A DNA stretch of 64,000 bases from Anaerolineales bacterium. Lineage in GTDB: Bacteria; Chloroflexota; Anaerolineae; Anaerolineales; Villigracilaceae. Positions 1 to 64,000 of this stretch are shown here, one piece after another. Position 1 is the first letter of the stretch. Each line of letters starts with the position of its first letter. Under the pieces are notes generated by a model. That model did no database searches, was not told where the DNA came from, and was given only the letters and a program-made list of their open reading frames with translations. The position numbers and the translations under genes are program-made. Location of the stretch: NCBI GenBank assembly GCA_024710905.1, contig JANJTV010000055.1:33146-97145 (forward strand), written 5' to 3'.

Positions 1-626
1 GCATCAGCGGGCAGGTTGGCCAGGAAATCATTCAGGCTGTTGAATAGCTGCTCATCTTCCACAATCGGGGTGCTGATGGAGGCCGCAGCTTCAGGCATAC
101 TGCCGGTTTCAAGGGGCAGGCCAGCCTTCACCCAAGCACCGGTCCCGCCGCCCAGGTTAATCACATTGGTATAACCCAGCATCCGCAGGGCCATCATAGC
201 CATACCACCACGGTGACCGGAAGCGCAATAGATCACGATCTGATCATCCAGGCCAGGGAGCTTATCCAGGTTCTGGAGCAGTTCGCGCACAGGGATATGC
301 ACCGCCCCTGCAATGTAACCATTGGCTTCCAGTTCGGCAGCTTCGCGGACATCCACCAGGAAAATCGGGGCTTCGGCCAGGGCTTCATTCAGCTTGGCCG
401 CGCTGATGGACCCGTATGCTTGATCGGGTGGAACAGAAGCCCAGAAACCGGCAAACAGGCTGGGCCAATCCGGTGTGGAGGGTTCCACCACCGGGGCTTC
501 GCTGGAAGCAGGTGCTTCCTCAACAACTGGCGCGGCGGTTTCTTCCACTGCGGCGGGGCCACAAGCGCCCAGCAGCAAGCTGAGTACCAGCGCGAGAGCA
601 AGCAGGAAATGCATTTTTTTGTTCAT
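1..626 (-). CDS. Rhodanese-like domain lipoprotein (3' end outside window)
   Basis: The protein starts with a lipoprotein signal peptide (MNKKMHFLLALALVLS, then a lipobox ending LLGAC) and a short Glu/Pro/Ala-rich linker. A rhodanese domain follows from about residue 75, with the catalytic-loop sequence VIYCASGHRGG, so the active-site cysteine is present. The family moves sulfane sulfur; an extracytoplasmic lipid-anchored copy may handle thiosulfate, polysulfide or cyanide, which is inference. The ATG at 626 has a GGAG-type Shine-Dalgarno sequence. It lies 28 nt downstream of the multiheme cytochrome gene on the same strand, so the two are probably one transcript linked to respiratory sulfur or electron transfer. 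The C-terminus runs off the window at position 1. Confidence 0.85.
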   Translation of the reverse strand, partial: MNKKMHFLLALALVLSLLLGACGPAAVEETAAPVVEEAPASSEAPVVEPSTPDWPSLFAGFWASVPPDQAYGSISAAKLNEALAEAPIFLVDVREAAELEANGYIAGAVHIPVRELLQNLDKLPGLDDQIVIYCASGHRGGMAMMALRMLGYTNVINLGGGTGAWVKAGLPLETGSMPEAAASISTPIVEDEQLFNSLNDFLANLPAD

Positions 627-654
627 CGTTCACTCCTTGTACATATAGAATGGT

Positions 655-1797
655 TTATGGATTTCCATAAACAGGTGGAATATTGGGTACGATCACAGGA
701 CCATTGGCCTGAAGTTCCTCCGGTTTGACCTTATCGGCCGTCAGGAAAAGTTCCGCATTCCCATGACAGGCATTGCAGGAAGCTGTCTGGGGGGTATTGC
801 GCTGGATATTATGCGGGGTTGCATACGCCCAGGTGGGCAGCAGGCTGAAATTGGGCAGTAGCTCTTCTCCGTAGTACTGATAAGAGGTTGGCGAAACAGG
901 CACATGGCGAACAACAACATACTCGTAAGGCCGGTGGTAGTTCTGGTTGGGATTACGTCCGATGAAAAATCCCATATAGCTCGCTTCGGTCTCAAAGAAC
1001 GGGTTGCCGGAGGTTTCGCTAATGGCCACATGGCAGCCATCACAACTGGTGTATTGCACACTATGGCAAACCTGGCAGGACAGCTTATCCCCGTGCAGGG
1101 TATGATAGGAAATTGTGTCCTCCGGTTTACCAACCTGCTCATGACAACTTTCGCATGACGGAACCTGGGCGCCGGAATACCGGTTGGTCGATTGGAAGGC
1201 CGCCTGACTGGTGTCGTGACACTCTTTGCAAGCCGCAGTCGAGTCATGCATATCGGCGCCGGTGTGGCAGGTTACACAATTCATACGGCCAACCCGGAAG
1301 TGCACATCACCGGGGAATCCTTCGTTTTTGCCGAGATATTCATTTCCGACCCGGCTGCCATGACAGGCCGTACAGTTGCGCGTCATGGACGGGGTCTTGT
1401 TGACAACATGCCCGGAGATAAAGCCGCCGCCCACCGAACCTGGCTGGCTGATGTGACAGTCGCCGCATGAGGTATGGCAGGACGCACAATGGTTGTCAAA
1501 CATCTCTTCCAGCGCCGGGTGGTTTTCAGGCACACTTCGGGCATCCAATGCATCCCAGTAACCACCCAGGGAAGCATGCAGGCTGTCCTCAAAATGCTCG
1601 GTAACATTCATGTGGCAGGTCGTGCAGGAATTGTCCGGCCCGCTGCTGGGATCCGCGATCATATTTGCATGGGCAGTTTCCATATCCGCAGACTGGGTGC
1701 CGCCATGGCAGACAACGCATTGAATCTGGCCGTGCACCGTGGCTGAGAATTCCTCACCCGTGATAAATACTTTCTCCCATGGCTCCAACGGAGCCAC
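655..1797 (-). CDS. Multiheme cytochrome c, main part (11 CXXCH) after an in-frame TGA
   Basis: This 380-residue frame carries eleven CXXCH haem-attachment motifs (CVVCH, CTTCH, CASCH, CGDCH, CTACH, CVTCH, CKECH, CESCH, CQVCH, CDGCH, CNACH). There is no signal peptide, although periplasmic or surface export is required for haem attachment. The missing signal peptide and a twelfth haem motif lie directly upstream in the same frame at 1807-2058, separated only by a TGA and two glycine codons. The simplest reading is a single 468-codon lipoprotein dodecahaem cytochrome split by one nonsense codon. The apparent start of this part is GTG at 1797 without a convincing Shine-Dalgarno sequence. The likely role is electron transfer to or from extracytoplasmic acceptors. 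It may be a recent pseudogene, a readthrough gene or an assembly error. Confidence 0.75.
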   Translation of the reverse strand: MAPLEPWEKVFITGEEFSATVHGQIQCVVCHGGTQSADMETAHANMIADPSSGPDNSCTTCHMNVTEHFEDSLHASLGGYWDALDARSVPENHPALEEMFDNHCASCHTSCGDCHISQPGSVGGGFISGHVVNKTPSMTRNCTACHGSRVGNEYLGKNEGFPGDVHFRVGRMNCVTCHTGADMHDSTAACKECHDTSQAAFQSTNRYSGAQVPSCESCHEQVGKPEDTISYHTLHGDKLSCQVCHSVQYTSCDGCHVAISETSGNPFFETEASYMGFFIGRNPNQNYHRPYEYVVVRHVPVSPTSYQYYGEELLPNFSLLPTWAYATPHNIQRNTPQTASCNACHGNAELFLTADKVKPEELQANGPVIVPNIPPVYGNP

Positions 1798-1806
1798 ATC
1801 GCCCCC

Positions 1807-2058
1807 TCAGCCAACACCTTTTGATTCGGCTTCGTGGGCCACTTCGGGTACGGCCAGCAATGTCAATTTTTCCTGATCAGTATGGCAGGCCAGGCACTCA
1901 TCCACATATTTTGGTGAGGCCGTTGGCGCCGCTGTTGGCGTATCGGGCACATCCGTCGGCTCAACAGGTGCAGGGGTCTCAGGGATTGCAGCGGGAGCGC
2001 ATGCCCCAAGGATGAAACTGACCAACAACAGGAAATGCAGCAATCTCGCAAGTTTCAT
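1807..2058 (-). CDS. Multiheme cytochrome c, N-terminal lipoprotein part ended by TGA
   Basis: These 83 codons encode a lipoprotein signal peptide (MKLARLLHFLLLVSF, lipobox ILGAC), a Pro/Thr-rich spacer and one haem motif, CLACH. The frame then ends at TGA (1807-1809) and continues in the same phase into the eleven-haem part. A free 83-residue monohaem peptide is possible, but the shared frame and direct adjacency argue for one interrupted gene. The ATG at 2058 is preceded by a strong AGGAAGGAG-like ribosome-binding site. A Crp/Fnr-type palindrome lies 25-44 nt upstream of the start. Confidence 0.7.
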   Translation of the reverse strand: MKLARLLHFLLLVSFILGACAPAAIPETPAPVEPTDVPDTPTAAPTASPKYVDECLACHTDQEKLTLLAVPEVAHEAESKGVG

Positions 2059-2082
2059 TCCATCTCCTTCCTCGATCGTCTA

Positions 2083-2102
2083 ATTGTGATATTTTTCACA
2101 AT
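2083..2102. promoter_or_regulatory. Crp/Fnr-type operator palindrome (TGTGA-N6-TCACA)
   Basis: The 20-nt perfect palindrome ATTGTGA-N6-TCACAAT matches the Crp consensus half-sites exactly and is close to Fnr-type sites. It sits just upstream of the multiheme cytochrome start at 2058, where a redox- or cAMP-responsive Crp/Fnr family regulator could act. The palindrome is seen directly; the regulator is inferred. Confidence 0.6.
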
Positions 2103-2131
2103 ACACACATTATATCGACCGCTTTGCACCT

Positions 2132-2174
2132 TATAAGTGACAATCATCATGTTCGCTTATCAGTCTCACTTATA
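2132..2174. repeat. Perfect 9-bp inverted repeat in the cytochrome/P450 divergent region
   Basis: TATAAGTGA (2132-2140) and TCACTTATA (2166-2174) are exact reverse complements separated by 25 nt. The repeat lies about 50 bp upstream of the P450 promoter region and could bind a dimeric regulator acting on either divergent gene. It is not followed by a T-run, so a terminator is unlikely. Confidence 0.45.
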
Positions 2175-2253
2175 GGAAGAGATAAGCCAGGCTAATCCTT
2201 GCAGGGTAGCCGCACCCCGCATGTTACAATTTGCACGAATAGGAAATGGAAAA

Positions 2254-3624
2254 ATGACCACTCTTGTTACCCCCGAAAATTTATCTTCATATCCCCCGCC
2301 ACCGCAGGTACCCGGACTACCGCTGCTGGGCAGCACTATCCAATTCCTGAACCGCCCAATTGAGTTCTTCCTGGAATGCTACGAAAAATATGGCCCGGTC
2401 TTCGGCATCTCTGCGGCCAGCCAGCATTATGTTGTCCTGGCCGGCCTGGAGGCAAATCAGTTTTTGGCCCAGGAACGGGATGAGTACCTGACCAGCCGAA
2501 AGGTTTTCGGGGAGTTCGCCGCACAAATGGGCTCTGAGAACTTCCTGATCGCCATCGACGGACCCCAGCATGCTTACATGCGGAAAGTGATGCAGCGTGG
2601 TTACTCGAAAAGCGGCCTCGGCCCGCACTTGAATCAGTTCTTGCGATTGACGCATGAACGCGCCCGTCATTGGAAAGTCGGTGAAACGATTTACGTCCGT
2701 GACCAAATGCAACGCCTGGTGACCGAACAACTTGGTACAGCGCTGGCCAGGCACTCTTCCAAGGAACATTTTGAAGCCATTCGCACCTTCCTGGGTACAT
2801 TGCTGGATGTTTTCATCATCAAGCGCTATCCGCGCGCCATCCTTGCCCTGCCGTTTTACCAGCAAGCCCGCCGCAAGGTGATGGAGTTTGCCCGCCTGGT
2901 ATTGGAAGAACACCGCCAGGTCAATCCCGAAGATGCCCCTCCGCCAGACTTGGTGGACGACCTGCTGACCGCCGTTGATTGGAACGGGAACCCGCTGAAA
3001 GAAGGGGATTTACTGGCCGCCACCGTGGGTCCCTTTTTTGCCGGGATGGACACCGTCGCCAACACAATGGGCTTCATGTTATACGCCATCCTGAAACATC
3101 GCGACGTCCATGAAAAAATCCGCATGGAAGTAGAGGAGCACTTCGCAAACGGCATCCCCGAATGGCGCGACCTGCCCAAAATGGAAACGTTGTACGCCGC
3201 CACCATCGAGACCCTGCGCCGCTACCCGGTTGCCCCCTTTACACCACGCAGTGCCCGCAAGGATTTTGTCTTTGCCGGGCATCGCATAGAAGCCGGGCAA
3301 GACATCCTGGTTATCAATGGCCTGACCCACTTCCTGCCGGAATTCTTCCCCGACCCGTGGACATTTGACGTGAACCGTTATATCAAGCCACGCCAGGAAC
3401 ACAAACAGGGCCAGGGTGTGTTTGCACCCTATACTCTCGGGCCACACACCTGCCTGGGCGCAGGCGCCGCGGAAGTACAGCTGATGGTCACGGTCGGGGC
3501 AATCCTCCAGGCTGTTGATTTAGAACTGGAACGGCCAGACTACGAAATTGTCACCAGGGTCATGCCCATTCCTGGCCCAGACCCGAACTTCAAAATCCGC
3601 GTGACCGGCCAGCGCAAGCTGTGA
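2254..3624 (+). CDS. Cytochrome P450
   Basis: This is a haem-thiolate monooxygenase of about 456 residues, the normal length for a soluble bacterial P450. The N-terminus is Pro-rich (PPPPQVPGLPLLG), as is common before the first beta sheet. The I-helix oxygen-activation motif reads FFAGMDTVA, the K-helix ExxR is ETLRR, and the Cys-ligand loop reads YTLGPHTCLG. In that loop the usual Phe is Tyr and the usual Arg is His. I chose the ATG at 2254 because AGGAAATGGA precedes it; an upstream in-frame ATG at 2221 overlaps a TACAAT hexamer at 2225-2230 that may be the -10 box. No ferredoxin or reductase partner lies nearby. The substrate is unknown. Confidence 0.9.
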   Translation: MTTLVTPENLSSYPPPPQVPGLPLLGSTIQFLNRPIEFFLECYEKYGPVFGISAASQHYVVLAGLEANQFLAQERDEYLTSRKVFGEFAAQMGSENFLIAIDGPQHAYMRKVMQRGYSKSGLGPHLNQFLRLTHERARHWKVGETIYVRDQMQRLVTEQLGTALARHSSKEHFEAIRTFLGTLLDVFIIKRYPRAILALPFYQQARRKVMEFARLVLEEHRQVNPEDAPPPDLVDDLLTAVDWNGNPLKEGDLLAATVGPFFAGMDTVANTMGFMLYAILKHRDVHEKIRMEVEEHFANGIPEWRDLPKMETLYAATIETLRRYPVAPFTPRSARKDFVFAGHRIEAGQDILVINGLTHFLPEFFPDPWTFDVNRYIKPRQEHKQGQGVFAPYTLGPHTCLGAGAAEVQLMVTVGAILQAVDLELERPDYEIVTRVMPIPGPDPNFKIRVTGQRKL

Positions 3625-3630
3625 ACCGCA

Positions 3631-6039
3631 TTACCTGCCAGGGATGGTGAAATAGAACGAAGCCCCTTTGCCCACTTCGGCTTCGGCCCAGATCTGGCCG
3701 CCATGCCGGTTAAGGATGCGCTGTACCGTGGCCAGGCCGATGCCCGTACCTTCGAATTCATCATCCCGGTGCAGGCGCTGGAAGACACCAAATAATTTAT
3801 CGACGTATTTCATGTCGAACCCGGCGCCGTTATCCTGGACATAATAAACCACCCGGCCATGCCGGGCCTGGCTGCCCACCCGGATGATCGCCGGTGAACG
3901 ACCCTGGGTATATTTAAGGGCGTTTCCAATCAGGTTTGAAAATACCTGCCTGAACAAAGCCTGGTCGGCATAGCATGGTGGCAAGTCGGTAATCTGCCAT
4001 TCAACCTGTCGGTTTTCATTCCCTACTGATAATTCATCGATCAACTCATTAACAACCGCCTGAACATTCACTTCCTGGCGTTTCAATTCCTGGCGGCCAA
4101 CCCGCGAGAACATCAGCAGGCCGTCTACGAGCTGACCCATACGGAGGGCAGCCTGCCGAATGCGGCCAAGATATTCCTGGCCGGTATCATCCAGCACATC
4201 TTCATAATCCCCGCTCAAAATGGACGCGTAACCAATCATGGCCCTCAACGGCGCGCGCAGGTCATGCGAGACCGAATAGGCAAAGGACTCCAATTCGCGG
4301 TTGCTGGCTCCCAACTGATCCACCAGGGTTTCCAGCCGGGCCTGGATCTGTTCCCGCTGCTTCAAAAGCAAAACCCCCTGCAGGGAGGTGCTGAGCAGCC
4401 CGCGCAGGGTATTGGTCAGGCCCAATTGCTCAAGCGGCACAGAAAATGTTACAAAGCCCAGCCGATCATCCTTGGAATACAACGCTTCGACGATCAGTTC
4501 CGTGTGAGAGATATCCCGCCAAGCCTCGGCGGGCAGCAGTTCGGTGGCATTAAATCGCAGGCCCCCTTCCGGCAGGCGAGTTGCGTGACCATCGTTCCAG
4601 GCATAGATGACCCTGGCCCACCCGGCCGGCTTCTGTGGGTCTTCAAACAACACAATATGACAGGCTTGAACTCCCAGGCGGGGCAACTCCATCCCCAGGG
4701 CTTCCAACAGGCTGTGCATATCAAAGGCGGTCATCAGGGCTTCGCTGACTTCACGCATGGCAACAGCGTTGCGCTCGACCTCAATGCGTTTGCGCGCTTC
4801 CAGACGCTCGATTTCCTGTCCGAGCATCTGGCGGGCCATTACGGCCAGCTGCCTGCCCCGCTGCGAATTGTCTGACAGGGATTGTGTGGCATGGAAAAAA
4901 CTTCGCAAGGCGCTTTGCCAGACAGCCAGTTCGATATCCATTTCTATGCTGCTCCTGACAGACACCGCAAGCGCTTCAAGGAAACGTTCCCCGTTTGGGC
5001 TCGACAGGTCTTCCCGGTAGGCTTCCAGCCAGGAGCTCGCCCAACGCGAGACCGGCGCCCCGGGAATGTGACGCAGGCTGCGGGTGAGCCCATATTCCAC
5101 ATCTTTTTCGATCTGTTGAACATCTTCCGCAGGGGCCACATCCCTGACGGAAGTATTGAGCTCAAAATGGCTGCACCCGCACGACTGGCGCAGGACCAGG
5201 CCCACCGGGGAGATGGTCTCCTGCTGTATCGGGTTCCCCATCAATTGGGAGAGCAGGATACTGGCAGCCTGGCGGCCTTGCTGGTAAGGGGATTGGCGCA
5301 CCGTGGTGAGCGGTGTCAGCGCAAAGCGCGACTCCAGGCTGTCATCAAAACCGGTCAGGGCCACATCCTGGGGGATTTTCAACCCAACCTGTCGCAGGAC
5401 TTGTGCCGCCCCCAGCGCCATGGAATCATTGGCGGACACCAGGGCGTCGAAACCCAGGCGCGCAGGGCTTCGTTTTGCCAGCCAGGCTTGCATGGCGCGT
5501 ACGCCCGAGTCGAAGGTGTAATCCCCTTGCAGCACCAATCGTGAACCGGCAGGCAGGTGATGTTTTTTCAAGGTTTTGAGATAGGCGTTGTAGCGAGTGT
5601 CGGACTCCTGCTGGCCACGCGGACCGCGCAAGAAGGCAATCCTCTGGGTATGGTGATGGGTAATCAGGTGATCCACCACATCATGAATCCCCTGGGTGCT
5701 ATCAACCATAATGTGTGGATGGCCGGGAATAGCCAGGGCAATCCCAATCATGGGAATGTCTTTGTAGCGGGTCAGGAATTTCAGGATTTCTTCAATCCCC
5801 ACCGGGTGGGCCAGCGTGCCGCACACGATCAGCCCATTTACATTTTGGGAGGTAACCAGGTCGTAAAGCACATTGCGCTGGGCCTCAAAACCATGATACG
5901 AACGAAGCGCCCCGCTGGTAAAACAGATCAACTGGGTGTTGGAAGCACGGGTAACATGTGCCACGCCACGCAGGATGGCCGCCTCGTAAGGGTCTTGCGT
6001 CGAGCTGATGAGCAACCCAAGGGTGATGGGAGATGTCAT
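3631..6039 (-). CDS. Soluble histidine kinase with N-terminal LacI/periplasmic-binding-like sensor domain
   Basis: The 802-residue protein opens with a LacI-type ligand-binding domain (about residues 5-300, ending VLRQSCGCSH) but has neither a DNA-binding HTH nor a signal peptide or membrane segment. A GAF-like middle region and a short coiled stretch follow. Next come a HisKA domain with SHDLRAPL (His near residue 590) and an HATPase with NLIGNALKYT, DNGAGF and GTGIGLA. It should autophosphorylate in the cytoplasm in response to a small ligand, possibly a sugar. No response regulator is adjacent. The ATG at 6039 lies 6 nt after a TACAAT hexamer on the minus strand, with TTGTTC 18 nt further upstream, so the mRNA is probably leaderless. 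Confidence 0.88.
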   Translation of the reverse strand: MTSPITLGLLISSTQDPYEAAILRGVAHVTRASNTQLICFTSGALRSYHGFEAQRNVLYDLVTSQNVNGLIVCGTLAHPVGIEEILKFLTRYKDIPMIGIALAIPGHPHIMVDSTQGIHDVVDHLITHHHTQRIAFLRGPRGQQESDTRYNAYLKTLKKHHLPAGSRLVLQGDYTFDSGVRAMQAWLAKRSPARLGFDALVSANDSMALGAAQVLRQVGLKIPQDVALTGFDDSLESRFALTPLTTVRQSPYQQGRQAASILLSQLMGNPIQQETISPVGLVLRQSCGCSHFELNTSVRDVAPAEDVQQIEKDVEYGLTRSLRHIPGAPVSRWASSWLEAYREDLSSPNGERFLEALAVSVRSSIEMDIELAVWQSALRSFFHATQSLSDNSQRGRQLAVMARQMLGQEIERLEARKRIEVERNAVAMREVSEALMTAFDMHSLLEALGMELPRLGVQACHIVLFEDPQKPAGWARVIYAWNDGHATRLPEGGLRFNATELLPAEAWRDISHTELIVEALYSKDDRLGFVTFSVPLEQLGLTNTLRGLLSTSLQGVLLLKQREQIQARLETLVDQLGASNRELESFAYSVSHDLRAPLRAMIGYASILSGDYEDVLDDTGQEYLGRIRQAALRMGQLVDGLLMFSRVGRQELKRQEVNVQAVVNELIDELSVGNENRQVEWQITDLPPCYADQALFRQVFSNLIGNALKYTQGRSPAIIRVGSQARHGRVVYYVQDNGAGFDMKYVDKLFGVFQRLHRDDEFEGTGIGLATVQRILNRHGGQIWAEAEVGKGASFYFTIPGR

Positions 6040-6045
6040 AACTTG

Positions 6046-6051
6046 ATTGTA
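6046..6051 (-). promoter_or_regulatory. -10 box of leaderless promoter for the LacI-sensor kinase
   Basis: TACAAT on the minus strand lies 6 nt before the ATG at 6039. A TTGTTC hexamer 18 nt further upstream can act as the -35 element. The spacing leaves no room for a Shine-Dalgarno sequence. Confidence 0.55.
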
Positions 6052-6151
6052 CGAGGATTTGGGGTATCAGAACAAGGGCAGTTTTGATTTCCGGGCAGCC
6101 ATTCCATATATAATCAACTTAATCTCCAAAATCCACCTTTACAGGTTCCCC

Positions 6152-8200
6152 ATGCCCAACCGACTCGCGCACGAAAACTCCCCCTATCTCATCCAGCATG
6201 CCAACAACCCCGTGGATTGGTTCCCGTGGGGTGAGCAGGCCCTGCAAAAAGCCCGCGCCGAAGACAAACCCATTTTCCTGAGCATTGGCTATGCGGCCTG
6301 CCACTGGTGCCACGTCATGGAATATGAATCCTTTGAAGACCCGGCCATTGCTGAAATCATGAACCGTCACTTTATCAACATCAAAGTCGATCGCGAAGAG
6401 CGCCCCGACCTGGATAGCATCTACATGACCGCCACCATGGCCATGACCGGTTCAGGCGGCTGGCCCATGTCGGTCTTCCTGACCCCGGACCTGCAACCCT
6501 TCTATGCCGGGACGTACTTCCCGCCCGAGCCGCGCTACAACATGCCCTCCTTCAGGGACCTGCTGACCGGCATCGCCAACGCCTGGCAGAATGAACGAGA
6601 CGAGATTTTCAGGGTCGGCGGGCAGGTCACCGAACACATCCGGCGCGCCAGTATGGCTGGCGGTAAAGCATCCCACCCGCTCACCGGCCGCCTGCTGGAG
6701 AACGCTGCCGATTACCTGGTGAATGCCTACGACTGGGGCTTTGGCGGCTGGGGCGGCGCACCGAAATTTCCCCAGCCCATGACCATCGAATTCCTACTCA
6801 GTCGCGCCACCCTGGCCGGACCAAGAACCGCCAACGGCGAAAAATATCTCAGGCCTGCCACGCACGCGCTTAAGGCCATGGCGCGCGGCGGCATGTACGA
6901 CGTGGTCGGCGGCGGATTCGCCCGCTACAGCGTGGACAACCTGTGGAAAGTCCCCCATTTTGAAAAGATGCTCTACGACAACGGCCAGCTGGCCCTGGCC
7001 TACCTGCATGGCTACCTGGTCACCCGTGATGAGCAATTCAGGCAGATCTGCGAGGAAACACTTACCTTCATCCAACGCGAATTGACCGACTCGGCAGGCG
7101 GATTCTACAGCAGCCTGGATGCCGACTCGGAAGGCGAGGAAGGTAAATTCTACGTGTGGGACTATGGCGAGATCGAAGAAAGCCTCGGCGATGAGTTTGC
7201 GTTTTTCAAGACCGCGTATGGCCTGACACCCAATGGCAACTGGGAAGGAAAAATCGTTCTGCAGCGCGCCATCGACGACGCCACGCTGGCCGCACGCCAC
7301 AACCTCAGCCGCGAAGAATGCATTCAACGCCTGCAAGCCGGTCATGCCATCCTGCTTGCCCGGCGCGGCCAACGCCACCGCCCCGGCACAGATGACAAAG
7401 TACTGGTTGCCTGGAATGCCTTTGCCCTGTCCGCCTTTGCCGAAGCCGCCCGTTTTCTTCAACGGTCCGACTTCCTTGAAACTGCCCGCCGCAATGCCCG
7501 TTTCCTGCTCGAGGCCCTGCACCAAAACGGCCGCCTGCTGCGCTCCTGGCGGGCGGGCACAGCCCGGCACAACGCCTACCTCGAGGACTACGCCGCCCTC
7601 ATCCTCGGCCTGCTGGCGCTCTACCAAAGCGACCCCGACCCGACCTGGTACGCACAGGCCTTAAGGCTGGCCGACGAAATGGTACAGCACTACGCCGATC
7701 CGCAGGGTGGATTTTTCGACACCCGCGACGACCACGAAACCCTGCTCATCCGCCCCAGGGATTTGCAGGACAACGCCACCCCCTCCGGGAATGCGCTGGC
7801 CGCCAACGCCCTGCTGCGCCTGGCCGCCTATGGCGACCACCCGGAGTGGCGCAAACTGGCCGAAGACATGCTCGCGCCGCAGCTCGAAAACGCGGTGCAA
7901 TACCCCACCGCCTTCGCCTACTGGCTGGCCGCCGCCGATTTTGCCATCGGCCCGGTGCACGAAATCGCAATTGTCGGGGAACCGAACGGACCTTTTTTGG
8001 ATGTTTTATGGAGTGAATATCGCCCGCGCATGGTGGCCGCCCTTGCCCCGGCTGGTTCCCCCGGGGCGCATCCCGTTTTACTGAACGACCGCCCGCTGGT
8101 GGCGGGCAAGCCCACCGCCTACGTCTGCCAGAACTTTACCTGCCAGCTGCCAGTGACGGATGCAAGTGAGTTTAAGAAACAACTGGACGCAATCCAATGA
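6152..8200 (+). CDS. YyaL-family DUF255 thioredoxin-like protein with glycosidase-like C-terminal domain
   Basis: The protein has about 682 residues. Its N-terminus, with [15 protein letters not shown] and the CHWC motif in AACHWCHVM, is the DUF255 thioredoxin-fold domain. The remainder is an alpha/alpha-barrel region related to six-hairpin glycosidases, including the conserved [12 protein letters not shown] and [10 protein letters not shown] segments. The whole matches the conserved YyaL/spermatogenesis-associated protein 20 architecture, whose biochemical role is not settled. The start at 6152 is chosen because the family begins with the MPNRL.HENSPYL sequence; the frame stays open 35 codons further upstream. 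A TATAAT at 6109-6114 may be its -10 box. The stop overlaps the next gene's start by 4 nt. Confidence 0.9.
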
Positions 8201-8889
8201 TGAAAAGCCGCATTTCTCCCGCTCTGATATTGTTCCTGCTCAGCGCCTGCGCCCCGGCCAGCCTGGCTGCCGCAACGCCAGCCCCAACCGCCAGCCTGGC
8301 CGAATCCACCCGCAGCGTGGATTCCGTGCCCGAACACACCAAGACCGCCCTCCCTGCGCCAGCCGCCACAAACGACATCTACACGCAAAACAACATCTCC
8401 CTGCCCGCGCCCTCCTGCGAGAACGGCCTGACGCCCTCCCAAACCGAAGGGCCGTACTACACGCCCGACACGCCGGAACGGCAAAGCCTGCTGGAAACCG
8501 GCATGCCCGGGCGGGTCGTGCGTGTGGTGGGCTATGTGCTGGACGCCAACTGCCAGCCACTGCCCAATGCCTGGCTGGATTTCTGGCAGGCGGATGCAAA
8601 CGGCGCATACGACAACAACGGCTATACGCTGCGCGGACACCAGTTTACGGACCCGCAAGGCCGCTTTTTCCTCGAGACGGTCATCCCCGGCGAATACCCC
8701 GGGCGCACGCCACATATCCACGTCAAGGTGCGCGCGGCAGGCAGCAGCAATACGCTCACCAGCCAGCTCTACTTCCCTGACGCGGCGGGCAACGAGACAG
8801 ATTTTATTTTCTCCCCTGCCCTGCTGGTCAGCATGCAGGAGAGCGAAAACGGGCTGCTGGCAACATTCAATTTTGTGATCACACCATAG
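8197..8889 (+). CDS. Secreted intradiol ring-cleavage dioxygenase-like lipoprotein
   Basis: The protein has 230 residues. It begins with a lipoprotein signal peptide with lipobox LLSAC, then an Ala/Thr/Pro-rich linker. The intradiol dioxygenase beta-sandwich follows, with TEGPYYTPD, a [11 protein letters not shown] segment and [10 protein letters not shown]. The tyrosines and the His-x-His pair that bind Fe(III) in catechol and protocatechuate dioxygenases are all present, so it may be catalytic rather than a mere structural relative. A lipid-anchored extracytoplasmic form would act on exported or environmental aromatic compounds. It is translationally coupled (ATGA overlap) to the DUF255 gene and 24 nt from the ZIP transporter gene, so the three may be one operon. 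Confidence 0.87.
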
Positions 8890-8913
8890 TCCTCACCCAG
8901 AAAGCGAGTTCTT

Positions 8914-9726
8914 ATGCAAGACTGGTTCCTCGGCCTGCACCCCATTCAACAAGCCCTGGCCGGGACGTTGTTCACCTGGTTCGTCACCGCCCTCGGCGCA
9001 GCCACGGTTTTCTTCTTCAAGTCAATTGATAAACGCATCCTGGATAGTATGCTCGGTTTTGCCGCCGGGGTGATGATTGCGGCCAGCTTTTGGTCGCTGC
9101 TGGCCCCGGCCATCGAAATGAGCGAGGCCTCCGGGCAACCGGGCTGGCTGCCCGCCCTGGCCGGTTTCCTGCTCGGCGGCTTCTTCCTGTGGGCGGTGGA
9201 CAAGGTCCTGCCCCACCTGCACATGGGCCTGCCCACCAGCAAAGCCGAAGGGCTGAAAACCTCCTGGGGCCGCAACCTCCTGCTGGTCATGGCCATCACG
9301 CTCCATAACATCCCCGAAGGGCTGGCCGTGGGCGTCGCCTTTGGCGCAGCCGCTTCCGGGCTGCCCGGCGCTTCGCTGGCAGGCGCAATTGGCCTGGCCG
9401 TTGGCATTGGCCTGCAAAACTTCCCCGAAGGCGCGGCGGTTGCCATCCCGTTGCGGCGCGAGGGCCTGTCCCGGCGGCGTAGCTTCATGATCGGGCAAGC
9501 CTCCGGCATGGTTGAGCCGGTGGCAGGTGTTCTGGGCGCGGCGGCCGTCCTGCTCATCCAGCCCCTGTTGCCTTACGCCCTGGCCTTTGCCGCCGGGGCA
9601 ATGATCTATGTGGTTGTGGAAGAATTAATCCCCGAAGCGCAGACCAATCGCGACGTGCATTCAGCCACCATCGGCGTGATGATCGGCTTTGCGGTCATGA
9701 TGCTGCTGGATGTCGCGCTGGGGTAA
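8914..9726 (+). CDS. ZIP family divalent metal transporter
   Basis: This 270-residue integral membrane protein has about eight hydrophobic segments. The two signature metal-binding helices are clear: HNIPEGLAVG in helix IV and QNFPEGAAVA in helix V, plus a conserved C-terminal EELIPE. This is typical of the GufA/ZupT branch that imports zinc, iron or manganese. The first histidine of the second motif is Gln here, as in many GufA relatives. It probably belongs to the operon starting at 6152. Its last 66 nt overlap the antisense end of the alpha/beta hydrolase gene. Confidence 0.9.
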   Translation: MQDWFLGLHPIQQALAGTLFTWFVTALGAATVFFFKSIDKRILDSMLGFAAGVMIAASFWSLLAPAIEMSEASGQPGWLPALAGFLLGGFFLWAVDKVLPHLHMGLPTSKAEGLKTSWGRNLLLVMAITLHNIPEGLAVGVAFGAAASGLPGASLAGAIGLAVGIGLQNFPEGAAVAIPLRREGLSRRRSFMIGQASGMVEPVAGVLGAAAVLLIQPLLPYALAFAAGAMIYVVVEELIPEAQTNRDVHSATIGVMIGFAVMMLLDVALG

Positions 9727-10503
9727 ACCGGGCGACCCGGCTTTCAGGAAATCAACCACCAGCCGGTTGAACAGCTCTGGCTGGTCGACCGGCACCGCAT
9801 GATTGGCATTGGGCACGACCACCTGCCGCGCCTGCGGGATAAACTCGGCCAGCAGCCTTTGCCGCGCCACCGGAACCGTGGAATCTGACTCCCCCGAAAC
9901 GACCAGCGCGGGCGAAAGGATTTCCCCCAACCTGTGGCGCGAGTCAAACGTACCCAACGCGCGCATCGCTGCCCGATAGGCGCGCGGGTCAGCCGAGGCA
10001 ATCTGCTCTTCAGCCAGGCGGCGCAATTCGTCCTGTTCAGGGTGCGGGAAAACCCGCCGCGCCACCAGCTTTGCCTGCTGCGGCAGCCCCAGCAGGTGCA
10101 CCACCAACGCGCGCTGGATGAAATAAAACGCCTGGGATAAATTGTTGGGCCGCAAAGCCGCAAACGTGCTGACCAGCACCAGCTTGCCGGTGCGGGACGG
10201 GTGATCCAGGGCAAACTGCTGGGCAATCACCCCGCCCATGCTCAGGCCAATCACATCCACTTTTTCAATGCTTAGCTCGTCCAGCAGGCCCGCCAGCATC
10301 CCTGCCGCCCGTGGCAGGCTCCAACCATGCCCATCATAGCGTGATTGGCCAAATCCCGGCGCATCCGGCGCCAACGGGCGGAACCCGGCCTCCGCCAGGG
10401 CGGGCAACTGCAAAGCCCAGGAGGATCCATTGGCGCCCAGGCCGTGCAACAATAGCACGGCCTTTGAAGCGGTGGGATTCGGGTCGAGGAAGAAAAGTTC
10501 CAT
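9661..10503 (-). CDS. Alpha/beta hydrolase
   Basis: This is a 280-residue alpha/beta-fold hydrolase. Visible are the oxyanion-loop LLLHGLGANGSSW, the nucleophile elbow GLSMGG, a late acid in SGESDSTVP and the catalytic His in NANHAVP. The substrate cannot be read from the sequence. The ATG at 10503 is preferred over a TTG two codons upstream. The last 20 or so residues (GLPQRDIQQHHDR onward) look unlike the family and are read antisense to the 3' end of the ZIP gene, as if an earlier stop codon had been lost. The start follows the terminator hairpin of tatA closely and lacks a clear Shine-Dalgarno sequence. Confidence 0.88.
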   Translation of the reverse strand: MELFFLDPNPTASKAVLLLHGLGANGSSWALQLPALAEAGFRPLAPDAPGFGQSRYDGHGWSLPRAAGMLAGLLDELSIEKVDVIGLSMGGVIAQQFALDHPSRTGKLVLVSTFAALRPNNLSQAFYFIQRALVVHLLGLPQQAKLVARRVFPHPEQDELRRLAEEQIASADPRAYRAAMRALGTFDSRHRLGEILSPALVVSGESDSTVPVARQRLLAEFIPQARQVVVPNANHAVPVDQPELFNRLVVDFLKAGSPGLPQRDIQQHHDRKADHHADGG

Positions 10504-10506
10504 ATC

Positions 10507-10538
10507 CAAAGAAAAAGAAGGCCCCCAATCCGGGAGCC
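10507..10538 (-). terminator. Rho-independent terminator after tatA
   Basis: On the minus strand GGCTCCC and GGGGGCC form a 7-bp stem (one G-T pair) with a 5-nt loop, followed by TTCTTTTTCTTT. It closes the act-tat transcript just before the hydrolase start. Confidence 0.6.
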
Positions 10539-10549
10539 TCCCTGTACTG

Positions 10550-10744
10550 TTATTTCGGTTCGATGTTGCCGTCTTTGTCCGTGTTTTCCTGTTCGTCTTT
10601 CTTTTCAGTCAGGCTGTCACGGAATGCCTTCAGTCCGCTGCCCAGTTCCCCAAGTACTTTCCCAAAACGGCCGGGGCCAAAGAGCAGGACAACGATGACA
10701 AGGATAATCAGTAATTCTGGCAAGCCTAATCCAAACACGCGCAT
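10550..10744 (-). CDS. tatA: Twin-arginine translocase subunit TatA/E
   Basis: This 64-residue protein has one N-terminal membrane helix (LPELLIILVIVVLLFGPGRF), the Phe-Gly-Pro hinge, an amphipathic helix (GKVLGELGSGLKAF) and a charged tail, the full TatA pattern. TatA oligomers form the conducting part of the Tat export system for folded proteins. The ATG at 10744 has AGGAG 6 nt upstream. It is the last gene after the alternative complex III cluster, whose ActB1 subunit starts with a twin-arginine signal, so the position makes functional sense. No tatC is in the window. Confidence 0.93.
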   Translation of the reverse strand: MRVFGLGLPELLIILVIVVLLFGPGRFGKVLGELGSGLKAFRDSLTEKKDEQENTDKDGNIEPK

Positions 10745-10812
10745 TTTTTCTCCTTTACGGGAAATTTCCCGCAATGATTAATACCACACTCCACGCGCTT
10801 TGGCTATACCAG

Positions 10813-11493
10813 TTACGGCTGGGCGGCCTGCTCAATTTCCTTGGGCGTGCCCACATACAGCATTGGCCCGTTGGCCGGGGCGGTTGCCGGACGGCCCAGC
10901 GGCATGACCTGGCGACCGATGGTGGATTGGCCGTTGGGAGCATAGATCATCTGGTATAGCAGGGATGTTTCCCAGTCGCCGCCACCCAGGATGTCCTTGC
11001 CCTGGGCCTCGCCATTGGCGCGGCCAGAGCCAGCCAGGATTCCCGCATAACTGCTCATATCCAGATTCATCGTGGCTTTCTGCACATCCGCATAATGACA
11101 GGTGGTGCAGGCCGGGGCGCCGTCGTACCACAGGTTGGCTTCAATAAACAGCCGTTCAATATCCGCAGTATAGGTGGCCGTACACTCCTTGCCGGTCACA
11201 TCCACAAAGTCAAACGGTTCTGTTTCAGGGTAGCCAGCCGTCACCCAGGCGCCAATCAATTCCACGGCGCTGATCTGGCATTTCGGGCCAAGCGGCACTA
11301 CATTCGCGCCAACCTGCGGGGCGGGCAAGGTAGCCGCCACCAGGGTGGGAATGGAGGTGCGGGCTGGCTCCTGAACGCCGGTACAGGAATTGGTCGATTC
11401 GCAGCCGAGGAAATACATGCCAAAGACAAAGACCATCACAATCACCGGGATGCCCAGCAGGAATATAAATGTCAGTCCCTTAAGTTCTTTCAC
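10813..11493 (-). CDS. Membrane-anchored monohaem cytochrome c, accessory to the Act cluster
   Basis: The 226-residue protein has an N-terminal membrane anchor (FIFLLGIPVIVMVFVFGMYF), a spacer with several cysteines, and one CTTCH motif at about residue 125. A downstream Met in RQVMPLGRP could be the distal haem ligand. It sits 12 nt after actE and is probably co-transcribed, at the place where many act clusters carry actF. It may pass electrons from alternative complex III to a terminal oxidase or other acceptor. The start is GTG at 11493 with AGGAG upstream; a nearer ATG is out of frame and stops after two codons. It is not a recognised ActF, which is a multi-span protein. Confidence 0.75.
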   Translation of the reverse strand: MKELKGLTFIFLLGIPVIVMVFVFGMYFLGCESTNSCTGVQEPARTSIPTLVAATLPAPQVGANVVPLGPKCQISAVELIGAWVTAGYPETEPFDFVDVTGKECTATYTADIERLFIEANLWYDGAPACTTCHYADVQKATMNLDMSSYAGILAGSGRANGEAQGKDILGGGDWETSLLYQMIYAPNGQSTIGRQVMPLGRPATAPANGPMLYVGTPKEIEQAAQP

Positions 11494-11505
11494 AGCATTC
11501 TCTCC

Positions 11506-12027
11506 TTATGGTTGGGCCGGTGCATTGGCCTTCAACCAGCGGATGTAGTTGACCACATCCCAGCGGTCGCGCACGGTCAGGTTTTCATTCAGGGAGGGCA
11601 TGCGGCCAGGCACACCATTGGAAATCGTCAGGAACAGGGTGCCATCGGGCTTCCCCTGGGTGACATCACTCAACAGGTTGGCGGGCGGGTTCACCAGTGC
11701 GCCGCCGATCAGGCCATTGCCTTCACCCGCTGCGCCGTGACACATGGCACAATTGATGGCATACAACTGGCTGCCGCGCGCAATGGAAACATCATCCGCT
11801 TCCACCGGGTTGGATGGGGAGCCCTGGCCAGGCACAAATGCTGCCCCTTCGATCGGGATGGAACGGGAGGCCACCGGCAGGGGGGCTTCCATCGGGCCAT
11901 ACGACTCCTGGATTTCCATGAAAGAAATCCATTCGAGCTTGATGATGTCATAACTAATCAGCATCAGGCCGCCCACACCCAGGGCCACAGTCAGGAGGAC
12001 AATTGTCAGGCGGGATAACAGACTCAT
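11506..12027 (-). CDS. actE: Alternative complex III subunit ActE (monohaem cytochrome c)
   Basis: This 173-residue protein has an N-terminal membrane helix (LTIVLLTVALGVGGLMLIS), a conserved PVA.RSIPIEG segment, and a class I cytochrome c domain with CAMCHG and a Met ligand in GRMPSL. In alternative complex III, ActE is the haem c subunit thought to hand electrons to the terminal oxidase. The gene overlaps the end of actD by 4 nt (ATGA). Confidence 0.88.
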   Translation of the reverse strand: MSLLSRLTIVLLTVALGVGGLMLISYDIIKLEWISFMEIQESYGPMEAPLPVASRSIPIEGAAFVPGQGSPSNPVEADDVSIARGSQLYAINCAMCHGAAGEGNGLIGGALVNPPANLLSDVTQGKPDGTLFLTISNGVPGRMPSLNENLTVRDRWDVVNYIRWLKANAPAQP

Positions 12028-12575
12028 AAGGTTTGCAGCTCCGCAGGTCGAACAGATTCTGCCCCGGCATCTTTCAGCGCTTTCACGACAGTTTTTTCAA
12101 TCTCGGCAGGGCATTCAAACAACAGGGCAATATGCCCATCACTGATTTCCGGCACATATTCCTTGGGAGAATAAGACGGGAAGCGTGAGTCGAGGAAGAC
12201 GCCGAGGAACGTGCTGATCATCATCATCAGCATGGTCATTTCAAACAATACCACCACCGAGGGCGGCACAGGCAACAGGGGCTGGCCACCAACATAAACC
12301 GGGTACATCAGTGGTGTACCAAAAGCGAAGAAAACGCCAATTAGAAAACCAGTCACGGCACCGCCAAAGGCAAAGCGCGGCACATAGGATGGGTGCCGGG
12401 GGCGTCCCATCATCCCTTCGGTAATCGGGGTCCCGGAAATCACCGTGATGTGATCGTTGGTGATACCGTTCCCACGCAGGGCATCCATGCCGTGGGCAGC
12501 CGGGTCAATATCCTGGAAAACGGCCAGGAGCATGTTCTTTTTGGGTTCTTCAGTGAGCATTTTTTTCTCAGACAT
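12024..12575 (-). CDS. actD: Alternative complex III subunit ActD (DUF3341)
   Basis: This 183-residue protein matches the DUF3341 pattern: a soluble N-terminal part (LLAVFQDIDPA), two central membrane helices (FAFGGAVTGFLIGVFFAF and VVLFEMTMLMMMISTFLG) and a soluble C-terminal part ending in a ferredoxin-like segment. ActD has no cofactor and packs against the core membrane subunit. The ATG at 12575 has GGAG 8 nt upstream; the gene follows actC by 13 nt. Confidence 0.9.
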   Translation of the reverse strand: MSEKKMLTEEPKKNMLLAVFQDIDPAAHGMDALRGNGITNDHITVISGTPITEGMMGRPRHPSYVPRFAFGGAVTGFLIGVFFAFGTPLMYPVYVGGQPLLPVPPSVVVLFEMTMLMMMISTFLGVFLDSRFPSYSPKEYVPEISDGHIALLFECPAEIEKTVVKALKDAGAESVRPAELQTL

Positions 12576-12588
12576 GGTGATTCTCCAC

Positions 12589-14046
12589 TTACTCCAGATC
12601 GCTCACAGTAACGACCGGCTCCTTGCCATAGCGACGAATCGAGTGAGCCAGCTGGCCTTCCTGAACCTCCCAGACCGGCACAAGCGGGATCAGCTTGGAT
12701 GCAATCATATACAGCAGAATGAAGAAGGCCACCGTCCCGATAAAGATCGGGATTTCGACACCTGGTTCAATGCCCTGCCCGCCCATAAACGGCATACGGT
12801 TAACCTGGAGCGAGACAGGAACGATGATATAACGTTCAGCCCACATCCCAATATTGGCCGCCAAACCAACCCCGAACAAAATCACCGGGTTTCTTCGCCA
12901 ATTTTTGTTCCACAAGACCAGCCATTGGATGGCAATATTGGTAATCAACATCAGGAACCATACCCACCCATCCGGCCCGGCCTCATGGAAGTGGAGCAAC
13001 TCGTCTGTAAACTTGTCACCACCGTACCACTGAACCATGTAATCATTAAAGAAGAAATAAGCCCAGACCATGGAGATGATCAACATCAGTTTGCCAAGGG
13101 CATCAAAGTGTTCGGGGCGGATGAAGTAATCCATATGCTTCATGGTGTAGCGGATCAGGATGACCACCATGGCCACCGCCGAAACACCCGACTGCAACGC
13201 GCCAACCACGAAGTACGGGCCAAAGATGGTCGAACTCCAGCCGGGGCGCATGGCCGCGGCAAAGTCCCAGGACACAATGGTGTGCACCGAGAACATGATC
13301 GGCAGGATGGCAAACGCGAAGATGTTCAACGCATGGCGCAGGTGAGTCCACTCCCCTTCCGTGCCGCGCCAGCCAAGGGCAAGGATGCTGTATAGTTTCT
13401 TGCGCCAGCCGGTGGAACGATCACGCGCCATTGCCAGGTCCGGGATAAGCGGCAGGAACAGGTACATGGTCGAAGACAACAGATAGGTATTAATCGCCAG
13501 GAAGTCCCACATCAGCGGGGAGTGGAAATTCGTCCACAATTGGCGCTGGTTGGGGAACGGGAACATCCAGTAGGCCAGCCAGACACGACCCATGTGGGCA
13601 AAGATCTGCACACCGGCCTGGGCCAGGCTGAAGGTGGTCATCAACTCGGCCATGCGGGTGAACGGGCGGCGGAACTCGGCTTTGAACACTCGCAGCAAGG
13701 CCGACACGAACGTACCGGCGTGGCTGATACCGATCCAGAACACGGTATGCAACAGGAAGAAACTCCAGAACAAGGGACGATTCACGCTGGCGGTAGTGAG
13801 ACCTTCGATGATCATATAGCCCCAGGCGCCAAACAACCCAAGCGCAACGATCACCGCCAGGATTGCAGCAACCACCCAGAAAGACCAGTGTGTATCATGC
13901 ATCGACTCCATGACCATCGCGTTCATTTCGCCGCGAGGTTTGGGGTCGAGCATCAGGTGTTCCTTGCGCAGCTCCGCTTCGTGGTCATGCTCATGGGCAT
14001 GATCGTGGCCGTGTGCGCCCGAAAGAGATTTAGCCATTACGGCCAT
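12589..14046 (-). CDS. actC: Alternative complex III subunit ActC (NrfD/PsrC-like quinol-binding membrane protein)
   Basis: The 485-residue protein has an N-terminal His-rich tail (GHDHAHEHDHE) followed by about ten membrane helices of the NrfD/PsrC family, for example WVVAAILAVIVALGLFG and IAIQWLVLW. ActC is a quinol-oxidising and possibly proton-translocating subunit that receives electrons through the iron-sulfur subunit. The start at 14046 overlaps actB2 by 17 nt and has GGGAGG 5-6 nt upstream; a second ATG three codons later is possible. The His-rich leader could bind metal, which is inference. Confidence 0.92.
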   Translation of the reverse strand: MAVMAKSLSGAHGHDHAHEHDHEAELRKEHLMLDPKPRGEMNAMVMESMHDTHWSFWVVAAILAVIVALGLFGAWGYMIIEGLTTASVNRPLFWSFFLLHTVFWIGISHAGTFVSALLRVFKAEFRRPFTRMAELMTTFSLAQAGVQIFAHMGRVWLAYWMFPFPNQRQLWTNFHSPLMWDFLAINTYLLSSTMYLFLPLIPDLAMARDRSTGWRKKLYSILALGWRGTEGEWTHLRHALNIFAFAILPIMFSVHTIVSWDFAAAMRPGWSSTIFGPYFVVGALQSGVSAVAMVVILIRYTMKHMDYFIRPEHFDALGKLMLIISMVWAYFFFNDYMVQWYGGDKFTDELLHFHEAGPDGWVWFLMLITNIAIQWLVLWNKNWRRNPVILFGVGLAANIGMWAERYIIVPVSLQVNRMPFMGGQGIEPGVEIPIFIGTVAFFILLYMIASKLIPLVPVWEVQEGQLAHSIRRYGKEPVVTVSDLE

Positions 14047-14824
14047 AAGGCCCTCCCTTGAGATAGGTTACGTTCGGCAGGGTGCCGAGGTCTTCCAGCA
14101 GTTTGAAGTTGCGGCCTTCACGCGCCAGTTTGCTGACCTTTGTTTCGGGGTCATCGATACGACCAAAAACAATTGCATCTGCCGGGCAAGCCTGCGCACA
14201 GGCGGGTTGGACTTCGCCATCGAAAACATCGCGACCTTCAGCCTTGGCGGTATCCTGTGCCTGGTGGATGCGTTGCACACAAAAGGTACATTTTTCCATC
14301 ACACCGCGACGACGGACGGTCACATCCGGATTGAACTGGTTATGCAGCGGGAAGACCAGCTCCCCGGCTTCGTTGGTATAAGCATGTTCGGGCTTGAGCG
14401 CATAATCTGCCCAGTTAAAGGTACGGGCAACGTACGGGCAGTTGTTCGCGCAATACCGTGTACCCACACAACGGTTATACACCTGCACGTTAAGTCGTTC
14501 CGCCTCGCTGTGCACGGAGGCAAACACCGGGCAGACCGGCTCACAGGGCGCAGAACCACACTGCTGGCACATCACCGGCTGGTATTCCGTCTTCACCTCG
14601 GGATATTCACCATCCCACAGGCGCTCGACGCGCATCCAGTTCATCTGGCGGCCATAGGCAGCTTCTTCTTCCCCCACAAACGGAATGTTGTTTTCCATGG
14701 CGCAGGCGGCCACACAGGCCTGACAACCGGTGCAAAGGTCCATATCCACGACCATGCCCCATTTGCCTTCTTCGCCTTCCTTCCACTGAGCCTTGAATTC
14801 AGGGATTTTATATTCAGTAGCCAT
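14030..14824 (-). CDS. actB2: Alternative complex III iron-sulfur subunit ActB2
   Basis: The protein has 264 residues and four cysteine clusters in ferredoxin arrangement: CTGCQACVAAC, CQQCGSAPCEPVC, the variant CVGTRYCANNC, and CTFC with CAQACP. They imply three or four [4Fe-4S]/[3Fe-4S] centres. It corresponds to the C-terminal iron-sulfur half of the fused ActB of other lineages, here a separate gene 20 nt after actB1. It should wire the quinol site to the pentahaem ActA. The ATG at 14824 has AGGAG 8 nt upstream. Confidence 0.93.
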   Translation of the reverse strand: MATEYKIPEFKAQWKEGEEGKWGMVVDMDLCTGCQACVAACAMENNIPFVGEEEAAYGRQMNWMRVERLWDGEYPEVKTEYQPVMCQQCGSAPCEPVCPVFASVHSEAERLNVQVYNRCVGTRYCANNCPYVARTFNWADYALKPEHAYTNEAGELVFPLHNQFNPDVTVRRRGVMEKCTFCVQRIHQAQDTAKAEGRDVFDGEVQPACAQACPADAIVFGRIDDPETKVSKLAREGRNFKLLEDLGTLPNVTYLKGGPYGRNG

Positions 14825-14844
14825 GATGAATTCTCCTTATACCT

Positions 14845-17025
14845 CTAGTGTTCTTCCAGGCCGTACCCATAAACACCCAGGCGGCTTTCGAGCCGGGCCA
14901 GCTTGACGTTTTCGCCGGTTTTCTTGATTTCAACCTTGAAACCGGCAAAAGCCAGATCCCCGGCCTCATTCAACACTTCACCAAACAAATCCGCCGGGTT
15001 TACACCGCGATTCTGGGCATAACGACCATAAGCGGTGTGCCCCTGCCCGAAGGGGATGGCCAACACGCCAGGGTGAATAGCCGGGTAGAAATACACCGAA
15101 GCGCGCACCTTGCCAAACGGCGAGACCAATTCGACCACATCTTCATCATGCAGACCCAGGTGCTTGCCTGTCTCGGGATTAATTTCGATCCAGGTGTTCC
15201 ACATCACCGTTGTGGTCGGGTCAGGGGTTTCCTGGAGCCAGGGTTTATTCGCGCCAGCCTCCGCCAGGATGGGCGAAACAAACGGATACAGGTGGAATTC
15301 ACCATCCCCGGAATAAATGGCACTGGCAACCTGAAGCGGTTTATCCAGCGCGCCGGATGCCGGGGTACCCAGGCGGGAACCATTGGTCCACCAGCCGCCA
15401 TATTGCTGGAATTGCACCCAGAAGGTGCTGATCTCAGCCGCCGCAAAGAAACCATCCTGTGCGCCGACCAGCGGGGCAACCTTGCTCTGGATGTAAGCCA
15501 CCTCGTCCGTGAAAGGCAGGGCCCTGGCCGCATTGCCACCCATCTGTGCGGCGGCAGCCAGCAGCAAATCTGCTGTTGCCATCGTGTTAAAGAAAGGAGC
15601 CACGGCAGGCTGGGCGCCGGAAAGCACGCCCTGGCCAGAACCAGTGGGGACACGCTGGTAACCCCACGACTCAAGGCCCGTATGATCCGGGAAGATAAAA
15701 TCAGCCTGCATGGCTGTTTCGTCCGGGAAAGAAGCAAACGAAACAAGTGTATTCACTTTGCCAAGTGCGGCTTCAAACCCAAGCGCTTTCGGCAACTCAA
15801 AGACCGGGTTGACGCCATGCACGAACAGGGTTTTCACCTGGCCATCATTCATTCGCTTGATAAAAGCGGCCATCTCTTTTGAATTGGCAGGCCGGTGATA
15901 GGCATCATTGTCAGGGGTCGTTGCATTAAAGGAAACGCCACCGGGTTGGCCCAAATTACCTGCCAGCGCATTCAACGAAAGGATCGCCTTGGCGGCATCC
16001 AGGCCGTTGGTCTGGCCGAGCGGCGCACCACCAGGGATGGCCAATGCAGCAGTAGAAGCTGCAAAGATGCCCGCCAGACGCTCAAGTGTCTCATGTGAAA
16101 CGCCGGACTGCGTAACCACCTCATCAACATCAACGCCTTGATAGGCGGCCACTGCACGACCCTGGATTTCAGCAACCAGTTTGCCGAGCGCCAGCGCCAC
16201 CTGGCCTTCTGTGCCCGGCCGGACGGGAATCCACTCATCCGCCTTGACCGCCGTTTGCGACATGCGCGGCTCAAAATGGACCAGATAACCGCGTTTGCCG
16301 GGCGTTCCACGGCGCATCTTTGCAAATCCGCGTGTGTAGGCCACCGGGGAAACCCAGGTTTCAAGGAAGTTCGCGCCGAACGAGAAGGTCACGTCTGCAT
16401 TGGCAAGATCAAAGAACAGGTTGTTCGGCTGGCCGAACAACGCCCGGGAGGCCTCTCCCAGGGTGGCGCGGGCCTCGAACATGCCCAGCGCACCAAAGCG
16501 AACCGGAGCCGGCGCGCCCAGGGCTTTCGCCAGGTCAGAGACCAGGTCAAAAATATGATCGGGGGCCATGCCCACCAGGAAGGCGATCTCACCGGGGCTG
16601 GTATCTTTCAGCAAACCGGAAACGGTCATCAGGGCGGCATCCCAATCCATCTCTTCAAAAGCACCGGAGCCGCGCCCGTTCTGGCGGCGCGGGCTTTGGA
16701 TGCGATCCGGGTTATACAAACCCTGCAGGGTGGCCTGGCCGCGGCTGCATGTCTTGCCCAGGTTTACCGGGTTAAACTTGTTCCCCTCCACCTTAATGGC
16801 GCGTCCTTGCATGGTCCGTACCACCAGGCCGCAGCCAGCTGCACACTCCCGGCAGGTGGTTGCATAATAAGTACTCTGCCCGTTGTAGTTATACTCGGGC
16901 ATCTGTGTGTACGGCTCGCGCACAACATAGCGGGAGGCAGGGCCACAGCCAGTCAGTACAGCGGTGGCAGCAGCGCCAGTACCCACTAATTTTAGAAAGT
17001 CGCGCCGGGAAATTTTTCCACTCAT
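14845..17025 (-). CDS. actB1: Alternative complex III subunit ActB1 (molybdopterin-oxidoreductase-like, Tat signal)
   Basis: The 726-residue protein starts with a twin-arginine signal (SRRDFLKLVG), and the signal segment ends at a Cys (LTGC) that could be lipid-modified. The rest is the molybdopterin-oxidoreductase-like fold. A C-x2-C-x3-C plus distal C pattern (CRECAAGC, then GKTCSRG) remains near residues 58-95, so the N-terminal cluster-binding motif of Mo-bisPGD enzymes may be kept, although in studied Act complexes this half is regarded as cofactor-free. The gene begins 24 nt after actA. Tat export fits the downstream tatA. Confidence 0.92.
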   Translation of the reverse strand: MSGKISRRDFLKLVGTGAAATAVLTGCGPASRYVVREPYTQMPEYNYNGQSTYYATTCRECAAGCGLVVRTMQGRAIKVEGNKFNPVNLGKTCSRGQATLQGLYNPDRIQSPRRQNGRGSGAFEEMDWDAALMTVSGLLKDTSPGEIAFLVGMAPDHIFDLVSDLAKALGAPAPVRFGALGMFEARATLGEASRALFGQPNNLFFDLANADVTFSFGANFLETWVSPVAYTRGFAKMRRGTPGKRGYLVHFEPRMSQTAVKADEWIPVRPGTEGQVALALGKLVAEIQGRAVAAYQGVDVDEVVTQSGVSHETLERLAGIFAASTAALAIPGGAPLGQTNGLDAAKAILSLNALAGNLGQPGGVSFNATTPDNDAYHRPANSKEMAAFIKRMNDGQVKTLFVHGVNPVFELPKALGFEAALGKVNTLVSFASFPDETAMQADFIFPDHTGLESWGYQRVPTGSGQGVLSGAQPAVAPFFNTMATADLLLAAAAQMGGNAARALPFTDEVAYIQSKVAPLVGAQDGFFAAAEISTFWVQFQQYGGWWTNGSRLGTPASGALDKPLQVASAIYSGDGEFHLYPFVSPILAEAGANKPWLQETPDPTTTVMWNTWIEINPETGKHLGLHDEDVVELVSPFGKVRASVYFYPAIHPGVLAIPFGQGHTAYGRYAQNRGVNPADLFGEVLNEAGDLAFAGFKVEIKKTGENVKLARLESRLGVYGYGLEEH

Positions 17026-17049
17026 TCCTTATATCCTCTCAGCCCCGGT

Positions 17050-17616
17050 TTAATAGTGGCAGGTTTCACAGGAGAGCAGCTTGGCTCGCTTCTCGGGGTC
17101 ATCCTGTGTTTTCTGCTGATGGCAGGTGATACACCAGCCCATATTGACGGTCTGTTGTAACTCGGCCACAACCTGCTTGCTCATGTCGCCATGGCAAACT
17201 TCGCAGTTCAGGCCTGCAGCCACATGCGGACGATGATTAAAATGTACAAAATCAGGAACGATATACACCGGAACCCACGGGATGGGCTCATTACGCTCTA
17301 CATATCCGCGTAATTTCTCCAGCTCGGCAGGCCATTGCACCGATGGGTCTTCATACTTCTTCAACTGTTGGTGGCAGCCCCAGCACTTATTCTGGGTCGG
17401 CAACCCTGCCGAAGCCTGCCGGAAAGCCCCCGGGTGGCAGTACAAACACTGAATCTGCAACCCAACGTGCACGTTATGGGGGAATTCAATCGGCTGCTCA
17501 GGCGGAACCTGGGTCTGGTACACCATCCAGCCTGCCCCGCTCACCAAGGCCAGGAAGCCGATCAGCAACGTGTACTGGACCGCGGGCTTCTTCAATATAT
17601 CAATAAGTTTCTGCAT
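17050..17616 (-). CDS. actA: Alternative complex III subunit ActA (pentahaem cytochrome c)
   Basis: This 188-residue protein has an N-terminal membrane anchor (YTLLIGFLALVSGAGWMVY), the conserved IEFPHNVHVG segment, and five haem motifs CLYCH, CWGCH, CEVCH, CITCH and CETCH. That is the ActA signature, the electron exit wire of alternative complex III. The ATG at 17616 has GGAG 7 nt upstream and begins just before the anchor; the frame stays open 36 codons further upstream, but those codons look non-coding. It is the first gene of the act operon, which runs to tatA on the minus strand. Confidence 0.93.
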   Translation of the reverse strand: MQKLIDILKKPAVQYTLLIGFLALVSGAGWMVYQTQVPPEQPIEFPHNVHVGLQIQCLYCHPGAFRQASAGLPTQNKCWGCHQQLKKYEDPSVQWPAELEKLRGYVERNEPIPWVPVYIVPDFVHFNHRPHVAAGLNCEVCHGDMSKQVVAELQQTVNMGWCITCHQQKTQDDPEKRAKLLSCETCHY

Positions 17617-17894
17617 AACATCTCCTGCGGAGTTGGTCTGACAACAATCCACAGAGACACCAAGACACGGGGTTCGTCCCTGCGGCTCAATGCTCTGCGG
17701 CTGTAAGAACATCACTGCTGACAATCAAAAAGAAAAGCCAGGGCAAAACACTCAGAATCGGATTAATTTTCCCTGAATTGTTCGGTCTGGCTTGAGGATT
17801 ATACATGATAAGTTAACATTTGATAAGAAAGGCCCCTTCGGCAGCGTGTTATACTGGGGTTAAACCATATCACCCGATAAGATGAATTTTAGAT
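17617..17894. other. Non-coding divergent region between actA and a small membrane protein
   Basis: No gene is supported here. Near the actA side there is a run of CACAGAGACACC-type short A/C-rich words of a kind that also appears as GCAAAGGCACAAAG at about 26190. The side towards 17895 is AT-rich, with several TTATAC/GATAAG words, and probably carries the divergent promoters. I could not define boxes with confidence. Confidence 0.4.
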
Positions 17895-18179
17895 ATGCCG
17901 ACTCATAAACGCCGACTCTTCACCATCACCCTGATCGCCATCGGGCTCACCCTGGGCGTACTCGCCATGCAGGCGGTTGATCCTGTCCTGGGGCAAGACC
18001 TGCCCACACCCACCCCTGAAGCCACGCCCGAAATCCCTCTCGCCGAACAAGCAGGCCGCACCGACGGCATCCTTTTGCTGGGGTTCCTGCAATTACTAAT
18101 CATCCTATTACCATTAATAGCGATTCCATACCTGTGGCGGCAAGCCAAAAAGAATTCCACTGCGCGGTCCAATGAATGA
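17895..18179 (+). CDS. Small membrane protein of unknown function
   Basis: The protein has 94 residues. It has an N-terminal signal or anchor helix (FTITLIAIGLTLGVLAM), a short T/P-rich spacer (PTPTPEATPE) and a second hydrophobic segment (LLLGFLQLLIILLPLIAI) followed by a basic tail. I do not recognise the family. Its stop codon lies inside a strong terminator hairpin, which suggests that it is a real, independently transcribed gene. It is divergent from actA, so an envelope or respiratory role is conceivable but unsupported. Confidence 0.6.
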   Translation: MPTHKRRLFTITLIAIGLTLGVLAMQAVDPVLGQDLPTPTPEATPEIPLAEQAGRTDGILLLGFLQLLIILLPLIAIPYLWRQAKKNSTARSNE

Positions 18180-18193
18180 CCGCGCTTTTTTTT
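18162..18193 (+). terminator. Rho-independent terminator overlapping the stop codon of the small membrane protein
   Basis: GCGCGGTC and GACCGCGC form a perfect 8-bp stem with an 8-nt loop, followed by eight T residues. The stop codon TGA is within the hairpin. Confidence 0.9.
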
Positions 18194-18228
18194 ACCTGTT
18201 CCGCCAATGGTAAAATTTTGCCAGGAAA

Positions 18229-19185
18229 ATGAAAACCCTATTAATCCTTACCCCAGTCTACAACGACTGGGCTTCCCTGCAAAAACTACTTCATGAAATT
18301 GAAGGGACACTCTCAGGCCATTCCCTGAGCGTGGACGTCCTGGCTGTGGACGATGGTTCCCCGGAGGTCAATTTCTCCCTGGCGGGCCTGGCTTTCAAAC
18401 GCATCCGGCAGGTTCAGATCCTGCATCTGGCGCGCAATATTGGCCACCAGCGGGCCATTTCCATTGGTTTGGCTCATGCCAGCAAAAATTTGCCCTGCGA
18501 TGCCGTTATCGTCCTGGATTCAGACGGTGAAGACCGGCCACAGGAAATCCCCCAACTCCTGGCAGCTCTGGAACAACATGACCAGAAAATTATTTTTGCC
18601 CGCCGGGCGCGTCGCTCCGAGGGCATTGTCTTCCAGGGTTTCTACTTCATATATAAGGCTTTATTCGGCATGCTGACCGGGCGACAAATTAATTTTGGTA
18701 ATTTCAGCCTGATCCCTGCCAGCCTGCTGCAACGGGTTGTGCTTCTACCCGAAATCTGGAATCACTACGCAGCAGGAGTCATCCGCTCCGGCCTGCCCAG
18801 GGCAGACATCCCGACAGTGCGGGGCAGGCGCTATGCCGGGCAATCCAAAATGAACCTGGTCTCACTCATCTTGCATGGCCTGAGCGCCATTTCGGTCTAT
18901 GTGGAGGTGGTGGCCGTCCGACTGATTATTTTTAGCCTGGGCATCTTGGGTATCGTCGGGCTGGGGTTCCTGGGCTTGTTGTATGTGCGCTTCCTGACCG
19001 ACCTGGCCATTCCCGGCTGGGCCACCAACGTGGCGATTGGCCTGGCGGTCATCTTCTTCCAGGCCCTCTTGTTCCTGACCTCCCTTTCCTTTTTAACACT
19101 CAACCTGCGCAGTAACCGGCCGTTCATCCCGGCCCAGGACTACCAGGATTTCATCTTAAATATAGAAAACATCCCCCATGACTGA
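18229..19185 (+). CDS. Family 2 glycosyltransferase, polyprenyl-phosphate type
   Basis: The 318-residue protein starts with a GT-A domain: TPVYNDW, the DDGSPE nucleotide-binding loop and a DSDGEDRP segment in the place of the DxD motif. A C-terminal pair of membrane helices follows (IIFSLGILGIVGLGFLGLLY and VAIGLAVIFFQALLFLTSLS). This resembles GtrB/ArnC-like enzymes that load a sugar onto polyprenyl phosphate. It overlaps the following methyltransferase gene by 8 nt, so the two are coupled and probably act in envelope glycan synthesis with the membrane protein at 20850. Confidence 0.88.
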   Translation: MKTLLILTPVYNDWASLQKLLHEIEGTLSGHSLSVDVLAVDDGSPEVNFSLAGLAFKRIRQVQILHLARNIGHQRAISIGLAHASKNLPCDAVIVLDSDGEDRPQEIPQLLAALEQHDQKIIFARRARRSEGIVFQGFYFIYKALFGMLTGRQINFGNFSLIPASLLQRVVLLPEIWNHYAAGVIRSGLPRADIPTVRGRRYAGQSKMNLVSLILHGLSAISVYVEVVAVRLIIFSLGILGIVGLGFLGLLYVRFLTDLAIPGWATNVAIGLAVIFFQALLFLTSLSFLTLNLRSNRPFIPAQDYQDFILNIENIPHD

Positions 19186-19885
19186 ACAAAAATATGTTGG
19201 TGAAGAACTGACCATTTTTGCCCATGCGGTCAACTGGAAGGCTTACTACGGAAAATTGATCCGCCCTTATTTTGGCGATCGCGTCCTGGAGGCTGGCGCC
19301 GGGCTGGGTGGAACCACCCTCAGCCTATGCCCACCCGACCAACGGGAGTGGGTCTGTCTTGAGCCAGACCCGACCCTGCTCCGGGAGATTGACCAACTGA
19401 TTGCCGGGAACAAACTGCCGGGCGGGGTAAAGACCCGTCCGGGATTCGTCCAGGACCTGCCCGCCGATGACCTGTACGACTGCATCATTTACATTGATGT
19501 GATTGAGCACATCGAGGATGACGCCGCTGAACTGGCCCGCGCCGCGGAACATCTGAAACCGGGCGGGTTTCTCGTGGCACTTTCGCCTGCCCACCAATGG
19601 CTGTTTACTCCCTTCGACGAGGCCATAGGGCACTACCGCCGCTATAACCGCATACGCATGGAGCAGGTCACACCGCCGGGCTGCGACATTGAACGGATTT
19701 TTTACCTGGATAGTGCCGGGATGCTGCTCTCGGCAGCCAATCGCCTGATGCTGCGGCAGTCGATGCCAACCGTCAACCAGATTTTGGTCTGGGACAGGTT
19801 GGTCATCCCGGTTTCACGACTCCTGGACTGGTTGACCGGCTACCGGTTTGGCAAAAGCGTCGTGGGCGTGTGGCGAAAACGTTAA
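19178..19885 (+). CDS. Class I SAM-dependent methyltransferase
   Basis: The 235-residue protein has the Rossmann motif I VLEAGAGLGGTT, an acidic motif II (VCLEPDP) and a motif IV region YIDVIEHIEDD, the usual order for class I methyltransferases of the UbiE/BioC type. The acceptor is not evident; coupling to the GT2 gene suggests a lipid-linked sugar or a related envelope compound. The ATG overlaps the end of the GT2 gene. The 3' end overlaps the convergent panE-like gene by 4 nt. Confidence 0.85.
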   Translation: MTEQKYVGEELTIFAHAVNWKAYYGKLIRPYFGDRVLEAGAGLGGTTLSLCPPDQREWVCLEPDPTLLREIDQLIAGNKLPGGVKTRPGFVQDLPADDLYDCIIYIDVIEHIEDDAAELARAAEHLKPGGFLVALSPAHQWLFTPFDEAIGHYRRYNRIRMEQVTPPGCDIERIFYLDSAGMLLSAANRLMLRQSMPTVNQILVWDRLVIPVSRLLDWLTGYRFGKSVVGVWRKR

Positions 19886-20811
19886 GCAGCCAGGCGGGCT
19901 TTGCGCTCACCGGGAAGCAGGCTGGCATAAAGGAAAGCATGTACGGGCGTGGCGATGCCTGCCTGGCGGCCCAGCCGGACGACTGCGCCATTCTGGGCTT
20001 CCAATTCGGATGGTCGGCCTTCGAGGATGTCTTTTTGCATGGAGGCAGTCAGGCCTGCCGGGGCGTTGTCGATAATCCCCAGCACACGACTTTCAGCATC
20101 CAACGGGATTTTTACGCCCAGTGCCCGGCCTACCTGTGCTGTTTCGGCAATTGCTTCCATTAATAATTCGCGGGTTTCCGGCACTGTCCTGAAGTCACCA
20201 ATCGTCATCCGTGTAACGCTCCCCAGGCCGCTAACAGCGGCAATAAAAATGAACTTCTCCCACATGGCCACACGGATATCAGCGGGGATTTCAACAGTAA
20301 GACCCTGGCAGGAGGCAAAGGCTTGCTTAACGGCATCCACGCGCGGGGTGAGGCTGCCATCCAGTTCGCCAAAAGCAATATAGGGCGGCACGCCAACGTG
20401 GCGAATCATGCCTGGCCCGCCGATGAACGCGCTGATGCGGCATAGCCCGCCCAGCACAGGTTCCTGGCCCAGGGCTGCGGCCAGTTGAGACGGCGCATCC
20501 ACGCCGTTCGTTAACGGGATGACCACCGTATGCGGGCCAATATTTGGCCTGATGGCTTCAGCAACGGCCGGCACATCCCAGGCCTTGGTGGCCACCAGGA
20601 TGACATCCGGGGTATCCCCTGCCGGGTCATCTGTGGCCAGGGCCGGGTGAATGGAAAAATCCCCGGCGACACTCTCCACGCGCAAGCCATTTTCATTGAT
20701 TGCATCAAGATGGCGGCCCCGGGCGACAAAGGTCACCTCATGTCCGGCCTGGGCCAGCCGACCGCCAAAATAACCTCCCACCCCTCCACTGCCGAAAACA
20801 AGAACTTTCAT
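19882..20811 (-). CDS. panE: 2-dehydropantoate 2-reductase family protein
   Basis: This 309-residue protein begins with the NADP-binding GSGGVGGYFG, followed by the ketopantoate reductase segments LTNGVDAPSQL and a C-terminal helical domain with the catalytic Lys region (MWEKFIFIAAV) and PSELEAQNGAVV. It would reduce 2-dehydropantoate to pantoate in coenzyme A synthesis. ApbA/PanE relatives with other substrates exist, so the assignment is to family level. The ATG at 20811 has AGGAG upstream. Confidence 0.88.
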   Translation of the reverse strand: MKVLVFGSGGVGGYFGGRLAQAGHEVTFVARGRHLDAINENGLRVESVAGDFSIHPALATDDPAGDTPDVILVATKAWDVPAVAEAIRPNIGPHTVVIPLTNGVDAPSQLAAALGQEPVLGGLCRISAFIGGPGMIRHVGVPPYIAFGELDGSLTPRVDAVKQAFASCQGLTVEIPADIRVAMWEKFIFIAAVSGLGSVTRMTIGDFRTVPETRELLMEAIAETAQVGRALGVKIPLDAESRVLGIIDNAPAGLTASMQKDILEGRPSELEAQNGAVVRLGRQAGIATPVHAFLYASLLPGERKARLAA

Positions 20812-20836
20812 TTCCTTCTCCTCAGGTTGAATACAC

Positions 20837-20842
20837 TATAAT
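20837..20842 (+). promoter_or_regulatory. -10 box of leaderless promoter for the multi-span membrane protein
   Basis: TATAAT lies 7 nt before the ATG at 20850. No Shine-Dalgarno sequence and no clear -35 hexamer are present. Confidence 0.55.
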
Positions 20843-20849
20843 CGCGGAC

Positions 20850-22394
20850 ATGATCCGCCACAAAGCATGGATGCTGGTTGCCCTGGCACCCTTACCCTTC
20901 TTGAGCCTTTACCTGGTTCACTTCCTGAAGGCGTCTGAAACCATAGTACCAACCGGCTTCCTGCAAACTGACATGGCTTATTATTCGGCCAACGGGCGCG
21001 AGATCTTTGAAGGTGGCAATGGCTGGTTATACCCAAATCCCTACAACGTAAATGGCGAAACCATATACTTTCACTGGTTCCCCTGGCTGCTGGGGGTTGG
21101 GATCAAGTTCATCGGGCTTGAACCTGGCGCGCAATATGTTGCCTACGGCATTGTTGCAGCCTTGCTGCTCAGCCTGCTCACCTACCGGTTGGTCTGCCTG
21201 CTCCTGCCAGACCCGCAATATCGTGGCGTCATTTTCCTGCTGTCCATGTGGGGCGGTGGATTCCTGGCCCTGGGGAAAATCATCCTGAACATCACACAGG
21301 GCCTGCCTATTTATGAAAACCCTCTGCTGTTTGACCCCGGCAATGGATACTGGCTGTTGAGCTGGGGACGGAACACAATCTACACAACCGAGGCGGTTTA
21401 TCACTGCCTGTTTGCCGCTGCCTGGCTGTTCCTGCTCAAGAAGCGCTGGTGGATGGCCTTGCTTTGTACAGCGCTGCTGGCAGGCACTCATCCTTTTTCC
21501 GGCGTACAACTTTTACTGATCGTGATCGTCTACCTGTATGTTGTCAGCATCCTGAAAATGGAAGAACTCCCTGCCGCCCCGAGGCTGGCTTCGCTGGCGC
21601 TGTTTGCCCTGTTTGCCGGGTATTACTTCTGGTTCCTGGGTCAGTTTGAGTCACATCGCGCCATCCAGGGCGGTTGGCAAATTGAATGGACTCTCCCCTG
21701 GGATACCCTGTTGCTGCATGAAGGCTGGCTGGTCGTCCTGGTACTGGTTGGTTTCTGGCGCATACAGAAGAAACCCTCTTCGAGCGAATGGCTATTCATC
21801 ATCAGCGCATTGATCTCCCTTGGGCTGGCAAAGCACGACCTGTTCATCACCCCGCACCAGCCGCTGCACTTCACCCGCGGCTATCTCTGGATGCCGCTCT
21901 TCCTGCTGGCCGCCCCGGTTCTGCAAAAAGGGCTGATACGATTACAGGATTCCCTGCCCGGGATGGCAGCGCGATTGGTCACTACCCTGCTCGTGTTTGC
22001 CCTGTGCGTGGACAATTTAACCTTCCTGGCCCTGACGTATGGCCCGAATGATTTCAGCCTGTACATGACCCGCAATGAGTATCAACTGTACCAATGGATT
22101 GATCAACAGGATTTGCAGGGCAACCTGCTTGTGCCAGGCGATCCGTTTCTCAGCTACCTGGCCGCAACCTATACGTCACTGACGCCTTATCTCGGCCACT
22201 GGAGCATTACGCCAGATTATCGTGGCCGGCTGACCAATGTCCAGGCGCTCGAAACCGGCCAGCAGGCTGGCCCATGGTTTGATGACATACATTATGTCAT
22301 TGTCGAAAATAACCGGGTGATACAACTCCCCGCACTCGATCACTGGCGCGTTCTCCACCAACAAGGGGAGTTACTGCTGCTGGCCCGCCCCTAA
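20850..22394 (+). CDS. Multi-span membrane protein, possible GT-C-type glycosyltransferase
   Basis: The 514-residue protein has about ten to twelve membrane helices and a soluble C-terminal tail of about 100 residues. The first extracytoplasmic loop carries acidic residues (LQTDMAYYSANGREIFEGG), as in many lipid-phosphate-sugar-dependent GT-C enzymes. No DUF or motif can be named with certainty. The neighbouring GT2 and methyltransferase genes support an envelope glycan role. The ATG at 20850 is chosen because TATAAT lies 7 nt upstream and the longer frame runs through the promoter and the panE start. The stop overlaps the convergent LuxR gene by 4 nt. Confidence 0.7.
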   Translation: MIRHKAWMLVALAPLPFLSLYLVHFLKASETIVPTGFLQTDMAYYSANGREIFEGGNGWLYPNPYNVNGETIYFHWFPWLLGVGIKFIGLEPGAQYVAYGIVAALLLSLLTYRLVCLLLPDPQYRGVIFLLSMWGGGFLALGKIILNITQGLPIYENPLLFDPGNGYWLLSWGRNTIYTTEAVYHCLFAAAWLFLLKKRWWMALLCTALLAGTHPFSGVQLLLIVIVYLYVVSILKMEELPAAPRLASLALFALFAGYYFWFLGQFESHRAIQGGWQIEWTLPWDTLLLHEGWLVVLVLVGFWRIQKKPSSSEWLFIISALISLGLAKHDLFITPHQPLHFTRGYLWMPLFLLAAPVLQKGLIRLQDSLPGMAARLVTTLLVFALCVDNLTFLALTYGPNDFSLYMTRNEYQLYQWIDQQDLQGNLLVPGDPFLSYLAATYTSLTPYLGHWSITPDYRGRLTNVQALETGQQAGPWFDDIHYVIVENNRVIQLPALDHWRVLHQQGELLLLARP

Positions 22395-23005
22395 AGAACA
22401 ATTAATCCGCGGCGGGTGCCAATCGTCACCGCCTCGGTGCGGCTGGCAGCGCCCAGCTTGGCATAAATGGACGACAGGTGAAACTTGACCGTATGTTCAC
22501 TGATTCCCAGTCGGGCGGCAATCTGCTTGTTGGCCAGGCCGCCTGCCATCAGTTGCAGCACTTCCAGTTCGCGGCCTGTCAGCGTTTCCACTGGCCCGGA
22601 ATCATCTGCCGCCGAGTAATCCGGTGACCGCCACAATCCGCGCATCAAGGCAGGGGGCGCCACCCACAATCCCTCTGCCAGGGCATGAATCGCGGCGGAT
22701 AACTGCTCTTCATTGCTGGAAATCGGCAACATTCCCCATACCCCGCCCGCCCCGGCCAATGCCCGAGCCACCCCCGCATCATCACTCAACACCAGCAATG
22801 CCGCCGCAGGCCAGTCCCGCGCCCCGCGCATGGATTCCACAGTCGGGTCGGCCAGCAGGATCACATCTGCGGCCGCACTCAATTGCCCGGCTTCTGCCAG
22901 GCTGGCCGCCTCCGCCGTGACAGAGATATCCGCCACGGCGGAGAGCAGGCCGCGCAAACCTACGCGCAATGGCAGGTTGGGGGCAACCACCAGCACATTA
23001 ATCAT
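22391..23005 (-). CDS. LuxR/NarL-type regulator with degenerate receiver domain
   Basis: The protein has 204 residues. The C-terminal LuxR HTH is intact (LTGRELEVLQLMAGG, then KQIAARLGISEHTVKFHLS). The N-terminal receiver-like domain has lost the acidic pair (VVAPNLPLR where VADDHPL is usual), and the phospho-acceptor position reads ILLADP instead of LLD, so it is probably not phosphorylated. It may respond to a ligand or a partner or act constitutively. No kinase is adjacent. It lies 31 nt downstream of the HtrA-like gene, possibly in one operon. Confidence 0.82.
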   Translation of the reverse strand: MINVLVVAPNLPLRVGLRGLLSAVADISVTAEAASLAEAGQLSAAADVILLADPTVESMRGARDWPAAALLVLSDDAGVARALAGAGGVWGMLPISSNEEQLSAAIHALAEGLWVAPPALMRGLWRSPDYSAADDSGPVETLTGRELEVLQLMAGGLANKQIAARLGISEHTVKFHLSSIYAKLGAASRTEAVTIGTRRGLIVL

Positions 23006-23036
23006 AACGATGCCGCCCGCCTGTCAACGAAGAAGG

Positions 23037-23930
23037 TCACCGTTCGCCAACCGTCACTTCCAGCAATGTAGGCACACCGCCGCGCAAGACCTGTAACCTG
23101 GCAGGCTTGCCGGCCACATCCCCACCCAGGGTGGCGAACAAGGCTTCATGGTCGCCTGCCGGGGTTTCATTCAGAGCCACCAGGATGTCTCCCACCAGCA
23201 ACCCATCCTTCCCGGCCGGGCTGTCTTCTTCAATCCCCAGGATGAGTAAACCGGTGGGCTGGGCACGCTGGAGGCTGCCCTGCTGGGCCGATGAAATTTC
23301 CACCACCTGGGAGCGAATACCCAGGTAGCCGCGTTTGATGCGTCCGTGTTTGGCAAGGGTTTCGGCCACCCGCCAGGCGATGCCCACCGGGATGGTAATG
23401 GCCGTGCCGCCAAACCCGGAGGTGTTCAGCCCGAGCACGGAACCGTCGGCCGCCACCGCCGGGCCGCCGGAAAAGCCGGGGTACGAAATGGCATCCGTGC
23501 GGATGTATGCCTCCAGCAGACCGCCGCGGTGGGTGCGCACCTGCCCACCCACCGCGCTGATCACACCCAGGCTGGCCTGCAAGCCCTCCTCCCCGACCCT
23601 GCCCAACAGCAGGGCAAACTGCCCGATGCGCGCCGGGGTTTTGCTTGGTTCAGCCGCCAGCGAGGCGGGTTTCTCCAAGCGCAGTAGGGCCAGGTCTGTG
23701 CCGGGGTCACGGCCAGCCAGTTTTACCGGAATGTTCGTGCCGTCGGCCAGGCTGACCGAGATATTTTCTTCGCGCTCGACCACATGGTCGGCGGTCAGCA
23801 CCAGGTCTTTGGAGTACAAAATACCCGTAGCCGGGATGCGACGGCGGGCATGCACGGTGACCGTGGCCTTGCCCGCTTTTTCAGCGGCCTCGGCCAGGGC
23901 ATTGGACAGGTCTACCAGTAGATTGGACAT
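23037..23930 (-). CDS. HtrA/DegP-like trypsin-type serine protease with PDZ domain, no signal peptide
   Basis: The 297-residue protein has a complete catalytic triad in HtrA order: His in LTADHVV, Asp in GTDLALLRL and Ser in FSGGPAV. A C-terminal PDZ domain follows (RGYLGI, then GLLILGIEEDSPAGKDGL). Unlike most HtrA proteins it has no signal peptide or membrane anchor; the N-terminus is a short amphipathic helix. It is therefore predicted to be cytoplasmic. The ATG at 23930 has AGGAG 8 nt upstream. Its neighbour is the degenerate LuxR regulator. Confidence 0.87.
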   Translation of the reverse strand: MSNLLVDLSNALAEAAEKAGKATVTVHARRRIPATGILYSKDLVLTADHVVEREENISVSLADGTNIPVKLAGRDPGTDLALLRLEKPASLAAEPSKTPARIGQFALLLGRVGEEGLQASLGVISAVGGQVRTHRGGLLEAYIRTDAISYPGFSGGPAVAADGSVLGLNTSGFGGTAITIPVGIAWRVAETLAKHGRIKRGYLGIRSQVVEISSAQQGSLQRAQPTGLLILGIEEDSPAGKDGLLVGDILVALNETPAGDHEALFATLGGDVAGKPARLQVLRGGVPTLLEVTVGER

Positions 23931-24028
23931 GTTTCGTTTCTCCTATGCCGCCAGTATAGGGGAATGCGGGCGTTTGCACATCACCCGGGCGGGCGGGAGG
24001 CAGACTAGCCGTTTGGGCAGGCAAAGGA

Positions 24029-24586
24029 TTACTTTGTGGCTGCCAGGTGGGCAATGATCTCATGGGTGGGCATCACCTGCCCGTAGGATTTCAACGCCGC
24101 CAGGAACGCCTTGTGGACATGATCGGCCGGGATGGTGGTCTCCCCATAGGATAGATCGCGTGTGGCGCAGGCATCGGCCGCTAGCATTACCTGGAAGCCG
24201 AGGTCGGCAGCGGCGCGTACAGTGGCGTCCACACACATGTGGGTCATCATGCCACAAATCACCAGTCGTTCGATGCCGTTTTCTTTCAGCATATCCAGCA
24301 GGTTGGTGTCGCGAAAGGCGTTGGGGAAGTTTTTCACCACCAGCGGCTCGCCTTCAAAATGCGCCACCAGGTCGTGGATGGTAATGCCATCCGTGCCGCG
24401 CAGGAAAAATGTGGAGCCGGGCCGCACGGATTCGTGCTGGATGTGGACGTGATAGCCGCCGTGTTCACGGAAGCATTGCAGCAGTTCGCGCGCCTGGCGG
24501 GCAGCAGCTTCCGCGCCGACCAGTTCCATTTTGCCGCCGGGGAAGTAGTCGTTCTGGATGTCAATCAGCAGCAGGGCTGTTTTCAT
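24029..24586 (-). CDS. Isochorismatase-family cysteine hydrolase
   Basis: This 185-residue protein shows the family triad: Asp in LLIDIQNDYF, Lys in VVKNFPNAF and Cys in GMMTHMCVDAT. The cis-peptide region before the Cys (VICGMMTHMC) is typical. The family includes nicotinamidases, isochorismatases and N-carbamoyl hydrolases, and the substrate is not clear. The ATG at 24586 follows an AAGG ribosome-binding site. It is 33 nt after the VanZ-like gene. Confidence 0.87.
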   Translation of the reverse strand: MKTALLLIDIQNDYFPGGKMELVGAEAAARQARELLQCFREHGGYHVHIQHESVRPGSTFFLRGTDGITIHDLVAHFEGEPLVVKNFPNAFRDTNLLDMLKENGIERLVICGMMTHMCVDATVRAAADLGFQVMLAADACATRDLSYGETTIPADHVHKAFLAALKSYGQVMPTHEIIAHLAATK

Positions 24587-24619
24587 ATCGTTGCCTTTTC
24601 GCTTTAAAAAATGATCTGA

Positions 24620-25054
24620 TCAAAACTTCATGCAGGGAATATAGGTCGAGGCGATAATCCCGGCATAACTCGCCAGCAGGTCCCAAATGTCCGGTGTGCG
24701 GGCGGGCTGGAAAAACTGGCTCAATTCTTCGGCTGTGGCCAGCCCGATAGCGAGGAGTACGCCCCACAACACGGAAAACGCGCCCAGCCGGACGCGCCGG
24801 TATTTCAGCGCGGTGGAAAAAACATAGGCCAGGAGGCCGTAAATGACAAAATGACCCAGCCGGTCGCCATTGGGAAAATCGTAGATGGCTTTCAGCCAAC
24901 CGGGCATGCTGGCGGAATTGGCCCAGTAGGCAACCAGCGCGAACAGGAGCAGGCCCCACCCGGCCAGCCCCCACCAAAAGGCATTTTTCTTAAACAAGGG
25001 AATCACTTCCTGCCAAAGTCGGCGGGGTTTTCGCCCCAGCGTTCGGTATCCCAC
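24620..25054 (-). CDS. VanZ-like family membrane protein
   Basis: The protein has four membrane helices (GLLLFALVAYWANSA, HFVIYGLLAYVFS, LGAFSVLWGVLLAIGLA, and a final one). It also has the VanZ signature residues in DRLGHFVIYG and ATAEELSQFF, then RTPDIWDLLASYAGI. The function is unsettled; relatives can lower teicoplanin sensitivity. The coordinates give the longest start, a GTG at 25054 inside the RNase H gene. A second GTG at 25006 overlapping the RNase H stop by 4 nt is equally plausible and starts closer to the first helix. Confidence 0.8.
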   Translation of the reverse strand: MGYRTLGRKPRRLWQEVIPLFKKNAFWWGLAGWGLLLFALVAYWANSASMPGWLKAIYDFPNGDRLGHFVIYGLLAYVFSTALKYRRVRLGAFSVLWGVLLAIGLATAEELSQFFQPARTPDIWDLLASYAGIIASTYIPCMKF

Positions 25055-25626
25055 TTGATGATGCCGGTCATGATGTTATGTTCGGCCAGCCATTTTTCGG
25101 AACGGGAGATCAGGTAGAACAGGGCAGCATTGTTGGCCGTGCGTTCCATTTTGGTGCGGCACACCCCCAATTTTACCCAACCAACAGCAATGACCGAATC
25201 GGAGTAGATCGGGCGGTTGACTTTTTGCTTGCGCATCCACTCCAGGGCATGGACAATGGCCAGGAATTCGCCAACGTTGTTGGTGCCATCGGGGAAAGGT
25301 CCCATATGGAAAAGCTGCTCGCCGGTCTCGGTATCCACGCCGCGGTATTCGAGCGGGCCGGGCACACCAGCACAGGCTGCATCCACACAAATGGAGGGCA
25401 GGATGGGCTTGACTTCGGCGGTCTTCCATAGCCCGCGTGTGGCCGGACCGCCTTTATAATCTTCATACTTGCGCTGGAAAGCCTCTTCGGCGGACGGGAG
25501 CGTCTCAAAGGCTTTATACTCCGCATCGGGGTAGCCCGAAACCGAATCTGAACATTCCTTCCAGGAACCAAAAATCCCCGGCTTACGTCCCTTCCAAACC
25601 ACATAATACTTGGTTGCTTTTTTCAT
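25003..25626 (-). CDS. Ribonuclease H with N-terminal viroplasmin domain
   Basis: The 207-residue protein begins with a viroplasmin/RNase H1 N-terminal domain (YYVVWKGRKPGIFGSW) that binds RNA:DNA hybrids, then an RNase H fold with the acidic residues in ICVDAACAG, NNVGEFLAI and IYSDSVIAV and a last Asp near NPADFG. It should cleave RNA in hybrids. The order matches RNase HI of eukaryotes and some Firmicutes. The ATG at 25626 lies 7 nt after a minus-strand TACAAT, which excludes the much longer open frame upstream. Confidence 0.88.
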   Translation of the reverse strand: MKKATKYYVVWKGRKPGIFGSWKECSDSVSGYPDAEYKAFETLPSAEEAFQRKYEDYKGGPATRGLWKTAEVKPILPSICVDAACAGVPGPLEYRGVDTETGEQLFHMGPFPDGTNNVGEFLAIVHALEWMRKQKVNRPIYSDSVIAVGWVKLGVCRTKMERTANNAALFYLISRSEKWLAEHNIMTGIIKWDTERWGENPADFGRK

Positions 25627-25633
25627 TATTAAA

Positions 25634-25639
25634 ATTGTA
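25634..25639 (-). promoter_or_regulatory. -10 box of leaderless promoter for the RNase H gene
   Basis: TACAAT on the minus strand lies 7 nt before the ATG at 25626. No ribosome-binding site can fit in between. Confidence 0.5.
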
Positions 25640-25680
25640 CACTGTTTTGAGACCACAGGATAAAACGAAGAGGAGCTGAT

Positions 25681-26145
25681 ATGAAACGTACCCGCCCACA
25701 AACCGAGAAGAGTTATGGTATTCCTGAAGATGAAAACGGACTGCTGGCGTGGGAGGTTGTCAGCAGCCGCATGGCGCAGGCCAAAACGTACTGGGTGGCG
25801 ACCGTCTCGCCGGGCGAAAAGCCGCATGCCATGCCCACCTGGGGTGTGTGGCTGGAGGAAACATTCTATTTTGGCGGCGGGCGCGATACGCGCAAAGCGA
25901 AAAACATTGCCCGCAACCCGCAGGTGGTGATTCACTCGGAAAGCGGGGATGATGCCATCATCCTGGAGGGGCAGGCCGTGGAAGTGCTGGATGAAACCTT
26001 GCAAATCAAGATTGATGACGCCTACGAAGCCAAATACGGCATGCGGCACGGCACACCGGTCTGGCGGCTGGCGGTGAAACAGGTCTTTGCCTGGGAGATG
26101 AAAACGTATCCGCAGAGCGCGACCAAATGGGTGAATAATGATTGA
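25681..26145 (+). CDS. Pyridoxamine 5'-phosphate oxidase-like flavin/F420-binding protein
   Basis: This 154-residue protein has a split-barrel PPOX fold, with YWVATVSPGEKPHAMP in strand 1-2, YFGGGRDTRKAKNIARNP in the cofactor-binding loop and VVIHSESGDDAIILEG in the core. Such proteins use FMN or F420 and reduce or bind diverse small molecules. The ATG at 25681 has AGAGGAGCTG upstream. It is divergent from the RNase H gene. Confidence 0.8.
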   Translation: MKRTRPQTEKSYGIPEDENGLLAWEVVSSRMAQAKTYWVATVSPGEKPHAMPTWGVWLEETFYFGGGRDTRKAKNIARNPQVVIHSESGDDAIILEGQAVEVLDETLQIKIDDAYEAKYGMRHGTPVWRLAVKQVFAWEMKTYPQSATKWVNND

Positions 26146-26240
26146 CTCTAAAACAAGCAAGTGATTTAGCCAAGAAAACCTAACGCAAAGGCACAAAGCG
26201 GCCTGGCGTCAATGAAATTCCTGAGCCGCGCTCGTGACAA

Positions 26241-26280
26241 ACAAAATCCCAGCTGCGAAATGCAACCGGGATTTTGTTCT
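26241..26280. terminator. Bidirectional terminator between the PPOX and CBS genes
   Basis: ACAAAATCCC and GGGATTTTGT form a 10-bp stem around a loop that holds a further TGC/GCA pairing. The A/T-rich outer stem can serve both convergent genes. Confidence 0.65.
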
Positions 26281-26318
26281 TTAACTTGATGGATTAATCC
26301 CTGCAATCAGGGGCAGAC

Positions 26319-26720
26319 TTACCTTCTCCAGCCGATTTCCTCCACTGCCGCGAAGATGTCCGAATCGGAGATGATGCCCACCAGGATGCCGTTATCGTCG
26401 GCAATCGGTAGGTGGTGGAACTTGTGCTCCTGCATGGTGGCCGAGGCCTGCTTAAGAGTCCACTCGGCTTTACCGGTGACGACCGGGGCGGTCATGATCT
26501 CGCGCACCCGCGTTTCAGCCGGGTTGCGTTCGGTCAGCACGATCTTGTTCGAAACATCGGTGGTGGTCAAAATGCCATAGCCACCCTGCTCGCCAGCCAG
26601 GTCCACCACCAGGCTGTGGATGCCGCGCCGTCGCATCAGGGTCATGGCGTGGCTCACGCTGGTATCCGGGTCAATCACGATCACGGGGCTGGTCATCCAA
26701 TCGCGTACGAGTGTCGGCAT
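26319..26720 (-). CDS. CBS domain-pair protein
   Basis: The protein has 133 residues and consists of two tandem CBS motifs (MTSPVIVIDPDTSVSHAM and the half ending ADDNGILVGIISDSDI). Such pairs bind adenosine nucleotides and sense energy charge. There is no attached effector domain. The ATG at 26720 has AAGGAGAG upstream. Partner and role are unknown. Confidence 0.88.
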   Translation of the reverse strand: MPTLVRDWMTSPVIVIDPDTSVSHAMTLMRRRGIHSLVVDLAGEQGGYGILTTTDVSNKIVLTERNPAETRVREIMTAPVVTGKAEWTLKQASATMQEHKFHHLPIADDNGILVGIISDSDIFAAVEEIGWRR

Positions 26721-26794
26721 GTCTCTCTCCTTGGTGGGGGAATTGGGGATGCCTTAATTATACAGAAACTATCCGCTTTTGGCCGGGCAAATCG

Positions 26795-27775
26795 CTACGG
26801 AACAGTGATAAAAACGCAGTCCATCGCCAGCAGTGAGCCATCCGCCGCAGAGAGGTCTTGCAGTTCAATGCGCAGCAGGCCGCCAGAGGGGCTGACGGTA
26901 AGCGGAATCGAGACATCGAAGGTTCCGGGTGCGCCAAAATCAGGCGCGTTGACCATCACCGGCCCGGCCGCCAGTTCGGTGGCCGTCATGCCATCGTAAA
27001 TGCGATAGGCCAGGTTGTTCTCGAAGGGTGCAATGCTGACATTCCCGGTCAGTTGCACCGCGCCGGACGCGCCGGTGAAATCAGCTGGCGACTCAATGGT
27101 GATCACCCGTTCGCTGCCGACCGGCGTAAAGGTGGTCATGCCAATTAATACCAACTGGTTATCACGGAACAGGTAGGTTTGGGTGTACGGCACGCTCGGG
27201 CAGCAATGCGGGTCGTTCGGGCCGTAGGTCGTACCACCCAGGCGGATCTCGCTGCCTGTAAGAGTCAGCGATTCGATATTGAACTCGCCGATGTACAGGG
27301 TGGCCAGTTGCACCGGCTGGCCGTTGCTGTTGCCCAGCGCGCTCATAAAAATAAAGGTACCTGTGCCGCCAAAGTTGACTCCCAGAAGCACAACCGCGTC
27401 CTCCAGGCCGTCGCCGGTCAGGTCGCCAAAGGCCAGCGTGTCAAACAGGTAGGCCGAGTAAAAATCGGCTGCGGCAATCTCCGGCCCGGTCTGGTAGGCG
27501 CCATTCGCCAGGGTAAAGTTCAGCAGGCGGCCATCCATGTTCAGGCTGTAATTACTGTTTTTCAACAGGTCAGCGGTGAACGGCGCGACGGGCAATTCCG
27601 GGTCCAGCAGCACGGGCGTGGCGGTCGCTTCTTCAACGGGCAGGAAGGGCGTGGAAGTTGGCTCAGTCACCGCAACGGGAGTCGCTGTGGGGTCGCCCGC
27701 CTCCGCAGGGGCCGCCCCGGTGCAGCCCGCCAGCAGCAGGGCCAGGATCAGGCTGGATAACAGGAATTTCTGCAT
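26795..27775 (-). CDS. Lipoprotein with C-terminal Gmad2-like immunoglobulin domain
   Basis: The 326-residue protein has a lipoprotein signal with lipobox LLAGC, a T/P-rich linker (PTATPVAVTEPTSTPF) and a middle domain with an FG-GAP/EF-like stretch (FGDLTGDGLEDAVVLL). The C-terminal beta domain resembles Gmad2 (ITIESPADFTG onward). It is probably surface exposed. The FG-GAP-like DxTGDGxxD loop could bind calcium. The ATG at 27775 has AAGGAGG 5 nt upstream. Confidence 0.75.
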   Translation of the reverse strand: MQKFLLSSLILALLLAGCTGAAPAEAGDPTATPVAVTEPTSTPFLPVEEATATPVLLDPELPVAPFTADLLKNSNYSLNMDGRLLNFTLANGAYQTGPEIAAADFYSAYLFDTLAFGDLTGDGLEDAVVLLGVNFGGTGTFIFMSALGNSNGQPVQLATLYIGEFNIESLTLTGSEIRLGGTTYGPNDPHCCPSVPYTQTYLFRDNQLVLIGMTTFTPVGSERVITIESPADFTGASGAVQLTGNVSIAPFENNLAYRIYDGMTATELAAGPVMVNAPDFGAPGTFDVSIPLTVSPSGGLLRIELQDLSAADGSLLAMDCVFITVP

Positions 27776-27842
27776 TTCATCCTCCTTGTTAAAACCACAA
27801 CACGCCTTGCGCCAGGCGTCTCAAGCATAGACGACTGGGCTC

Positions 27843-27858
27843 GCGGGAAAGTTCCCGC
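27843..27858. promoter_or_regulatory. Palindrome upstream of dinB, candidate operator
   Basis: GCGGGAA-AG-TTCCCGC is a perfect 7+7 palindrome with a 2-nt centre. It occupies the -35 region of the dinB promoter. An SOS-type or other repressor could bind there. It does not match LexA boxes that I know, so the regulator is open. Confidence 0.45.
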
Positions 27859-27863
27859 CGCAC

Positions 27864-27869
27864 TATAAT
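27864..27869 (+). promoter_or_regulatory. -10 box of leaderless promoter for dinB
   Basis: TATAAT lies 6 nt before the dinB ATG at 27876. A short palindrome (GCGGGAAAGTTCCCGC, 27843-27858) lies immediately upstream and could be an operator. Confidence 0.6.
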
Positions 27870-27875
27870 CTGATT

Positions 27876-29039
27876 ATGCCACGGATCATCCTGCACCTCG
27901 ACCTGGACGCCTTCTTTTGCGCAGTGGAGGAACTGCACAACCCCTCCCTGCAAGGCAAGCCCTTTGCGGTGGGCGGCCGCCCCGAGGAACGCGGCGTGGT
28001 GGCCAGCTGCTCTTACCCGGCCCGCGCCAGGGGTGTGCGCAGCGCCATGCCCATGAGCCAGGCCCTGCGCCTGTGCCCGGAGCTGATCATCGTTTCGCAC
28101 GGGCGCGGCAAATATGGCGAGATGTCGAAACAGGTCATGGAACGCCTGCACAACCTGGCCCCGCTGGTCGAGCAAATTTCCATCGACGAGGCCTTTGTGG
28201 ACATCAGCGACATGCGCCAACCGGCCCGCGAGATCGGCGCGCGCCTGCAACAGCAAATTTTGGAGGAGCTGCGCCTGCCCTGCTCGATCGGGATAGCGCC
28301 AAACAAGCTGGTGGCCAAAATTGCAACCGAAACCGGCAAAAAAGCGGCACAGGGAACGGGCTACCCCCAGGCGCTCACCGTTGTGGAGGCCGGGCGCGAA
28401 GCCGACTTCCTGGCCCCGTTGCCCGTTTCCATGCTGTGGGGCGTCGGTCCAAAAACGGAGGCCCGCCTGCGTGAGTTGGGAATCAGCCGCATTGGCCAAC
28501 TGGCGGAAGTGGGCGAAAGCATGCTCAAAAGCCTGTTCGGTGAAAATGGCCGCGACCTGGCCCGCCACGCGCTGGGAATCGACGAACGGCCGGTCACACC
28601 GGAGCACGAGACAAAATCCATTTCGCAGGAGACCACCTTTGCGCGGGATGTCAGTGATGACCGCCAACTGGAAAAAACCCTGCGCGAACTGGCCGCCGAG
28701 GTGGGCCGAAGCCTGCGCCGCGAACACCTGGCCGGGCGGACGGTGAAACTGAAACTGCGCTGGCCCGATTTCACCACCCTGACCCGCCAGTCCACCTTGC
28801 CCGTGCCCACCGACCTGGACGATACGATTGCCACCACAGCCATCCTGTTAATGAAAAAAGCACGCCAGCCGGGCCAGTCCGTGCGCTTGATCGGCGTGGG
28901 CGTTAGCGGGCTGGGCGAGCCGATTCGGCAAATGGAGTTGTGGGGCGCGCGCGAGGACGAAAAAGCGCGTAAACTGCGCGCCGCGCTGGATGGCTTGCAG
29001 GAGAAATATGGCGAAAAAGTGGTGCGGCGCGGGAAGTAG
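27876..29039 (+). CDS. dinB: DNA polymerase IV (Y-family translesion polymerase)
   Basis: The 387-residue protein begins IILHLDLDAFFCAVEE, carries SIDEAFVDIS with the catalytic acidic residues and the HhH palm/thumb region (MLWGVGPKTEARLRELGI), and ends with the little-finger domain. Length and order fit DinB. It copies past DNA lesions with low fidelity. A C-terminal beta-clamp motif is not obvious. The gene starts 6 nt after TATAAT, so it is probably leaderless. Confidence 0.95.
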   Translation: MPRIILHLDLDAFFCAVEELHNPSLQGKPFAVGGRPEERGVVASCSYPARARGVRSAMPMSQALRLCPELIIVSHGRGKYGEMSKQVMERLHNLAPLVEQISIDEAFVDISDMRQPAREIGARLQQQILEELRLPCSIGIAPNKLVAKIATETGKKAAQGTGYPQALTVVEAGREADFLAPLPVSMLWGVGPKTEARLRELGISRIGQLAEVGESMLKSLFGENGRDLARHALGIDERPVTPEHETKSISQETTFARDVSDDRQLEKTLRELAAEVGRSLRREHLAGRTVKLKLRWPDFTTLTRQSTLPVPTDLDDTIATTAILLMKKARQPGQSVRLIGVGVSGLGEPIRQMELWGAREDEKARKLRAALDGLQEKYGEKVVRRGK

Positions 29040-29133
29040 GGAAAAGGTTCACCGCAAAGGAACATGACGGGAACCAAACCCCGCCAAAAGTTGCTTTTTA
29101 CGGGTATTTTTTGTATAGTAGTGGAAGCGGGTT

Positions 29134-29251
29134 AACTTTCCGCATTTTGTCCCCATTTTTTCCGTAGCCGGGAGATTAGGCGGAAAGTTTTCTGTATAAT
29201 CTCCCCCACAGGGGTTATATGCGAACATTTTCCGCCTAATTAATAGTTAGG
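29134..29251. repeat. Cluster of nested inverted repeats before the phosphotransferase gene
   Basis: Four overlapping inverted repeats are visible. They are AACTTTCCGC (29134-29143) with GCGGAAAGTT (29180-29189); GGGAGATTA (29170-29178) with TAATCTCCC (29197-29205); ATTAGGCGGAAA (29175-29186) with TTTCCGCCTAAT (29229-29240); and CCTAA (29235-29239) with TTAGG (29247-29251). The arms compete for pairing, so alternative folds exist in RNA or single-stranded DNA. A TATAAT lies at 29195-29200. It could be a recombination site or a regulatory leader of the imported gene. Confidence 0.6.
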
Positions 29252-29285
29252 TGGACGCTTTGCGCTTAAAATTAGGAGTAATTCT

Positions 29286-29834
29286 ATGATAGTAATTTTG
29301 AATGGAACTTCTAGTTCAGGAAAAACTTCGATATTGAAGTCACTTCAAAATTCATCTGAATCGATTTATTTAGAGTTTGGAATTGATAAATTCATCTTTA
29401 TGCTACCAAAGAAATATCTAAATACATCTCTATGGTTAGAAGTGATGGGCGCTGCAGATAAAGCAGGACCAGTAGGTATCGATCTAATTAAAACTATGCA
29501 TAAATCAGCGCAATATCTAAACGAGCAAGGAGTACATTTAGTTTTAGATCACATTCTAATTGAAGATATCTGGAAACAACATATCGATGAAATTTTTCCT
29601 AAAACCAATGTATTTCTATTTGGTATCTATTGTCCCCTAGAGATACTTGAAGAACGTGAAAGGACGAGAGAAGATCGCACTTTAGGGCAAGCAAAGAAAC
29701 AGTTTGACATAGTTCATAAAAACATAAGCTATGATGAAATTATCGATACTTCCAAAGCTTCACCAACCGAATCAGCGCAATTTATACTCCGGTATGTTGC
29801 AACTCAGCAACCCAAATGGAAAATAGTCAAATAA
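29286..29834 (+). CDS. Chloramphenicol phosphotransferase-like P-loop kinase, AT-rich
   Basis: This 182-residue protein starts with a P-loop (ILNGTSSSGKTSI) and continues with a CPT-type kinase pattern, including VLDHILIED and a lid region with RERTREDRTLG. Relatives phosphorylate chloramphenicol or other small hydroxyl compounds; the real substrate here is unknown. The coding sequence is far more AT-rich than all neighbours and uses different codons (many AAA, ATA, TTA), a strong sign of recent transfer. It is preceded by a cluster of nested palindromes. The ATG at 29286 has TTAGGAG about 7 nt upstream. Confidence 0.78.
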   Translation: MIVILNGTSSSGKTSILKSLQNSSESIYLEFGIDKFIFMLPKKYLNTSLWLEVMGAADKAGPVGIDLIKTMHKSAQYLNEQGVHLVLDHILIEDIWKQHIDEIFPKTNVFLFGIYCPLEILEERERTREDRTLGQAKKQFDIVHKNISYDEIIDTSKASPTESAQFILRYVATQQPKWKIVK

Positions 29835-30017
29835 GCATCAAAATTACTTTTTTTTGATTTACAACTTACTACCTCATAGGCTGCTACGGTTTGCCCAGAT
29901 GCTCACACCCCGGAGCACCCCAGGAAGATTTACTCTCCGAGAATACCCCGCCCCACACCCCAACCTGTTCCATTCTAGTAACACAGTGTGCACCGGCCCA
30001 AAAATGGTATTCTCACC

Positions 30018-30046
30018 TTGACAAAATAGAATACAAGTTCTATTAT
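30018..30046 (+). promoter_or_regulatory. Consensus sigma-70 promoter with embedded operator-like palindrome
   Basis: TTGACA (30018-30023), a 17-nt spacer and TATTAT (30041-30046) form the best housekeeping promoter in the window. AATAGAA (30025-30031) and TTCTATT (30038-30044) form a perfect palindrome spanning the spacer and the -10 box, so a repressor could block it. It drives the SnoaL-like and GNAT genes. Confidence 0.7.
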
Positions 30047-30065
30047 CCAAACAAGGAGAACCCCC

Positions 30066-30476
30066 ATGAGCGCCGAAATTGAAAAACTCAAGCAATTCTT
30101 TGCGGCCATCAACCGCAATGACATGCAGTCCGTCACAAAGGATTTTGATCCGCAGATCGTGCGCATCGAACCACAGGGCTTCCCAACCGCTGGCACCTAT
30201 CGCGGCATCGCGGAAGTGCAGCAGCACATCATAAAAGGGCGCGGCTCGTGGGCCGAAGGCACCTGCGAACCCGAAGGGTTTTTCAGCAGCGGGGACAAAG
30301 TCGTGGTCTACCTGTATGCCTGGGTGCGCCTGCACGGCGCAACAGAGTGGAGCGGCGGCCGTTTTGCAGATGGTTTCGCCTTCCGTGACGGCAGGATCAC
30401 CGAATATCATTCCTTTGGCGAACGGCGGGAGGCCCTGCAGTGGGCCGGGATTGACGAGCAAACAAATACTGAATAA
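30066..30476 (+). CDS. SnoaL/NTF2-like domain protein
   Basis: This 136-residue protein has a single cone-shaped NTF2-like fold, seen in LKQFFAAINRNDMQSV, GTYRGIAEVQQHI and FADGFAFRDGRITEYHSF. The family includes ketosteroid-isomerase-like enzymes and ligand-binding proteins; no specific substrate can be given. The ATG at 30066 has AAGGAG 7 nt upstream. It is followed after 5 nt by the GNAT gene, so they form an operon. Confidence 0.85.
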   Translation: MSAEIEKLKQFFAAINRNDMQSVTKDFDPQIVRIEPQGFPTAGTYRGIAEVQQHIIKGRGSWAEGTCEPEGFFSSGDKVVVYLYAWVRLHGATEWSGGRFADGFAFRDGRITEYHSFGERREALQWAGIDEQTNTE

Positions 30477-30481
30477 CAACC

Positions 30482-30982
30482 ATGATCGCCGTTAAATTCC
30501 TCGCCGACCATGAAGATAGCATCCCCACCCTGGCGGTCTGGTTCCGCGCCCAGTGGCCGGATTACTACGCAAATTGGTCCCGGCAAGAGATGGAAGACGA
30601 CTTCCTGAGCGACGCCTCCCGCGACCAATTGCCCTCCCGGCTGGTGGCATTTGCAGGGAATGAACTGGCCGGTACGATTGTCCTGCGCGCGCACAAGAGC
30701 GAGCATTTCCCCACTTCCGCGCCGGAGTTGGGTGGCCTGTTCGTCCCTGAAACCTATCGAAAACAGGGCATCGGCACGGCGCTGGTGCAGGCCGGGATGC
30801 GACTGGCGCACGATCTGGGGCACCAGACCATCTACGCGACCACCGTCAACGCTGCGGGGATTCTCGAAGGTTGCGGCTGGCAATTCGAAAAAACCATCCT
30901 CCACCACGACGAACCGCTGGCGCTGTATCAATGCCGCCTGGCTGAAAGCGCCGGGGGAAACGCTCCCCCCTTCCCAGGCTAA
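30482..30982 (+). CDS. GNAT family N-acetyltransferase
   Basis: The 166-residue protein has the acetyl-CoA-binding motif A ([20 protein letters not shown]) and a motif B region ([19 protein letters not shown]). It probably acetylates an amine-bearing small molecule; the acceptor is unknown. It is the second gene of the operon starting at 30066. Its 3' end overlaps the convergent glpK by 4 nt. Confidence 0.87.
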
Positions 30983-32457
30983 ACCCAATCTAAGGTGCGC
31001 GTAACGGCCTTCTTCCAACCTGCGTAGAGCGCCTCACGTTGGGCGGCCTGCATGCCCGGCTGCCACTGGCGTTCCATGCCCCAGTTGGCGCGCAATTCGT
31101 CAAATCCCTGCCAGAATCCCACGGCCAGCCCGGCAGCATAGGCCGCGCCCAGGGCCGTCGTCTCGGCCACCTTCGGCCGGATGACCGGCACATTTAACAG
31201 ATCCGCCTGGAACTGCATCAACAATTCATTAAAGACCATCCCACCGTCCACTTTCAGGGCGGTCAGTTTCACGCCCGAATCTTTTTCCATCGCATCCAGC
31301 ACCTCGCGGGTCTGGTAGGCGCTGGCCTCCAGCGCGGCGCGGGCAATATGCCCCTTGTTGATGTAACGGGTCAGGCCCACCATCACGCCGCGCGCGTCGC
31401 TGCGCCAGTACGGGGCAAACAACCCGCTGAAGGCAGGCACAAAATACATGCCGCCGCTGTCCTCCACACTACGCGCCAGGGCTTCCACATCGGATGATTT
31501 TTCAATCAGGCCCAGGTTGTCGCGCAGCCACTGGATTAACGCGCCGGTGATGGCAATCGAACCCTCCAGGGCATACACAGCCGGCTGGCTGCCGATCTTG
31601 TATCCCAGCGTGGTCAGCAGCCCGGCCCTGGAGGGCACCGGCGCCTGGCCGGTGTTAAGCAGCATAAAACAGCCCGTGCCGTAGGTGTTTTTGGCCTCGC
31701 CGGGGTTGTAGCAGGCCTGTCCGAACAGCGCCGCCTGCTGGTCGCCCAGATCCCCGGCCACCGGTACACCTTCCAGCGCGCCGCGCGCCAGGCCATAGGT
31801 TTCAGAAGAGGACGCAATACGCGGCAGCATGGCGGCCGGGATGTTGAGCAGGGCCAGAAGTTCGGGATCCCAGCCCAGGGTGGTCAGGTCCATTAACAGG
31901 GTCCGGCTGGCGTTGGTCACATCGGTGACGTGTTCACCGGTCAGGTTCCAGATCAGCCAGGTATCCATCGTGCCAAACAACAGCTCGCCCGCTTCGGCCT
32001 TGCTGCGCGCGCCGGGCACATTGTCCAGGATCCATTGAATTTTGGGGCCGGAAAAATAGGTCGCCAGCGGCAGGCCGGTTTTGGCACGCAGGCGATCCTG
32101 CCCGCCGTCCGCCGCCAGCGCGTTGCAGATCTCGTCCGTGCGTGTGTCCTGCCAGACGATTGCGTGATGCACGGGCCGCCCGGTGGATTTTTCCCAGACG
32201 ACGGTGGTTTCGCGCTGGTTGGTAATGCCGATCGCCGCTACCTCGGCAGGCGTGGCGTTGGCACGGGCCAGTACGCCTCGAATCACCTGCTGCGTGTTTC
32301 CCCAGATCTCCAGCGCATCATGTTCCACCCAGCCGGGTTTTGGGTAGATCTGGTTGTGTTCCTTCTGGTCAACAGCAACCAGCCGCCCGGCATGGTCAAA
32401 CAGGATGCAGCGGGTGCTGGTGGTGCCCTGGTCGATGGCGGCAATAAACTGGCGCAT
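30979..32457 (-). CDS. glpK: Glycerol kinase
   Basis: The 492-residue FGGY kinase has [16 protein letters not shown] at the N-terminus, [11 protein letters not shown], and the FGGY signatures ([33 protein letters not shown]). The length and motifs fit GlpK, which makes glycerol 3-phosphate for lipids or catabolism. The ATG at 32457 has GGAGG 5 nt upstream; an earlier in-frame start would run into the promoter (minus-strand TACAAT near 32486). No glpF or glpD is in the window. Confidence 0.94.
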
Positions 32458-32588
32458 GGCTTCCTCCGTGAGAATTTTCATTAATTGTAGCAAACAAAAC
32501 GGGCCGGGAGCATCTTCCCGACCCGTGAACCTCCAGGTGACCCTGCCCTACCGCAGCTCAAACATCACCACCCAATTGATCAGCAGGA

Positions 32589-33506
32589 TCAGTGCGACGA
32601 TTCCCAGTCCCGCGCACCGGCCAAGAAGGCCTTGCCCGGCATGGGTTTCTTGCCCGGCGGCTGGACCTCCTCCAGGATTAACCAGCCATCGGAGGTGCCG
32701 AGGGCGGGCAGCCCGGAGCGGACACCCCGCTGGCCTGCCCGCGTTTCCCCTGCCTGTACGTGCACCCGCAGGACTTTTAATGGGGCATCCTTCCAATGGA
32801 TAAACGTCCCCGGCCACGGCGAAAAAGCCCGCACCCGGCGTTCCAGTTCAGCGGCCGGGCGGGTGGCATCCAGCAGGCCATCTTCCTTTTTGAGCATCGG
32901 CGCGTAGGTCACGCCGTCTTCCGGCTGGGCAACCGGCGGCAATTGGCCATTGAGGTAGTCCGGGAGGCTCTCCAGCAGCAACTCTCCGCCCAGGGTCGAT
33001 AATTTCGGGAACAGGCTGCCGCCGGTATCCCCCGGCAGGATCGGGATGGCTCGGCGGGAAATCATCGGGCCGGTATCCAACCCGGCATCCATTTTCATGA
33101 TCGTGACACCCGTCTCCGCATCCCCGGCCGCAATCGCCGCCTGGATGGGCGCCGCCCCGCGCCAGCGCGGCAGCAACGAAGCGTGGATGTTGATACAGCC
33201 ATGGGCAGGCAGGTCCAGTACCTCCTGCTTTAATATCTGCCCAAAGGCCGCCACAACAATCAGGTCCGGCGCCCAGGTACGGAGTTGCTCCATCGCCTCG
33301 GGCTGGCGCAGTTTTTCGGGCTGCATCACCGGCAGGCCCAACTGCTGCGCGGCAACTTTCACCGCCGGGGGCGTGAGCGTCATACCCCGCCCGGACGGCC
33401 GGTCTGGCTGGGTGACCACGCCGACCATCGGGTAGGCGGCCGCCAGGGCCTGCAGGGCCGGAACGGCAAAGGCGGGTGAGCCCATAAAGACTATTCGCGT
33501 GAACAT
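32589..33506 (-). CDS. fmt: Methionyl-tRNA formyltransferase
   Basis: The 305-residue protein has RIVFMGSPAFAVPAL at the N-terminus, the catalytic loop NIHASLLPRWRGAAP, the folate/catalytic segment KMDAGLDTGPM and a C-terminal domain with FSPWPGTF. It formylates initiator Met-tRNA. The ATG at 33506 lies 6 nt after a minus-strand TACAAT, so the mRNA looks leaderless. That is neat for an initiation gene but only an observation. Peptide deformylase (def), which is often adjacent, is not here. Confidence 0.95.
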   Translation of the reverse strand: MFTRIVFMGSPAFAVPALQALAAAYPMVGVVTQPDRPSGRGMTLTPPAVKVAAQQLGLPVMQPEKLRQPEAMEQLRTWAPDLIVVAAFGQILKQEVLDLPAHGCINIHASLLPRWRGAAPIQAAIAAGDAETGVTIMKMDAGLDTGPMISRRAIPILPGDTGGSLFPKLSTLGGELLLESLPDYLNGQLPPVAQPEDGVTYAPMLKKEDGLLDATRPAAELERRVRAFSPWPGTFIHWKDAPLKVLRVHVQAGETRAGQRGVRSGLPALGTSDGWLILEEVQPPGKKPMPGKAFLAGARDWESSH

Positions 33507-33512
33507 AGGACT

Positions 33513-33518
33513 ATTGTA
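33513..33518 (-). promoter_or_regulatory. -10 box of leaderless promoter for fmt
   Basis: TACAAT on the minus strand lies 6 nt before the fmt ATG at 33506, without a ribosome-binding site. Confidence 0.55.
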
Positions 33519-33605
33519 GCATGGGAATTTTTTGTTGCTTTTTACCAAAAATCGTTATACAATCGTATGGTAATCAAATATCCCTAACCACTCTCAGGAG
33601 GAACC

Positions 33606-33929
33606 ATGTCAGAAAATTTTTCCACCGAAGTCACCAGTGATGACAAGCTCTGGGCAGCGCTTTCTTATATTATCGCGCCGCTACTCGGCATCATCGTCCT
33701 GATGATGGAAGACAAGAAGAACCGCCCCTTCCTTAAGTACCACGCGGTTCAATCCATCGCCGCCAGCATTGTGTTGTTCATCCTGTTGCCGATCATCGCC
33801 ACTGTCACTTTTGGCTGCGGCAGTGTGCTGGGTTTCATTGTGTTCTGGTGGGCCTACAAGGCATACCAGGGTGAAACCTTTGAAATTCCTGTCCTGACCA
33901 GCTTCCTCAAGGGCCAGGGCTGGGTCTAA
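33606..33929 (+). CDS. DUF4870-like small membrane protein
   Basis: This 107-residue protein has three hydrophobic segments (LWAALSYIIAPLLGIIVLM, SIAASIVLFILLPIIATVTF and a third at GSVLGFIVFWWAYK). The conserved FLKYHAVQSI segment between them is a hallmark of DUF4870/Tic20-like proteins. Its role is unknown. The ATG at 33606 has CAGGAGGA 4-5 nt upstream. A strong terminator follows the gene. Confidence 0.82.
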   Translation: MSENFSTEVTSDDKLWAALSYIIAPLLGIIVLMMEDKKNRPFLKYHAVQSIAASIVLFILLPIIATVTFGCGSVLGFIVFWWAYKAYQGETFEIPVLTSFLKGQGWV

Positions 33930-33943
33930 CCTGCTCGAGCATC

Positions 33944-33981
33944 AAAAGGTGGTTGCATTCTGCAACCACCTTTTATTTTTA
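33944..33981 (+). terminator. Rho-independent terminator
   Basis: AAAAGGTGGTTGCA and TGCAACCACCTTTT form a perfect 14-bp stem with a TTC loop, followed by ATTTTTATT. It ends the DUF4870-like gene. Confidence 0.9.
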
Positions 33982-33998
33982 TTAAAGGGAGAGTTCCG

Positions 33999-34319
33999 AT
34001 GACCTACCAACCGACACCGGGCACATCGATTAAAGACCCGAATACGGCGTTTATCATTGAGTTCACTGGTGGTTTCTTTGGCCTGCTTGGCCTGGGTTAT
34101 TTTTACGTTGGCCGCATGGAAGACGGGCTCATCCGCGTAATCGGCTGGATGGTTTATTACATTGGCGCAGTGATCGCCATTTCATTATTGCTGGCAATCT
34201 TTGTTGGGATATGCTGCATCCCCATCCAGCTGGCCATCCAGATCGGTGTCCCCTACTGGTCGGCCAGCGAACTGAAAAAGAAAATGCTGGCCGTCCAATC
34301 GCCAATCCAGAATCCCTAA
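33999..34319 (+). CDS. TM2-like small membrane protein
   Basis: The 106-residue protein has a soluble N-terminus and then TM2-like features: FGLLGLGYFYVGRMEDGLIR and a second helix pair (GWMVYYIGAVIAISLLLAIF, then GICCIPIQLAIQIGVPYW). The glycine-rich turn followed by GR...G resembles TM2 domains. Its role is unknown. It lies behind a terminator, so it needs its own promoter; GGGAGAG precedes the ATG at 33999. Confidence 0.72.
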   Translation: MTYQPTPGTSIKDPNTAFIIEFTGGFFGLLGLGYFYVGRMEDGLIRVIGWMVYYIGAVIAISLLLAIFVGICCIPIQLAIQIGVPYWSASELKKKMLAVQSPIQNP

Positions 34320-34320
34320 C

Positions 34321-34359
34321 AACAAAAAAGCCGTCAACGAAATGACGGCTTTTTTGTTT
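34321..34359. terminator. Bidirectional terminator between convergent genes
   Basis: AACAAAAAAGCCGTCA and TGACGGCTTTTTTGTT form a long stem with a 6-nt loop and have T-runs on both strands. It serves the TM2-like gene and the flippase gene. Confidence 0.9.
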
Positions 34360-34370
34360 AATTGCACCAT

Positions 34371-35843
34371 TTATGGCTTGCGAAATACAGCCAACCGGGC
34401 CTGCAAACTCCCCAGTACTTTGGCCTTTTCAGCGGGTGTACTGAGCGCCAGCAGGAAAGCTCCGGAGAGGATGGCATTGACCAGAAGCGCCAGCCACATC
34501 CCCAGGCCAGACGCGCCAGCCACCCACAACCCGCCCGCCACAAACAGGATCATCCCCGCCACCAGGAACGCATTCTCGCTACTGATGCGGAAACCCAGCC
34601 GGTACTGGTAAAGGAGTGTCGCAATAAATAGAATCACCTGGATGATTAACCCGCTGACCGGCACGGCCATCAGGCCCAGCACCGGCAGTAACGGCTCCGC
34701 CAGCAGCACCCAGCCAAAACCACCAACCACCGCTTCGATTAATAAAGGCATAAATTTACGCAGCGGCAGGAAGGAAATATTCAGGTGATAACGCACCGCC
34801 ATCAACAAATCCGCGGCCACCTGCCAGCCCAGAAAGGCCCCCGCCATCAGGAAGTCATTGCTATACAACAGCGGGATCCATAAAGACCAGGCAGTAGCCA
34901 GCAACACCAGCCCCGGCCCAAGCAAGAACAGGCTGCTGCGAATGGCCTGGTTTTGGATCAGTGTGCGCGCCTGCAAATCATCCCCGGCAGCCGAAACTCG
35001 CGGCAAGGTGTAGGAAACCTTCGTCTCGACGACAAACCCCATATACATCTTCGATACACCCCACACCACCTGGTAAATGCCGCTGGCTGAAAGCCCCAGC
35101 CCGCGAATGATTGCGGCCCGCAAAATCAACTCGGCAACCGGGGTGATCAACTGCACAAAGAACAACACACTGGCAAAACGCAATAATTGTTTTAACTGGG
35201 CCTGCTCAGCGGGTAGATCAAAAGCCGGATTGGGCAAAACCACCCGCAGGCGCACGGCCACCTGGTAAGCAATGTACATCACCAGCTGGGTTGCCAGCAG
35301 CGAAAACACTGCGCCGGGTTTCCCTAGCCAGTACACCAGGCCAACCGTGCTCAGGGTGCTGATCAGGTAACCGATTGCCACAGCAATGATATACGCCCGC
35401 CACTCCAACCAGCCGCGCAGGGTATTAATCAGCACCCGGTTCTGGATGATCAGCAGAATGGCCACCGAAAGCACAATAATGTACGGTGCCAGGCTGGCAT
35501 CATTAAACGCCCAGATTGCCACGGGCTCGGCAAAAGCCAGCCCCACCAGCAACAATACCAGCCCGATACTGGTGTACAAAAGGAAAGCCACCCGAATCAA
35601 ACGGGCCGCCTCCTCCAGGCGCTGGTCCGCCTTCATACGCGCCAGCATACTGTTGATGCCCGGGCCGGTTCCCAGCACGGCCATCTCGGCAAGCGTCTCG
35701 ATCAATGTGTTGGCCTGCGCCACCAACCCCACCCCCGGTGCGCCGAGCGTGATCGCCAGGATTTTACTACGCGCAATACTAAAAATCAGCGTTGCGCCCT
35801 GCCGAATCGACATGAACAAATACGCCAGCAGGGTCTCCTTCAT
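34371..35843 (-). CDS. Oligosaccharide flippase family protein (Wzx-like)
   Basis: This 490-residue protein has about twelve to fourteen membrane helices, with the MATE/Wzx-type N-terminus (RQGATLIFSIARSKILA, LGAPGVGLVAQANTLIE). Its pattern resembles O-antigen/ECA translocases of the WzxE kind, which flip lipid-linked glycans. In a presumed monoderm it may flip glycans for a surface polysaccharide. The ATG overlaps the stop of the NUDIX gene (ATGA), so the two are coupled. Confidence 0.85.
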   Translation of the reverse strand: MKETLLAYLFMSIRQGATLIFSIARSKILAITLGAPGVGLVAQANTLIETLAEMAVLGTGPGINSMLARMKADQRLEEAARLIRVAFLLYTSIGLVLLLVGLAFAEPVAIWAFNDASLAPYIIVLSVAILLIIQNRVLINTLRGWLEWRAYIIAVAIGYLISTLSTVGLVYWLGKPGAVFSLLATQLVMYIAYQVAVRLRVVLPNPAFDLPAEQAQLKQLLRFASVLFFVQLITPVAELILRAAIIRGLGLSASGIYQVVWGVSKMYMGFVVETKVSYTLPRVSAAGDDLQARTLIQNQAIRSSLFLLGPGLVLLATAWSLWIPLLYSNDFLMAGAFLGWQVAADLLMAVRYHLNISFLPLRKFMPLLIEAVVGGFGWVLLAEPLLPVLGLMAVPVSGLIIQVILFIATLLYQYRLGFRISSENAFLVAGMILFVAGGLWVAGASGLGMWLALLVNAILSGAFLLALSTPAEKAKVLGSLQARLAVFRKP

Positions 35844-36340
35844 TCAGTGAACTCCACGCGCAACACTCCTGCCGCTTCGTAAAATGACCTGCCCATAAAT
35901 GGTGCACTGCCTGTTTTTTGATTCAGGATTTTTTCCAGCAGGATGGGTACATCCTCCAGCACAGGGAGCGACCCCACCTGAGCCAGCGGGATCCAGACGG
36001 GTTCCCCCTCCGGCCCGGCAACAGGCTCCCCCGAAAGCACATCACCGTGAAAGACAAATAATCCTATCCCCGGGTTTTCCTGGGTATCAATCGCCAGATA
36101 CCCGGAGAACTGGAGTTGGGCGGTCAGGCCGGTTTCTTCGAACAGCTCACGGCGGGCTGCTGCCAGCGGGGATTCCCCTGATTCAATATGGCCGCCCGCA
36201 CCATTATATTTACCGTTCCAGCGCGGCGATTTCCCGGCAATTTTCACCAGCAAAACATGCTCCTCGCGCAGGGCAAACACAAGCACACGCGGGATGATCT
36301 GGTAGCGTCCGGGTTTAATGTTTTGGTCAGCAACAGGCAT
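35840..36340 (-). CDS. NUDIX hydrolase
   Basis: The 166-residue protein contains the NUDIX box GHIESGESPLAAARRELFEE followed by TGL, with all catalytic Glu/Arg residues. It hydrolyses nucleoside-diphosphate-linked compounds; the exact substrate (8-oxo-dGTP or a sugar nucleotide) is unclear. Coupling to the flippase gene is suggestive of a sugar nucleotide. The ATG at 36340 lies just after the fba terminator and lacks a clear Shine-Dalgarno sequence; a longer frame would start inside the hairpin. Confidence 0.86.
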   Translation of the reverse strand: MPVADQNIKPGRYQIIPRVLVFALREEHVLLVKIAGKSPRWNGKYNGAGGHIESGESPLAAARRELFEETGLTAQLQFSGYLAIDTQENPGIGLFVFHGDVLSGEPVAGPEGEPVWIPLAQVGSLPVLEDVPILLEKILNQKTGSAPFMGRSFYEAAGVLRVEFTE

Positions 36341-36341
36341 A

Positions 36342-36374
36342 CAAGAAAAATGGGCGCGTTTTCGCACGCGCCCA
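36342..36374 (-). terminator. Rho-independent terminator of fba
   Basis: On the minus strand TGGGCGCGT and ACGCGCCCA form a 9-bp stem with a 6-nt loop, followed by TTTTTCTT. Confidence 0.9.
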
Positions 36375-36391
36375 ACCTTTCACCAAACGTC

Positions 36392-37810
36392 TTAGTCGGC
36401 CAGGTCGTCGGCCAGGTCTTCTTCAATATCCGCGCCGAGGTAAGCCTTCAAGTTCGGGGCCACCTTGACTGGTTTGATAGTTTGCTCAACGTACTTACGG
36501 GTATCCTTCAGGCCAAGCAGTTTGAATAATTTATCGAACTGGGCCTCCCACGCAGCGCCCAGCACATCGAGATCCGCCTGCGGCAGGGCATAAGACTTCG
36601 CCTTGAATGCACCGATCGCATTCTTGCGGGCTTTGTAATAGAACTGCTGGTCGGTCATGCCTTCCTTACGCTCCCCAGCCGCGTTGACATCCAGCCAGGC
36701 GTACATTTCCCGCTTGAAATCAGCAGGGATGTTGTCGAAGAACATGGTCATAAAATTGGTTGCCAGGTGCACTTCAATAGCTTCGTTTTCAACAAACTTA
36801 TTAAAGTTTTCTTCCGGCAGGGTCGAAGCGCCATGCTGCACCGTACCACCCAGACCATACGGATCCCGCGCAATGCGGCTCAGGTTGCGCAGGGTGTCAA
36901 AGTCCAGGTTCACCGGGGCAATCGAACCATCCGGCAGGACCGTGCCGCCATGCGACGTGCCCGTCTGGATACTGATCTTGCTCAGGCCAGGTTTGCCGGG
37001 AGCCAGTTTTTCCATCCAGGCAATGTACTGGTCCATGTAGGCCCGTAACTCGGCCTCATTGGAATTATGGCCGCCGACTTCGCCGATCTCGCCGCCAATC
37101 GAGACGGTCACGCCAGCGGGTTCAATGCTACGAATAAATGCGCCAAACTTGGCCGAAAGCTCTGAGTTCAGCGCCTGCTGTTCGGGCACGGTCGGCTTGT
37201 CAATGTCCACCAGCGTAGAGGTATCAATATCCACGTTGTAGAAACCGGCTTCCAATGCCTCGGCGGTCAGGTCCTTCACTGCCGTAAACTCGGCTTCCGG
37301 GTCGACGGCATAACGCTTGGCAGACATCTGGAAGTGATCCCCCTGGATGAAAACCGGCCCGCGGAACCCTTCGGCAATCGCCGCCGCCAGGATATTGGAG
37401 GAATACTCTGCCGGGCGCTGGGCCGTGTAGCCGATTTCAGAGCGGGCGATCTCGAAGATCATCGCCGCCGCGTTAACCTTCAAAGCCGAGCGAAACATGG
37501 CGCGGGCGGCATGATGTGACAGGGCACGCAGGTTAAAGGCCGGGGTGGTAAACGTCATCGGCACCTCGCCCCGGCCGCGCGCCAGGTACAGGTCATGGAT
37601 GGAAGCGGGATAAATGCCCAATTCCAGGGCGGCAGCGCGGATCAGGAAACGCGCCCAGCCTTGCTGCAACCCGCTCCCCAACGCAGAAGCCTCCACCAGC
37701 TTGATAATCGTTGTACGCAGCTTGGCTTCATCAACAACGCGCACTGCCTGCCCGTCCACTTGCAAGGCGCCCCCTGTCAGGGACAGGACTTCGTTCAATT
37801 CTTTCGACAT
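36392..37810 (-). CDS. fba: Class II fructose-bisphosphate aldolase, long form
   Basis: The 472-residue protein has the class II aldolase Zn and active-site segments in order: IQGDHFQMS, SIGGEIGEVGGHNSN, SIQTGTSHGG and TVQHGASTLPEE. It is longer than the usual 280-350 residues because of an N-terminal helical extension and a C-terminal tail, as in the long class IIB-like forms seen in some phyla. It splits fructose 1,6-bisphosphate in glycolysis and gluconeogenesis. The start at 37810 has GGAG 8 nt upstream; a longer frame exists but begins upstream of that site. The acidic tail (EEDLADDLAD) is unusual. Confidence 0.88.
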   Translation of the reverse strand: MSKELNEVLSLTGGALQVDGQAVRVVDEAKLRTTIIKLVEASALGSGLQQGWARFLIRAAALELGIYPASIHDLYLARGRGEVPMTFTTPAFNLRALSHHAARAMFRSALKVNAAAMIFEIARSEIGYTAQRPAEYSSNILAAAIAEGFRGPVFIQGDHFQMSAKRYAVDPEAEFTAVKDLTAEALEAGFYNVDIDTSTLVDIDKPTVPEQQALNSELSAKFGAFIRSIEPAGVTVSIGGEIGEVGGHNSNEAELRAYMDQYIAWMEKLAPGKPGLSKISIQTGTSHGGTVLPDGSIAPVNLDFDTLRNLSRIARDPYGLGGTVQHGASTLPEENFNKFVENEAIEVHLATNFMTMFFDNIPADFKREMYAWLDVNAAGERKEGMTDQQFYYKARKNAIGAFKAKSYALPQADLDVLGAAWEAQFDKLFKLLGLKDTRKYVEQTIKPVKVAPNLKAYLGADIEEDLADDLAD

Positions 37811-37889
37811 AGCTATTCTCCTAAAAAAGATTAATGGCAACTTTAACACGCCGCAGGCGTAAAATAAGTGTGCTCGAAAACAGACGCGC

Positions 37890-37919
37890 TTGATTATAAC
37901 CGCAGTATCAGGCTATAAT
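37890..37919 (+). promoter_or_regulatory. Promoter TTGATT-N18-TATAAT upstream of the 174-residue unknown
   Basis: TTGATT (37890-37895) and TATAAT (37914-37919) are 18 nt apart. The resulting leader of about 40 nt holds the GCAGGAGG ribosome-binding site of the gene at 37969. Confidence 0.6.
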
Positions 37920-37968
37920 GAATTCGAGAAATATCTGCCATCCCATTCACCCTTTGCAGGAGGCTATC

Positions 37969-38493
37969 ATGAGCGATTTCTTCGACAAGGTAACAGGCGA
38001 ACAGGACATTTTCAAAAAACTGCTCTCAAATGTTCCCGGCTTTAGTGGCTATATCGAGCGCGAGAACCGCCGCGCCGCCGACAAGTTAATGCGTGACACC
38101 ATTGCCCGCCGCTTTGAAGAACTGTTCAAGCGGCTCTCCAACCTGCAGGGCGACCTGATTGCCAGCGGTGGGATTTCCTTCGTAGATGATATGGAAAAAG
38201 CCGCCATCCAGGTGCGCATGTTCGCAGACAAGATCCGCAACGCCACCTACGGTTACGCCGGTTTCTTCGACGCCGTCAAGATCAGCGAGGAAGCCCTGGC
38301 CAAGCTCTATGCATTTGATGCTTCTTTCTTCGACATTGCCGACCAATTGAACGGCGCACTCGATACTGTTGAAGCCTCGCTCAACGACCAGGATGCCCTG
38401 CCCGGCGCAATCCGCAACCTGGTTACGCTTGCCCGCCAGGCCACCGAAACTTACGACCGCCGCCACGAAACCATCAACGGCAGCGGCGAATAA
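37969..38493 (+). CDS. Conserved-looking helical protein of unknown function
   Basis: The 174-residue protein is soluble and almost all alpha-helical, with charged heptad-like segments (RENRRAADKLMRDTIARRFE; MEKAAIQVRMFADKI). It has no signal peptide, membrane segment, Cys or known motif. I do not recognise the family. Helix pattern and size would fit a bundle scaffold. The ATG at 37969 has an excellent GCAGGAGG site, a good promoter lies upstream and a terminator follows, so it is a genuine monocistronic gene. Confidence 0.7.
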   Translation: MSDFFDKVTGEQDIFKKLLSNVPGFSGYIERENRRAADKLMRDTIARRFEELFKRLSNLQGDLIASGGISFVDDMEKAAIQVRMFADKIRNATYGYAGFFDAVKISEEALAKLYAFDASFFDIADQLNGALDTVEASLNDQDALPGAIRNLVTLARQATETYDRRHETINGSGE

Positions 38494-38505
38494 TATCGCT
38501 TGACC

Positions 38506-38541
38506 CGACCCTAAGGCTCACGGGCTTTAGGGTCGTTTCTT
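38506..38541 (+). terminator. Rho-independent terminator
   Basis: CGACCCTAA and TTAGGGTCG form a 9-bp stem with a 12-nt loop, followed by TTTCTT. It separates the unknown gene from the molybdenum hydroxylase cluster only 10 nt before the latter's start. Confidence 0.8.
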
Positions 38542-38550
38542 AATCTCCCC

Positions 38551-39963
38551 ATGTGGAAAGCAACCATCGCCCCCGCCTCCATTGAAGAAACCCTGCAAAC
38601 CTTGCAAACCCTGCAGGGGAAAGCGCGCGTTGTGGCAGGCGCAACTGACTTGCTGCTTGAGCTTGAACGCGGCCTGCGCCCCAATACACAGACTCTGATC
38701 GACATCACCCGCCTGCCCGGCCTGGGGGAAATCACCCGCGACGAGGACGGCGTCATCCACCTTGGCCCGCTGGTGACACACAACCAGTGCGTGGCCTCGC
38801 CCATCATTCGCCAATTTGCACCCCTGCTGGCCGAAGCCTGCTGGGAGGTCGGCTCTCCGCAAATTCGCAACCGCGCCACCATCGCCGGGAACTTAATCAC
38901 CGCCTCCCCGGCCAACGACAGCATCACCCCGCTCATGGCACTCAACGCCGAGGTCATGCTGGCCTCCACGCACGGCGAGCGCATCGTCCGGCTGGAGGAG
39001 TTCTACACCGGCGTGCGCAAAACGGTGATGCAGGAGGACGAACTGCTGGTGGATATCCGCTTTAAGGGTCTGGATGACATGCAGCAGGGGACTTTTATTA
39101 AACTGGCCCTGCGCCGCGCCCAGGCCATTTCAGTTGTCAATATTGCCATCGTACTCACCCGCAGCGGATCTTCCGTGAAACAGGCGTTCATTACGCTGGG
39201 AGCTGTTGCCCCGACCATCATCCATGCTGTCCACGCAGAACAATTCCTGGTCGGGAAAGAGCTGACCGAAGACAGCATCCGGCAGGCCGGGGAACTGGCC
39301 GCCAGCGATGCCCGCCCAATTGACGATTTACGTGGCTCAGCGAACTATCGTCGCGAGATGGTCCGCGTGCTGACCCGCCGGGGATTAAGCCAACTTGCCG
39401 GAAACAGGAACTCGCTGCGAGTGCCGCCCGCCCCGGTTCTTTTGATCGGCCGGGAAGTGCCACAGGCGCATCCATTCCACGGCGCGAAGCATGATTCCGG
39501 CCAGGAAATCCGCACCACCATCAATGGCAAGGAGAGAGTCTTTAACAGCGGACAGGACAAAACCTTGCTGCAACTGCTGCGGGATGAAGGCGGGCTGACC
39601 GGTACAAAAGAAGGCTGTGCCGAGGGCGAATGCGGGGCCTGTACGGTCTTCCTGGATGGTGCGGCAGTCATGTCTTGCCTGGTGCCCGCGCCACGCGCCC
39701 ATGGCGCTGAGATTGTGACCATCGAAGGGCTGGCCGGGCAAGACGCATTGCACCCCGTGCAACAAGCCTTTATTGATGACGGCGCCGTGCAATGTGGGTA
39801 CTGCACACCTGGCTTCCTGATGTCGGCGGCAAAACTACTGGAAGAGAAGCCATCCCCCAGCCGCAAAGAAATCGAACAGGCCATCACTGGCAACCTGTGC
39901 CGATGCACGGGATATTACAAAATTATTGAAGCCATTGAAACTGCCAGTAAAAAAGAACTTTAG
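38551..39963 (+). CDS. Molybdenum hydroxylase FAD subunit fused to a C-terminal 2Fe-2S domain
   Basis: The 470-residue protein begins with the FAD-binding PCMH domain (VVAGATDLLLELERG, RNRATIAGNLITASPANDS) and CO-dehydrogenase flavoprotein C-terminal domain (about 175-280). It then adds, from about residue 315, a complete xanthine-dehydrogenase 2Fe-2S module: the plant-type ferredoxin loop GCAEGECGACTVF near 355 and the second cluster QCGYCTPGF (about 414) with LCRCTGYY (about 450). Standard fused enzymes run 2Fe-2S first and FAD second; here the order is reversed. It passes electrons from the molybdenum subunit at 40421 to FAD and NAD or another acceptor. No Shine-Dalgarno sequence is clear. 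Confidence 0.9.
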   Translation: MWKATIAPASIEETLQTLQTLQGKARVVAGATDLLLELERGLRPNTQTLIDITRLPGLGEITRDEDGVIHLGPLVTHNQCVASPIIRQFAPLLAEACWEVGSPQIRNRATIAGNLITASPANDSITPLMALNAEVMLASTHGERIVRLEEFYTGVRKTVMQEDELLVDIRFKGLDDMQQGTFIKLALRRAQAISVVNIAIVLTRSGSSVKQAFITLGAVAPTIIHAVHAEQFLVGKELTEDSIRQAGELAASDARPIDDLRGSANYRREMVRVLTRRGLSQLAGNRNSLRVPPAPVLLIGREVPQAHPFHGAKHDSGQEIRTTINGKERVFNSGQDKTLLQLLRDEGGLTGTKEGCAEGECGACTVFLDGAAVMSCLVPAPRAHGAEIVTIEGLAGQDALHPVQQAFIDDGAVQCGYCTPGFLMSAAKLLEEKPSPSRKEIEQAITGNLCRCTGYYKIIEAIETASKKEL

Positions 39964-39974
39964 GAGATAAGAAA

Positions 39975-40385
39975 ATGTCCAAGTATTCATCCAACCGTTT
40001 TACACCCAGCGCCAAAAAAGAGACCCATGTGGTCTGGCGCGGGATTGGCCTGCTCCTGATGATTATTGTGCCAATCATCTCATGGCTGGGGGGCGAAGAA
40101 CTTGTGGCGATTGGCAAAGAGCAAAACTGGCCGTTCATCTGGGAATTGACCGGGTACGTTCAGTTCCCGGCCGAAGTGTTCATGGTGCCGGTCATCAGTA
40201 ATATTGCCGGTTGGATCGCCAGCATTGAAGACCTGCCTGCCAAGCTTTTCCTGGGCTTCTTGATCCTGGTCGTGTTGTCGGGTATCGTTTCCGTGGTCTA
40301 TGCTGCAGTGTATCGCTCGATTGTGCCACGCTATGGCCGTTTCGATGCGCCAGCCCCTGTGGAACGGGTACGCAAGAAATTTTAG
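39975..40385 (+). CDS. Small membrane protein inside the molybdenum hydroxylase cluster
   Basis: This 136-residue protein has about three hydrophobic segments ([17 protein letters not shown], a middle one near [14 protein letters not shown] and [19 protein letters not shown]) and basic ends. I do not recognise the family. It sits 11 nt after the FAD/2Fe-2S gene and 35 nt before the molybdenum subunit gene with its own AGGAGAT site, so it is co-transcribed. It might anchor the enzyme at the membrane or link it to the quinone pool, which is inference only. Confidence 0.65.
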
Positions 40386-40420
40386 GCAGGCCCTCCTCCG
40401 CCATTTTGCCGCGAGGTCGC

Positions 40421-42619
40421 ATGAGCAAATCCGTTTTAGGACAGTCCGTTACGCGTGTGGATGCAGCCGGGAAAGTCACCGGCCAAACCCCCTACCCTGG
40501 AGATCTTAACCTGCCGGGGCAGGCCTATATGAAAATCCTGTATGCTGGACGGCCGCATGCCATCATCAAACACGTTGATATTGAAGCAGCCAGCCAGGCG
40601 GCCGGGGTGCTGGCAATTTTCACCGCAAAGGACGTCCCGAACAACGAATATGGCCTGATCATGAACGACCAGCCGGTATTATGTGGCCCTGGCTCGAGCA
40701 AGCCGCATGCCGAACGGGTGCGTTGGGAAGCAGACCATGTTGCCCTGGTGGTTGCCGAAACCGAAGCCCAGGCCGCCGCCGCAAGGGATTTAATCCGGGT
40801 TGATTTTGAAGACCAGCCTGTCATAACAGATATGCTGGCTGCCATGCAAGATGATGCGCCCGTACTGCACCCGGAGAAAGGCTCCAACATCCTGGCACAT
40901 TATCGCATCCGCAAGGGGGATGTAGAGGTCGCTTTTGAAAACGCAGACATCATCATCGAAGGTGAATATCACACACCCGCCCAGGAGCATGCCTACCTGC
41001 AACCGGAGGCCGGGCTGGGCTATATTGACGAAGAAGGCCGAGTCACTGTGCAGGTGGCCGGGCAATGGACACACGAAGACCGCGAACAAATTGCCCACGC
41101 GCTAGGCCTGCCCGAAGAGCAGGTGCGGGTCATTTACCCGGCCATCGGTGGAGCGTTTGGCGGGCGGGAGGATATGTCTGTCCAGATCGTACTGGCCCTG
41201 GCGGCTTGGCGGCTACGCCAACAGGGAATCAACCGACCGGTGAAGATACTCTGGAGCCGGGAGGAATCAATCCGGGCGCACCACAAGCGCCACCCGTACA
41301 TCATCAAGACTCGCTGGGCGGCCAACAAAGATGGCCGGGTGACCGCCATCGAAGCGGATGTCTATGCCGACTCGGGTGGGTATGCTTATACTTCCACCAA
41401 GGTGCTTGGCAATGCCACGCTGATGTGCACCGGACCGTATGAAATCGAGAACGTCCGCGTGGATTCCTATGCCATTTACACCAACAATGTGGTTACTGGC
41501 GCATTTCGTGGGTTTGGCGGGCCACAAGGCCTATTCGCTGCTGAGCAACAAATGAACAAACTGGCCAAAGCCCTGGGCATGGATGTTGTTGAAATCCGCC
41601 GACGCAACCTGATTAAAGAAGGCTCCCTGCTCTCGGTAGGCACCCCACTGCCAAAAGGTGTTTCAATGGGGCCGGTGATGGAAAAATGTGCCAGCCGCAT
41701 GGAAACACTGAAAAACCACCCAGCCAAGGAAGAGCTGCCCGGGCACATCAGGCGCGGCTGGGGCTTTGCCTGTGGATTTAAGAATGTGGGCTTCTCGTTT
41801 GGTTTCCCCGAACAATCTTGGGCAACGATTGAACTGCATGGGAACGGATCGATTGAACGGGCGGTTGTCCACCATGCCGGGGCAGATTGCGGACAGGGCG
41901 CGCACACCGTCTTTGCCCAAGTGGCCGCCGAAACCTTGGGCCTACCTTTGAGCAGGATCGAGTTGGCTGTATCAGACACCGCTGTGACAGGCAATTCCGG
42001 TTCAGCCTCCGCGTCGCGCATGACCTTCATGGCAGGCAATGCCATCAAGGGCGCTTGCGAGCTGGCGCTTGAAAAATGGGACAATGAGGAACGCCCGGCG
42101 ATTGCCACCTTCCAGTATCGCCCGCCTAAAACGACACCGCTGGATCCACAGACAGGCAAATCTGAGCCGAACTTTTCTTATGGCTATGTAGCCCAGGCGG
42201 TGGAAGTGGAAGTGGATACAGAAACCGGGCATGTACACCTGCTGAATGTGCTATGCGCCGATGATGTCGGCAAAGCCGTCAACCCCCAGCAAGTACAGGG
42301 ACAAATTGAAGGCGCTGTGGTGCAGGCGGCAGGCTACGTCGTGTTGGAGAATTTTATCCAGAAAGACGGGCGGGTGGTGACCGATAAACTTTCCACGTAC
42401 CTGATCCCCACCGTGCTGGATATTCCCACCCATGTTGAATCGATCATCCTGGAATACCCCGACCCAATCGGCCCGTATGGCGCGCGCGGCATGGGTGAAA
42501 TGCCCTACCTGCCGCTGGCCCCGGCCGTCACTGCCGCTGTTCACCAGGCGCTGGGGATGTGGTTTGATGAATTCCCGCTCACACCGGAACGTATCCTGAA
42601 AGGCCTGGGGAAGTTCTAA
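40421..42619 (+). CDS. Xanthine-dehydrogenase-family molybdopterin-binding subunit
   Basis: The protein has 732 residues and the usual layout: an N-terminal a/b hammerhead domain ([17 protein letters not shown]) and a Mo-cofactor-binding domain with [21 protein letters not shown] and a C-terminal [17 protein letters not shown] that holds the catalytic Glu. The active-site pocket residues do not let me name the substrate; xanthine, nicotinate or aldehydes are possible. It forms an oxidoreductase with the subunit at 38551. The ATG at 40421 has GAGG 6 nt upstream and is preferred to an ATG 15 nt earlier. Confidence 0.93.
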
Positions 42620-42620
42620 G

Positions 42621-42662
42621 AATATAAAAGGCATCCACTGGTTCGTGGATGCCTTTTATATT
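42621..42662. terminator. Bidirectional terminator with 18-bp stem
   Basis: AATATAAAAGGCATCCAC (42621-42638) and its exact complement (42645-42662) flank a 6-nt loop. It ends the molybdenum hydroxylase operon and, on the minus strand, the histidine kinase gene, whose stop codon touches it. Confidence 0.9.
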
Positions 42663-43825
42663 TAATGAATCGGCAAGGTAAATAAGAATGCGCTTCCCTG
42701 CCCCGGGCCATTGCTCTCGGCCCACAACCGACCGCCATGCGCTTGAACAAGGTGACGAGCAATGGTCAGGCCCACCCCTGAGCCGCCGCCCTGCTGGCGC
42801 GAACGGGATTTGTCTGCCCGGTAAAATCGATCAAATATATGCGCCAGATCGTCTTTTGAGATGCCGATCCCAGTATCACTGACCGTAACCAATACCTCCC
42901 CGCCTCGTCGCACCGCAGAAAGGGTCACACGCCCACCGGACGGGGTATATTGCAGAGCATTCCCCACCAGGTTTGTCAGCACCTGTATCAGCCGGTCGAG
43001 ATCGGCACGCAGCAATGGCAAACCATCGGCAATGGATGTTTCCAGTTGCACATTTTTCGAGTCGTATTGCGGCTTCAAGCGCTTGGCGACACTCGAAAAA
43101 ACATCCACCAGGTTCACCGGGCGCAGTTCTAGGCGCACGGCCCCGGCTTCCACACGGGACAATTCCTGCAGATCATCCACCAGCCGCGAGAGCCGGTCAG
43201 CCTCCTGGTAAATTTGCATGTAGGTTTCCGGTGACGCAGGCACAACGCCATCCATCAAACCATCCATATAACCTTTTATGGAAGTCAGCGGCGTACGCAA
43301 TTCATGGGAGACGTCACCGATCAATTGCTGGCGCATCCCCTCCACTTGCTGCAGCCGGGAGGCCATCTGGTTAAAATGATTTCCCAGGTCGGCCAGTTCA
43401 TCCTCGCCCTGCACTTGTACGCGCTCATCATATTTACCCGCCGCAATCCGCTGGCTGGCCAGGGAAAGGTCACGGATGGGGGAGACAATCCGGCGGCTGA
43501 GTAATATGCTGGCCACTAGCGCCATCAGCGAAGCAACGCCCCCACCCCAGAATAACGCCTCGAGGAAGCCCGCTCGATAATTCCTGAACAGGATATCCTG
43601 GTCAGCTGCATCCACAATGACAACATGCGGCCCCATACGGCCCCCATCCATCATGTCCGAGCGACCCGGGACAACCGCGGCAATCATCGGCCCCATGTGA
43701 CGGTTAAACGCGCCACGCAAGGTCAGGCCTGAGACCACAGTCAACGCAAGGCCGCCTAAAAAAAGGACGATCATAAAAGAAAAAAACAACCTTGTTCCCA
43801 AACGGCCTGTCAGGAATTTTTTCAC
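42662..43825 (-). CDS. Membrane sensor histidine kinase (HAMP-HisKA-HATPase)
   Basis: The 387-residue protein has two membrane helices (LFFSFMIVLFLGGLALTVVS and about residues 88-108) around a short extracytoplasmic loop of about 55 residues that contains a Met/Gly/Arg-rich stretch (PGRSDMMDGGRMGPH). A HAMP domain (RRIVSPIRDLSLASQRIAAG), HisKA with SHELRTPL, and HATPase with NLVGNALQYT, DTGIGI and GSGVGLT follow. It is of the BaeS/PhoR type. The signal is unknown; the Met- and His-containing loop might sense metal. It is the second gene of the two-component operon (ATGA overlap with the regulator). Confidence 0.92.
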   Translation of the reverse strand: MKKFLTGRLGTRLFFSFMIVLFLGGLALTVVSGLTLRGAFNRHMGPMIAAVVPGRSDMMDGGRMGPHVVIVDAADQDILFRNYRAGFLEALFWGGGVASLMALVASILLSRRIVSPIRDLSLASQRIAAGKYDERVQVQGEDELADLGNHFNQMASRLQQVEGMRQQLIGDVSHELRTPLTSIKGYMDGLMDGVVPASPETYMQIYQEADRLSRLVDDLQELSRVEAGAVRLELRPVNLVDVFSSVAKRLKPQYDSKNVQLETSIADGLPLLRADLDRLIQVLTNLVGNALQYTPSGGRVTLSAVRRGGEVLVTVSDTGIGISKDDLAHIFDRFYRADKSRSRQQGGGSGVGLTIARHLVQAHGGRLWAESNGPGQGSAFLFTLPIH

Positions 43826-44505
43826 AGCGTCTCATCCTCAAAACGGTAACCAACCCCGCGCACGGTTACGATCAGGTTGTCATCGCCCAGCTTCTGGCGC
43901 ACATGCCCAAGGTGCACATCCACAACACGCATTTCGCCATAGTAGGTTGTGCCCCAAACTTTCTCAAGCAGTTGCTCGCGGGTCAACACCCGGCCGCGGT
44001 TCTCTGCCAGGGCTTTGAGCAAGTCAAACTCAAGGGTGGTCAGGTCGATTTTTGAATCATCCACTGTTACAAGGCGGGCAGGGACGTCAATCCGTACCCG
44101 TTTAAAGGAAAGGATCTCGGCCTCCCCCAGGCCGCCCACCGATTTCATGCGCCGCAGCGCGGCCTTGATGCGCGCCACCAGTTCACGCGGGCTGAACGGC
44201 TTGGTAACATAGTCATCTGCGCCAACGGAAAGCCCTACCACCTTGTCGGTTTCCTCGGTTCGGGCCGTCAGCAGGATGACGTATACATTCGACTCACGGC
44301 GTAACCGGCTGAGCACTTCCATACCGTCCATGCCCGGCAGCATGACATCCAGCACAATGATGTCCGGTTTATAGGCGCGGGCGGCCTTTAGCCCGGATTC
44401 GCCATCGGAGGCAGTGAACACCTCATATCCTTCCGGCTTCAGGTAAGCCGCCACCAGGTTGGTGATACTGGCTTCGTCATCTACGATCAATATTTTGGTC
44501 GTCAT
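43822..44505 (-). CDS. OmpR/PhoB-family response regulator
   Basis: This 227-residue regulator has an intact receiver (ILIVDDEAS, phospho-Asp in VLDVMLPGMDG, Thr in LTART, Lys in VTKPFS) and a winged-helix output domain (LTTLEFDLLKALAENRGRVL, then VDVHLGHVRQKLGD). It is the partner of the adjacent histidine kinase. The ATG at 44505 has AGGAAAC upstream; the longer frame runs into the divergent NYN promoter region. Confidence 0.95.
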   Translation of the reverse strand: MTTKILIVDDEASITNLVAAYLKPEGYEVFTASDGESGLKAARAYKPDIIVLDVMLPGMDGMEVLSRLRRESNVYVILLTARTEETDKVVGLSVGADDYVTKPFSPRELVARIKAALRRMKSVGGLGEAEILSFKRVRIDVPARLVTVDDSKIDLTTLEFDLLKALAENRGRVLTREQLLEKVWGTTYYGEMRVVDVHLGHVRQKLGDDNLIVTVRGVGYRFEDETL

Positions 44506-44611
44506 ATTGTTTCCTGGTTCAAAACCAATTTTGTTTAAAGAATACAACAAGCACATATATGGCAGGCAAAGCACGCTTAAAGATTGGATAAAGAATGCCT
44601 ACCCTGTACAG

Positions 44612-44617
44612 TATAAT
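44612..44617 (+). promoter_or_regulatory. -10 box of leaderless promoter for the NYN-domain gene
   Basis: TATAAT lies 6 nt before the ATG at 44624. No ribosome-binding site is present. Confidence 0.55.
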
Positions 44618-44623
44618 CAAACC

Positions 44624-45409
44624 ATGCATGATGAACAAAACAAATCCCAAACTCGACCCAAAATCGCCATCCTGATCGATGGTGACAACGCCCAGGCCGG
44701 GCTGCTGCCACAAATGTTGGTAGAGGCCGGAAAACAGGGCCAGGTAACCGTTCGCCGCATTTACGGCGACTGGACTACCGCCAATATGAACTCTTGGAAG
44801 GATGTACTAAACTTCCATGCCTTCCAACCCATCCAACAATTCCGCTACACCATTGGCAAGAATGCCACTGACAGCGCCATGATCATCGACGCCATGGATA
44901 TCCTACATGATGGTGTGGTAGATGGCTTTTGCCTCGTCTCCTCCGACAGCGATTACACCCGGCTGGCTACCCGCATCCGTGAATCCGGCACTTTTGTGAT
45001 GGGCATCGGCGAAAAGAAAACGCCAAAACCTTTCGTCAACGCCTGCGACCTGTTTGTGTACACCGAAAACCTGCAGCCGGAACCCAAGCGCAGCAAACCG
45101 CCTGTAAAGCAGCCCGCCAAACCGGCCAACAACAATGGCGCAGCAGCCAACAAAAAGAAAGAAGAGGGCAAGGAAGAAACAGACCCCATGCCGCTGCTGG
45201 AAAAAGCCTTCGAAATGTCCGTCCAGGAGGATGGTTGGGCTTCACTGGCCGTGTTTGGGAATTCGCTTTACCAGATTGACCCCGGCTTTGACCCGCGCAC
45301 GTATGGACACAGGCAACTCTCCCGCCTGCTGGGGAGCCTGAAATCTTTCGAGATGAAAAGCCAGGAAAGCGGTGGCTCAACATTATTCTTCATCAAAATC
45401 AAAGAATAA
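44624..45409 (+). CDS. NYN domain PIN-like nuclease with C-terminal LOTUS/OST-HTH domain
   Basis: The protein has 261 residues. The N-terminal NYN domain has the acidic residues of the PIN-like fold in AILIDGDNAQAG, the DSAMIIDAMD segment and the SSDSDYTRLA motif. A charged Lys/Pro/Ala-rich linker (about residues 165-190) leads to a C-terminal winged LOTUS-like domain (LLEKAFEMSVQEDGWASLAV, then YGHRQLSRLLGSL). The combination is known for bacterial MARF1/LabA-like proteins that probably degrade or bind RNA. It is divergent from the two-component operon. Confidence 0.88.
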   Translation: MHDEQNKSQTRPKIAILIDGDNAQAGLLPQMLVEAGKQGQVTVRRIYGDWTTANMNSWKDVLNFHAFQPIQQFRYTIGKNATDSAMIIDAMDILHDGVVDGFCLVSSDSDYTRLATRIRESGTFVMGIGEKKTPKPFVNACDLFVYTENLQPEPKRSKPPVKQPAKPANNNGAAANKKKEEGKEETDPMPLLEKAFEMSVQEDGWASLAVFGNSLYQIDPGFDPRTYGHRQLSRLLGSLKSFEMKSQESGGSTLFFIKIKE

Positions 45410-45424
45410 TTCACAAAGATCAAG

Positions 45425-45457
45425 AAATGACCGGATTGAAACGTCGGGTCATTTTTT
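45425..45457. terminator. Bidirectional terminator
   Basis: AAATGACC and GGTCATTT form an 8-bp stem with a 14-nt loop that holds a weak inner pairing, followed by a T-run. It lies between the convergent NYN and GT4 genes. Confidence 0.75.
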
Positions 45458-45471
45458 GAACCGCGCTTTTA

Positions 45472-46725
45472 TCAAATAAACAATTTGCCCCGGCCATGCA
45501 AGGCCTGGTGATAGACCGCCGTGACCTGGCGGGCAATGTGCTCCCAGGCATACGAACGGGCATACTCCGCCGCCCTTGCCCCCATGCCCTGGCGTAATTT
45601 CTCATCTTTGAGCAGCAGGTTTAATTTCTCGCACAATGCGCCGGGGTCCTGGTCTGGCACATGGAAGCCGGTTTCCCCATCCTGCACCAGGAAGGCCAGC
45701 CCACCAACCTGCGAAGCGATCACCGGCGTACCGCAGGCCATTGCCTCCAGCGCCACCATGCCAAACGATTCATAGTGCGACGGCATGACCAGTACTTCAG
45801 CGGCTGAATAGTAATATGGCAGGGTATCCTGCCCGCGCTTGCCGAGGAAGATAACCATCTCGCTTTTGCTTAATTCATTGACCAGGGATTGCAGGCGGGT
45901 CATTTCCACAGTCATGGCCTCCGGGTTGGCTTCCGGGTCGCCTCCAATGATTGCCAGTACCGGGCGTTCAGACAGGGGAATATCCAGGCAGGTCATGGCC
46001 TGGATGAGCGTATCCACCCCCTTGAGCGGTTCGATGCGCCCAACAAACAGGATGACCCGATCCTCCGCCGGGACCCCAACAAATTGTTTGGCCTCGTCAG
46101 GCGGGATGGGATAAAAATGGCTGGTATCTACTCCCGGCGGAATAATGGTGATTTTATTAACGTCAGCCTTGTACAGCCATTGCAGCTGGGCTTGCTCGGC
46201 CAGCGTGGCAGCTATGACCCGGTCGGCACGTTTCAGGACACGCCGTTCGCCATCCAGCCGGTAAGGGCCTTCTTTTTCTTCCTCCCGGGTTGCAATGCGA
46301 TTCTTCATCTCTCCCAGCGTGTGGAACATGTGAATCATTGGCACATTCCAGCCATCCGCCAACAACTCCGCTGCCAGGCCGGACTGCCAGTAATGGCTGT
46401 GGATGATGTCGTAATTCATATTCTTTTCGATGGCGAACTGTTCCACACCACGGATGAACTCCGGCAGGTGATCCACCATCTCACGCTTGGTCAGCGGGCG
46501 TTCCGGCCCGGCCGGAACGTGCACCACGCGATTACCATAACCTAGGTCGTGCAAGACATGCGGCACATGTTCGTCCTGCGAACGAGTGAACACATCCACA
46601 TGGATTCCCTGGCGGCCCAACTCGCGGGTCAGGTCACGGACGTAAACATTCATCCCGCCGGTGTCTTTACCGCCCAGGGTGGCCAATGGACAGGTGTGAT
46701 AAGAAAGCATGGCAACATTCAGCAT
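45472..46725 (-). CDS. Family 4 glycosyltransferase (GT-B)
   Basis: The 417-residue protein has the MshA/sucrose-phosphate-synthase-like N-terminus (GGMNVYVRDLTRELGRQG), DIIHSHYWQSG, a C-terminal GT-B domain with FVGRIEPLKGVDTLIQA, and the E-x7-E motif in ESFGMVALEAMACGTPVIA. A nucleotide sugar is transferred to an unknown acceptor; similarity to inositol-phosphate and sucrose-phosphate enzymes gives only a family hint. The ATG at 46725 lies 6 nt after a minus-strand TACAAT, so the mRNA is probably leaderless; the upstream 33 codons in frame look non-coding. Confidence 0.9.
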   Translation of the reverse strand: MLNVAMLSYHTCPLATLGGKDTGGMNVYVRDLTRELGRQGIHVDVFTRSQDEHVPHVLHDLGYGNRVVHVPAGPERPLTKREMVDHLPEFIRGVEQFAIEKNMNYDIIHSHYWQSGLAAELLADGWNVPMIHMFHTLGEMKNRIATREEEKEGPYRLDGERRVLKRADRVIAATLAEQAQLQWLYKADVNKITIIPPGVDTSHFYPIPPDEAKQFVGVPAEDRVILFVGRIEPLKGVDTLIQAMTCLDIPLSERPVLAIIGGDPEANPEAMTVEMTRLQSLVNELSKSEMVIFLGKRGQDTLPYYYSAAEVLVMPSHYESFGMVALEAMACGTPVIASQVGGLAFLVQDGETGFHVPDQDPGALCEKLNLLLKDEKLRQGMGARAAEYARSYAWEHIARQVTAVYHQALHGRGKLFI

Positions 46726-46731
46726 GGTTGT

Positions 46732-46737
46732 ATTGTA
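46732..46737 (-). promoter_or_regulatory. -10 box of leaderless promoter for the GT4 gene
   Basis: TACAAT on the minus strand lies 6 nt before the ATG at 46725, without a ribosome-binding site. Confidence 0.55.
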
Positions 46738-46769
46738 CAGCAGAGCAGGAAACTTCGCAGCAGGTTCAC

Positions 46770-46812
46770 GAACAAAAAGACGCGGAGCGTTATCGGCTCC
46801 ACGTCTTTTATG
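46770..46812 (-). terminator. Rho-independent terminator
   Basis: A 14-bp stem with one mismatch (46775-46788 with 46796-46809) and a 7-nt loop is followed on the minus strand by TTTTTGTT. It ends the small membrane protein gene at 46840. Confidence 0.8.
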
Positions 46813-46839
46813 CGTCAGGTTCAATCGCCTGGCAACGTG

Positions 46840-47091
46840 CTAATCGTAATTACCATCCCGAAATACCGACATGATGACAAACACCAGCACCGCAGCCATG
46901 ACCACGGCCAGTACGATCAGCAGGATGTTCCCATCGGGCGGCATGACCATCAGCAACAAAGGCACCAGCACCCCAAGGGCAAAGACCATCGCCAGGAACG
47001 GCACAGCCGGACCGGGGCGGGAGTATTCGTCCTCGTCGGTCTTATTGATGATTACTTCGCGAAAGTGATGTTTTCTCAAGACTCTGGCCAT
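46840..47091 (-). CDS. Small two-helix membrane protein of unknown function
   Basis: This 83-residue protein has a basic N-terminus (ARVLRKHHFREVI) with an acidic stretch and two membrane helices (VPFLAMVFALGVLVPLLLMV and ILLIVLAVVMAAVLVFVIM). I do not recognise the family. The ATG at 47091 is preferred to a TTG two codons upstream. It lies between the ParB/TPR operon and a terminator and has its own transcription end, so it is probably a real gene. Confidence 0.6.
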   Translation of the reverse strand: MARVLRKHHFREVIINKTDEDEYSRPGPAVPFLAMVFALGVLVPLLLMVMPPDGNILLIVLAVVMAAVLVFVIMSVFRDGNYD

Positions 47092-47222
47092 TTCCAAGTT
47101 CCCGTGCTGAATAGCAACAATAATAGATGCTGCATTTTGACACGAGAACTTACTAAAGAAAATTACAGAAACATTCGTCCAATATTACAGATTGATTGCA
47201 AAGCCAAGCCAACCGCATACGG

Positions 47223-49685
47223 CTAACTGGTACAGGCATCCAGCAAGGCGGCAAAGCGCGGATCTTCGCGGATGAAATCCAGGTCGGGGTCATTTTCCAG
47301 AGCCCCACGGGAGGCTGCTTCGTGATCAATGGCCGCTTTCAGGAATTCCAGCGCCCGGTCTGCGTTGCCGCAAATGGACTGGAAGCAAGCCTGGTTGTAT
47401 GCCGTCTCCAACTTGACGCGTGGGGCAGCAAACTTAATATGTGCCTGGGCTTCCACTTCCATCCCCAGTTTACGGAAGTTGCTAGCCAATGCGCAGTGCG
47501 AATAGACATGGTCGGGGTCCAGGTCAACAGCCTTCTGGAAGGCATCAATTGCTTCCTGGTAGCGCTTCAAGTGAGAGAAAACACTTCCCAGATTGCGATG
47601 GTAGACGGCTACAGTCGGTGCCAACTCAATGGCTGTCTGGTATGGCCCAATGGCTTCTTCGTAGTTTCCCATATCGACGTACGTATTGCCCAACATGTTC
47701 CAGGCACGCGGATTCTTGGGGTTTTCCTGCGAGGTTTGCATAAACCGCAACAGCTCCTTTTGTACCCGGTCATCTGCTGCCGGTTGGGTCGCCGGGGCAG
47801 GCTGGGCCTCTTCAGCCACCATCACAACCAGTTCGGCTTCTGGCTTGTCCAGCACTTCCACTTCCAGGAGGGCAGCTGCAACCTGTGGGGCAACGGGAAC
47901 GTCATCCGGCAATTGGCTGAGCAGGCTCTCGGCAGGTTCCAGGCCAGGCTCCGGGAGTACGTCTTCGGCCGGGCCAGCCAATTCATCCAATTTTTCACGC
48001 AGCACTTCCGCCAACGGAAGATCCACTTCTTCTTCGATGAAGGCTTCTTCGGAAGACTCATCCTGCCCTTCCACAGTTTCGACGACAACCTCTTCCTCGG
48101 CGACCGGGCTTTCAACGACTGACTCAAGCGGGGCGTCTTCTTCCGTCTCAACAATCGGCTCCATCTCCCGAACAGAATTCTGAACCACCTCCATGACGGC
48201 GGTTTCGCCCAGCGCACGGGCCACAAAATCTTCGGTTTCGCGGGTTGAGAATTTGTTTTCCAGCACCCAGTGCAGGACATTCTCCTGGGCCTGGGTGTCG
48301 GTGATGGCCAGCAATGCCAGGGCCTGCTGCACGTTAATGTCGCCACGCGCCAGGGCGCGGCGCGCGCCTTCGGAGAGTTCCAGCAGGCGCAAGGCCTGGT
48401 TGATGGATTCAATGCTGACGCAGGCGCGTTCAGCCAGCTGCTCAACGGTCAGTTCGTATTCAGCCAGCATGTATTGATATGTGCGGGCCAGGTCGAGAGC
48501 GTTGACCGGCTGGCTCAGGTTGTCCGTTAAGGCCAGTTCAATGCGCAGGCGCGGGTCTGTGCTACGCACCACCACCGGCACAGTCTCGAGGCCAGCCTGA
48601 CGGGCGGCTTCGAGACGACGTTCACCAGAGATGACCATAAAAATGTCACGTTCGCCATTCGGAGTGACCAGCAACGGCTGCAGGATGCCATATAAGCGGA
48701 CCGATTCCACAAGGTTGTCTACATCCAACTCCTCGCGAATCTGGTAAGGGTTGGAGACAATCCGATCGATTGACAATTCCTGGAACGGCGCGGGGGAAGG
48801 CAGGATTGCCAGGCCATCATCAACTGATTTGGCCAGGAGAACTTCCTCCCCGGAAACTTCTTCCACCTGCTCAAAGAGTTCGGAAATCGGGGGCAGGGCT
48901 GGTTCAGCCACTGATTCTGTGGCTTCAGGCTCTCCAGTTGCTTCAGCTGGCATCTCAACTTCCATTGCAACCAGTTCCGGGGCTGGTGTTTGCTCCTCAA
49001 TATTCGCCATAGCCTCCTCGGAAAGTTCCGGCTGGGGAGTTTCTTCGGCAACCGGCGACTCTACCGATTCACTCACATCTTCCGGCGCAACCTCTTCAGC
49101 AACAAATTCAGGGGCATCCTCGGCCAGAACATCCTCGGCCACAGGCACAGGCGTTTCGATTTCGGCAGTTTCCATTGCTTCGGCCTGTGGCTGCTCCACG
49201 GGAACAGTTTCGGTTTCACTGTCGACTTCAGCAAGGGGCTCATCGTCCAAAGCGGGTTCACTGGCGGCGGGCAGTTCAGCAATGATCTCCGCCACCGGTT
49301 CTTCTTCAATCTCAACCAGTTTTTCTTCTTCCTGTTCCGGCTGGTTTTCTAGCAGGCGATCAGCCGTGCTGAGAAAATTGGCGCGAGCTGCTTCATGTTT
49401 TGGCTCCAGCACAAGAGCGTTTTCGAAGGCTTGCTGTGCGCGGTCGATTTCATTCAACTGCAGGTAAATCTCGCCGATCTGGTTCCACAGCGTGGCTTTG
49501 CCGGGCTGTTCCGGCATGGCGTCTATGGCGCGGGCATAGGCATTGATTGCATCCTGGTAATCCCCAGATTTTTTGTAGATATTGCCCAGTTCGTTCCAGG
49601 TGGCATAGCCAGCAGGTGAAATTCTGGCAGCATTGGCCTGGCGGGCAGCGGCCGATTGGCCGGAAGCAGCGAAGTCTGTTTTCAT
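47223..49685 (-). CDS. TPR-ParB-TPR chimeric protein with long acidic linkers
   Basis: The protein has 820 residues. It begins with two TPR units (about 25-110), then a Glu/Pro/Val-rich acidic low-complexity linker (about 115-295). A ParB/Srx-type domain follows (about 300-400): NPYQIREEL, the GERR motif in ISGERRLEAARQAG, and a DNLSQ sequence in place of ENxQR. Then come a ParB HTH region (VEQLAERACVSIESINQALR), a second acidic linker and three to four C-terminal TPRs (from about 655). ParB domains bind CTP and DNA sites; TPRs bind proteins. No ParA gene is near. It is the last gene of the operon starting at 54323, 33 nt after the other chimera. Confidence 0.85.
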   Translation of the reverse strand: MKTDFAASGQSAAARQANAARISPAGYATWNELGNIYKKSGDYQDAINAYARAIDAMPEQPGKATLWNQIGEIYLQLNEIDRAQQAFENALVLEPKHEAARANFLSTADRLLENQPEQEEEKLVEIEEEPVAEIIAELPAASEPALDDEPLAEVDSETETVPVEQPQAEAMETAEIETPVPVAEDVLAEDAPEFVAEEVAPEDVSESVESPVAEETPQPELSEEAMANIEEQTPAPELVAMEVEMPAEATGEPEATESVAEPALPPISELFEQVEEVSGEEVLLAKSVDDGLAILPSPAPFQELSIDRIVSNPYQIREELDVDNLVESVRLYGILQPLLVTPNGERDIFMVISGERRLEAARQAGLETVPVVVRSTDPRLRIELALTDNLSQPVNALDLARTYQYMLAEYELTVEQLAERACVSIESINQALRLLELSEGARRALARGDINVQQALALLAITDTQAQENVLHWVLENKFSTRETEDFVARALGETAVMEVVQNSVREMEPIVETEEDAPLESVVESPVAEEEVVVETVEGQDESSEEAFIEEEVDLPLAEVLREKLDELAGPAEDVLPEPGLEPAESLLSQLPDDVPVAPQVAAALLEVEVLDKPEAELVVMVAEEAQPAPATQPAADDRVQKELLRFMQTSQENPKNPRAWNMLGNTYVDMGNYEEAIGPYQTAIELAPTVAVYHRNLGSVFSHLKRYQEAIDAFQKAVDLDPDHVYSHCALASNFRKLGMEVEAQAHIKFAAPRVKLETAYNQACFQSICGNADRALEFLKAAIDHEAASRGALENDPDLDFIREDPRFAALLDACTS

Positions 49686-49718
49686 GATTGTTTCCTTTCG
49701 TCCATTCAGGCAGTTATC

Positions 49719-52607
49719 TTAAGCAGCATTGGAAGGCTGCACGGCGCGATTACTCATCAACAAGGCGCGGGTACGGGCCACCAGGGCTGCGCCAGGGCGG
49801 TCTTCGCGCTGCGATTCGGATTCTTCATCACGCGGGGAAATAAATTCATCAACCAGGCGTTCTTCCGTGTGGATGGTTTCGGGGGCAATTTCCGCATCTC
49901 CACTGGCCGCAATGGCCTGGCCGCCAAGCGAATTACGCACGAACAATTCCGTCTGTGCGGCGCTCATGCCGCGATCCAGGATGTGCTGCAGGGCAATATT
50001 CTGCGCCTGGGGGGTGCTCAACCAGAGCAGGTTGCGGGCATGTTCATAAGTAATTCGTCCCTGCGAGAGCGCCGCCTTGACCTTGTCGTTCAATTTCAAT
50101 AGGCGCAGCGTCTCGCTGACCGATGAAGTTGAACGGCCAACCAGGCTGGCGATATCTTCAATTGCCAGGCTGAGTTCAGCGTTCAGGCGTTCGTAAAGGT
50201 TGGCCAGCACCAAAGGATTCAGGTCTGTGCGGCGGGCGGCCTCCACCAGGTCTTGTTCCATGCGTTCCAATTCGGCGGCACTACGAACAATGGCAGGCAC
50301 GGTCTGCAAGCCAACCTGTCGGGCGGCCTCAAGACGGCGCGCGCCCGCAATCAGGCAGTACTGCGCCGGGGCATCGGCGGGCATAACCACCAGTGGCATG
50401 ACGATCCCCAGCTTGCGTACCGACTCGACCAGGGAGGAAACATCCCCAACTTTGCGCGGCTGGTAGGGGTTGGGTTGGATGGCAGCCACGCTGACTTGCT
50501 GTACCGCCGAGATGGTCTCTTCACGGAAGACCCCGCCGTTGGATTTTTCCTCAAGCGGCAAGGCGTTCAATGGGCCGGTTCCCTTCTGGGTCGGGGCAGA
50601 TGGGGAAGGTTCATCTGCCTTGCCCTGCATGAATTCAATCATCTTTTGATATAGCGGGATGGCTTTTTCGCGCTGGCCTAATTGGGAGTAACAAAAAGCC
50701 AGATTGTTATAGGCCTGTTCAAAATTGGGATCACTCTCAATCGTGCGCTCGTAGGCTGCAACCGCTTCGGGATAATTCCCGGCATTGAAGTGCAGGTTGC
50801 CAACCTCGTGCCAGGCGCGGGCATCCATCTCGCGGGATGCTGCATCTGACAGGGCAGTGGAAGTGTTAAGGATTGGCATTTGATTCTCCTCCTCGGGCAG
50901 GTCAGGGTGGATAATTTCTTGCGCTTCTTTCCGGTTGGCGGGGCCGTGAATGTCTTCCGGCTCCGAAGTGTTTCCTGGCAGACGATCAACCTCGCCGCGG
51001 ACAGGGATCTGCTGCAATTCTGCTTCCAGCGCGTGCAGGACTTCAGCCGCGGGCGCGGGTGTTATTTCCAGGTGCGGCACCAGCTCGGAGATTGGCTGGA
51101 CAGGCTCGGGGGAGCCAGCCGGTTCGCTCATTCCTTCCGGTACGCGCCCCAGTAACTCGATGCTTTTCTTGAAGTACATTTCGGCATCCTGGTGACGGCC
51201 GGTTCGCGAACTGGCAATGGCGAGGTTGGCGTAAGAAATTTTTGCTGTTCGATCCAGTTGAATGGCTTTGTGATAGGCACGCAGGGCTTCTTCGTGGGAT
51301 TCGGCGTTGAAATAGACATTGCCGATCGCATTCCAGATCTCGGCGTTGCGCGTGTCCAGCCGAACGGCATTCCAGTAGGCACGCAGGGCGTTATGGGTAT
51401 CGGCCTGGCCTTCGTAGATCTGACCGAGGCAAACCCAGGCGGAGGTAAACCGTGGGCTGATCTGGACGGCTTTTTCGTAGGCGGTGATGGCCGAGCGCAG
51501 GTCGCCTGCCTGGGTATAGATGTGGCCGAGGCCGTTCCACGGGTTGGCAAAACCGGGTGAAAGCTCCACCGAGCGCTTGTAGGCCGCAATGGCCTCGCGG
51601 AACTGGGAAAGCTTGTAGTGGGCATTGCCGAGGCCATTCCAGGAGGTCGGGTCAGATGGGTTGTATTCAACGGCTTTTTTGAAGGCGGCCAGGGCTTCGG
51701 TGTCCTGGTTTAATTTGAGATACAGGCTGCCCAGGTTGGCCCAGGCAAAAATTTGCTCAGGCGCCAGGCGGATGGCTTCCTGGTAAGAAACGATGGCTTC
51801 ATCAGTCTGGTCAAGTTCAGTTTGGACAAGGGCAATGGCATTGTGACAGGCAGCCTGCAGCCAGGCGTCGCCTACGACTTCGGCCAGGGCGAGCGAGGAG
51901 TGAAGCAATTCGGCGGCTTTCTCGTAGCTTCCCTTGCGCCAGTGCAGGATGCCCAGTGTGAGCAGCAGGCTAGCACGGTTGGCGGTTGATTCAGCAGTGT
52001 CGGGCAGGTCGTTCAGCAGACTGCTGCGCAGGCTGATTTTCTGATCAGTATCTTCCAGGCTATCGGTATATTCCCCGGCCACCTGCCAGGTGGTTTCCAG
52101 TGCGCGCTGCAGGATTTGCTCTGGCTTGGGAGACTCAACAAATTCCACAACTCGGTGACGGAATGCCCAGTAATCCGGCGCGTGATGTGCCATGTCGCTG
52201 GCCTCGTTTTCAGTCAGCCAAAAGACAACGCGCACCCGGTTGGAGACAAAGGTTTCGCGGGCCTGGTTAAGTGCCTGGTAGGCGCTCAAATCGCCGCGGC
52301 GTACCGACCAGCGCAACCCGGCAACAAAATAGACCTGGTTGGGCGCAGCGGGTGGCGCAGTCAAGCGGGCAATCACCTGGTGGGTATCAGCCTGGCGGAA
52401 TTGCAACCAGATAACCTTTTGTCCGAGGTCAATCAGCTGGTTTTCCAGCGCGGCGGCCGCTTCTTCGTAAACATACTCGGAACCATAAACAGACAGGAGG
52501 ATGGAGGGGCGATCCCATTTGACCGCCAGTTCCAGTTCCTTAAACAAGGTATCGATGCGGTCCTCGAGCGGCTCGAGCATAGCATTTTTACCGTCCAGGC
52601 TATTCAT
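49719..52607 (-). CDS. NTPase-like-domain/TPR/ParB chimeric protein
   Basis: The protein has 962 residues. The N-terminal domain (about 10-150) contains a conserved RVRVVFWLTENEA and a DYWAFRHRVVEF segment; it resembles the P-loop-less or degenerate NTPase modules found ahead of TPRs in STAND-like proteins. About eight TPRs follow (215-500), then a Pro-rich linker, two more TPRs (about 600-660) and a C-terminal ParB domain (from about 700; PNPYQPRKV, GARRLEAARQVG) with its HTH. Box III reads EAARRTD instead of ENLQR, and the GERR motif is GARR, so CTP handling may be altered. It overlaps the ATPase gene by 8 nt. Confidence 0.85.
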   Translation of the reverse strand: MNSLDGKNAMLEPLEDRIDTLFKELELAVKWDRPSILLSVYGSEYVYEEAAAALENQLIDLGQKVIWLQFRQADTHQVIARLTAPPAAPNQVYFVAGLRWSVRRGDLSAYQALNQARETFVSNRVRVVFWLTENEASDMAHHAPDYWAFRHRVVEFVESPKPEQILQRALETTWQVAGEYTDSLEDTDQKISLRSSLLNDLPDTAESTANRASLLLTLGILHWRKGSYEKAAELLHSSLALAEVVGDAWLQAACHNAIALVQTELDQTDEAIVSYQEAIRLAPEQIFAWANLGSLYLKLNQDTEALAAFKKAVEYNPSDPTSWNGLGNAHYKLSQFREAIAAYKRSVELSPGFANPWNGLGHIYTQAGDLRSAITAYEKAVQISPRFTSAWVCLGQIYEGQADTHNALRAYWNAVRLDTRNAEIWNAIGNVYFNAESHEEALRAYHKAIQLDRTAKISYANLAIASSRTGRHQDAEMYFKKSIELLGRVPEGMSEPAGSPEPVQPISELVPHLEITPAPAAEVLHALEAELQQIPVRGEVDRLPGNTSEPEDIHGPANRKEAQEIIHPDLPEEENQMPILNTSTALSDAASREMDARAWHEVGNLHFNAGNYPEAVAAYERTIESDPNFEQAYNNLAFCYSQLGQREKAIPLYQKMIEFMQGKADEPSPSAPTQKGTGPLNALPLEEKSNGGVFREETISAVQQVSVAAIQPNPYQPRKVGDVSSLVESVRKLGIVMPLVVMPADAPAQYCLIAGARRLEAARQVGLQTVPAIVRSAAELERMEQDLVEAARRTDLNPLVLANLYERLNAELSLAIEDIASLVGRSTSSVSETLRLLKLNDKVKAALSQGRITYEHARNLLWLSTPQAQNIALQHILDRGMSAAQTELFVRNSLGGQAIAASGDAEIAPETIHTEERLVDEFISPRDEESESQREDRPGAALVARTRALLMSNRAVQPSNAA

Positions 52608-53859
52608 TGATCAGCCTCCGCAGGACGGGGTGAATATCACACCAGTTTTCTCCGTTCCGATATTCCAGCACGGCCAATAGTTGAAGCAGCGGTCGGAAGC
52701 GGTCACTGTACTCCAGCCGGTTATGTTTGTGTACTTCTCGCAGCAATTCAAGGTCTTCCTTGTCGAGAATACGGCGGTACTCATTGCGGATTTCGGTTGT
52801 AGCCCATTCCACGTCCACAATCTGTACCTTGGCGGCCTTGCGGCGACGGGCACGGCCAATGGCGGTTCGCATGACGCGCGCCATTTCACGAAACACTCCA
52901 CCACTGTATGTAATGGCATCTTCAACGGCATCGCGTTCCATCAGGTTCAAATCCATGCGGGTGCGGACAAACTGGCGCATGGTTTCATACCCTTCACGGC
53001 TTTTCTCGTCAGGTGAAAGCTGGGGATGAAGCTTGATGTTAGGCAGGAAAATGGCCCGATCACGAATGGAGTCAAAATCCTTGCTATAGAACAGGGCGCT
53101 GGAGACGGTGTACACAATGGCACAGTTGGGCTGCATCATAATCTCGCGGCGGTCATGGAAGATGGCGCGGGCTTCTTCCAGGTCAGGCTTATCCATGTCA
53201 TCGATCAGCACCAGCGGAATGCGCTGTTCCTGGCTGTAAATAGCTGTGGCAATGCTGTTGATGACGCCAATCAGGCCAGTAATATCACGCTCAAAGACCT
53301 GGCGAATTTCATGCCGGGTAGTGGGTTCGAGCTTTAATTTGAGCGCAGCACTGGCAAAGAAAGCATCCATCGAGCCATTGACCTCAAAACTCTTATTGCC
53401 AGAAAGTACTGTGGTAATCTCATGCTCAATCTTGCCACGCCAGGTATTCAGCTCTTTCAGTAACTGCGCAGGGAGTTCCCCGCCCTGGCGGCGATAATCG
53501 CGAAACATGCGCCCACCAATCGCCAGCAGTACATCGCTGAAATCTAGGTCAATAATGTCCGCTTCATCACGGATGCTGAAGTTAATTGGCCAGTATTTCT
53601 TCTGAATCTTCGGGTTGGCCATCAGGTGCAATAATTCGGTGGATTTCCCACAACCGCGATGCCCGGAAAAGAAAAATTTGGGCGGGCTATAAAATGGGGA
53701 AAGCAATGCGTCAGTCAGTTCCGAGATCGGATTCTCGGGGCGGTCTACATAAAACGGATTGGGCTCCCCACCAATATTTGGCTTGAGGGGCAGGTCCAAT
53801 TCAAAATTGAGCCAGGCGCGGTCAAAATCATTCGCAACGATGTAATCAAATTCGGGCAT
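52600..53859 (-). CDS. P-loop ATPase (AAA/STAND-like) of the ParB-TPR operon
   Basis: The protein has 419 residues. A Walker A motif SGHRGCGKST is near residues 65-74, a Walker B motif VLIDDMDKPD near 215-222, and a sensor-like segment (VYTVSSALFY) about 35 residues later. The C-terminal part is helical with a winged-helix-like end (LQLLAVLEYRNGENWCDIHP). This resembles the bacterial AAA/ORC-like ATPases seen with signalling or conflict proteins. It begins 26 nt after the MraZ-like gene and overlaps the chimera by 8 nt. The ATG at 53859 has GAGGAG upstream. It probably powers a complex with the TPR/ParB proteins. Confidence 0.85.
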   Translation of the reverse strand: MPEFDYIVANDFDRAWLNFELDLPLKPNIGGEPNPFYVDRPENPISELTDALLSPFYSPPKFFFSGHRGCGKSTELLHLMANPKIQKKYWPINFSIRDEADIIDLDFSDVLLAIGGRMFRDYRRQGGELPAQLLKELNTWRGKIEHEITTVLSGNKSFEVNGSMDAFFASAALKLKLEPTTRHEIRQVFERDITGLIGVINSIATAIYSQEQRIPLVLIDDMDKPDLEEARAIFHDRREIMMQPNCAIVYTVSSALFYSKDFDSIRDRAIFLPNIKLHPQLSPDEKSREGYETMRQFVRTRMDLNLMERDAVEDAITYSGGVFREMARVMRTAIGRARRRKAAKVQIVDVEWATTEIRNEYRRILDKEDLELLREVHKHNRLEYSDRFRPLLQLLAVLEYRNGENWCDIHPVLRRLINE

Positions 53860-53885
53860 GTCTGCATCTCCTCGTTTAGAACAGA

Positions 53886-54323
53886 TTAATTCAGCGCCAG
53901 GTTGAGCGCGGCAAAGCGGGTGGCATTGGCATCAGCATCCTGAAGGGCATTGCGTTGGGCATCCCAGGCACCAGGCGACCAAATCTCAAAATATGCACCA
54001 TGCCCAACCAGGATTGCCTGGCGATCAAGGCCCGCATAATCACGAAGGTCATCGGGAAGGATGGCATTGCCTTCCGCATCAAATTCCAGCATGGTCGCAG
54101 AACCCAACAACATGCGGACGAGCATGCGCACCAGCGGGTCAGCCACATTTAAGGAGGTCACCTGCCGCACAAGGTCACGGAAAGTTTGCTCTTTCAATAC
54201 CAGCAGATTGCGCTCGAAACCCTGGGTCACATAAGCATTCCCGGCCAGAGGCTGGCGGAAAACCTGTGGGATTTCGATCTGGCTGGTCTGGTGTACCAAG
54301 CAGGTATGGCAACCAAGAAACAA
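53886..54323 (-). CDS. MraZ-like protein (degenerate DNA-binding motifs), TTG start
   Basis: This 145-residue protein aligns with the two SpoVT/AbrB-like halves of MraZ: MFLG at the start, IEIPQVFRQPL, VRMLLGSATMLEFDAEGNA, ILPDDLRDYAGLDRQAILVG and FEIWSPGAW. The DxxxR DNA-contact motif seen in MraZ is replaced: the first half reads HQTSQ and the second DAEGN, so the contact Arg residues are missing. I chose the TTG at 54323 because GGAGG lies 5 nt before it and the product then begins MFLG as MraZ does. It leads an operon with an ATPase and two TPR/ParB chimeras; no rsmH or fts genes follow. Confidence 0.8.
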   Translation of the reverse strand: MFLGCHTCLVHQTSQIEIPQVFRQPLAGNAYVTQGFERNLLVLKEQTFRDLVRQVTSLNVADPLVRMLVRMLLGSATMLEFDAEGNAILPDDLRDYAGLDRQAILVGHGAYFEIWSPGAWDAQRNALQDADANATRFAALNLALN

Positions 54324-54371
54324 GGTATCCTCCAAAGGTCAAAAGCAATTTCTGTAATGATTTTGAAATGA

Positions 54372-54408
54372 TTTTACGGGTTTTATCTGTTCCAGAATAC
54401 CCGTAAAA
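54372..54408. promoter_or_regulatory. Perfect 10-bp inverted repeat upstream of the MraZ-like gene
   Basis: TTTTACGGGT (54372-54381) and ACCCGTAAAA (54399-54408) are exact complements with a 17-nt centre, about 50-85 nt upstream of the TTG start. It is a candidate operator for the MraZ-like operon. Confidence 0.55.
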
Positions 54409-54578
54409 ATGGCTTTCCCCTATCCCATCTTTGGATGCCCTGATTTGGGAAGAACGGTCAAAGAAAGTGGGGTTGGCGCAGGGGAAATATGACCTCGCAC
54501 CCCGGCAATCCCTATCCCCTGACATGGTAAGAAATAACCAACCGCGCTGTCATAAAATAACCATACGATTAAACAAAA

Positions 54579-54610
54579 AGGCAGGGCGATGAAAATACAT
54601 CGCCCTGCCT
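54579..54610 (-). terminator. Rho-independent terminator of the NarL-type regulator
   Basis: AGGCAGGGCGAT and ATCGCCCTGCCT form a perfect 12-bp stem with an 8-nt loop; the minus strand continues TTTTGTTT. It insulates the MraZ-like operon from the two-component operon upstream. Confidence 0.9.
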
Positions 54611-54625
54611 ACGGGTGTATCCGCT

Positions 54626-55294
54626 TTACCGTTGAATACCCGGTGATTTGTACTCCACCGCCATCCCATGTTGGGTGGCATACAACGCCGCCTGGGTGCG
54701 ATTGGCCACATGCAATTTTGAAAGGACGCTGCTGACGTATTTGGCTACGGTGGGAACAGTTACACACATATCCATGGCAATTTCCTGGTTGCTTTTGCCG
54801 CGCGCGATCAGTTGCAATACTTCCATCTCCCGATTGGTCAACTCGACCGGTTTATCTTTGGCCTGGGCCGGATCTCGTAATTCCTGCATCACTTTATAAG
54901 CAATGCTCGGATCAATAAATGGCGCGCCGTTATACAGGTCTTTAATCACTTGAGCCAGCTTTTTATACCCGACATCTTTCAGAAAATATCCCTGCGCACC
55001 CGCTTTCACGGCCTGAAACACACGATCAGGGTCAGCGTAACTGGTCAGCATTAAAATACGCACATCCGGCTTGCGCGCCAGCAGCTTGGGGATTGTTTCG
55101 AGACCATCCATGACAGGCATCATGATATCCAACAGGACAATATCCGGCCTGGCTTCGGCAATCATCTCAACCGCCACCATGCCGTTTTCAGCCTCCCCGA
55201 CCAGCTCGACATCCGGGTTAACAGAAAGCAGGGCCACCAGCCCTTCACGCATAATTGCCTGGTCTTCTACTACCATCACTTTAATTTTGCCCAT
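54626..55294 (-). CDS. NarL/LuxR-family response regulator
   Basis: This 222-residue regulator has an intact receiver (VMVVEDQAI, phospho-Asp in VLLDIMMPVMDG, LTSYADPD, Lys in FLKDVG) and a LuxR HTH (LTNREMEVLQLIARG, EIAMDMCVTVPTVAKYVSSV). It is the partner of the kinase gene 12 nt upstream. Unlike the regulator at 22391, its phosphorylation site is complete. Targets are unknown; the operon directly precedes the MraZ-like operon. Confidence 0.95.
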   Translation of the reverse strand: MGKIKVMVVEDQAIMREGLVALLSVNPDVELVGEAENGMVAVEMIAEARPDIVLLDIMMPVMDGLETIPKLLARKPDVRILMLTSYADPDRVFQAVKAGAQGYFLKDVGYKKLAQVIKDLYNGAPFIDPSIAYKVMQELRDPAQAKDKPVELTNREMEVLQLIARGKSNQEIAMDMCVTVPTVAKYVSSVLSKLHVANRTQAALYATQHGMAVEYKSPGIQR

Positions 55295-55306
55295 TGCTCA
55301 CCTTCC

Positions 55307-57475
55307 TTATGCCAAACGAGTTGCCGGATCGCGCCCCACCGTAACAATGACCTGGGTCCCTTTGTTGGGCGCCGAGTTGATCTTAATACGCCCGCCAACC
55401 TGCTCCACACGATAGCGCATATTACGAAGCCCCATACTGCCGGTCTTCTCAAGAGACGGGTTAAAACCAACCCCGTCATCTTCAATTTCCATAAAGACAT
55501 TCATCCGACCCTGGTGAACTTTCACAGTGACGTTTTTTGCACGCGCATGTTTTAACACGTTATTCAGCGCTTCCATGGCGATGTAATACAGGGCCAGTTC
55601 TTTTTCCAGGCTAAGGGTGATCTTCTCGCCAAAAGACAGGCTAGTCTGGATGTCTGCCCGGCCTTCCACCGACGCCAGGCGTTGGTGCAACACAGATTCG
55701 AGGCCGTCACGTTCCAGGTCTCTGGGCTGGAGCTCAAACAAGAACAGGCGCATCTCTTTCAATGCCTGACGGGCATTCTCAGTAATGCGAGGCAGGGAAC
55801 GGGAAAGCATCTCGGTGGAGCCTGCTTCCAGGCCCATCTCTGCCGCCTCAGTCAGCGCCAGCAAACCATATAATTTCTGGGTCACCGAATCATGCAGATC
55901 ACGCATTAATCGCTGGCGTTCAGCCATTACCATTGCCAGCTGGCGGCGACGATCACCACTGACAAACCCTGCCATCTGGTCTGCCAGTGAGCGGATGTTC
56001 TCAATTTCATCAGGACTAAACGGCATTTCAGATGGGCGCACCAGGCCAAGCACCCCGGCAAAATTTCCTTCTGCCATCATGGGAACCAGCAACATCCCAC
56101 CCGTGAGGTTTTCCCGTATGCCGGAGGGGATGTGTGCATCCCTGGACAGGTCTGGGATATAGTACGGTTCATGCTTTTCAACGACTGGGCTCACCAGCGG
56201 ATCAACATAGGACATCATGGAAAATCTTTTTTCTGACTGGTATGGTATGTTGTAGCTGGACGCCATCAGCAAACCATCATCAGCGTCCCGCGCGGCAAAG
56301 TCGTTGGCCAACAACACAAAACTGGCCTGGCAGCGAAATGCATGGGTCACCTGCTGGGTGGATGCCTGTACGAACTCATCCATTGACTTGGTACGGCCCG
56401 CAGCGCTGGAGATGGAATACATTAATGAAAACATCTGGTCATGAGCGCGGGCGCGACCTTCTTCCTGCAGACGCTTTTCCGTCACGTCGTACCACGAGAG
56501 CAAACGCCCCAATGGATTGCCATTGCGATCTGTAATCAGGAATGCACGCAAGTCGAGGTATTGGGGATCATCCTGGGGGCCTGTGCGCACATTCACCTGC
56601 ATTTGGACATTATTGCTGATTTCACTGGCAACAATGTTCCAGTCCGTCATGATCGTCGAAAAATCCTTGCCATAGGCACTCATTCGACTCCCAACCACGT
56701 CCTCGGCCACCGCATTTAAGTCCAAGATGTGGTTATTCATATCCACGACCACCCAGCCGTCTGCCATTTTTTCCACCGCCAGCTCGCGTGGCAGCGGTAC
56801 AAGTAAAAGGAGTTTGCGCCCTACGAAGGCATAGTAAAGGAAAGCCAGGCTGATCAAATACATCACATTGACCGTGACCAATTGGACCACAATCGGAACC
56901 CCGGCAAAACCGACAAAAAGGAATGGAATGGGAAGAAGCACTGCCAGAAAAACCGCCCAGGCTGAGGATCGAAACGGCAGGGTGCCAAAAAAAGTGCGGA
57001 TCAATAATACGGCCGCCAGGGTGAGCATTATATTGATGTAAAAATAACTCATCATTGCCCATTGACCGTCAAGGATCAGTGTCCCATTAATCCCTGTGGC
57101 CGGGCTGCGGGAGATAGCGCTCACCGGTAAAAAGAAAAGCACGACGAAGAATAACAGCGGTAAGGCAAACACACCAATCAAAGCGAATAGTTTACGCAAA
57201 TACTCCTTGCGGGTGTAATGCACCGCGAATGCAAATAAAGCCACCGCCGAGAGCATATAACCAAGCCAGGTCAGCCCCAGCCCCAGAAGCGGGCTGGCCC
57301 AACCAGTGGAAAAGAAAAGGCTGGCTGTAAAAGCCAGCATTGTGCTCAATCCATAAAAGGCCAGGCTGAAACGGCCATGCGTGGCAGGTTGGCGAAGCAT
57401 GAAAACCGTGAAAACAATTGCGCCGCTTGCAGCCGCGAGATTCACCCCTACTGCAATAGTATTGGCAAGTTCCAT
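55307..57475 (-). CDS. 7TM-PAS-GAF histidine kinase of the NarX/DesK type
   Basis: The 722-residue protein has seven N-terminal membrane helices (about 5-225, as in 7TM-type sensor domains), then a PAS domain (about 235-350) and a GAF domain (about 365-510). A HisKA_3 dimerisation helix follows with His in MRDLHDSVTQKLYG, and an HATPase with EALNNVLKHARA, DDGVGF and GSMGLRNM. It belongs with the NarL-type regulator at 54626. The 7TM part may sense a membrane-soluble or extracellular ligand. The ATG at 57475 has GAGG 5 nt upstream. Confidence 0.92.
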   Translation of the reverse strand: MELANTIAVGVNLAAASGAIVFTVFMLRQPATHGRFSLAFYGLSTMLAFTASLFFSTGWASPLLGLGLTWLGYMLSAVALFAFAVHYTRKEYLRKLFALIGVFALPLLFFVVLFFLPVSAISRSPATGINGTLILDGQWAMMSYFYINIMLTLAAVLLIRTFFGTLPFRSSAWAVFLAVLLPIPFLFVGFAGVPIVVQLVTVNVMYLISLAFLYYAFVGRKLLLLVPLPRELAVEKMADGWVVVDMNNHILDLNAVAEDVVGSRMSAYGKDFSTIMTDWNIVASEISNNVQMQVNVRTGPQDDPQYLDLRAFLITDRNGNPLGRLLSWYDVTEKRLQEEGRARAHDQMFSLMYSISSAAGRTKSMDEFVQASTQQVTHAFRCQASFVLLANDFAARDADDGLLMASSYNIPYQSEKRFSMMSYVDPLVSPVVEKHEPYYIPDLSRDAHIPSGIRENLTGGMLLVPMMAEGNFAGVLGLVRPSEMPFSPDEIENIRSLADQMAGFVSGDRRRQLAMVMAERQRLMRDLHDSVTQKLYGLLALTEAAEMGLEAGSTEMLSRSLPRITENARQALKEMRLFLFELQPRDLERDGLESVLHQRLASVEGRADIQTSLSFGEKITLSLEKELALYYIAMEALNNVLKHARAKNVTVKVHQGRMNVFMEIEDDGVGFNPSLEKTGSMGLRNMRYRVEQVGGRIKINSAPNKGTQVIVTVGRDPATRLA

Positions 57476-57604
57476 AGGACCTCAGCTGTGATTCCCCCTA
57501 TTCGAAATAACAGGGTTTTCGTCAGCCTTTCTTTGTAATGATATTGTAATGATAATAATTATACACGCAATTCCCCCATTTGTCCTGATTAAATCAAACG
57601 AATG

Positions 57605-58087
57605 TCATGAAGATGGACGCCGTAACCGTCGGAACTCGATCACCCTGTGACGGAATGCCCAAAAATCGGGCGCTCGGGCAGGCAATGCCCCGGCCTCTGC
57701 CGGGGTCAGCCATAGGACCACGCGTACCTGGTGGTCCACCAACAATTCACGGCGGATATTCAGCGACTTAAATGCATTTTGACCTTGCATCCCGCCTCCG
57801 CGTGACAGACCTTCGACAAAAAACACCGTCCGTTCACGGTGCGGCAAGGCCAGCAATTCCCAGACCACATCAAATCGCCGGGCGCTCACCCTGAACTGCC
57901 GCGCCGATTGGCCAATACCTCGCAATTGCCCGCTTAACAATTCCTGGGCGCGCTCGCGGGTCTTGCCTGCAGGAACCACCGCAAGCAGGATAGATGGCCG
58001 CCCCCACTGGATGGCCAGCTGCAACTCTTCAAACAGCGTATCAACCGCTTCTTCAAAACTTTCTTGCGATTTTAATCGTTGCGCCAT
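57605..58087 (-). CDS. Stand-alone paralogue of the chimera's N-terminal NTPase-like domain
   Basis: This 160-residue protein consists only of the domain seen at the N-terminus of the 962-residue chimera: LFEELQLAIQWGRPSILLAV, the middle variable part, then RVVLWLTPAEAG and PDFWAFRHRVIEF. No P-loop is visible. It follows the nitroreductase gene by 31 nt on the same strand and has its own GGAGG site. The closeness to the MraZ/ParB operon and the shared domain suggest that it acts in the same system, perhaps as a regulator or competitor of the full-length protein. Confidence 0.75.
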   Translation of the reverse strand: MAQRLKSQESFEEAVDTLFEELQLAIQWGRPSILLAVVPAGKTRERAQELLSGQLRGIGQSARQFRVSARRFDVVWELLALPHRERTVFFVEGLSRGGGMQGQNAFKSLNIRRELLVDHQVRVVLWLTPAEAGALPARAPDFWAFRHRVIEFRRLRRPSS

Positions 58088-58118
58088 CGATGACCTCCAT
58101 CAAGGGACGACGTGGTTG

Positions 58119-58676
58119 TCAATCCAGCCAGACCGTTCGGTCTTCGAAACCTGGACGTATTTTCAACTCCGGCAGGATCTCGGCATAGCCAATATACAAA
58201 AATCCGATCAAATCCTGGTCTTGCTCCAACCCCAGGAAAGATTTTACCAGCGGGTCGCGCGCCGCGTCTCCGGTTCGCCATATTGCCGCAAGCCCTTCGC
58301 CTTCCGCGGCCAGTAAAATATTCTGGCAGGCTGCTGCAGCCGCACAAATATTCTCGATCTCCAGCACTTTTGGCTCAGTCGGTTTCTCCACTCCGACCGC
58401 AATCACCACCGGCGCGCGCAATGGCTTTGCGGCTTCCTTATGCAACGCTTCCTCGGGCGCCTCGGGAAATTTTTTCCTGAAGGATTCTGCCATCGCCTGT
58501 CCAATTCTTTCGCGTCCCGCGCCCGTCAGGACAATAAACCGCCAGGGCCGCACCTTGTAATGGTTCGGGGCCTGCACACCAGCAGCCAGCAAACGCTCAA
58601 TCACCTCACGCGCGACCGGATCGGACTTCATCTTTCCAATCGACTGACGATTAAAAATCGCTTCATAAACATTCAT
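58119..58676 (-). CDS. Nitroreductase family protein
   Basis: This 185-residue flavoprotein starts MNVYEAIFNRQSIGKM and contains NHYKVRPWRFIVLTG and a C-terminal glycine-rich part (GLAAIWRTGDAARDP), a pattern close to the YdjA-like branch. It would use FMN and NAD(P)H to reduce nitro or quinone compounds; the substrate is unknown. The ATG at 58676 has GGAGG 6 nt upstream; the longer frame runs into the divergent lipoprotein promoter. It is probably co-transcribed with the gene at 57605. Confidence 0.88.
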   Translation of the reverse strand: MNVYEAIFNRQSIGKMKSDPVAREVIERLLAAGVQAPNHYKVRPWRFIVLTGAGRERIGQAMAESFRKKFPEAPEEALHKEAAKPLRAPVVIAVGVEKPTEPKVLEIENICAAAAACQNILLAAEGEGLAAIWRTGDAARDPLVKSFLGLEQDQDLIGFLYIGYAEILPELKIRPGFEDRTVWLD

Positions 58677-58756
58677 ATCAATACCTCCAGTAAAGTGATA
58701 GGTGAAGTTTAACACCGGTTGTTCTTTTGGGGGATGAAAACCAGCCAGGTATTTTG

Positions 58757-58762
58757 TACAAT
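58757..58762 (+). promoter_or_regulatory. -10 box of leaderless promoter for the SH3-like lipoprotein
   Basis: TACAAT lies 6 nt before the ATG at 58769, with no ribosome-binding site. Confidence 0.55.
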
Positions 58763-58768
58763 AGTGAC

Positions 58769-59563
58769 ATGAAAAACATGCTACTTTCAACCTGGTTAAT
58801 CATTACCCTTATTTTAACGTCTTGCAACCTGCCCGTCAGACTGGTTCCCGCCCCTTCATCCCGTCCCAGTCCCGAGGCGGCCACTGCCACCGACTCCCCC
58901 CTGCCGACCTCCACGCCCGGTCCGTCTGCCACACTGACAGCCCTTCCCACCGAAACCGCCACTCTCACCCTGACAGCCACGGCCAGTAATACACCCGGAC
59001 CAACGGAAACCCCAACATTTACATTCCCGTCCGTTACAGTCAACCAACAGGCACACTGTCGTTACGGTCCGGCCAGGGCACACCTGCATGCCGCGGATCT
59101 ATATCCCGGCGATACAGGCACGGTACGCGGACGGTTTCGTTACAGTCAGTGGCTATATGTTAAATTCGACAAGTTGGATTATTTTTGCTGGGTAGCGCCA
59201 TCAGTGGTAACGGTCACAGGCGATGTCACCACCGTGCTGTACACAGAACCAAATCTGCCGGTGTATGGTGTCCGTTACGGCCCACCGGAAAATATCCGTG
59301 TCACTCGCGACGGCGACAAAGTCACCATTCGCTGGGATGTGGTGAATATGACGCTTGACCACGATCGGGGGTATTTCCTTGAAATGTTTGTTTGCCAGGG
59401 AGGTCGTTTAATTTGGTGGACATTCTCTTACCCGAACAAGGACAATACCAGCTATACAGTAACAGACGAAGCGGGTTGCGCGGCGCCTTCAAGCGGGAAG
59501 TTATATACCGTTGAAAAATACGGATATTCCAGCCCCGCTATTCTCGCCTGGCCACCGCCCTAA
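58769..59563 (+). CDS. Lipoprotein with T/P-rich linker and SH3-like plus fibronectin-like domains
   Basis: The protein has 264 residues. It has a signal peptide with a Cys lipobox (ILTSC), then a Thr/Pro/Ser-rich spacer of about 60 residues. An SH3-like segment follows (CRYGPARAHLHAADLYPGD, WLYVKFDKLDYFCWV) and a C-terminal beta domain (ENIRVTRDGDKVTIRWDVVN) that looks fibronectin-like. The layout is common among surface lipoproteins of Chloroflexota. It may bind cell-wall or surface material, which is inference. The next gene is the channel-receptor fusion, 84 nt downstream. Confidence 0.75.
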   Translation: MKNMLLSTWLIITLILTSCNLPVRLVPAPSSRPSPEAATATDSPLPTSTPGPSATLTALPTETATLTLTATASNTPGPTETPTFTFPSVTVNQQAHCRYGPARAHLHAADLYPGDTGTVRGRFRYSQWLYVKFDKLDYFCWVAPSVVTVTGDVTTVLYTEPNLPVYGVRYGPPENIRVTRDGDKVTIRWDVVNMTLDHDRGYFLEMFVCQGGRLIWWTFSYPNKDNTSYTVTDEAGCAAPSSGKLYTVEKYGYSSPAILAWPPP

Positions 59564-59647
59564 TCCATGCTTCCCTTTAGAACTGTTAATACCTGACCCG
59601 TTTCTTTATACTATAATTACAGAATCATATTAAAGAAGCGAGCGCTC

Positions 59648-62600
59648 ATGAACAAGTTAAACAAAACTGCAAACATCCTTATTTTATTTACCTTGCTGGT
59701 CAGCCTCGTTTCTGCCTGCGCACCAACCAGCCACAACGCCGACCGGCTGGTGATTGCCGTGGTGGAACGCGATCCTGGCACGATGGCGCTTCCAGGAACA
59801 CAGTCGCTGTACTCAGGGGTGCGCCTGGCCGTAGATGAGATTAATTCCCGGGGGGGTATTAACGGGAGACTTGTGGATGTTGAAATTCATGCCGACAACG
59901 GCGACCCGGCCAAGGCTGCGCAAGTTGCCCGCACCATTATCAGCGGGCAGGCCCTGGCTGTCATCGGCCACGATAGGAGCGAGACATCCCATGCAGCAGC
60001 AGCGATTTATGACAGTGCCGGGCTGCCAATCATCAATGCTTCCCCGGCATCCGAAACGCTCATCCTGAATTGCCCGACCTACTTGAACATCAGCTACACT
60101 GCCGAAACCCAGGCCGCGTATATGGCCAACTACCTGGTAAAGGTTCAGAATATCACCCGCGCCAGCATTATTGCGGCAACAGATGAATACAGCCAGGCGC
60201 TGGCCACCCAATTCCGCAACACGTTCAAGGGGCTGGGCGGACGGTTGGCAACCCAGGAAACCATCCTGCTTGACCAACCGATTGGCGAACAGGTGGAGCA
60301 AATCGTGGCTGAGATTATTGCCCTGGACATTTCCGGCCAGAACCCAGGCACTTTGTACCTTGTTGCGCCGGACGAAGTGTCTGCCGAGGTGGTTTTGCAG
60401 CTGCGCCGCAAAGGCGTGGCGCTGCCAATCGCAGGTGCAAACCAACTCAATAGCACCGATTTTATTGAGGTGATGGGCGAGCAAAGCGAAGAAAACGCCC
60501 AGCCAGGCTTTTTCACCGATGGTATCCTGAGCACGCGCGGTGTGATTGGTGACAGCATTCAGGGTGATACCCGCATGTTGATTGACACATACGCCCGGCA
60601 GTATGGTGAGCACCCGGAAGATTCGGTATTGAACGCGTATGATGCAACCCTTGCCATCCTGGCAGCCTTACAGCGTACCTCGCTCGGCCAAACTGACCTG
60701 GCCGCAGACCGGGAGCTGGTGCGGCAGGGGCTGTTAAACCTGGGCACAAGCCAGAGCTTGTTACGGGGAGCAACCGGGAATCTTGTCTTTGGGCAAGACC
60801 GACATGCCATTCGCCCAGCGCGGATTGCAATTTACCAAAATGGTAACCTGGTCTCCGCCATGACTCAGTTTGAACCACTTGGAATTATGCCAATCAACGA
60901 CACCATTCGCCAAGGCCTTGAAACTGGCCGGATGATGACAGTGAACGGGGAGTATGTCAACGTGGTCAACGTGGTTTACACCGGCCTTGATTTAATTGAA
61001 GTCACCAGTGTTGACGTCAAGGCCTCCACATATGTTGTGGATTTTTATCTTTGGTTCCGTTATCGCAGCAATGTGCCCGAGGCCGGGACAGATCCGGAAA
61101 ATATCCTTTTTACAAACCTGGCGGCAGGGGAAAGTGTGACACTGGATACGCCGGTTTCTGAAGAATATATCGGCGACACCATCCTCCGCACCTACCGTGT
61201 GACAGCCACCTTTAAGAATGATTTCAACTTCCATGAGTACCCGTTTGACACCCAGCGCCTGATCGTCCAGATGCGCAACCAGACAGCCACGGCATCTGAA
61301 ATCCAGTATGTGGTTGATAAAGTTGGCATGCAATACAAAGACGAAGAAAGCCTGCTGGGTTACTGGAATACCAATAACTCCGCCTTCAGAACCCTCTTCG
61401 GCTGGCGACCCCAACTCGCCAGCGCCGAGCAAAGCCTGCTTTCCACCAACTCCACCCTCGGCAACCCACAAAACTTTAACCAGATTAACAGCACGGATTA
61501 TTCACTCTTCCGCGTGGTTGTGGAGTTGCAGCGCAGTTCCCTCGATTATATTGTCAAAAGCCTGCTGCCCTTGTTGATCACATTGATCCTGGCCTACATC
61601 ACATTTTTCCTGCCGCTGGGTCACTCTGAACGAATGGGAGTGGGCTCTACGGCCCTACTCACAACAGCCTTTTTCCACCTGACCCTGGCCGATTCCCTGC
61701 CTGAGATCGGCTATACCGTTGCCATGGAATATCTGTTTTACGCCTCCTACCTGATGTCTACATTGATTGTGCTCCTGGAAACCTGGAGCATTCGCCTGGA
61801 AAAAAGGATGGAAGACACCGAGGACAGCAACTTAAAGGATGTCCTGAACAAAAAACGAGAGCGACTGGGAGTGGCGGGAAAAGTTGTTTACCCCATCATC
61901 CTGGTAATAGCGCTGGCGTTCATGGTGCTGGTGTACGACAATCAGGTAAACCTGGCCCCGAGCGTTGAACATAAAATTGCTTATGTCGATAATCTCCTTC
62001 TGGCTGGCAGTCCGGGAGAAACAACCAGTTCCAGCAGCAGCGCTGAACAGAGCACCAGCGGTGATGTCACCGTACTGACCCTGACGACCTGGCGACCCGA
62101 GGACGATGCCAACATTCAAAAACTTGCTGCCGAGTTCCAGGCCTATGCTGCCGACCGTGGATATAACGTCACCCTGGAGCATGAGCCAATTATCGGCATT
62201 AATTACGACAGCATCCTGAACACCCAGTTCAACAAAAACACTGCCGCAGACCTGATCTATGTCCGCCCGTTTTCTGTCGATGGCCCGATTGCAAATCACT
62301 TACTGCCCTTGACAGCATTCGTCAGCAGCCAGGAGTTTGACGAAAACCGGATTGAACCCTGGCGCAACCAATTGGGTGAAATATATGGCATGCCGTTTGG
62401 TGGTGTGATCCAGGGTGTGTATTACAACAAGGACATCTTCGACCGGCTGGGGCTGAAAGAACCACAAACCTGGCAGGAATTCCTCGAAACCGCCCGGGTG
62501 TTAAAGGAAGCCGGGGTCATCCCGATAGCAAATACCTTGAAAGACAACCAGGACAGCGAAATGTTCCAGAGCCTGTCCATTAATTACATCCAGGGGCCTG

Positions 62601-63259
62601 AAGGGCGCAGCCTGCTCTCCAGCGGTGGATTAAACCTGTGCTTTAATGGCGCCCGTGTTACCGGGGCATTTAATGCAATTGCCGATTTACGCGAATTCCT
62701 ACCTGCGGATGCTGACGAAATGACCTCCGAAACCAGTAAAAGCCTGTTCCTCGACGGGCAGGCCGGTATGTTGTTCGGCGGTTCCTGGGATTTGACCACC
62801 TTCCAAAAAGCTAGCTTTAACTGGGGTGTCTTTGCCCCGCCCGCCCCAACCGGTATGGAAACCTTTATCATCCTTAACCCGGATGTGGCCATTGGTGTCA
62901 ACAAGAATTCTCCGCATCGCGAGGAATCCTTGCTGTTTATAGAGTGGCTGACCTCACAGCAAGCCGTTGATGCAGTTGCCATCTACCTGCCTGGCTTTTA
63001 CCCGCTCAGGAATCTGTCACCGAGCAATATTGCCCGACAACAGGAGACGGATCCGTTCCTGGGGATCTCAAATAAGTACAGCTCAGATGCACGCTGGGTT
63101 TACATTGACATCTCCAGCCAGATTCCCAGGGCCGATGAAATTGTCCGTTATGCCTTGCGCGACATCTTCAGGGGCGAGATCACCGGCCGCCAAGCGGCAG
63201 ATCGCCTGCAAGCTGGGCTGGCCGAGTGGTATCGGCCCGCCCAGGAATGCCTTCGGTAG
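59648..63259 (+). CDS. LivJ-type binding domain / pentameric ligand-gated ion channel / MalE-type binding domain fusion
   Basis: The 1203-residue lipoprotein has lipobox LVSAC. Residues about 32-430 form a branched-chain-amino-acid-type binding domain (GVRLAVDEINSRGGINGR; VIGHDRSETSHAA). About 440-630 is a pLGIC extracellular domain with a Pro-loop (YPFDTQ, Pro near 532) and no Cys loop. Four helices follow: M1 (about 634-656), M2 (about 663-685, preceded by Glu-Arg at 661-662), M3 (about 689-713) and M4 (about 746-765). A Ser-rich linker leads to a type-1 sugar-binding domain (about 806-1203) with MPFGGVIQGVYYN and GGSWDLTTF. Four helices place both binding domains outside. It is probably a ligand-controlled channel with two sensors. 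GC and codon use fit the neighbours. Confidence 0.88.
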   Translation: MNKLNKTANILILFTLLVSLVSACAPTSHNADRLVIAVVERDPGTMALPGTQSLYSGVRLAVDEINSRGGINGRLVDVEIHADNGDPAKAAQVARTIISGQALAVIGHDRSETSHAAAAIYDSAGLPIINASPASETLILNCPTYLNISYTAETQAAYMANYLVKVQNITRASIIAATDEYSQALATQFRNTFKGLGGRLATQETILLDQPIGEQVEQIVAEIIALDISGQNPGTLYLVAPDEVSAEVVLQLRRKGVALPIAGANQLNSTDFIEVMGEQSEENAQPGFFTDGILSTRGVIGDSIQGDTRMLIDTYARQYGEHPEDSVLNAYDATLAILAALQRTSLGQTDLAADRELVRQGLLNLGTSQSLLRGATGNLVFGQDRHAIRPARIAIYQNGNLVSAMTQFEPLGIMPINDTIRQGLETGRMMTVNGEYVNVVNVVYTGLDLIEVTSVDVKASTYVVDFYLWFRYRSNVPEAGTDPENILFTNLAAGESVTLDTPVSEEYIGDTILRTYRVTATFKNDFNFHEYPFDTQRLIVQMRNQTATASEIQYVVDKVGMQYKDEESLLGYWNTNNSAFRTLFGWRPQLASAEQSLLSTNSTLGNPQNFNQINSTDYSLFRVVVELQRSSLDYIVKSLLPLLITLILAYITFFLPLGHSERMGVGSTALLTTAFFHLTLADSLPEIGYTVAMEYLFYASYLMSTLIVLLETWSIRLEKRMEDTEDSNLKDVLNKKRERLGVAGKVVYPIILVIALAFMVLVYDNQVNLAPSVEHKIAYVDNLLLAGSPGETTSSSSSAEQSTSGDVTVLTLTTWRPEDDANIQKLAAEFQAYAADRGYNVTLEHEPIIGINYDSILNTQFNKNTAADLIYVRPFSVDGPIANHLLPLTAFVSSQEFDENRIEPWRNQLGEIYGMPFGGVIQGVYYNKDIFDRLGLKEPQTWQEFLETARVLKEAGVIPIANTLKDNQDSEMFQSLSINYIQGPEGRSLLSSGGLNLCFNGARVTGAFNAIADLREFLPADADEMTSETSKSLFLDGQAGMLFGGSWDLTTFQKASFNWGVFAPPAPTGMETFIILNPDVAIGVNKNSPHREESLLFIEWLTSQQAVDAVAIYLPGFYPLRNLSPSNIARQQETDPFLGISNKYSSDARWVYIDISSQIPRADEIVRYALRDIFRGEITGRQAADRLQAGLAEWYRPAQECLR

Positions 63260-63274
63260 CAGTTTACCGCCAAT

Positions 63275-63319
63275 GAAACGGGAGCACGCCCACGGGTGGC
63301 CTGCTCCCGTTTCGTTTTT
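63275..63319 (+). terminator. Rho-independent terminator of the channel fusion gene
   Basis: GAAACGGGAGCA (63275-63286) and TGCTCCCGTTTC (63302-63313) form a 12-bp stem with a 15-nt loop, followed by GTTTTTC. Confidence 0.85.
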
Positions 63320-63410
63320 CCTGCAATTGTATTGCAATGAAAACAGCCTCATCATTGGGAACTAATTTGGCCAAAACATCATCCTGTGAATACGATGTTC
63401 AAGGAGAATA

Positions 63411-64000
63411 ATGATGAAGACCAAACACTTTGCCCAAGCCCTGTTCCTGACACTCTTCGTATTTGCCAGCCTGTTTGTCGCCAGCCCGACCCTGGCCGCT
63501 GGTGTTTGCGGAACTAGCGTGACAGTCACACAAGGCGATACGCTCAACAAGATTGCCGTGCGATGCGACACCACTGTTTCGGCGCTGCGCCGCGCCAACC
63601 CGGAGGTTGGCTCGGGTAACCTGATTTACCCTGGCCAGGTGTTGCTGCTGCCTGGCTCATTGATTAAGGGTACCAACGGCTACGATATTTACATCATTGC
63701 CCGCGGCGATACGCTGAAGTCCCTGGCTCAGCGCTTTGGGACAACCATGGATGTCTTGATGAGCCTGAACAAGGACATTACCAACGCGAATGTGATTTAC
63801 GAAGGCCAGCGGCTGACCGTGCCTGCCCCGGGGAATAACAACCCCGTGCCCCAGCCAGCACCCGGCGCCGGGACATACACAGTGCAAAAGGGTGACACGC
63901 TGAAAAAGATTTCCTCCTGGACGTTCACCACCCTTGATGCCCTGATAAAGGCCAACCCGCAGATTAAGGACCCGAACAAGATTTATATTGGCCAGGTGAT
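63411..64000 (+). CDS. LysM repeat protein, secreted (3' end outside window)
   Basis: The visible 196 residues begin with a signal peptide (FLTLFVFASLFVASPTLAA) followed by three LysM repeats (VTVTQGDTLNKIAVRCDTTV, DIYIIARGDTLKSLAQRFGT and YTVQKGDTLKKISSWT) joined by short Pro/Asn-rich linkers. LysM binds N-acetylglucosamine-containing polymers such as peptidoglycan, so the protein probably sits on the cell wall. Two consecutive ATG codons (63411 and 63414) follow an AAGGAG site; either may be used. It continues past position 64000. Confidence 0.9.
   Translation, partial: MMKTKHFAQALFLTLFVFASLFVASPTLAAGVCGTSVTVTQGDTLNKIAVRCDTTVSALRRANPEVGSGNLIYPGQVLLLPGSLIKGTNGYDIYIIARGDTLKSLAQRFGTTMDVLMSLNKDITNANVIYEGQRLTVPAPGNNNPVPQPAPGAGTYTVQKGDTLKKISSWTFTTLDALIKANPQIKDPNKIYIGQV

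Follow-up and report, generated by a model that had tools for sequence, protein, structure and literature searches.

Acetylcholine, GABA, glycine and serotonin all act on receptors of the pLGIC family, yet to our knowledge the natural ligands of their prokaryotic members remain largely open. A gene on the + strand of the window (the whole stretch of 64,000 nucleotides analysed here), at 59648..63259, raises the question of whether such a channel can carry two different solute-binding domains on one chain, one of them behind M4, and what a receptor of this kind would do. Its open frame encodes 1203 residues and a stop codon. The first-pass annotation had read it as a LivJ-type binding domain, a pLGIC and a MalE-type binding domain joined in a single lipoprotein; the identities of the three modules and their order were borne out by Pfam, by AlphaFold2 models (that of the whole receptor covering residues 25-1203) and by structure comparison, and the frame runs without an internal stop.

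The modules follow one another on the + strand in a simple order. The chain starts with a lipoprotein signal (residues 1-24, 59648..59719), in which the lipobox VSAC contains C24, and a lipobox-like motif recurs in 95 of 101 aligned homologues, which agrees with the proposed lipoprotein. It is followed by the N-terminal binding domain (residues 31-404, 59738..60859), which belongs to the LivJ type (Peripla_BP_6, PBP type I) by both HMM and fold; neither Cache nor MCP-N was found in front of the core, where the N-terminal region matches Peripla_BP_6 (seven Pfam families listed up to E 1). The extracellular domain of the pLGIC spans residues about 427-628 (60926..61531), is a β-sandwich in the core model and is covered by pLGIC structure matches from core-model residue about 22 onward. 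It bears the Pro-loop motif YPFD (residues 531-534, 61238..61249), with Pro532 present in 101 of 101 rows of the homologue alignment and position 534 occupied by Asp in 91 and by Glu in 10. Four predicted helices complete a pLGIC fold: M1 (residues 631-653, 61538..61606), the pore-lining M2 (659-687, 61622..61708), M3 (691-723, 61718..61816) and a last helix in which the M3-M4 stretch and M4 are modeled as one (727-763, 61826..61936). Matches to both channel HMMs had been expected; Neur_chan_memb does match residues 640-710, scoring 32.9 bits (cut-off 28.1), whereas the ligand-binding-domain HMM scores under its cut-off.

Behind M4, a linker (residues 769-806, 61952..62065), modeled partly with low confidence, leads to the C-terminal binding domain (residues 807-1203, 62066..63256). 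This domain is of the MalE/NagB2 type and is assigned to SBP_bac_1 by both HMM and fold; MalE-type proteins are PBPs of type II. In 101 rows, the linker measures 28-41 residues (median 38) and is poorly conserved. Because the N terminus is outside and four helices are predicted, the C-terminal domain would lie outside the cell, a topology put forward from the start and one with which the model agrees. Directly 3' of the gene, a terminator-like hairpin with a U run (63272..63319, + strand) folds with -30 kcal/mol (z -5.89 against shuffles). A simple terminator scan did not list this hairpin, and no promoter was listed on the + strand just before the gene.

The same architecture recurs among homologues. 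A search with residues 430-1203 gave 116 matches among 7991 scored candidates, with source names that include 'Chloroflexi bacterium' and 'Anaerolineales bacterium', and 108 of these were aligned, the end-cut P0013, P0034, P0060, P0084, P0090 and P0107-P0109 being omitted. The three-module order is found in 101 rows, of which the 100 other than the window protein are 34-68% identical to it, and the remaining seven (P0110-P0116) are without the C-terminal domain. A search from P0110 gave 159 matches; among the best 120 of these are many cyanobacterial-type two-module proteins of ~760 aa and seven proteins of ~1200 aa with a C-terminal domain by Pfam (P0250, P0252, P0276, P0281, P0284, P0288 and P0289), one of which, P0276, has the source name 'Cyanobacteriota bacterium'. 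Altogether, 112 of the 289 proteins examined have all three modules (A2-derived profiles), 105 of the Chloroflexota type from the search with the window protein and 7 of a cyanobacterial branch from that with P0110. An outlier, P0106 ('Chloroflexi bacterium'), is 1652 aa long and matches SBP_bac_1 in two places, best at 1286-1568. Judged by these sequences, the three-module proteins form a conserved family that is represented in two phyla, and the initial observation was right and understated.

Within genomes, the three-module gene occurs rarely and in a scattered pattern. A survey of the taxonomic family gave matches at E <= 1e-45 in 31 of its 152 genomes. Spans place a three-module gene in seven of the 152 (G000, G001, G047, G057, G103, G175 and G185, the match in G185 starting at residue 228 and that in G001 ending at 1173, both on short contigs), a gene that stops after the core in five (G011, G032, G044, G119 and G120) and the sugar-binding part alone in 19. 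Three-module genes were found by span in 3 of 396 genomes of a class sample, 6 of 400 of an order sample and 3 of 400 of a phylum sample, these samples overlapping, and two further matches in the order sample span the sugar-binding part alone. Of 478 loci confirmed in a contig scan, the 80 retained match the sugar-binding part alone, except for L004, which is a piece of a gene with all three modules. Such channels are easily overlooked, since the public names seen on relatives are those of ABC-transporter binding proteins ("ABC transporter substrate-binding protein", "extracellular solute-binding protein").

The C-terminal domain may have been gained independently in cyanobacteria, or once with losses afterwards. 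In a tree of all SBP rows (95 rows, short search), the SBPs of the cyanobacterial proteins and of P0106 group with stand-alone ones, apart from those of the Chloroflexota type. In a reduced tree (72 rows, without four long rows and 19 others, mostly near-duplicates), a branch with a support of 94, not starred, has all 32 fused SBPs on the same side. A tree of the cores, built from a sample of 69 rows that includes every fourth cyanobacterial two-module row, unites the 22 Chloroflexota triples as a single clade (98/94) and puts the 8 cyanobacterial triples in two places.

As for the channel, the pore is strongly conserved. The mean majority frequency is 0.91 in M2, the highest among the segments compared, and 0.89 in M3, against 0.33 in the post-M4 linker; this strong conservation indicates that the channel part is under selection. 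In the prime numbering as we place it on the window protein, M2 presents E661 at -1', R662 at 0', L671 at 9' and H677 at 15'. The Glu-Arg pair at the inner end of M2, already remarked upon in the first-pass annotation, is invariant in the 109 distinct Chloroflexota-type cores that precede a C-terminal domain, N-truncated ones counted in (E-1' in 109, R0' in 109). The same cores have Leu at 9' in 107, consistent with L671 as a hydrophobic gate, as well as Phe at 13' in 108, His at 15' in 109 and Asp at 20' in 79. P0106 has Ala at -1' and the cyanobacterial relatives are without R0', the columns near -1' being unsure in the latter because their M1-M2 loop is shorter. E-1' in M2 is tied to cation selectivity, a role from which we take the channel to be likely cation selective. 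There is one pLGIC match in the whole genome, which fits a homopentamer.

The ligand of the N-terminal domain is unlikely to be a plain amino acid bound in the canonical manner. LivJ-type proteins grip the head group of their amino acid with three anchors: a Ser, a Thr and an acidic residue. To compare these, 220 N-terminal domains were aligned, with anchor columns set by the LivJ structure 4gnr; short matches were omitted, as were 15 proteins in which two stretches matched, and a few genes occur twice. The window protein reads S111/A134/N265, and the full set of three is found in only 1 of 91 Chloroflexota-type triples. This loss, in the window and in nearly all triples of its type, weakens the amino-acid-like ligand proposed at the outset. 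The full set is present in 100 of 107 cyanobacterial-type two-module proteins, in two groups of cyanobacterial triples (2/2 and 2/5), in 3 of 6 Anaerolineae two-module proteins and in P0106 (1/1); it was found in none of five among P0111-P0116 and in none of three C-truncated Chloroflexota proteins, tallied apart. The clade of five cyanobacterial triples has the Ser anchor in 5/5 and the acid anchor in 4/5. A separate feature of this domain is an insert of 115-147 residues after residue 167 in 14 of 101 rows, which resembles the segment behind it (25-37% identity in the best BLASTP pieces, with E values from 2.8e-4 to 4.4e-15) and is, on this likeness, a tandem copy of part of the N-terminal domain.

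The C-terminal domain fares better, and the sugar-like ligand suggested for it is somewhat strengthened. Six residues that we take to line the pocket by analogy with MalE (W815, R816, D819, Y853, W1047 and D1079) are nearly invariant: 114-115 of the 115 fused copies of the Chloroflexota type have each of them, as do 60-64 of the 64 stand-alone relatives. The ligand site thus looks kept, and the residues shared with stand-alone ABC-type sugar-binding relatives favor a sugar-like ligand. Control by sugar would not be general, since one group of five cyanobacterial triples has other residues throughout in place of D819, Y853, W1047 and D1079, and four of its members have lost W815 too.

The surroundings of the gene were examined for possible partners. 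Upstream lie a gene for a 278-aa lipoprotein (58727-59563), 84 bases away, and a divergent nitroreductase gene. Six of the seven fusion-bearing genomes of the taxonomic family have a copy of the lipoprotein gene no more than ~1 kb from the fusion (the window, G001, G047, G057, G103 and, downstream of the fusion, G185); none was found beside the fusion in G175, where the contig holds ~820 bases before the gene and 170 after it. A control spoke against the lipoprotein as a dedicated partner: 150 of 152 family genomes match it (E <= 1e-5), some closely and some distantly, with or without a fusion. Its gene beside the fusion shows at least a stable chromosomal place and may or may not reflect a functional link. 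In G001, G047, G057 and G103, a histone-deacetylase-like gene lies upstream of the fusion; it is absent there in the window. A chemotaxis output, proposed in 2004, was also considered for the channel, and a search of its own genome found no MCPsignal match (the control search was positive in 7 of 14 known genomes), which speaks against such an output.

How, then, might the receptor work? At roughly even chances, we favor a homopentameric cation-selective channel whose opening is set by nutrients outside the cell, with the C-terminal domain acting on M4. Five copies would assemble, each N-terminal domain sitting on its extracellular domain, as in other fused pLGICs, and each C-terminal domain, on its linker of ~38 residues, flanking the channel on the outer side of the membrane. 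Closure of the N-terminal domain on its ligand would shift the extracellular domain and so bias gating. Closure of the C-terminal clamshell would alter how it pulls on M4 and the extracellular domain or touches them, and bias gating in turn, so that the channel could be gated dually by two ligands. The output would be cation influx and depolarisation. A part for M4 has parallels, since passages in PMC9116227 and PMC8119899 describe M4 of other pLGICs as important for function and able to relay information to the gate.

Against this scheme speak the ligand-binding-domain HMM under its cut-off, the Ala at -1' of P0106, the rarity of the three-module gene and the sugar site lost in five cyanobacterial triples. 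The linker is a further weak point: being long, variable and modeled with low confidence, it may tie the C-terminal domain too loosely to drive M4. It would suit the main rival, which we hold possible but on the unlikely side, in which both binding domains just gather ligand near the channel and gating takes place at the classical site between extracellular domains. A collector role of this kind has been proposed, in the part of PMC549065 that deals with them, for PBP-type partners of bacterial pLGICs. However, two fused domains whose pocket residues are kept would fit a direct role equally well or better. Alternatively, one or both binding domains could by now be structural, with the channel gated otherwise, for example by protons, calcium or amines at the classical site. 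The anchors lost in 90 of 91 Chloroflexota-type triples and the sugar-site residues lost in the five cyanobacterial ones point that way, but the near-invariant C-terminal pocket-type residues of the Chloroflexota type (114-115 of 115 copies) do not, and we regard this reading as doubtful. That the C-terminal domain still works as the binding protein of an ABC importer, with the channel as a mere anchor, is very improbable: its closest stand-alone relatives do include ABC-linked binding proteins such as L090, whose gene adjoins an ABC permease gene and a PIG-L deacetylase gene, and the genome has 30 permease-domain matches, but an anchor has no need of a full conserved pore, and the only permease matches (BPD_transp_1) on the contig lie about 90 kb off, though only 744 bases of contig follow the gene. 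An assembly or frameshift artefact joining separate genes, for which nothing speaks but the oddity of the fusion and the naming of relatives as binding proteins, is refuted by the independent homologues with all three modules, 112 of 289 on many separate contigs, and by the uninterrupted frame.

A bolder reading, which we offer tentatively and think rather unlikely, is that a bacterial lineage put a type-I and a type-II clamshell on one chain, as glutamate receptors do, but on the unrelated nicotinic-type pore, as a coincidence sensor for two nutrients with M4 as the lever for the second, and that one or the other pocket later lapsed. The Chloroflexota type would have kept the sugar site and dropped the amino-acid anchors, one five-member cyanobacterial clade would have kept much of the amino-acid site and lost the sugar site, and P0106 and P0250/P0252 would have kept both. 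In any event, the family has a sugar-type binding domain attached behind M4 of a channel, a place for which the literature searched describes no ligand-binding domain, and makes it testable whether M4 is a ligand-driven control lever. It also offers candidate natural ligands for bacterial pLGICs.

How does this receptor compare with known systems? Fusions of binding domains to the N terminus of pLGICs, and stand-alone genes for type-II binding proteins adjoining pLGIC genes, were described in 2004, in the relevant part of PMC549065. Among the open-licence papers searched, a scope outside which most subscription papers and preprints fall, none was seen to describe a binding domain fused behind M4 or a pLGIC with two different binding domains, and to that extent the claim that a post-M4 solute-binding domain is undescribed stands. 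Jaiteh et al. (PMC4795631), in the part concerned, left out the terminal parts and urged work on such architectures. The ART-LGICs of Tasneem with an N-terminal PBP-I (PMC549065, in part) have the same domain before the pLGIC core, as do the ~760-aa two-module relatives found here; unlike the window gene, they are described there with no domain after M4. The Chloroflexota-type triples further differ from the cyanobacterial two-module relatives in having lost the amino-acid anchors and in having R0' in M2. Where the same part of PMC549065 pairs an ART-LGIC gene with a neighboring stand-alone PBP-II gene, the gene in the window resembles a covalent version of this pair, joined into one chain after M4. 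DeCLIC is likewise a pLGIC with an extra N-terminal ligand-sensing region, but its region consists of the lobes NTD1 and NTD2 and not of a PBP, and a C-terminal domain is not mentioned in the portions of PMC9897478 and PMC12664993 that describe it. pLGICs with N-terminal MCP-N and Cache domains differ from the window, which has Peripla_BP_6 instead. L090 and other ABC sugar-binding proteins that belong to the same SBP_bac_1 subfamily but stand alone share the fold and the conserved side chains of the C-terminal domain; unlike it, they are separate, secreted, encoded beside permease genes and without a channel. A parallel in design, on another pore, is with glutamate receptors: according to the section of PMC549065 on them, those of the NMDA type also carry PBP-I and PBP-II on one channel chain. 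In the NMDA-type receptor, however, an unrelated pore is inserted into the PBP-II, whereas in the window the pore is that of a pLGIC and the PBP-II-type domain follows M4.

Binding domains of the subfamily to which the C-terminal sugar-binding domain of the window protein belongs seem prone to fusion. In the four-module homologue P0106, a protein of 1652 aa, a second sugar-binding domain lies behind the first, at about residues 1267-1630. Domains of the same kind are also strung together in open frames in which no channel core was found, three in tandem at loci L164 (genome G401, positions 3076-6924) and L165 (G346), and two in tandem at L166 (G453) and L149 (G469). At the other end of the fused proteins, 14 of the 101 aligned homologues, P0004 among them, carry an insert of 115-147 residues after the position of window residue 167, which, as judged from its sequence, seems to be a partial tandem duplication of the N-terminal binding domain.

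Directly upstream of the window gene, a 278-aa lipoprotein (58727-59563) without a Pfam match at E 0.01 has matches in 150 of 152 family genomes, and its C-terminal half is well conserved. In G011 and G044, the two-module channel gene comes immediately after one that encodes a SulP-type permease carrying STAS and cyclic-nucleotide-binding domains; these channel/permease loci span 3511-8128 in L101 and 6026-10539 (complement) in L103. In the G032 locus (L102, 3698-8200), the frame at the same place is of similar size.

Conserved residues mark both the pore and the C-terminal domain. Window residue H677 corresponds to position 15' of M2, which is a histidine in all 109 Chloroflexota-type cores and in both cyanobacterial-type sets (8/8 and 110/110); this residue might confer pH-dependent gating. 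Two cysteines of the C-terminal domain, which could possibly form a disulfide outside the cell, are kept in nearly every fused Chloroflexota-type copy (C998 in 115/115, C1201 in 114/115), and among stand-alone relatives each is found in 36 of 64.
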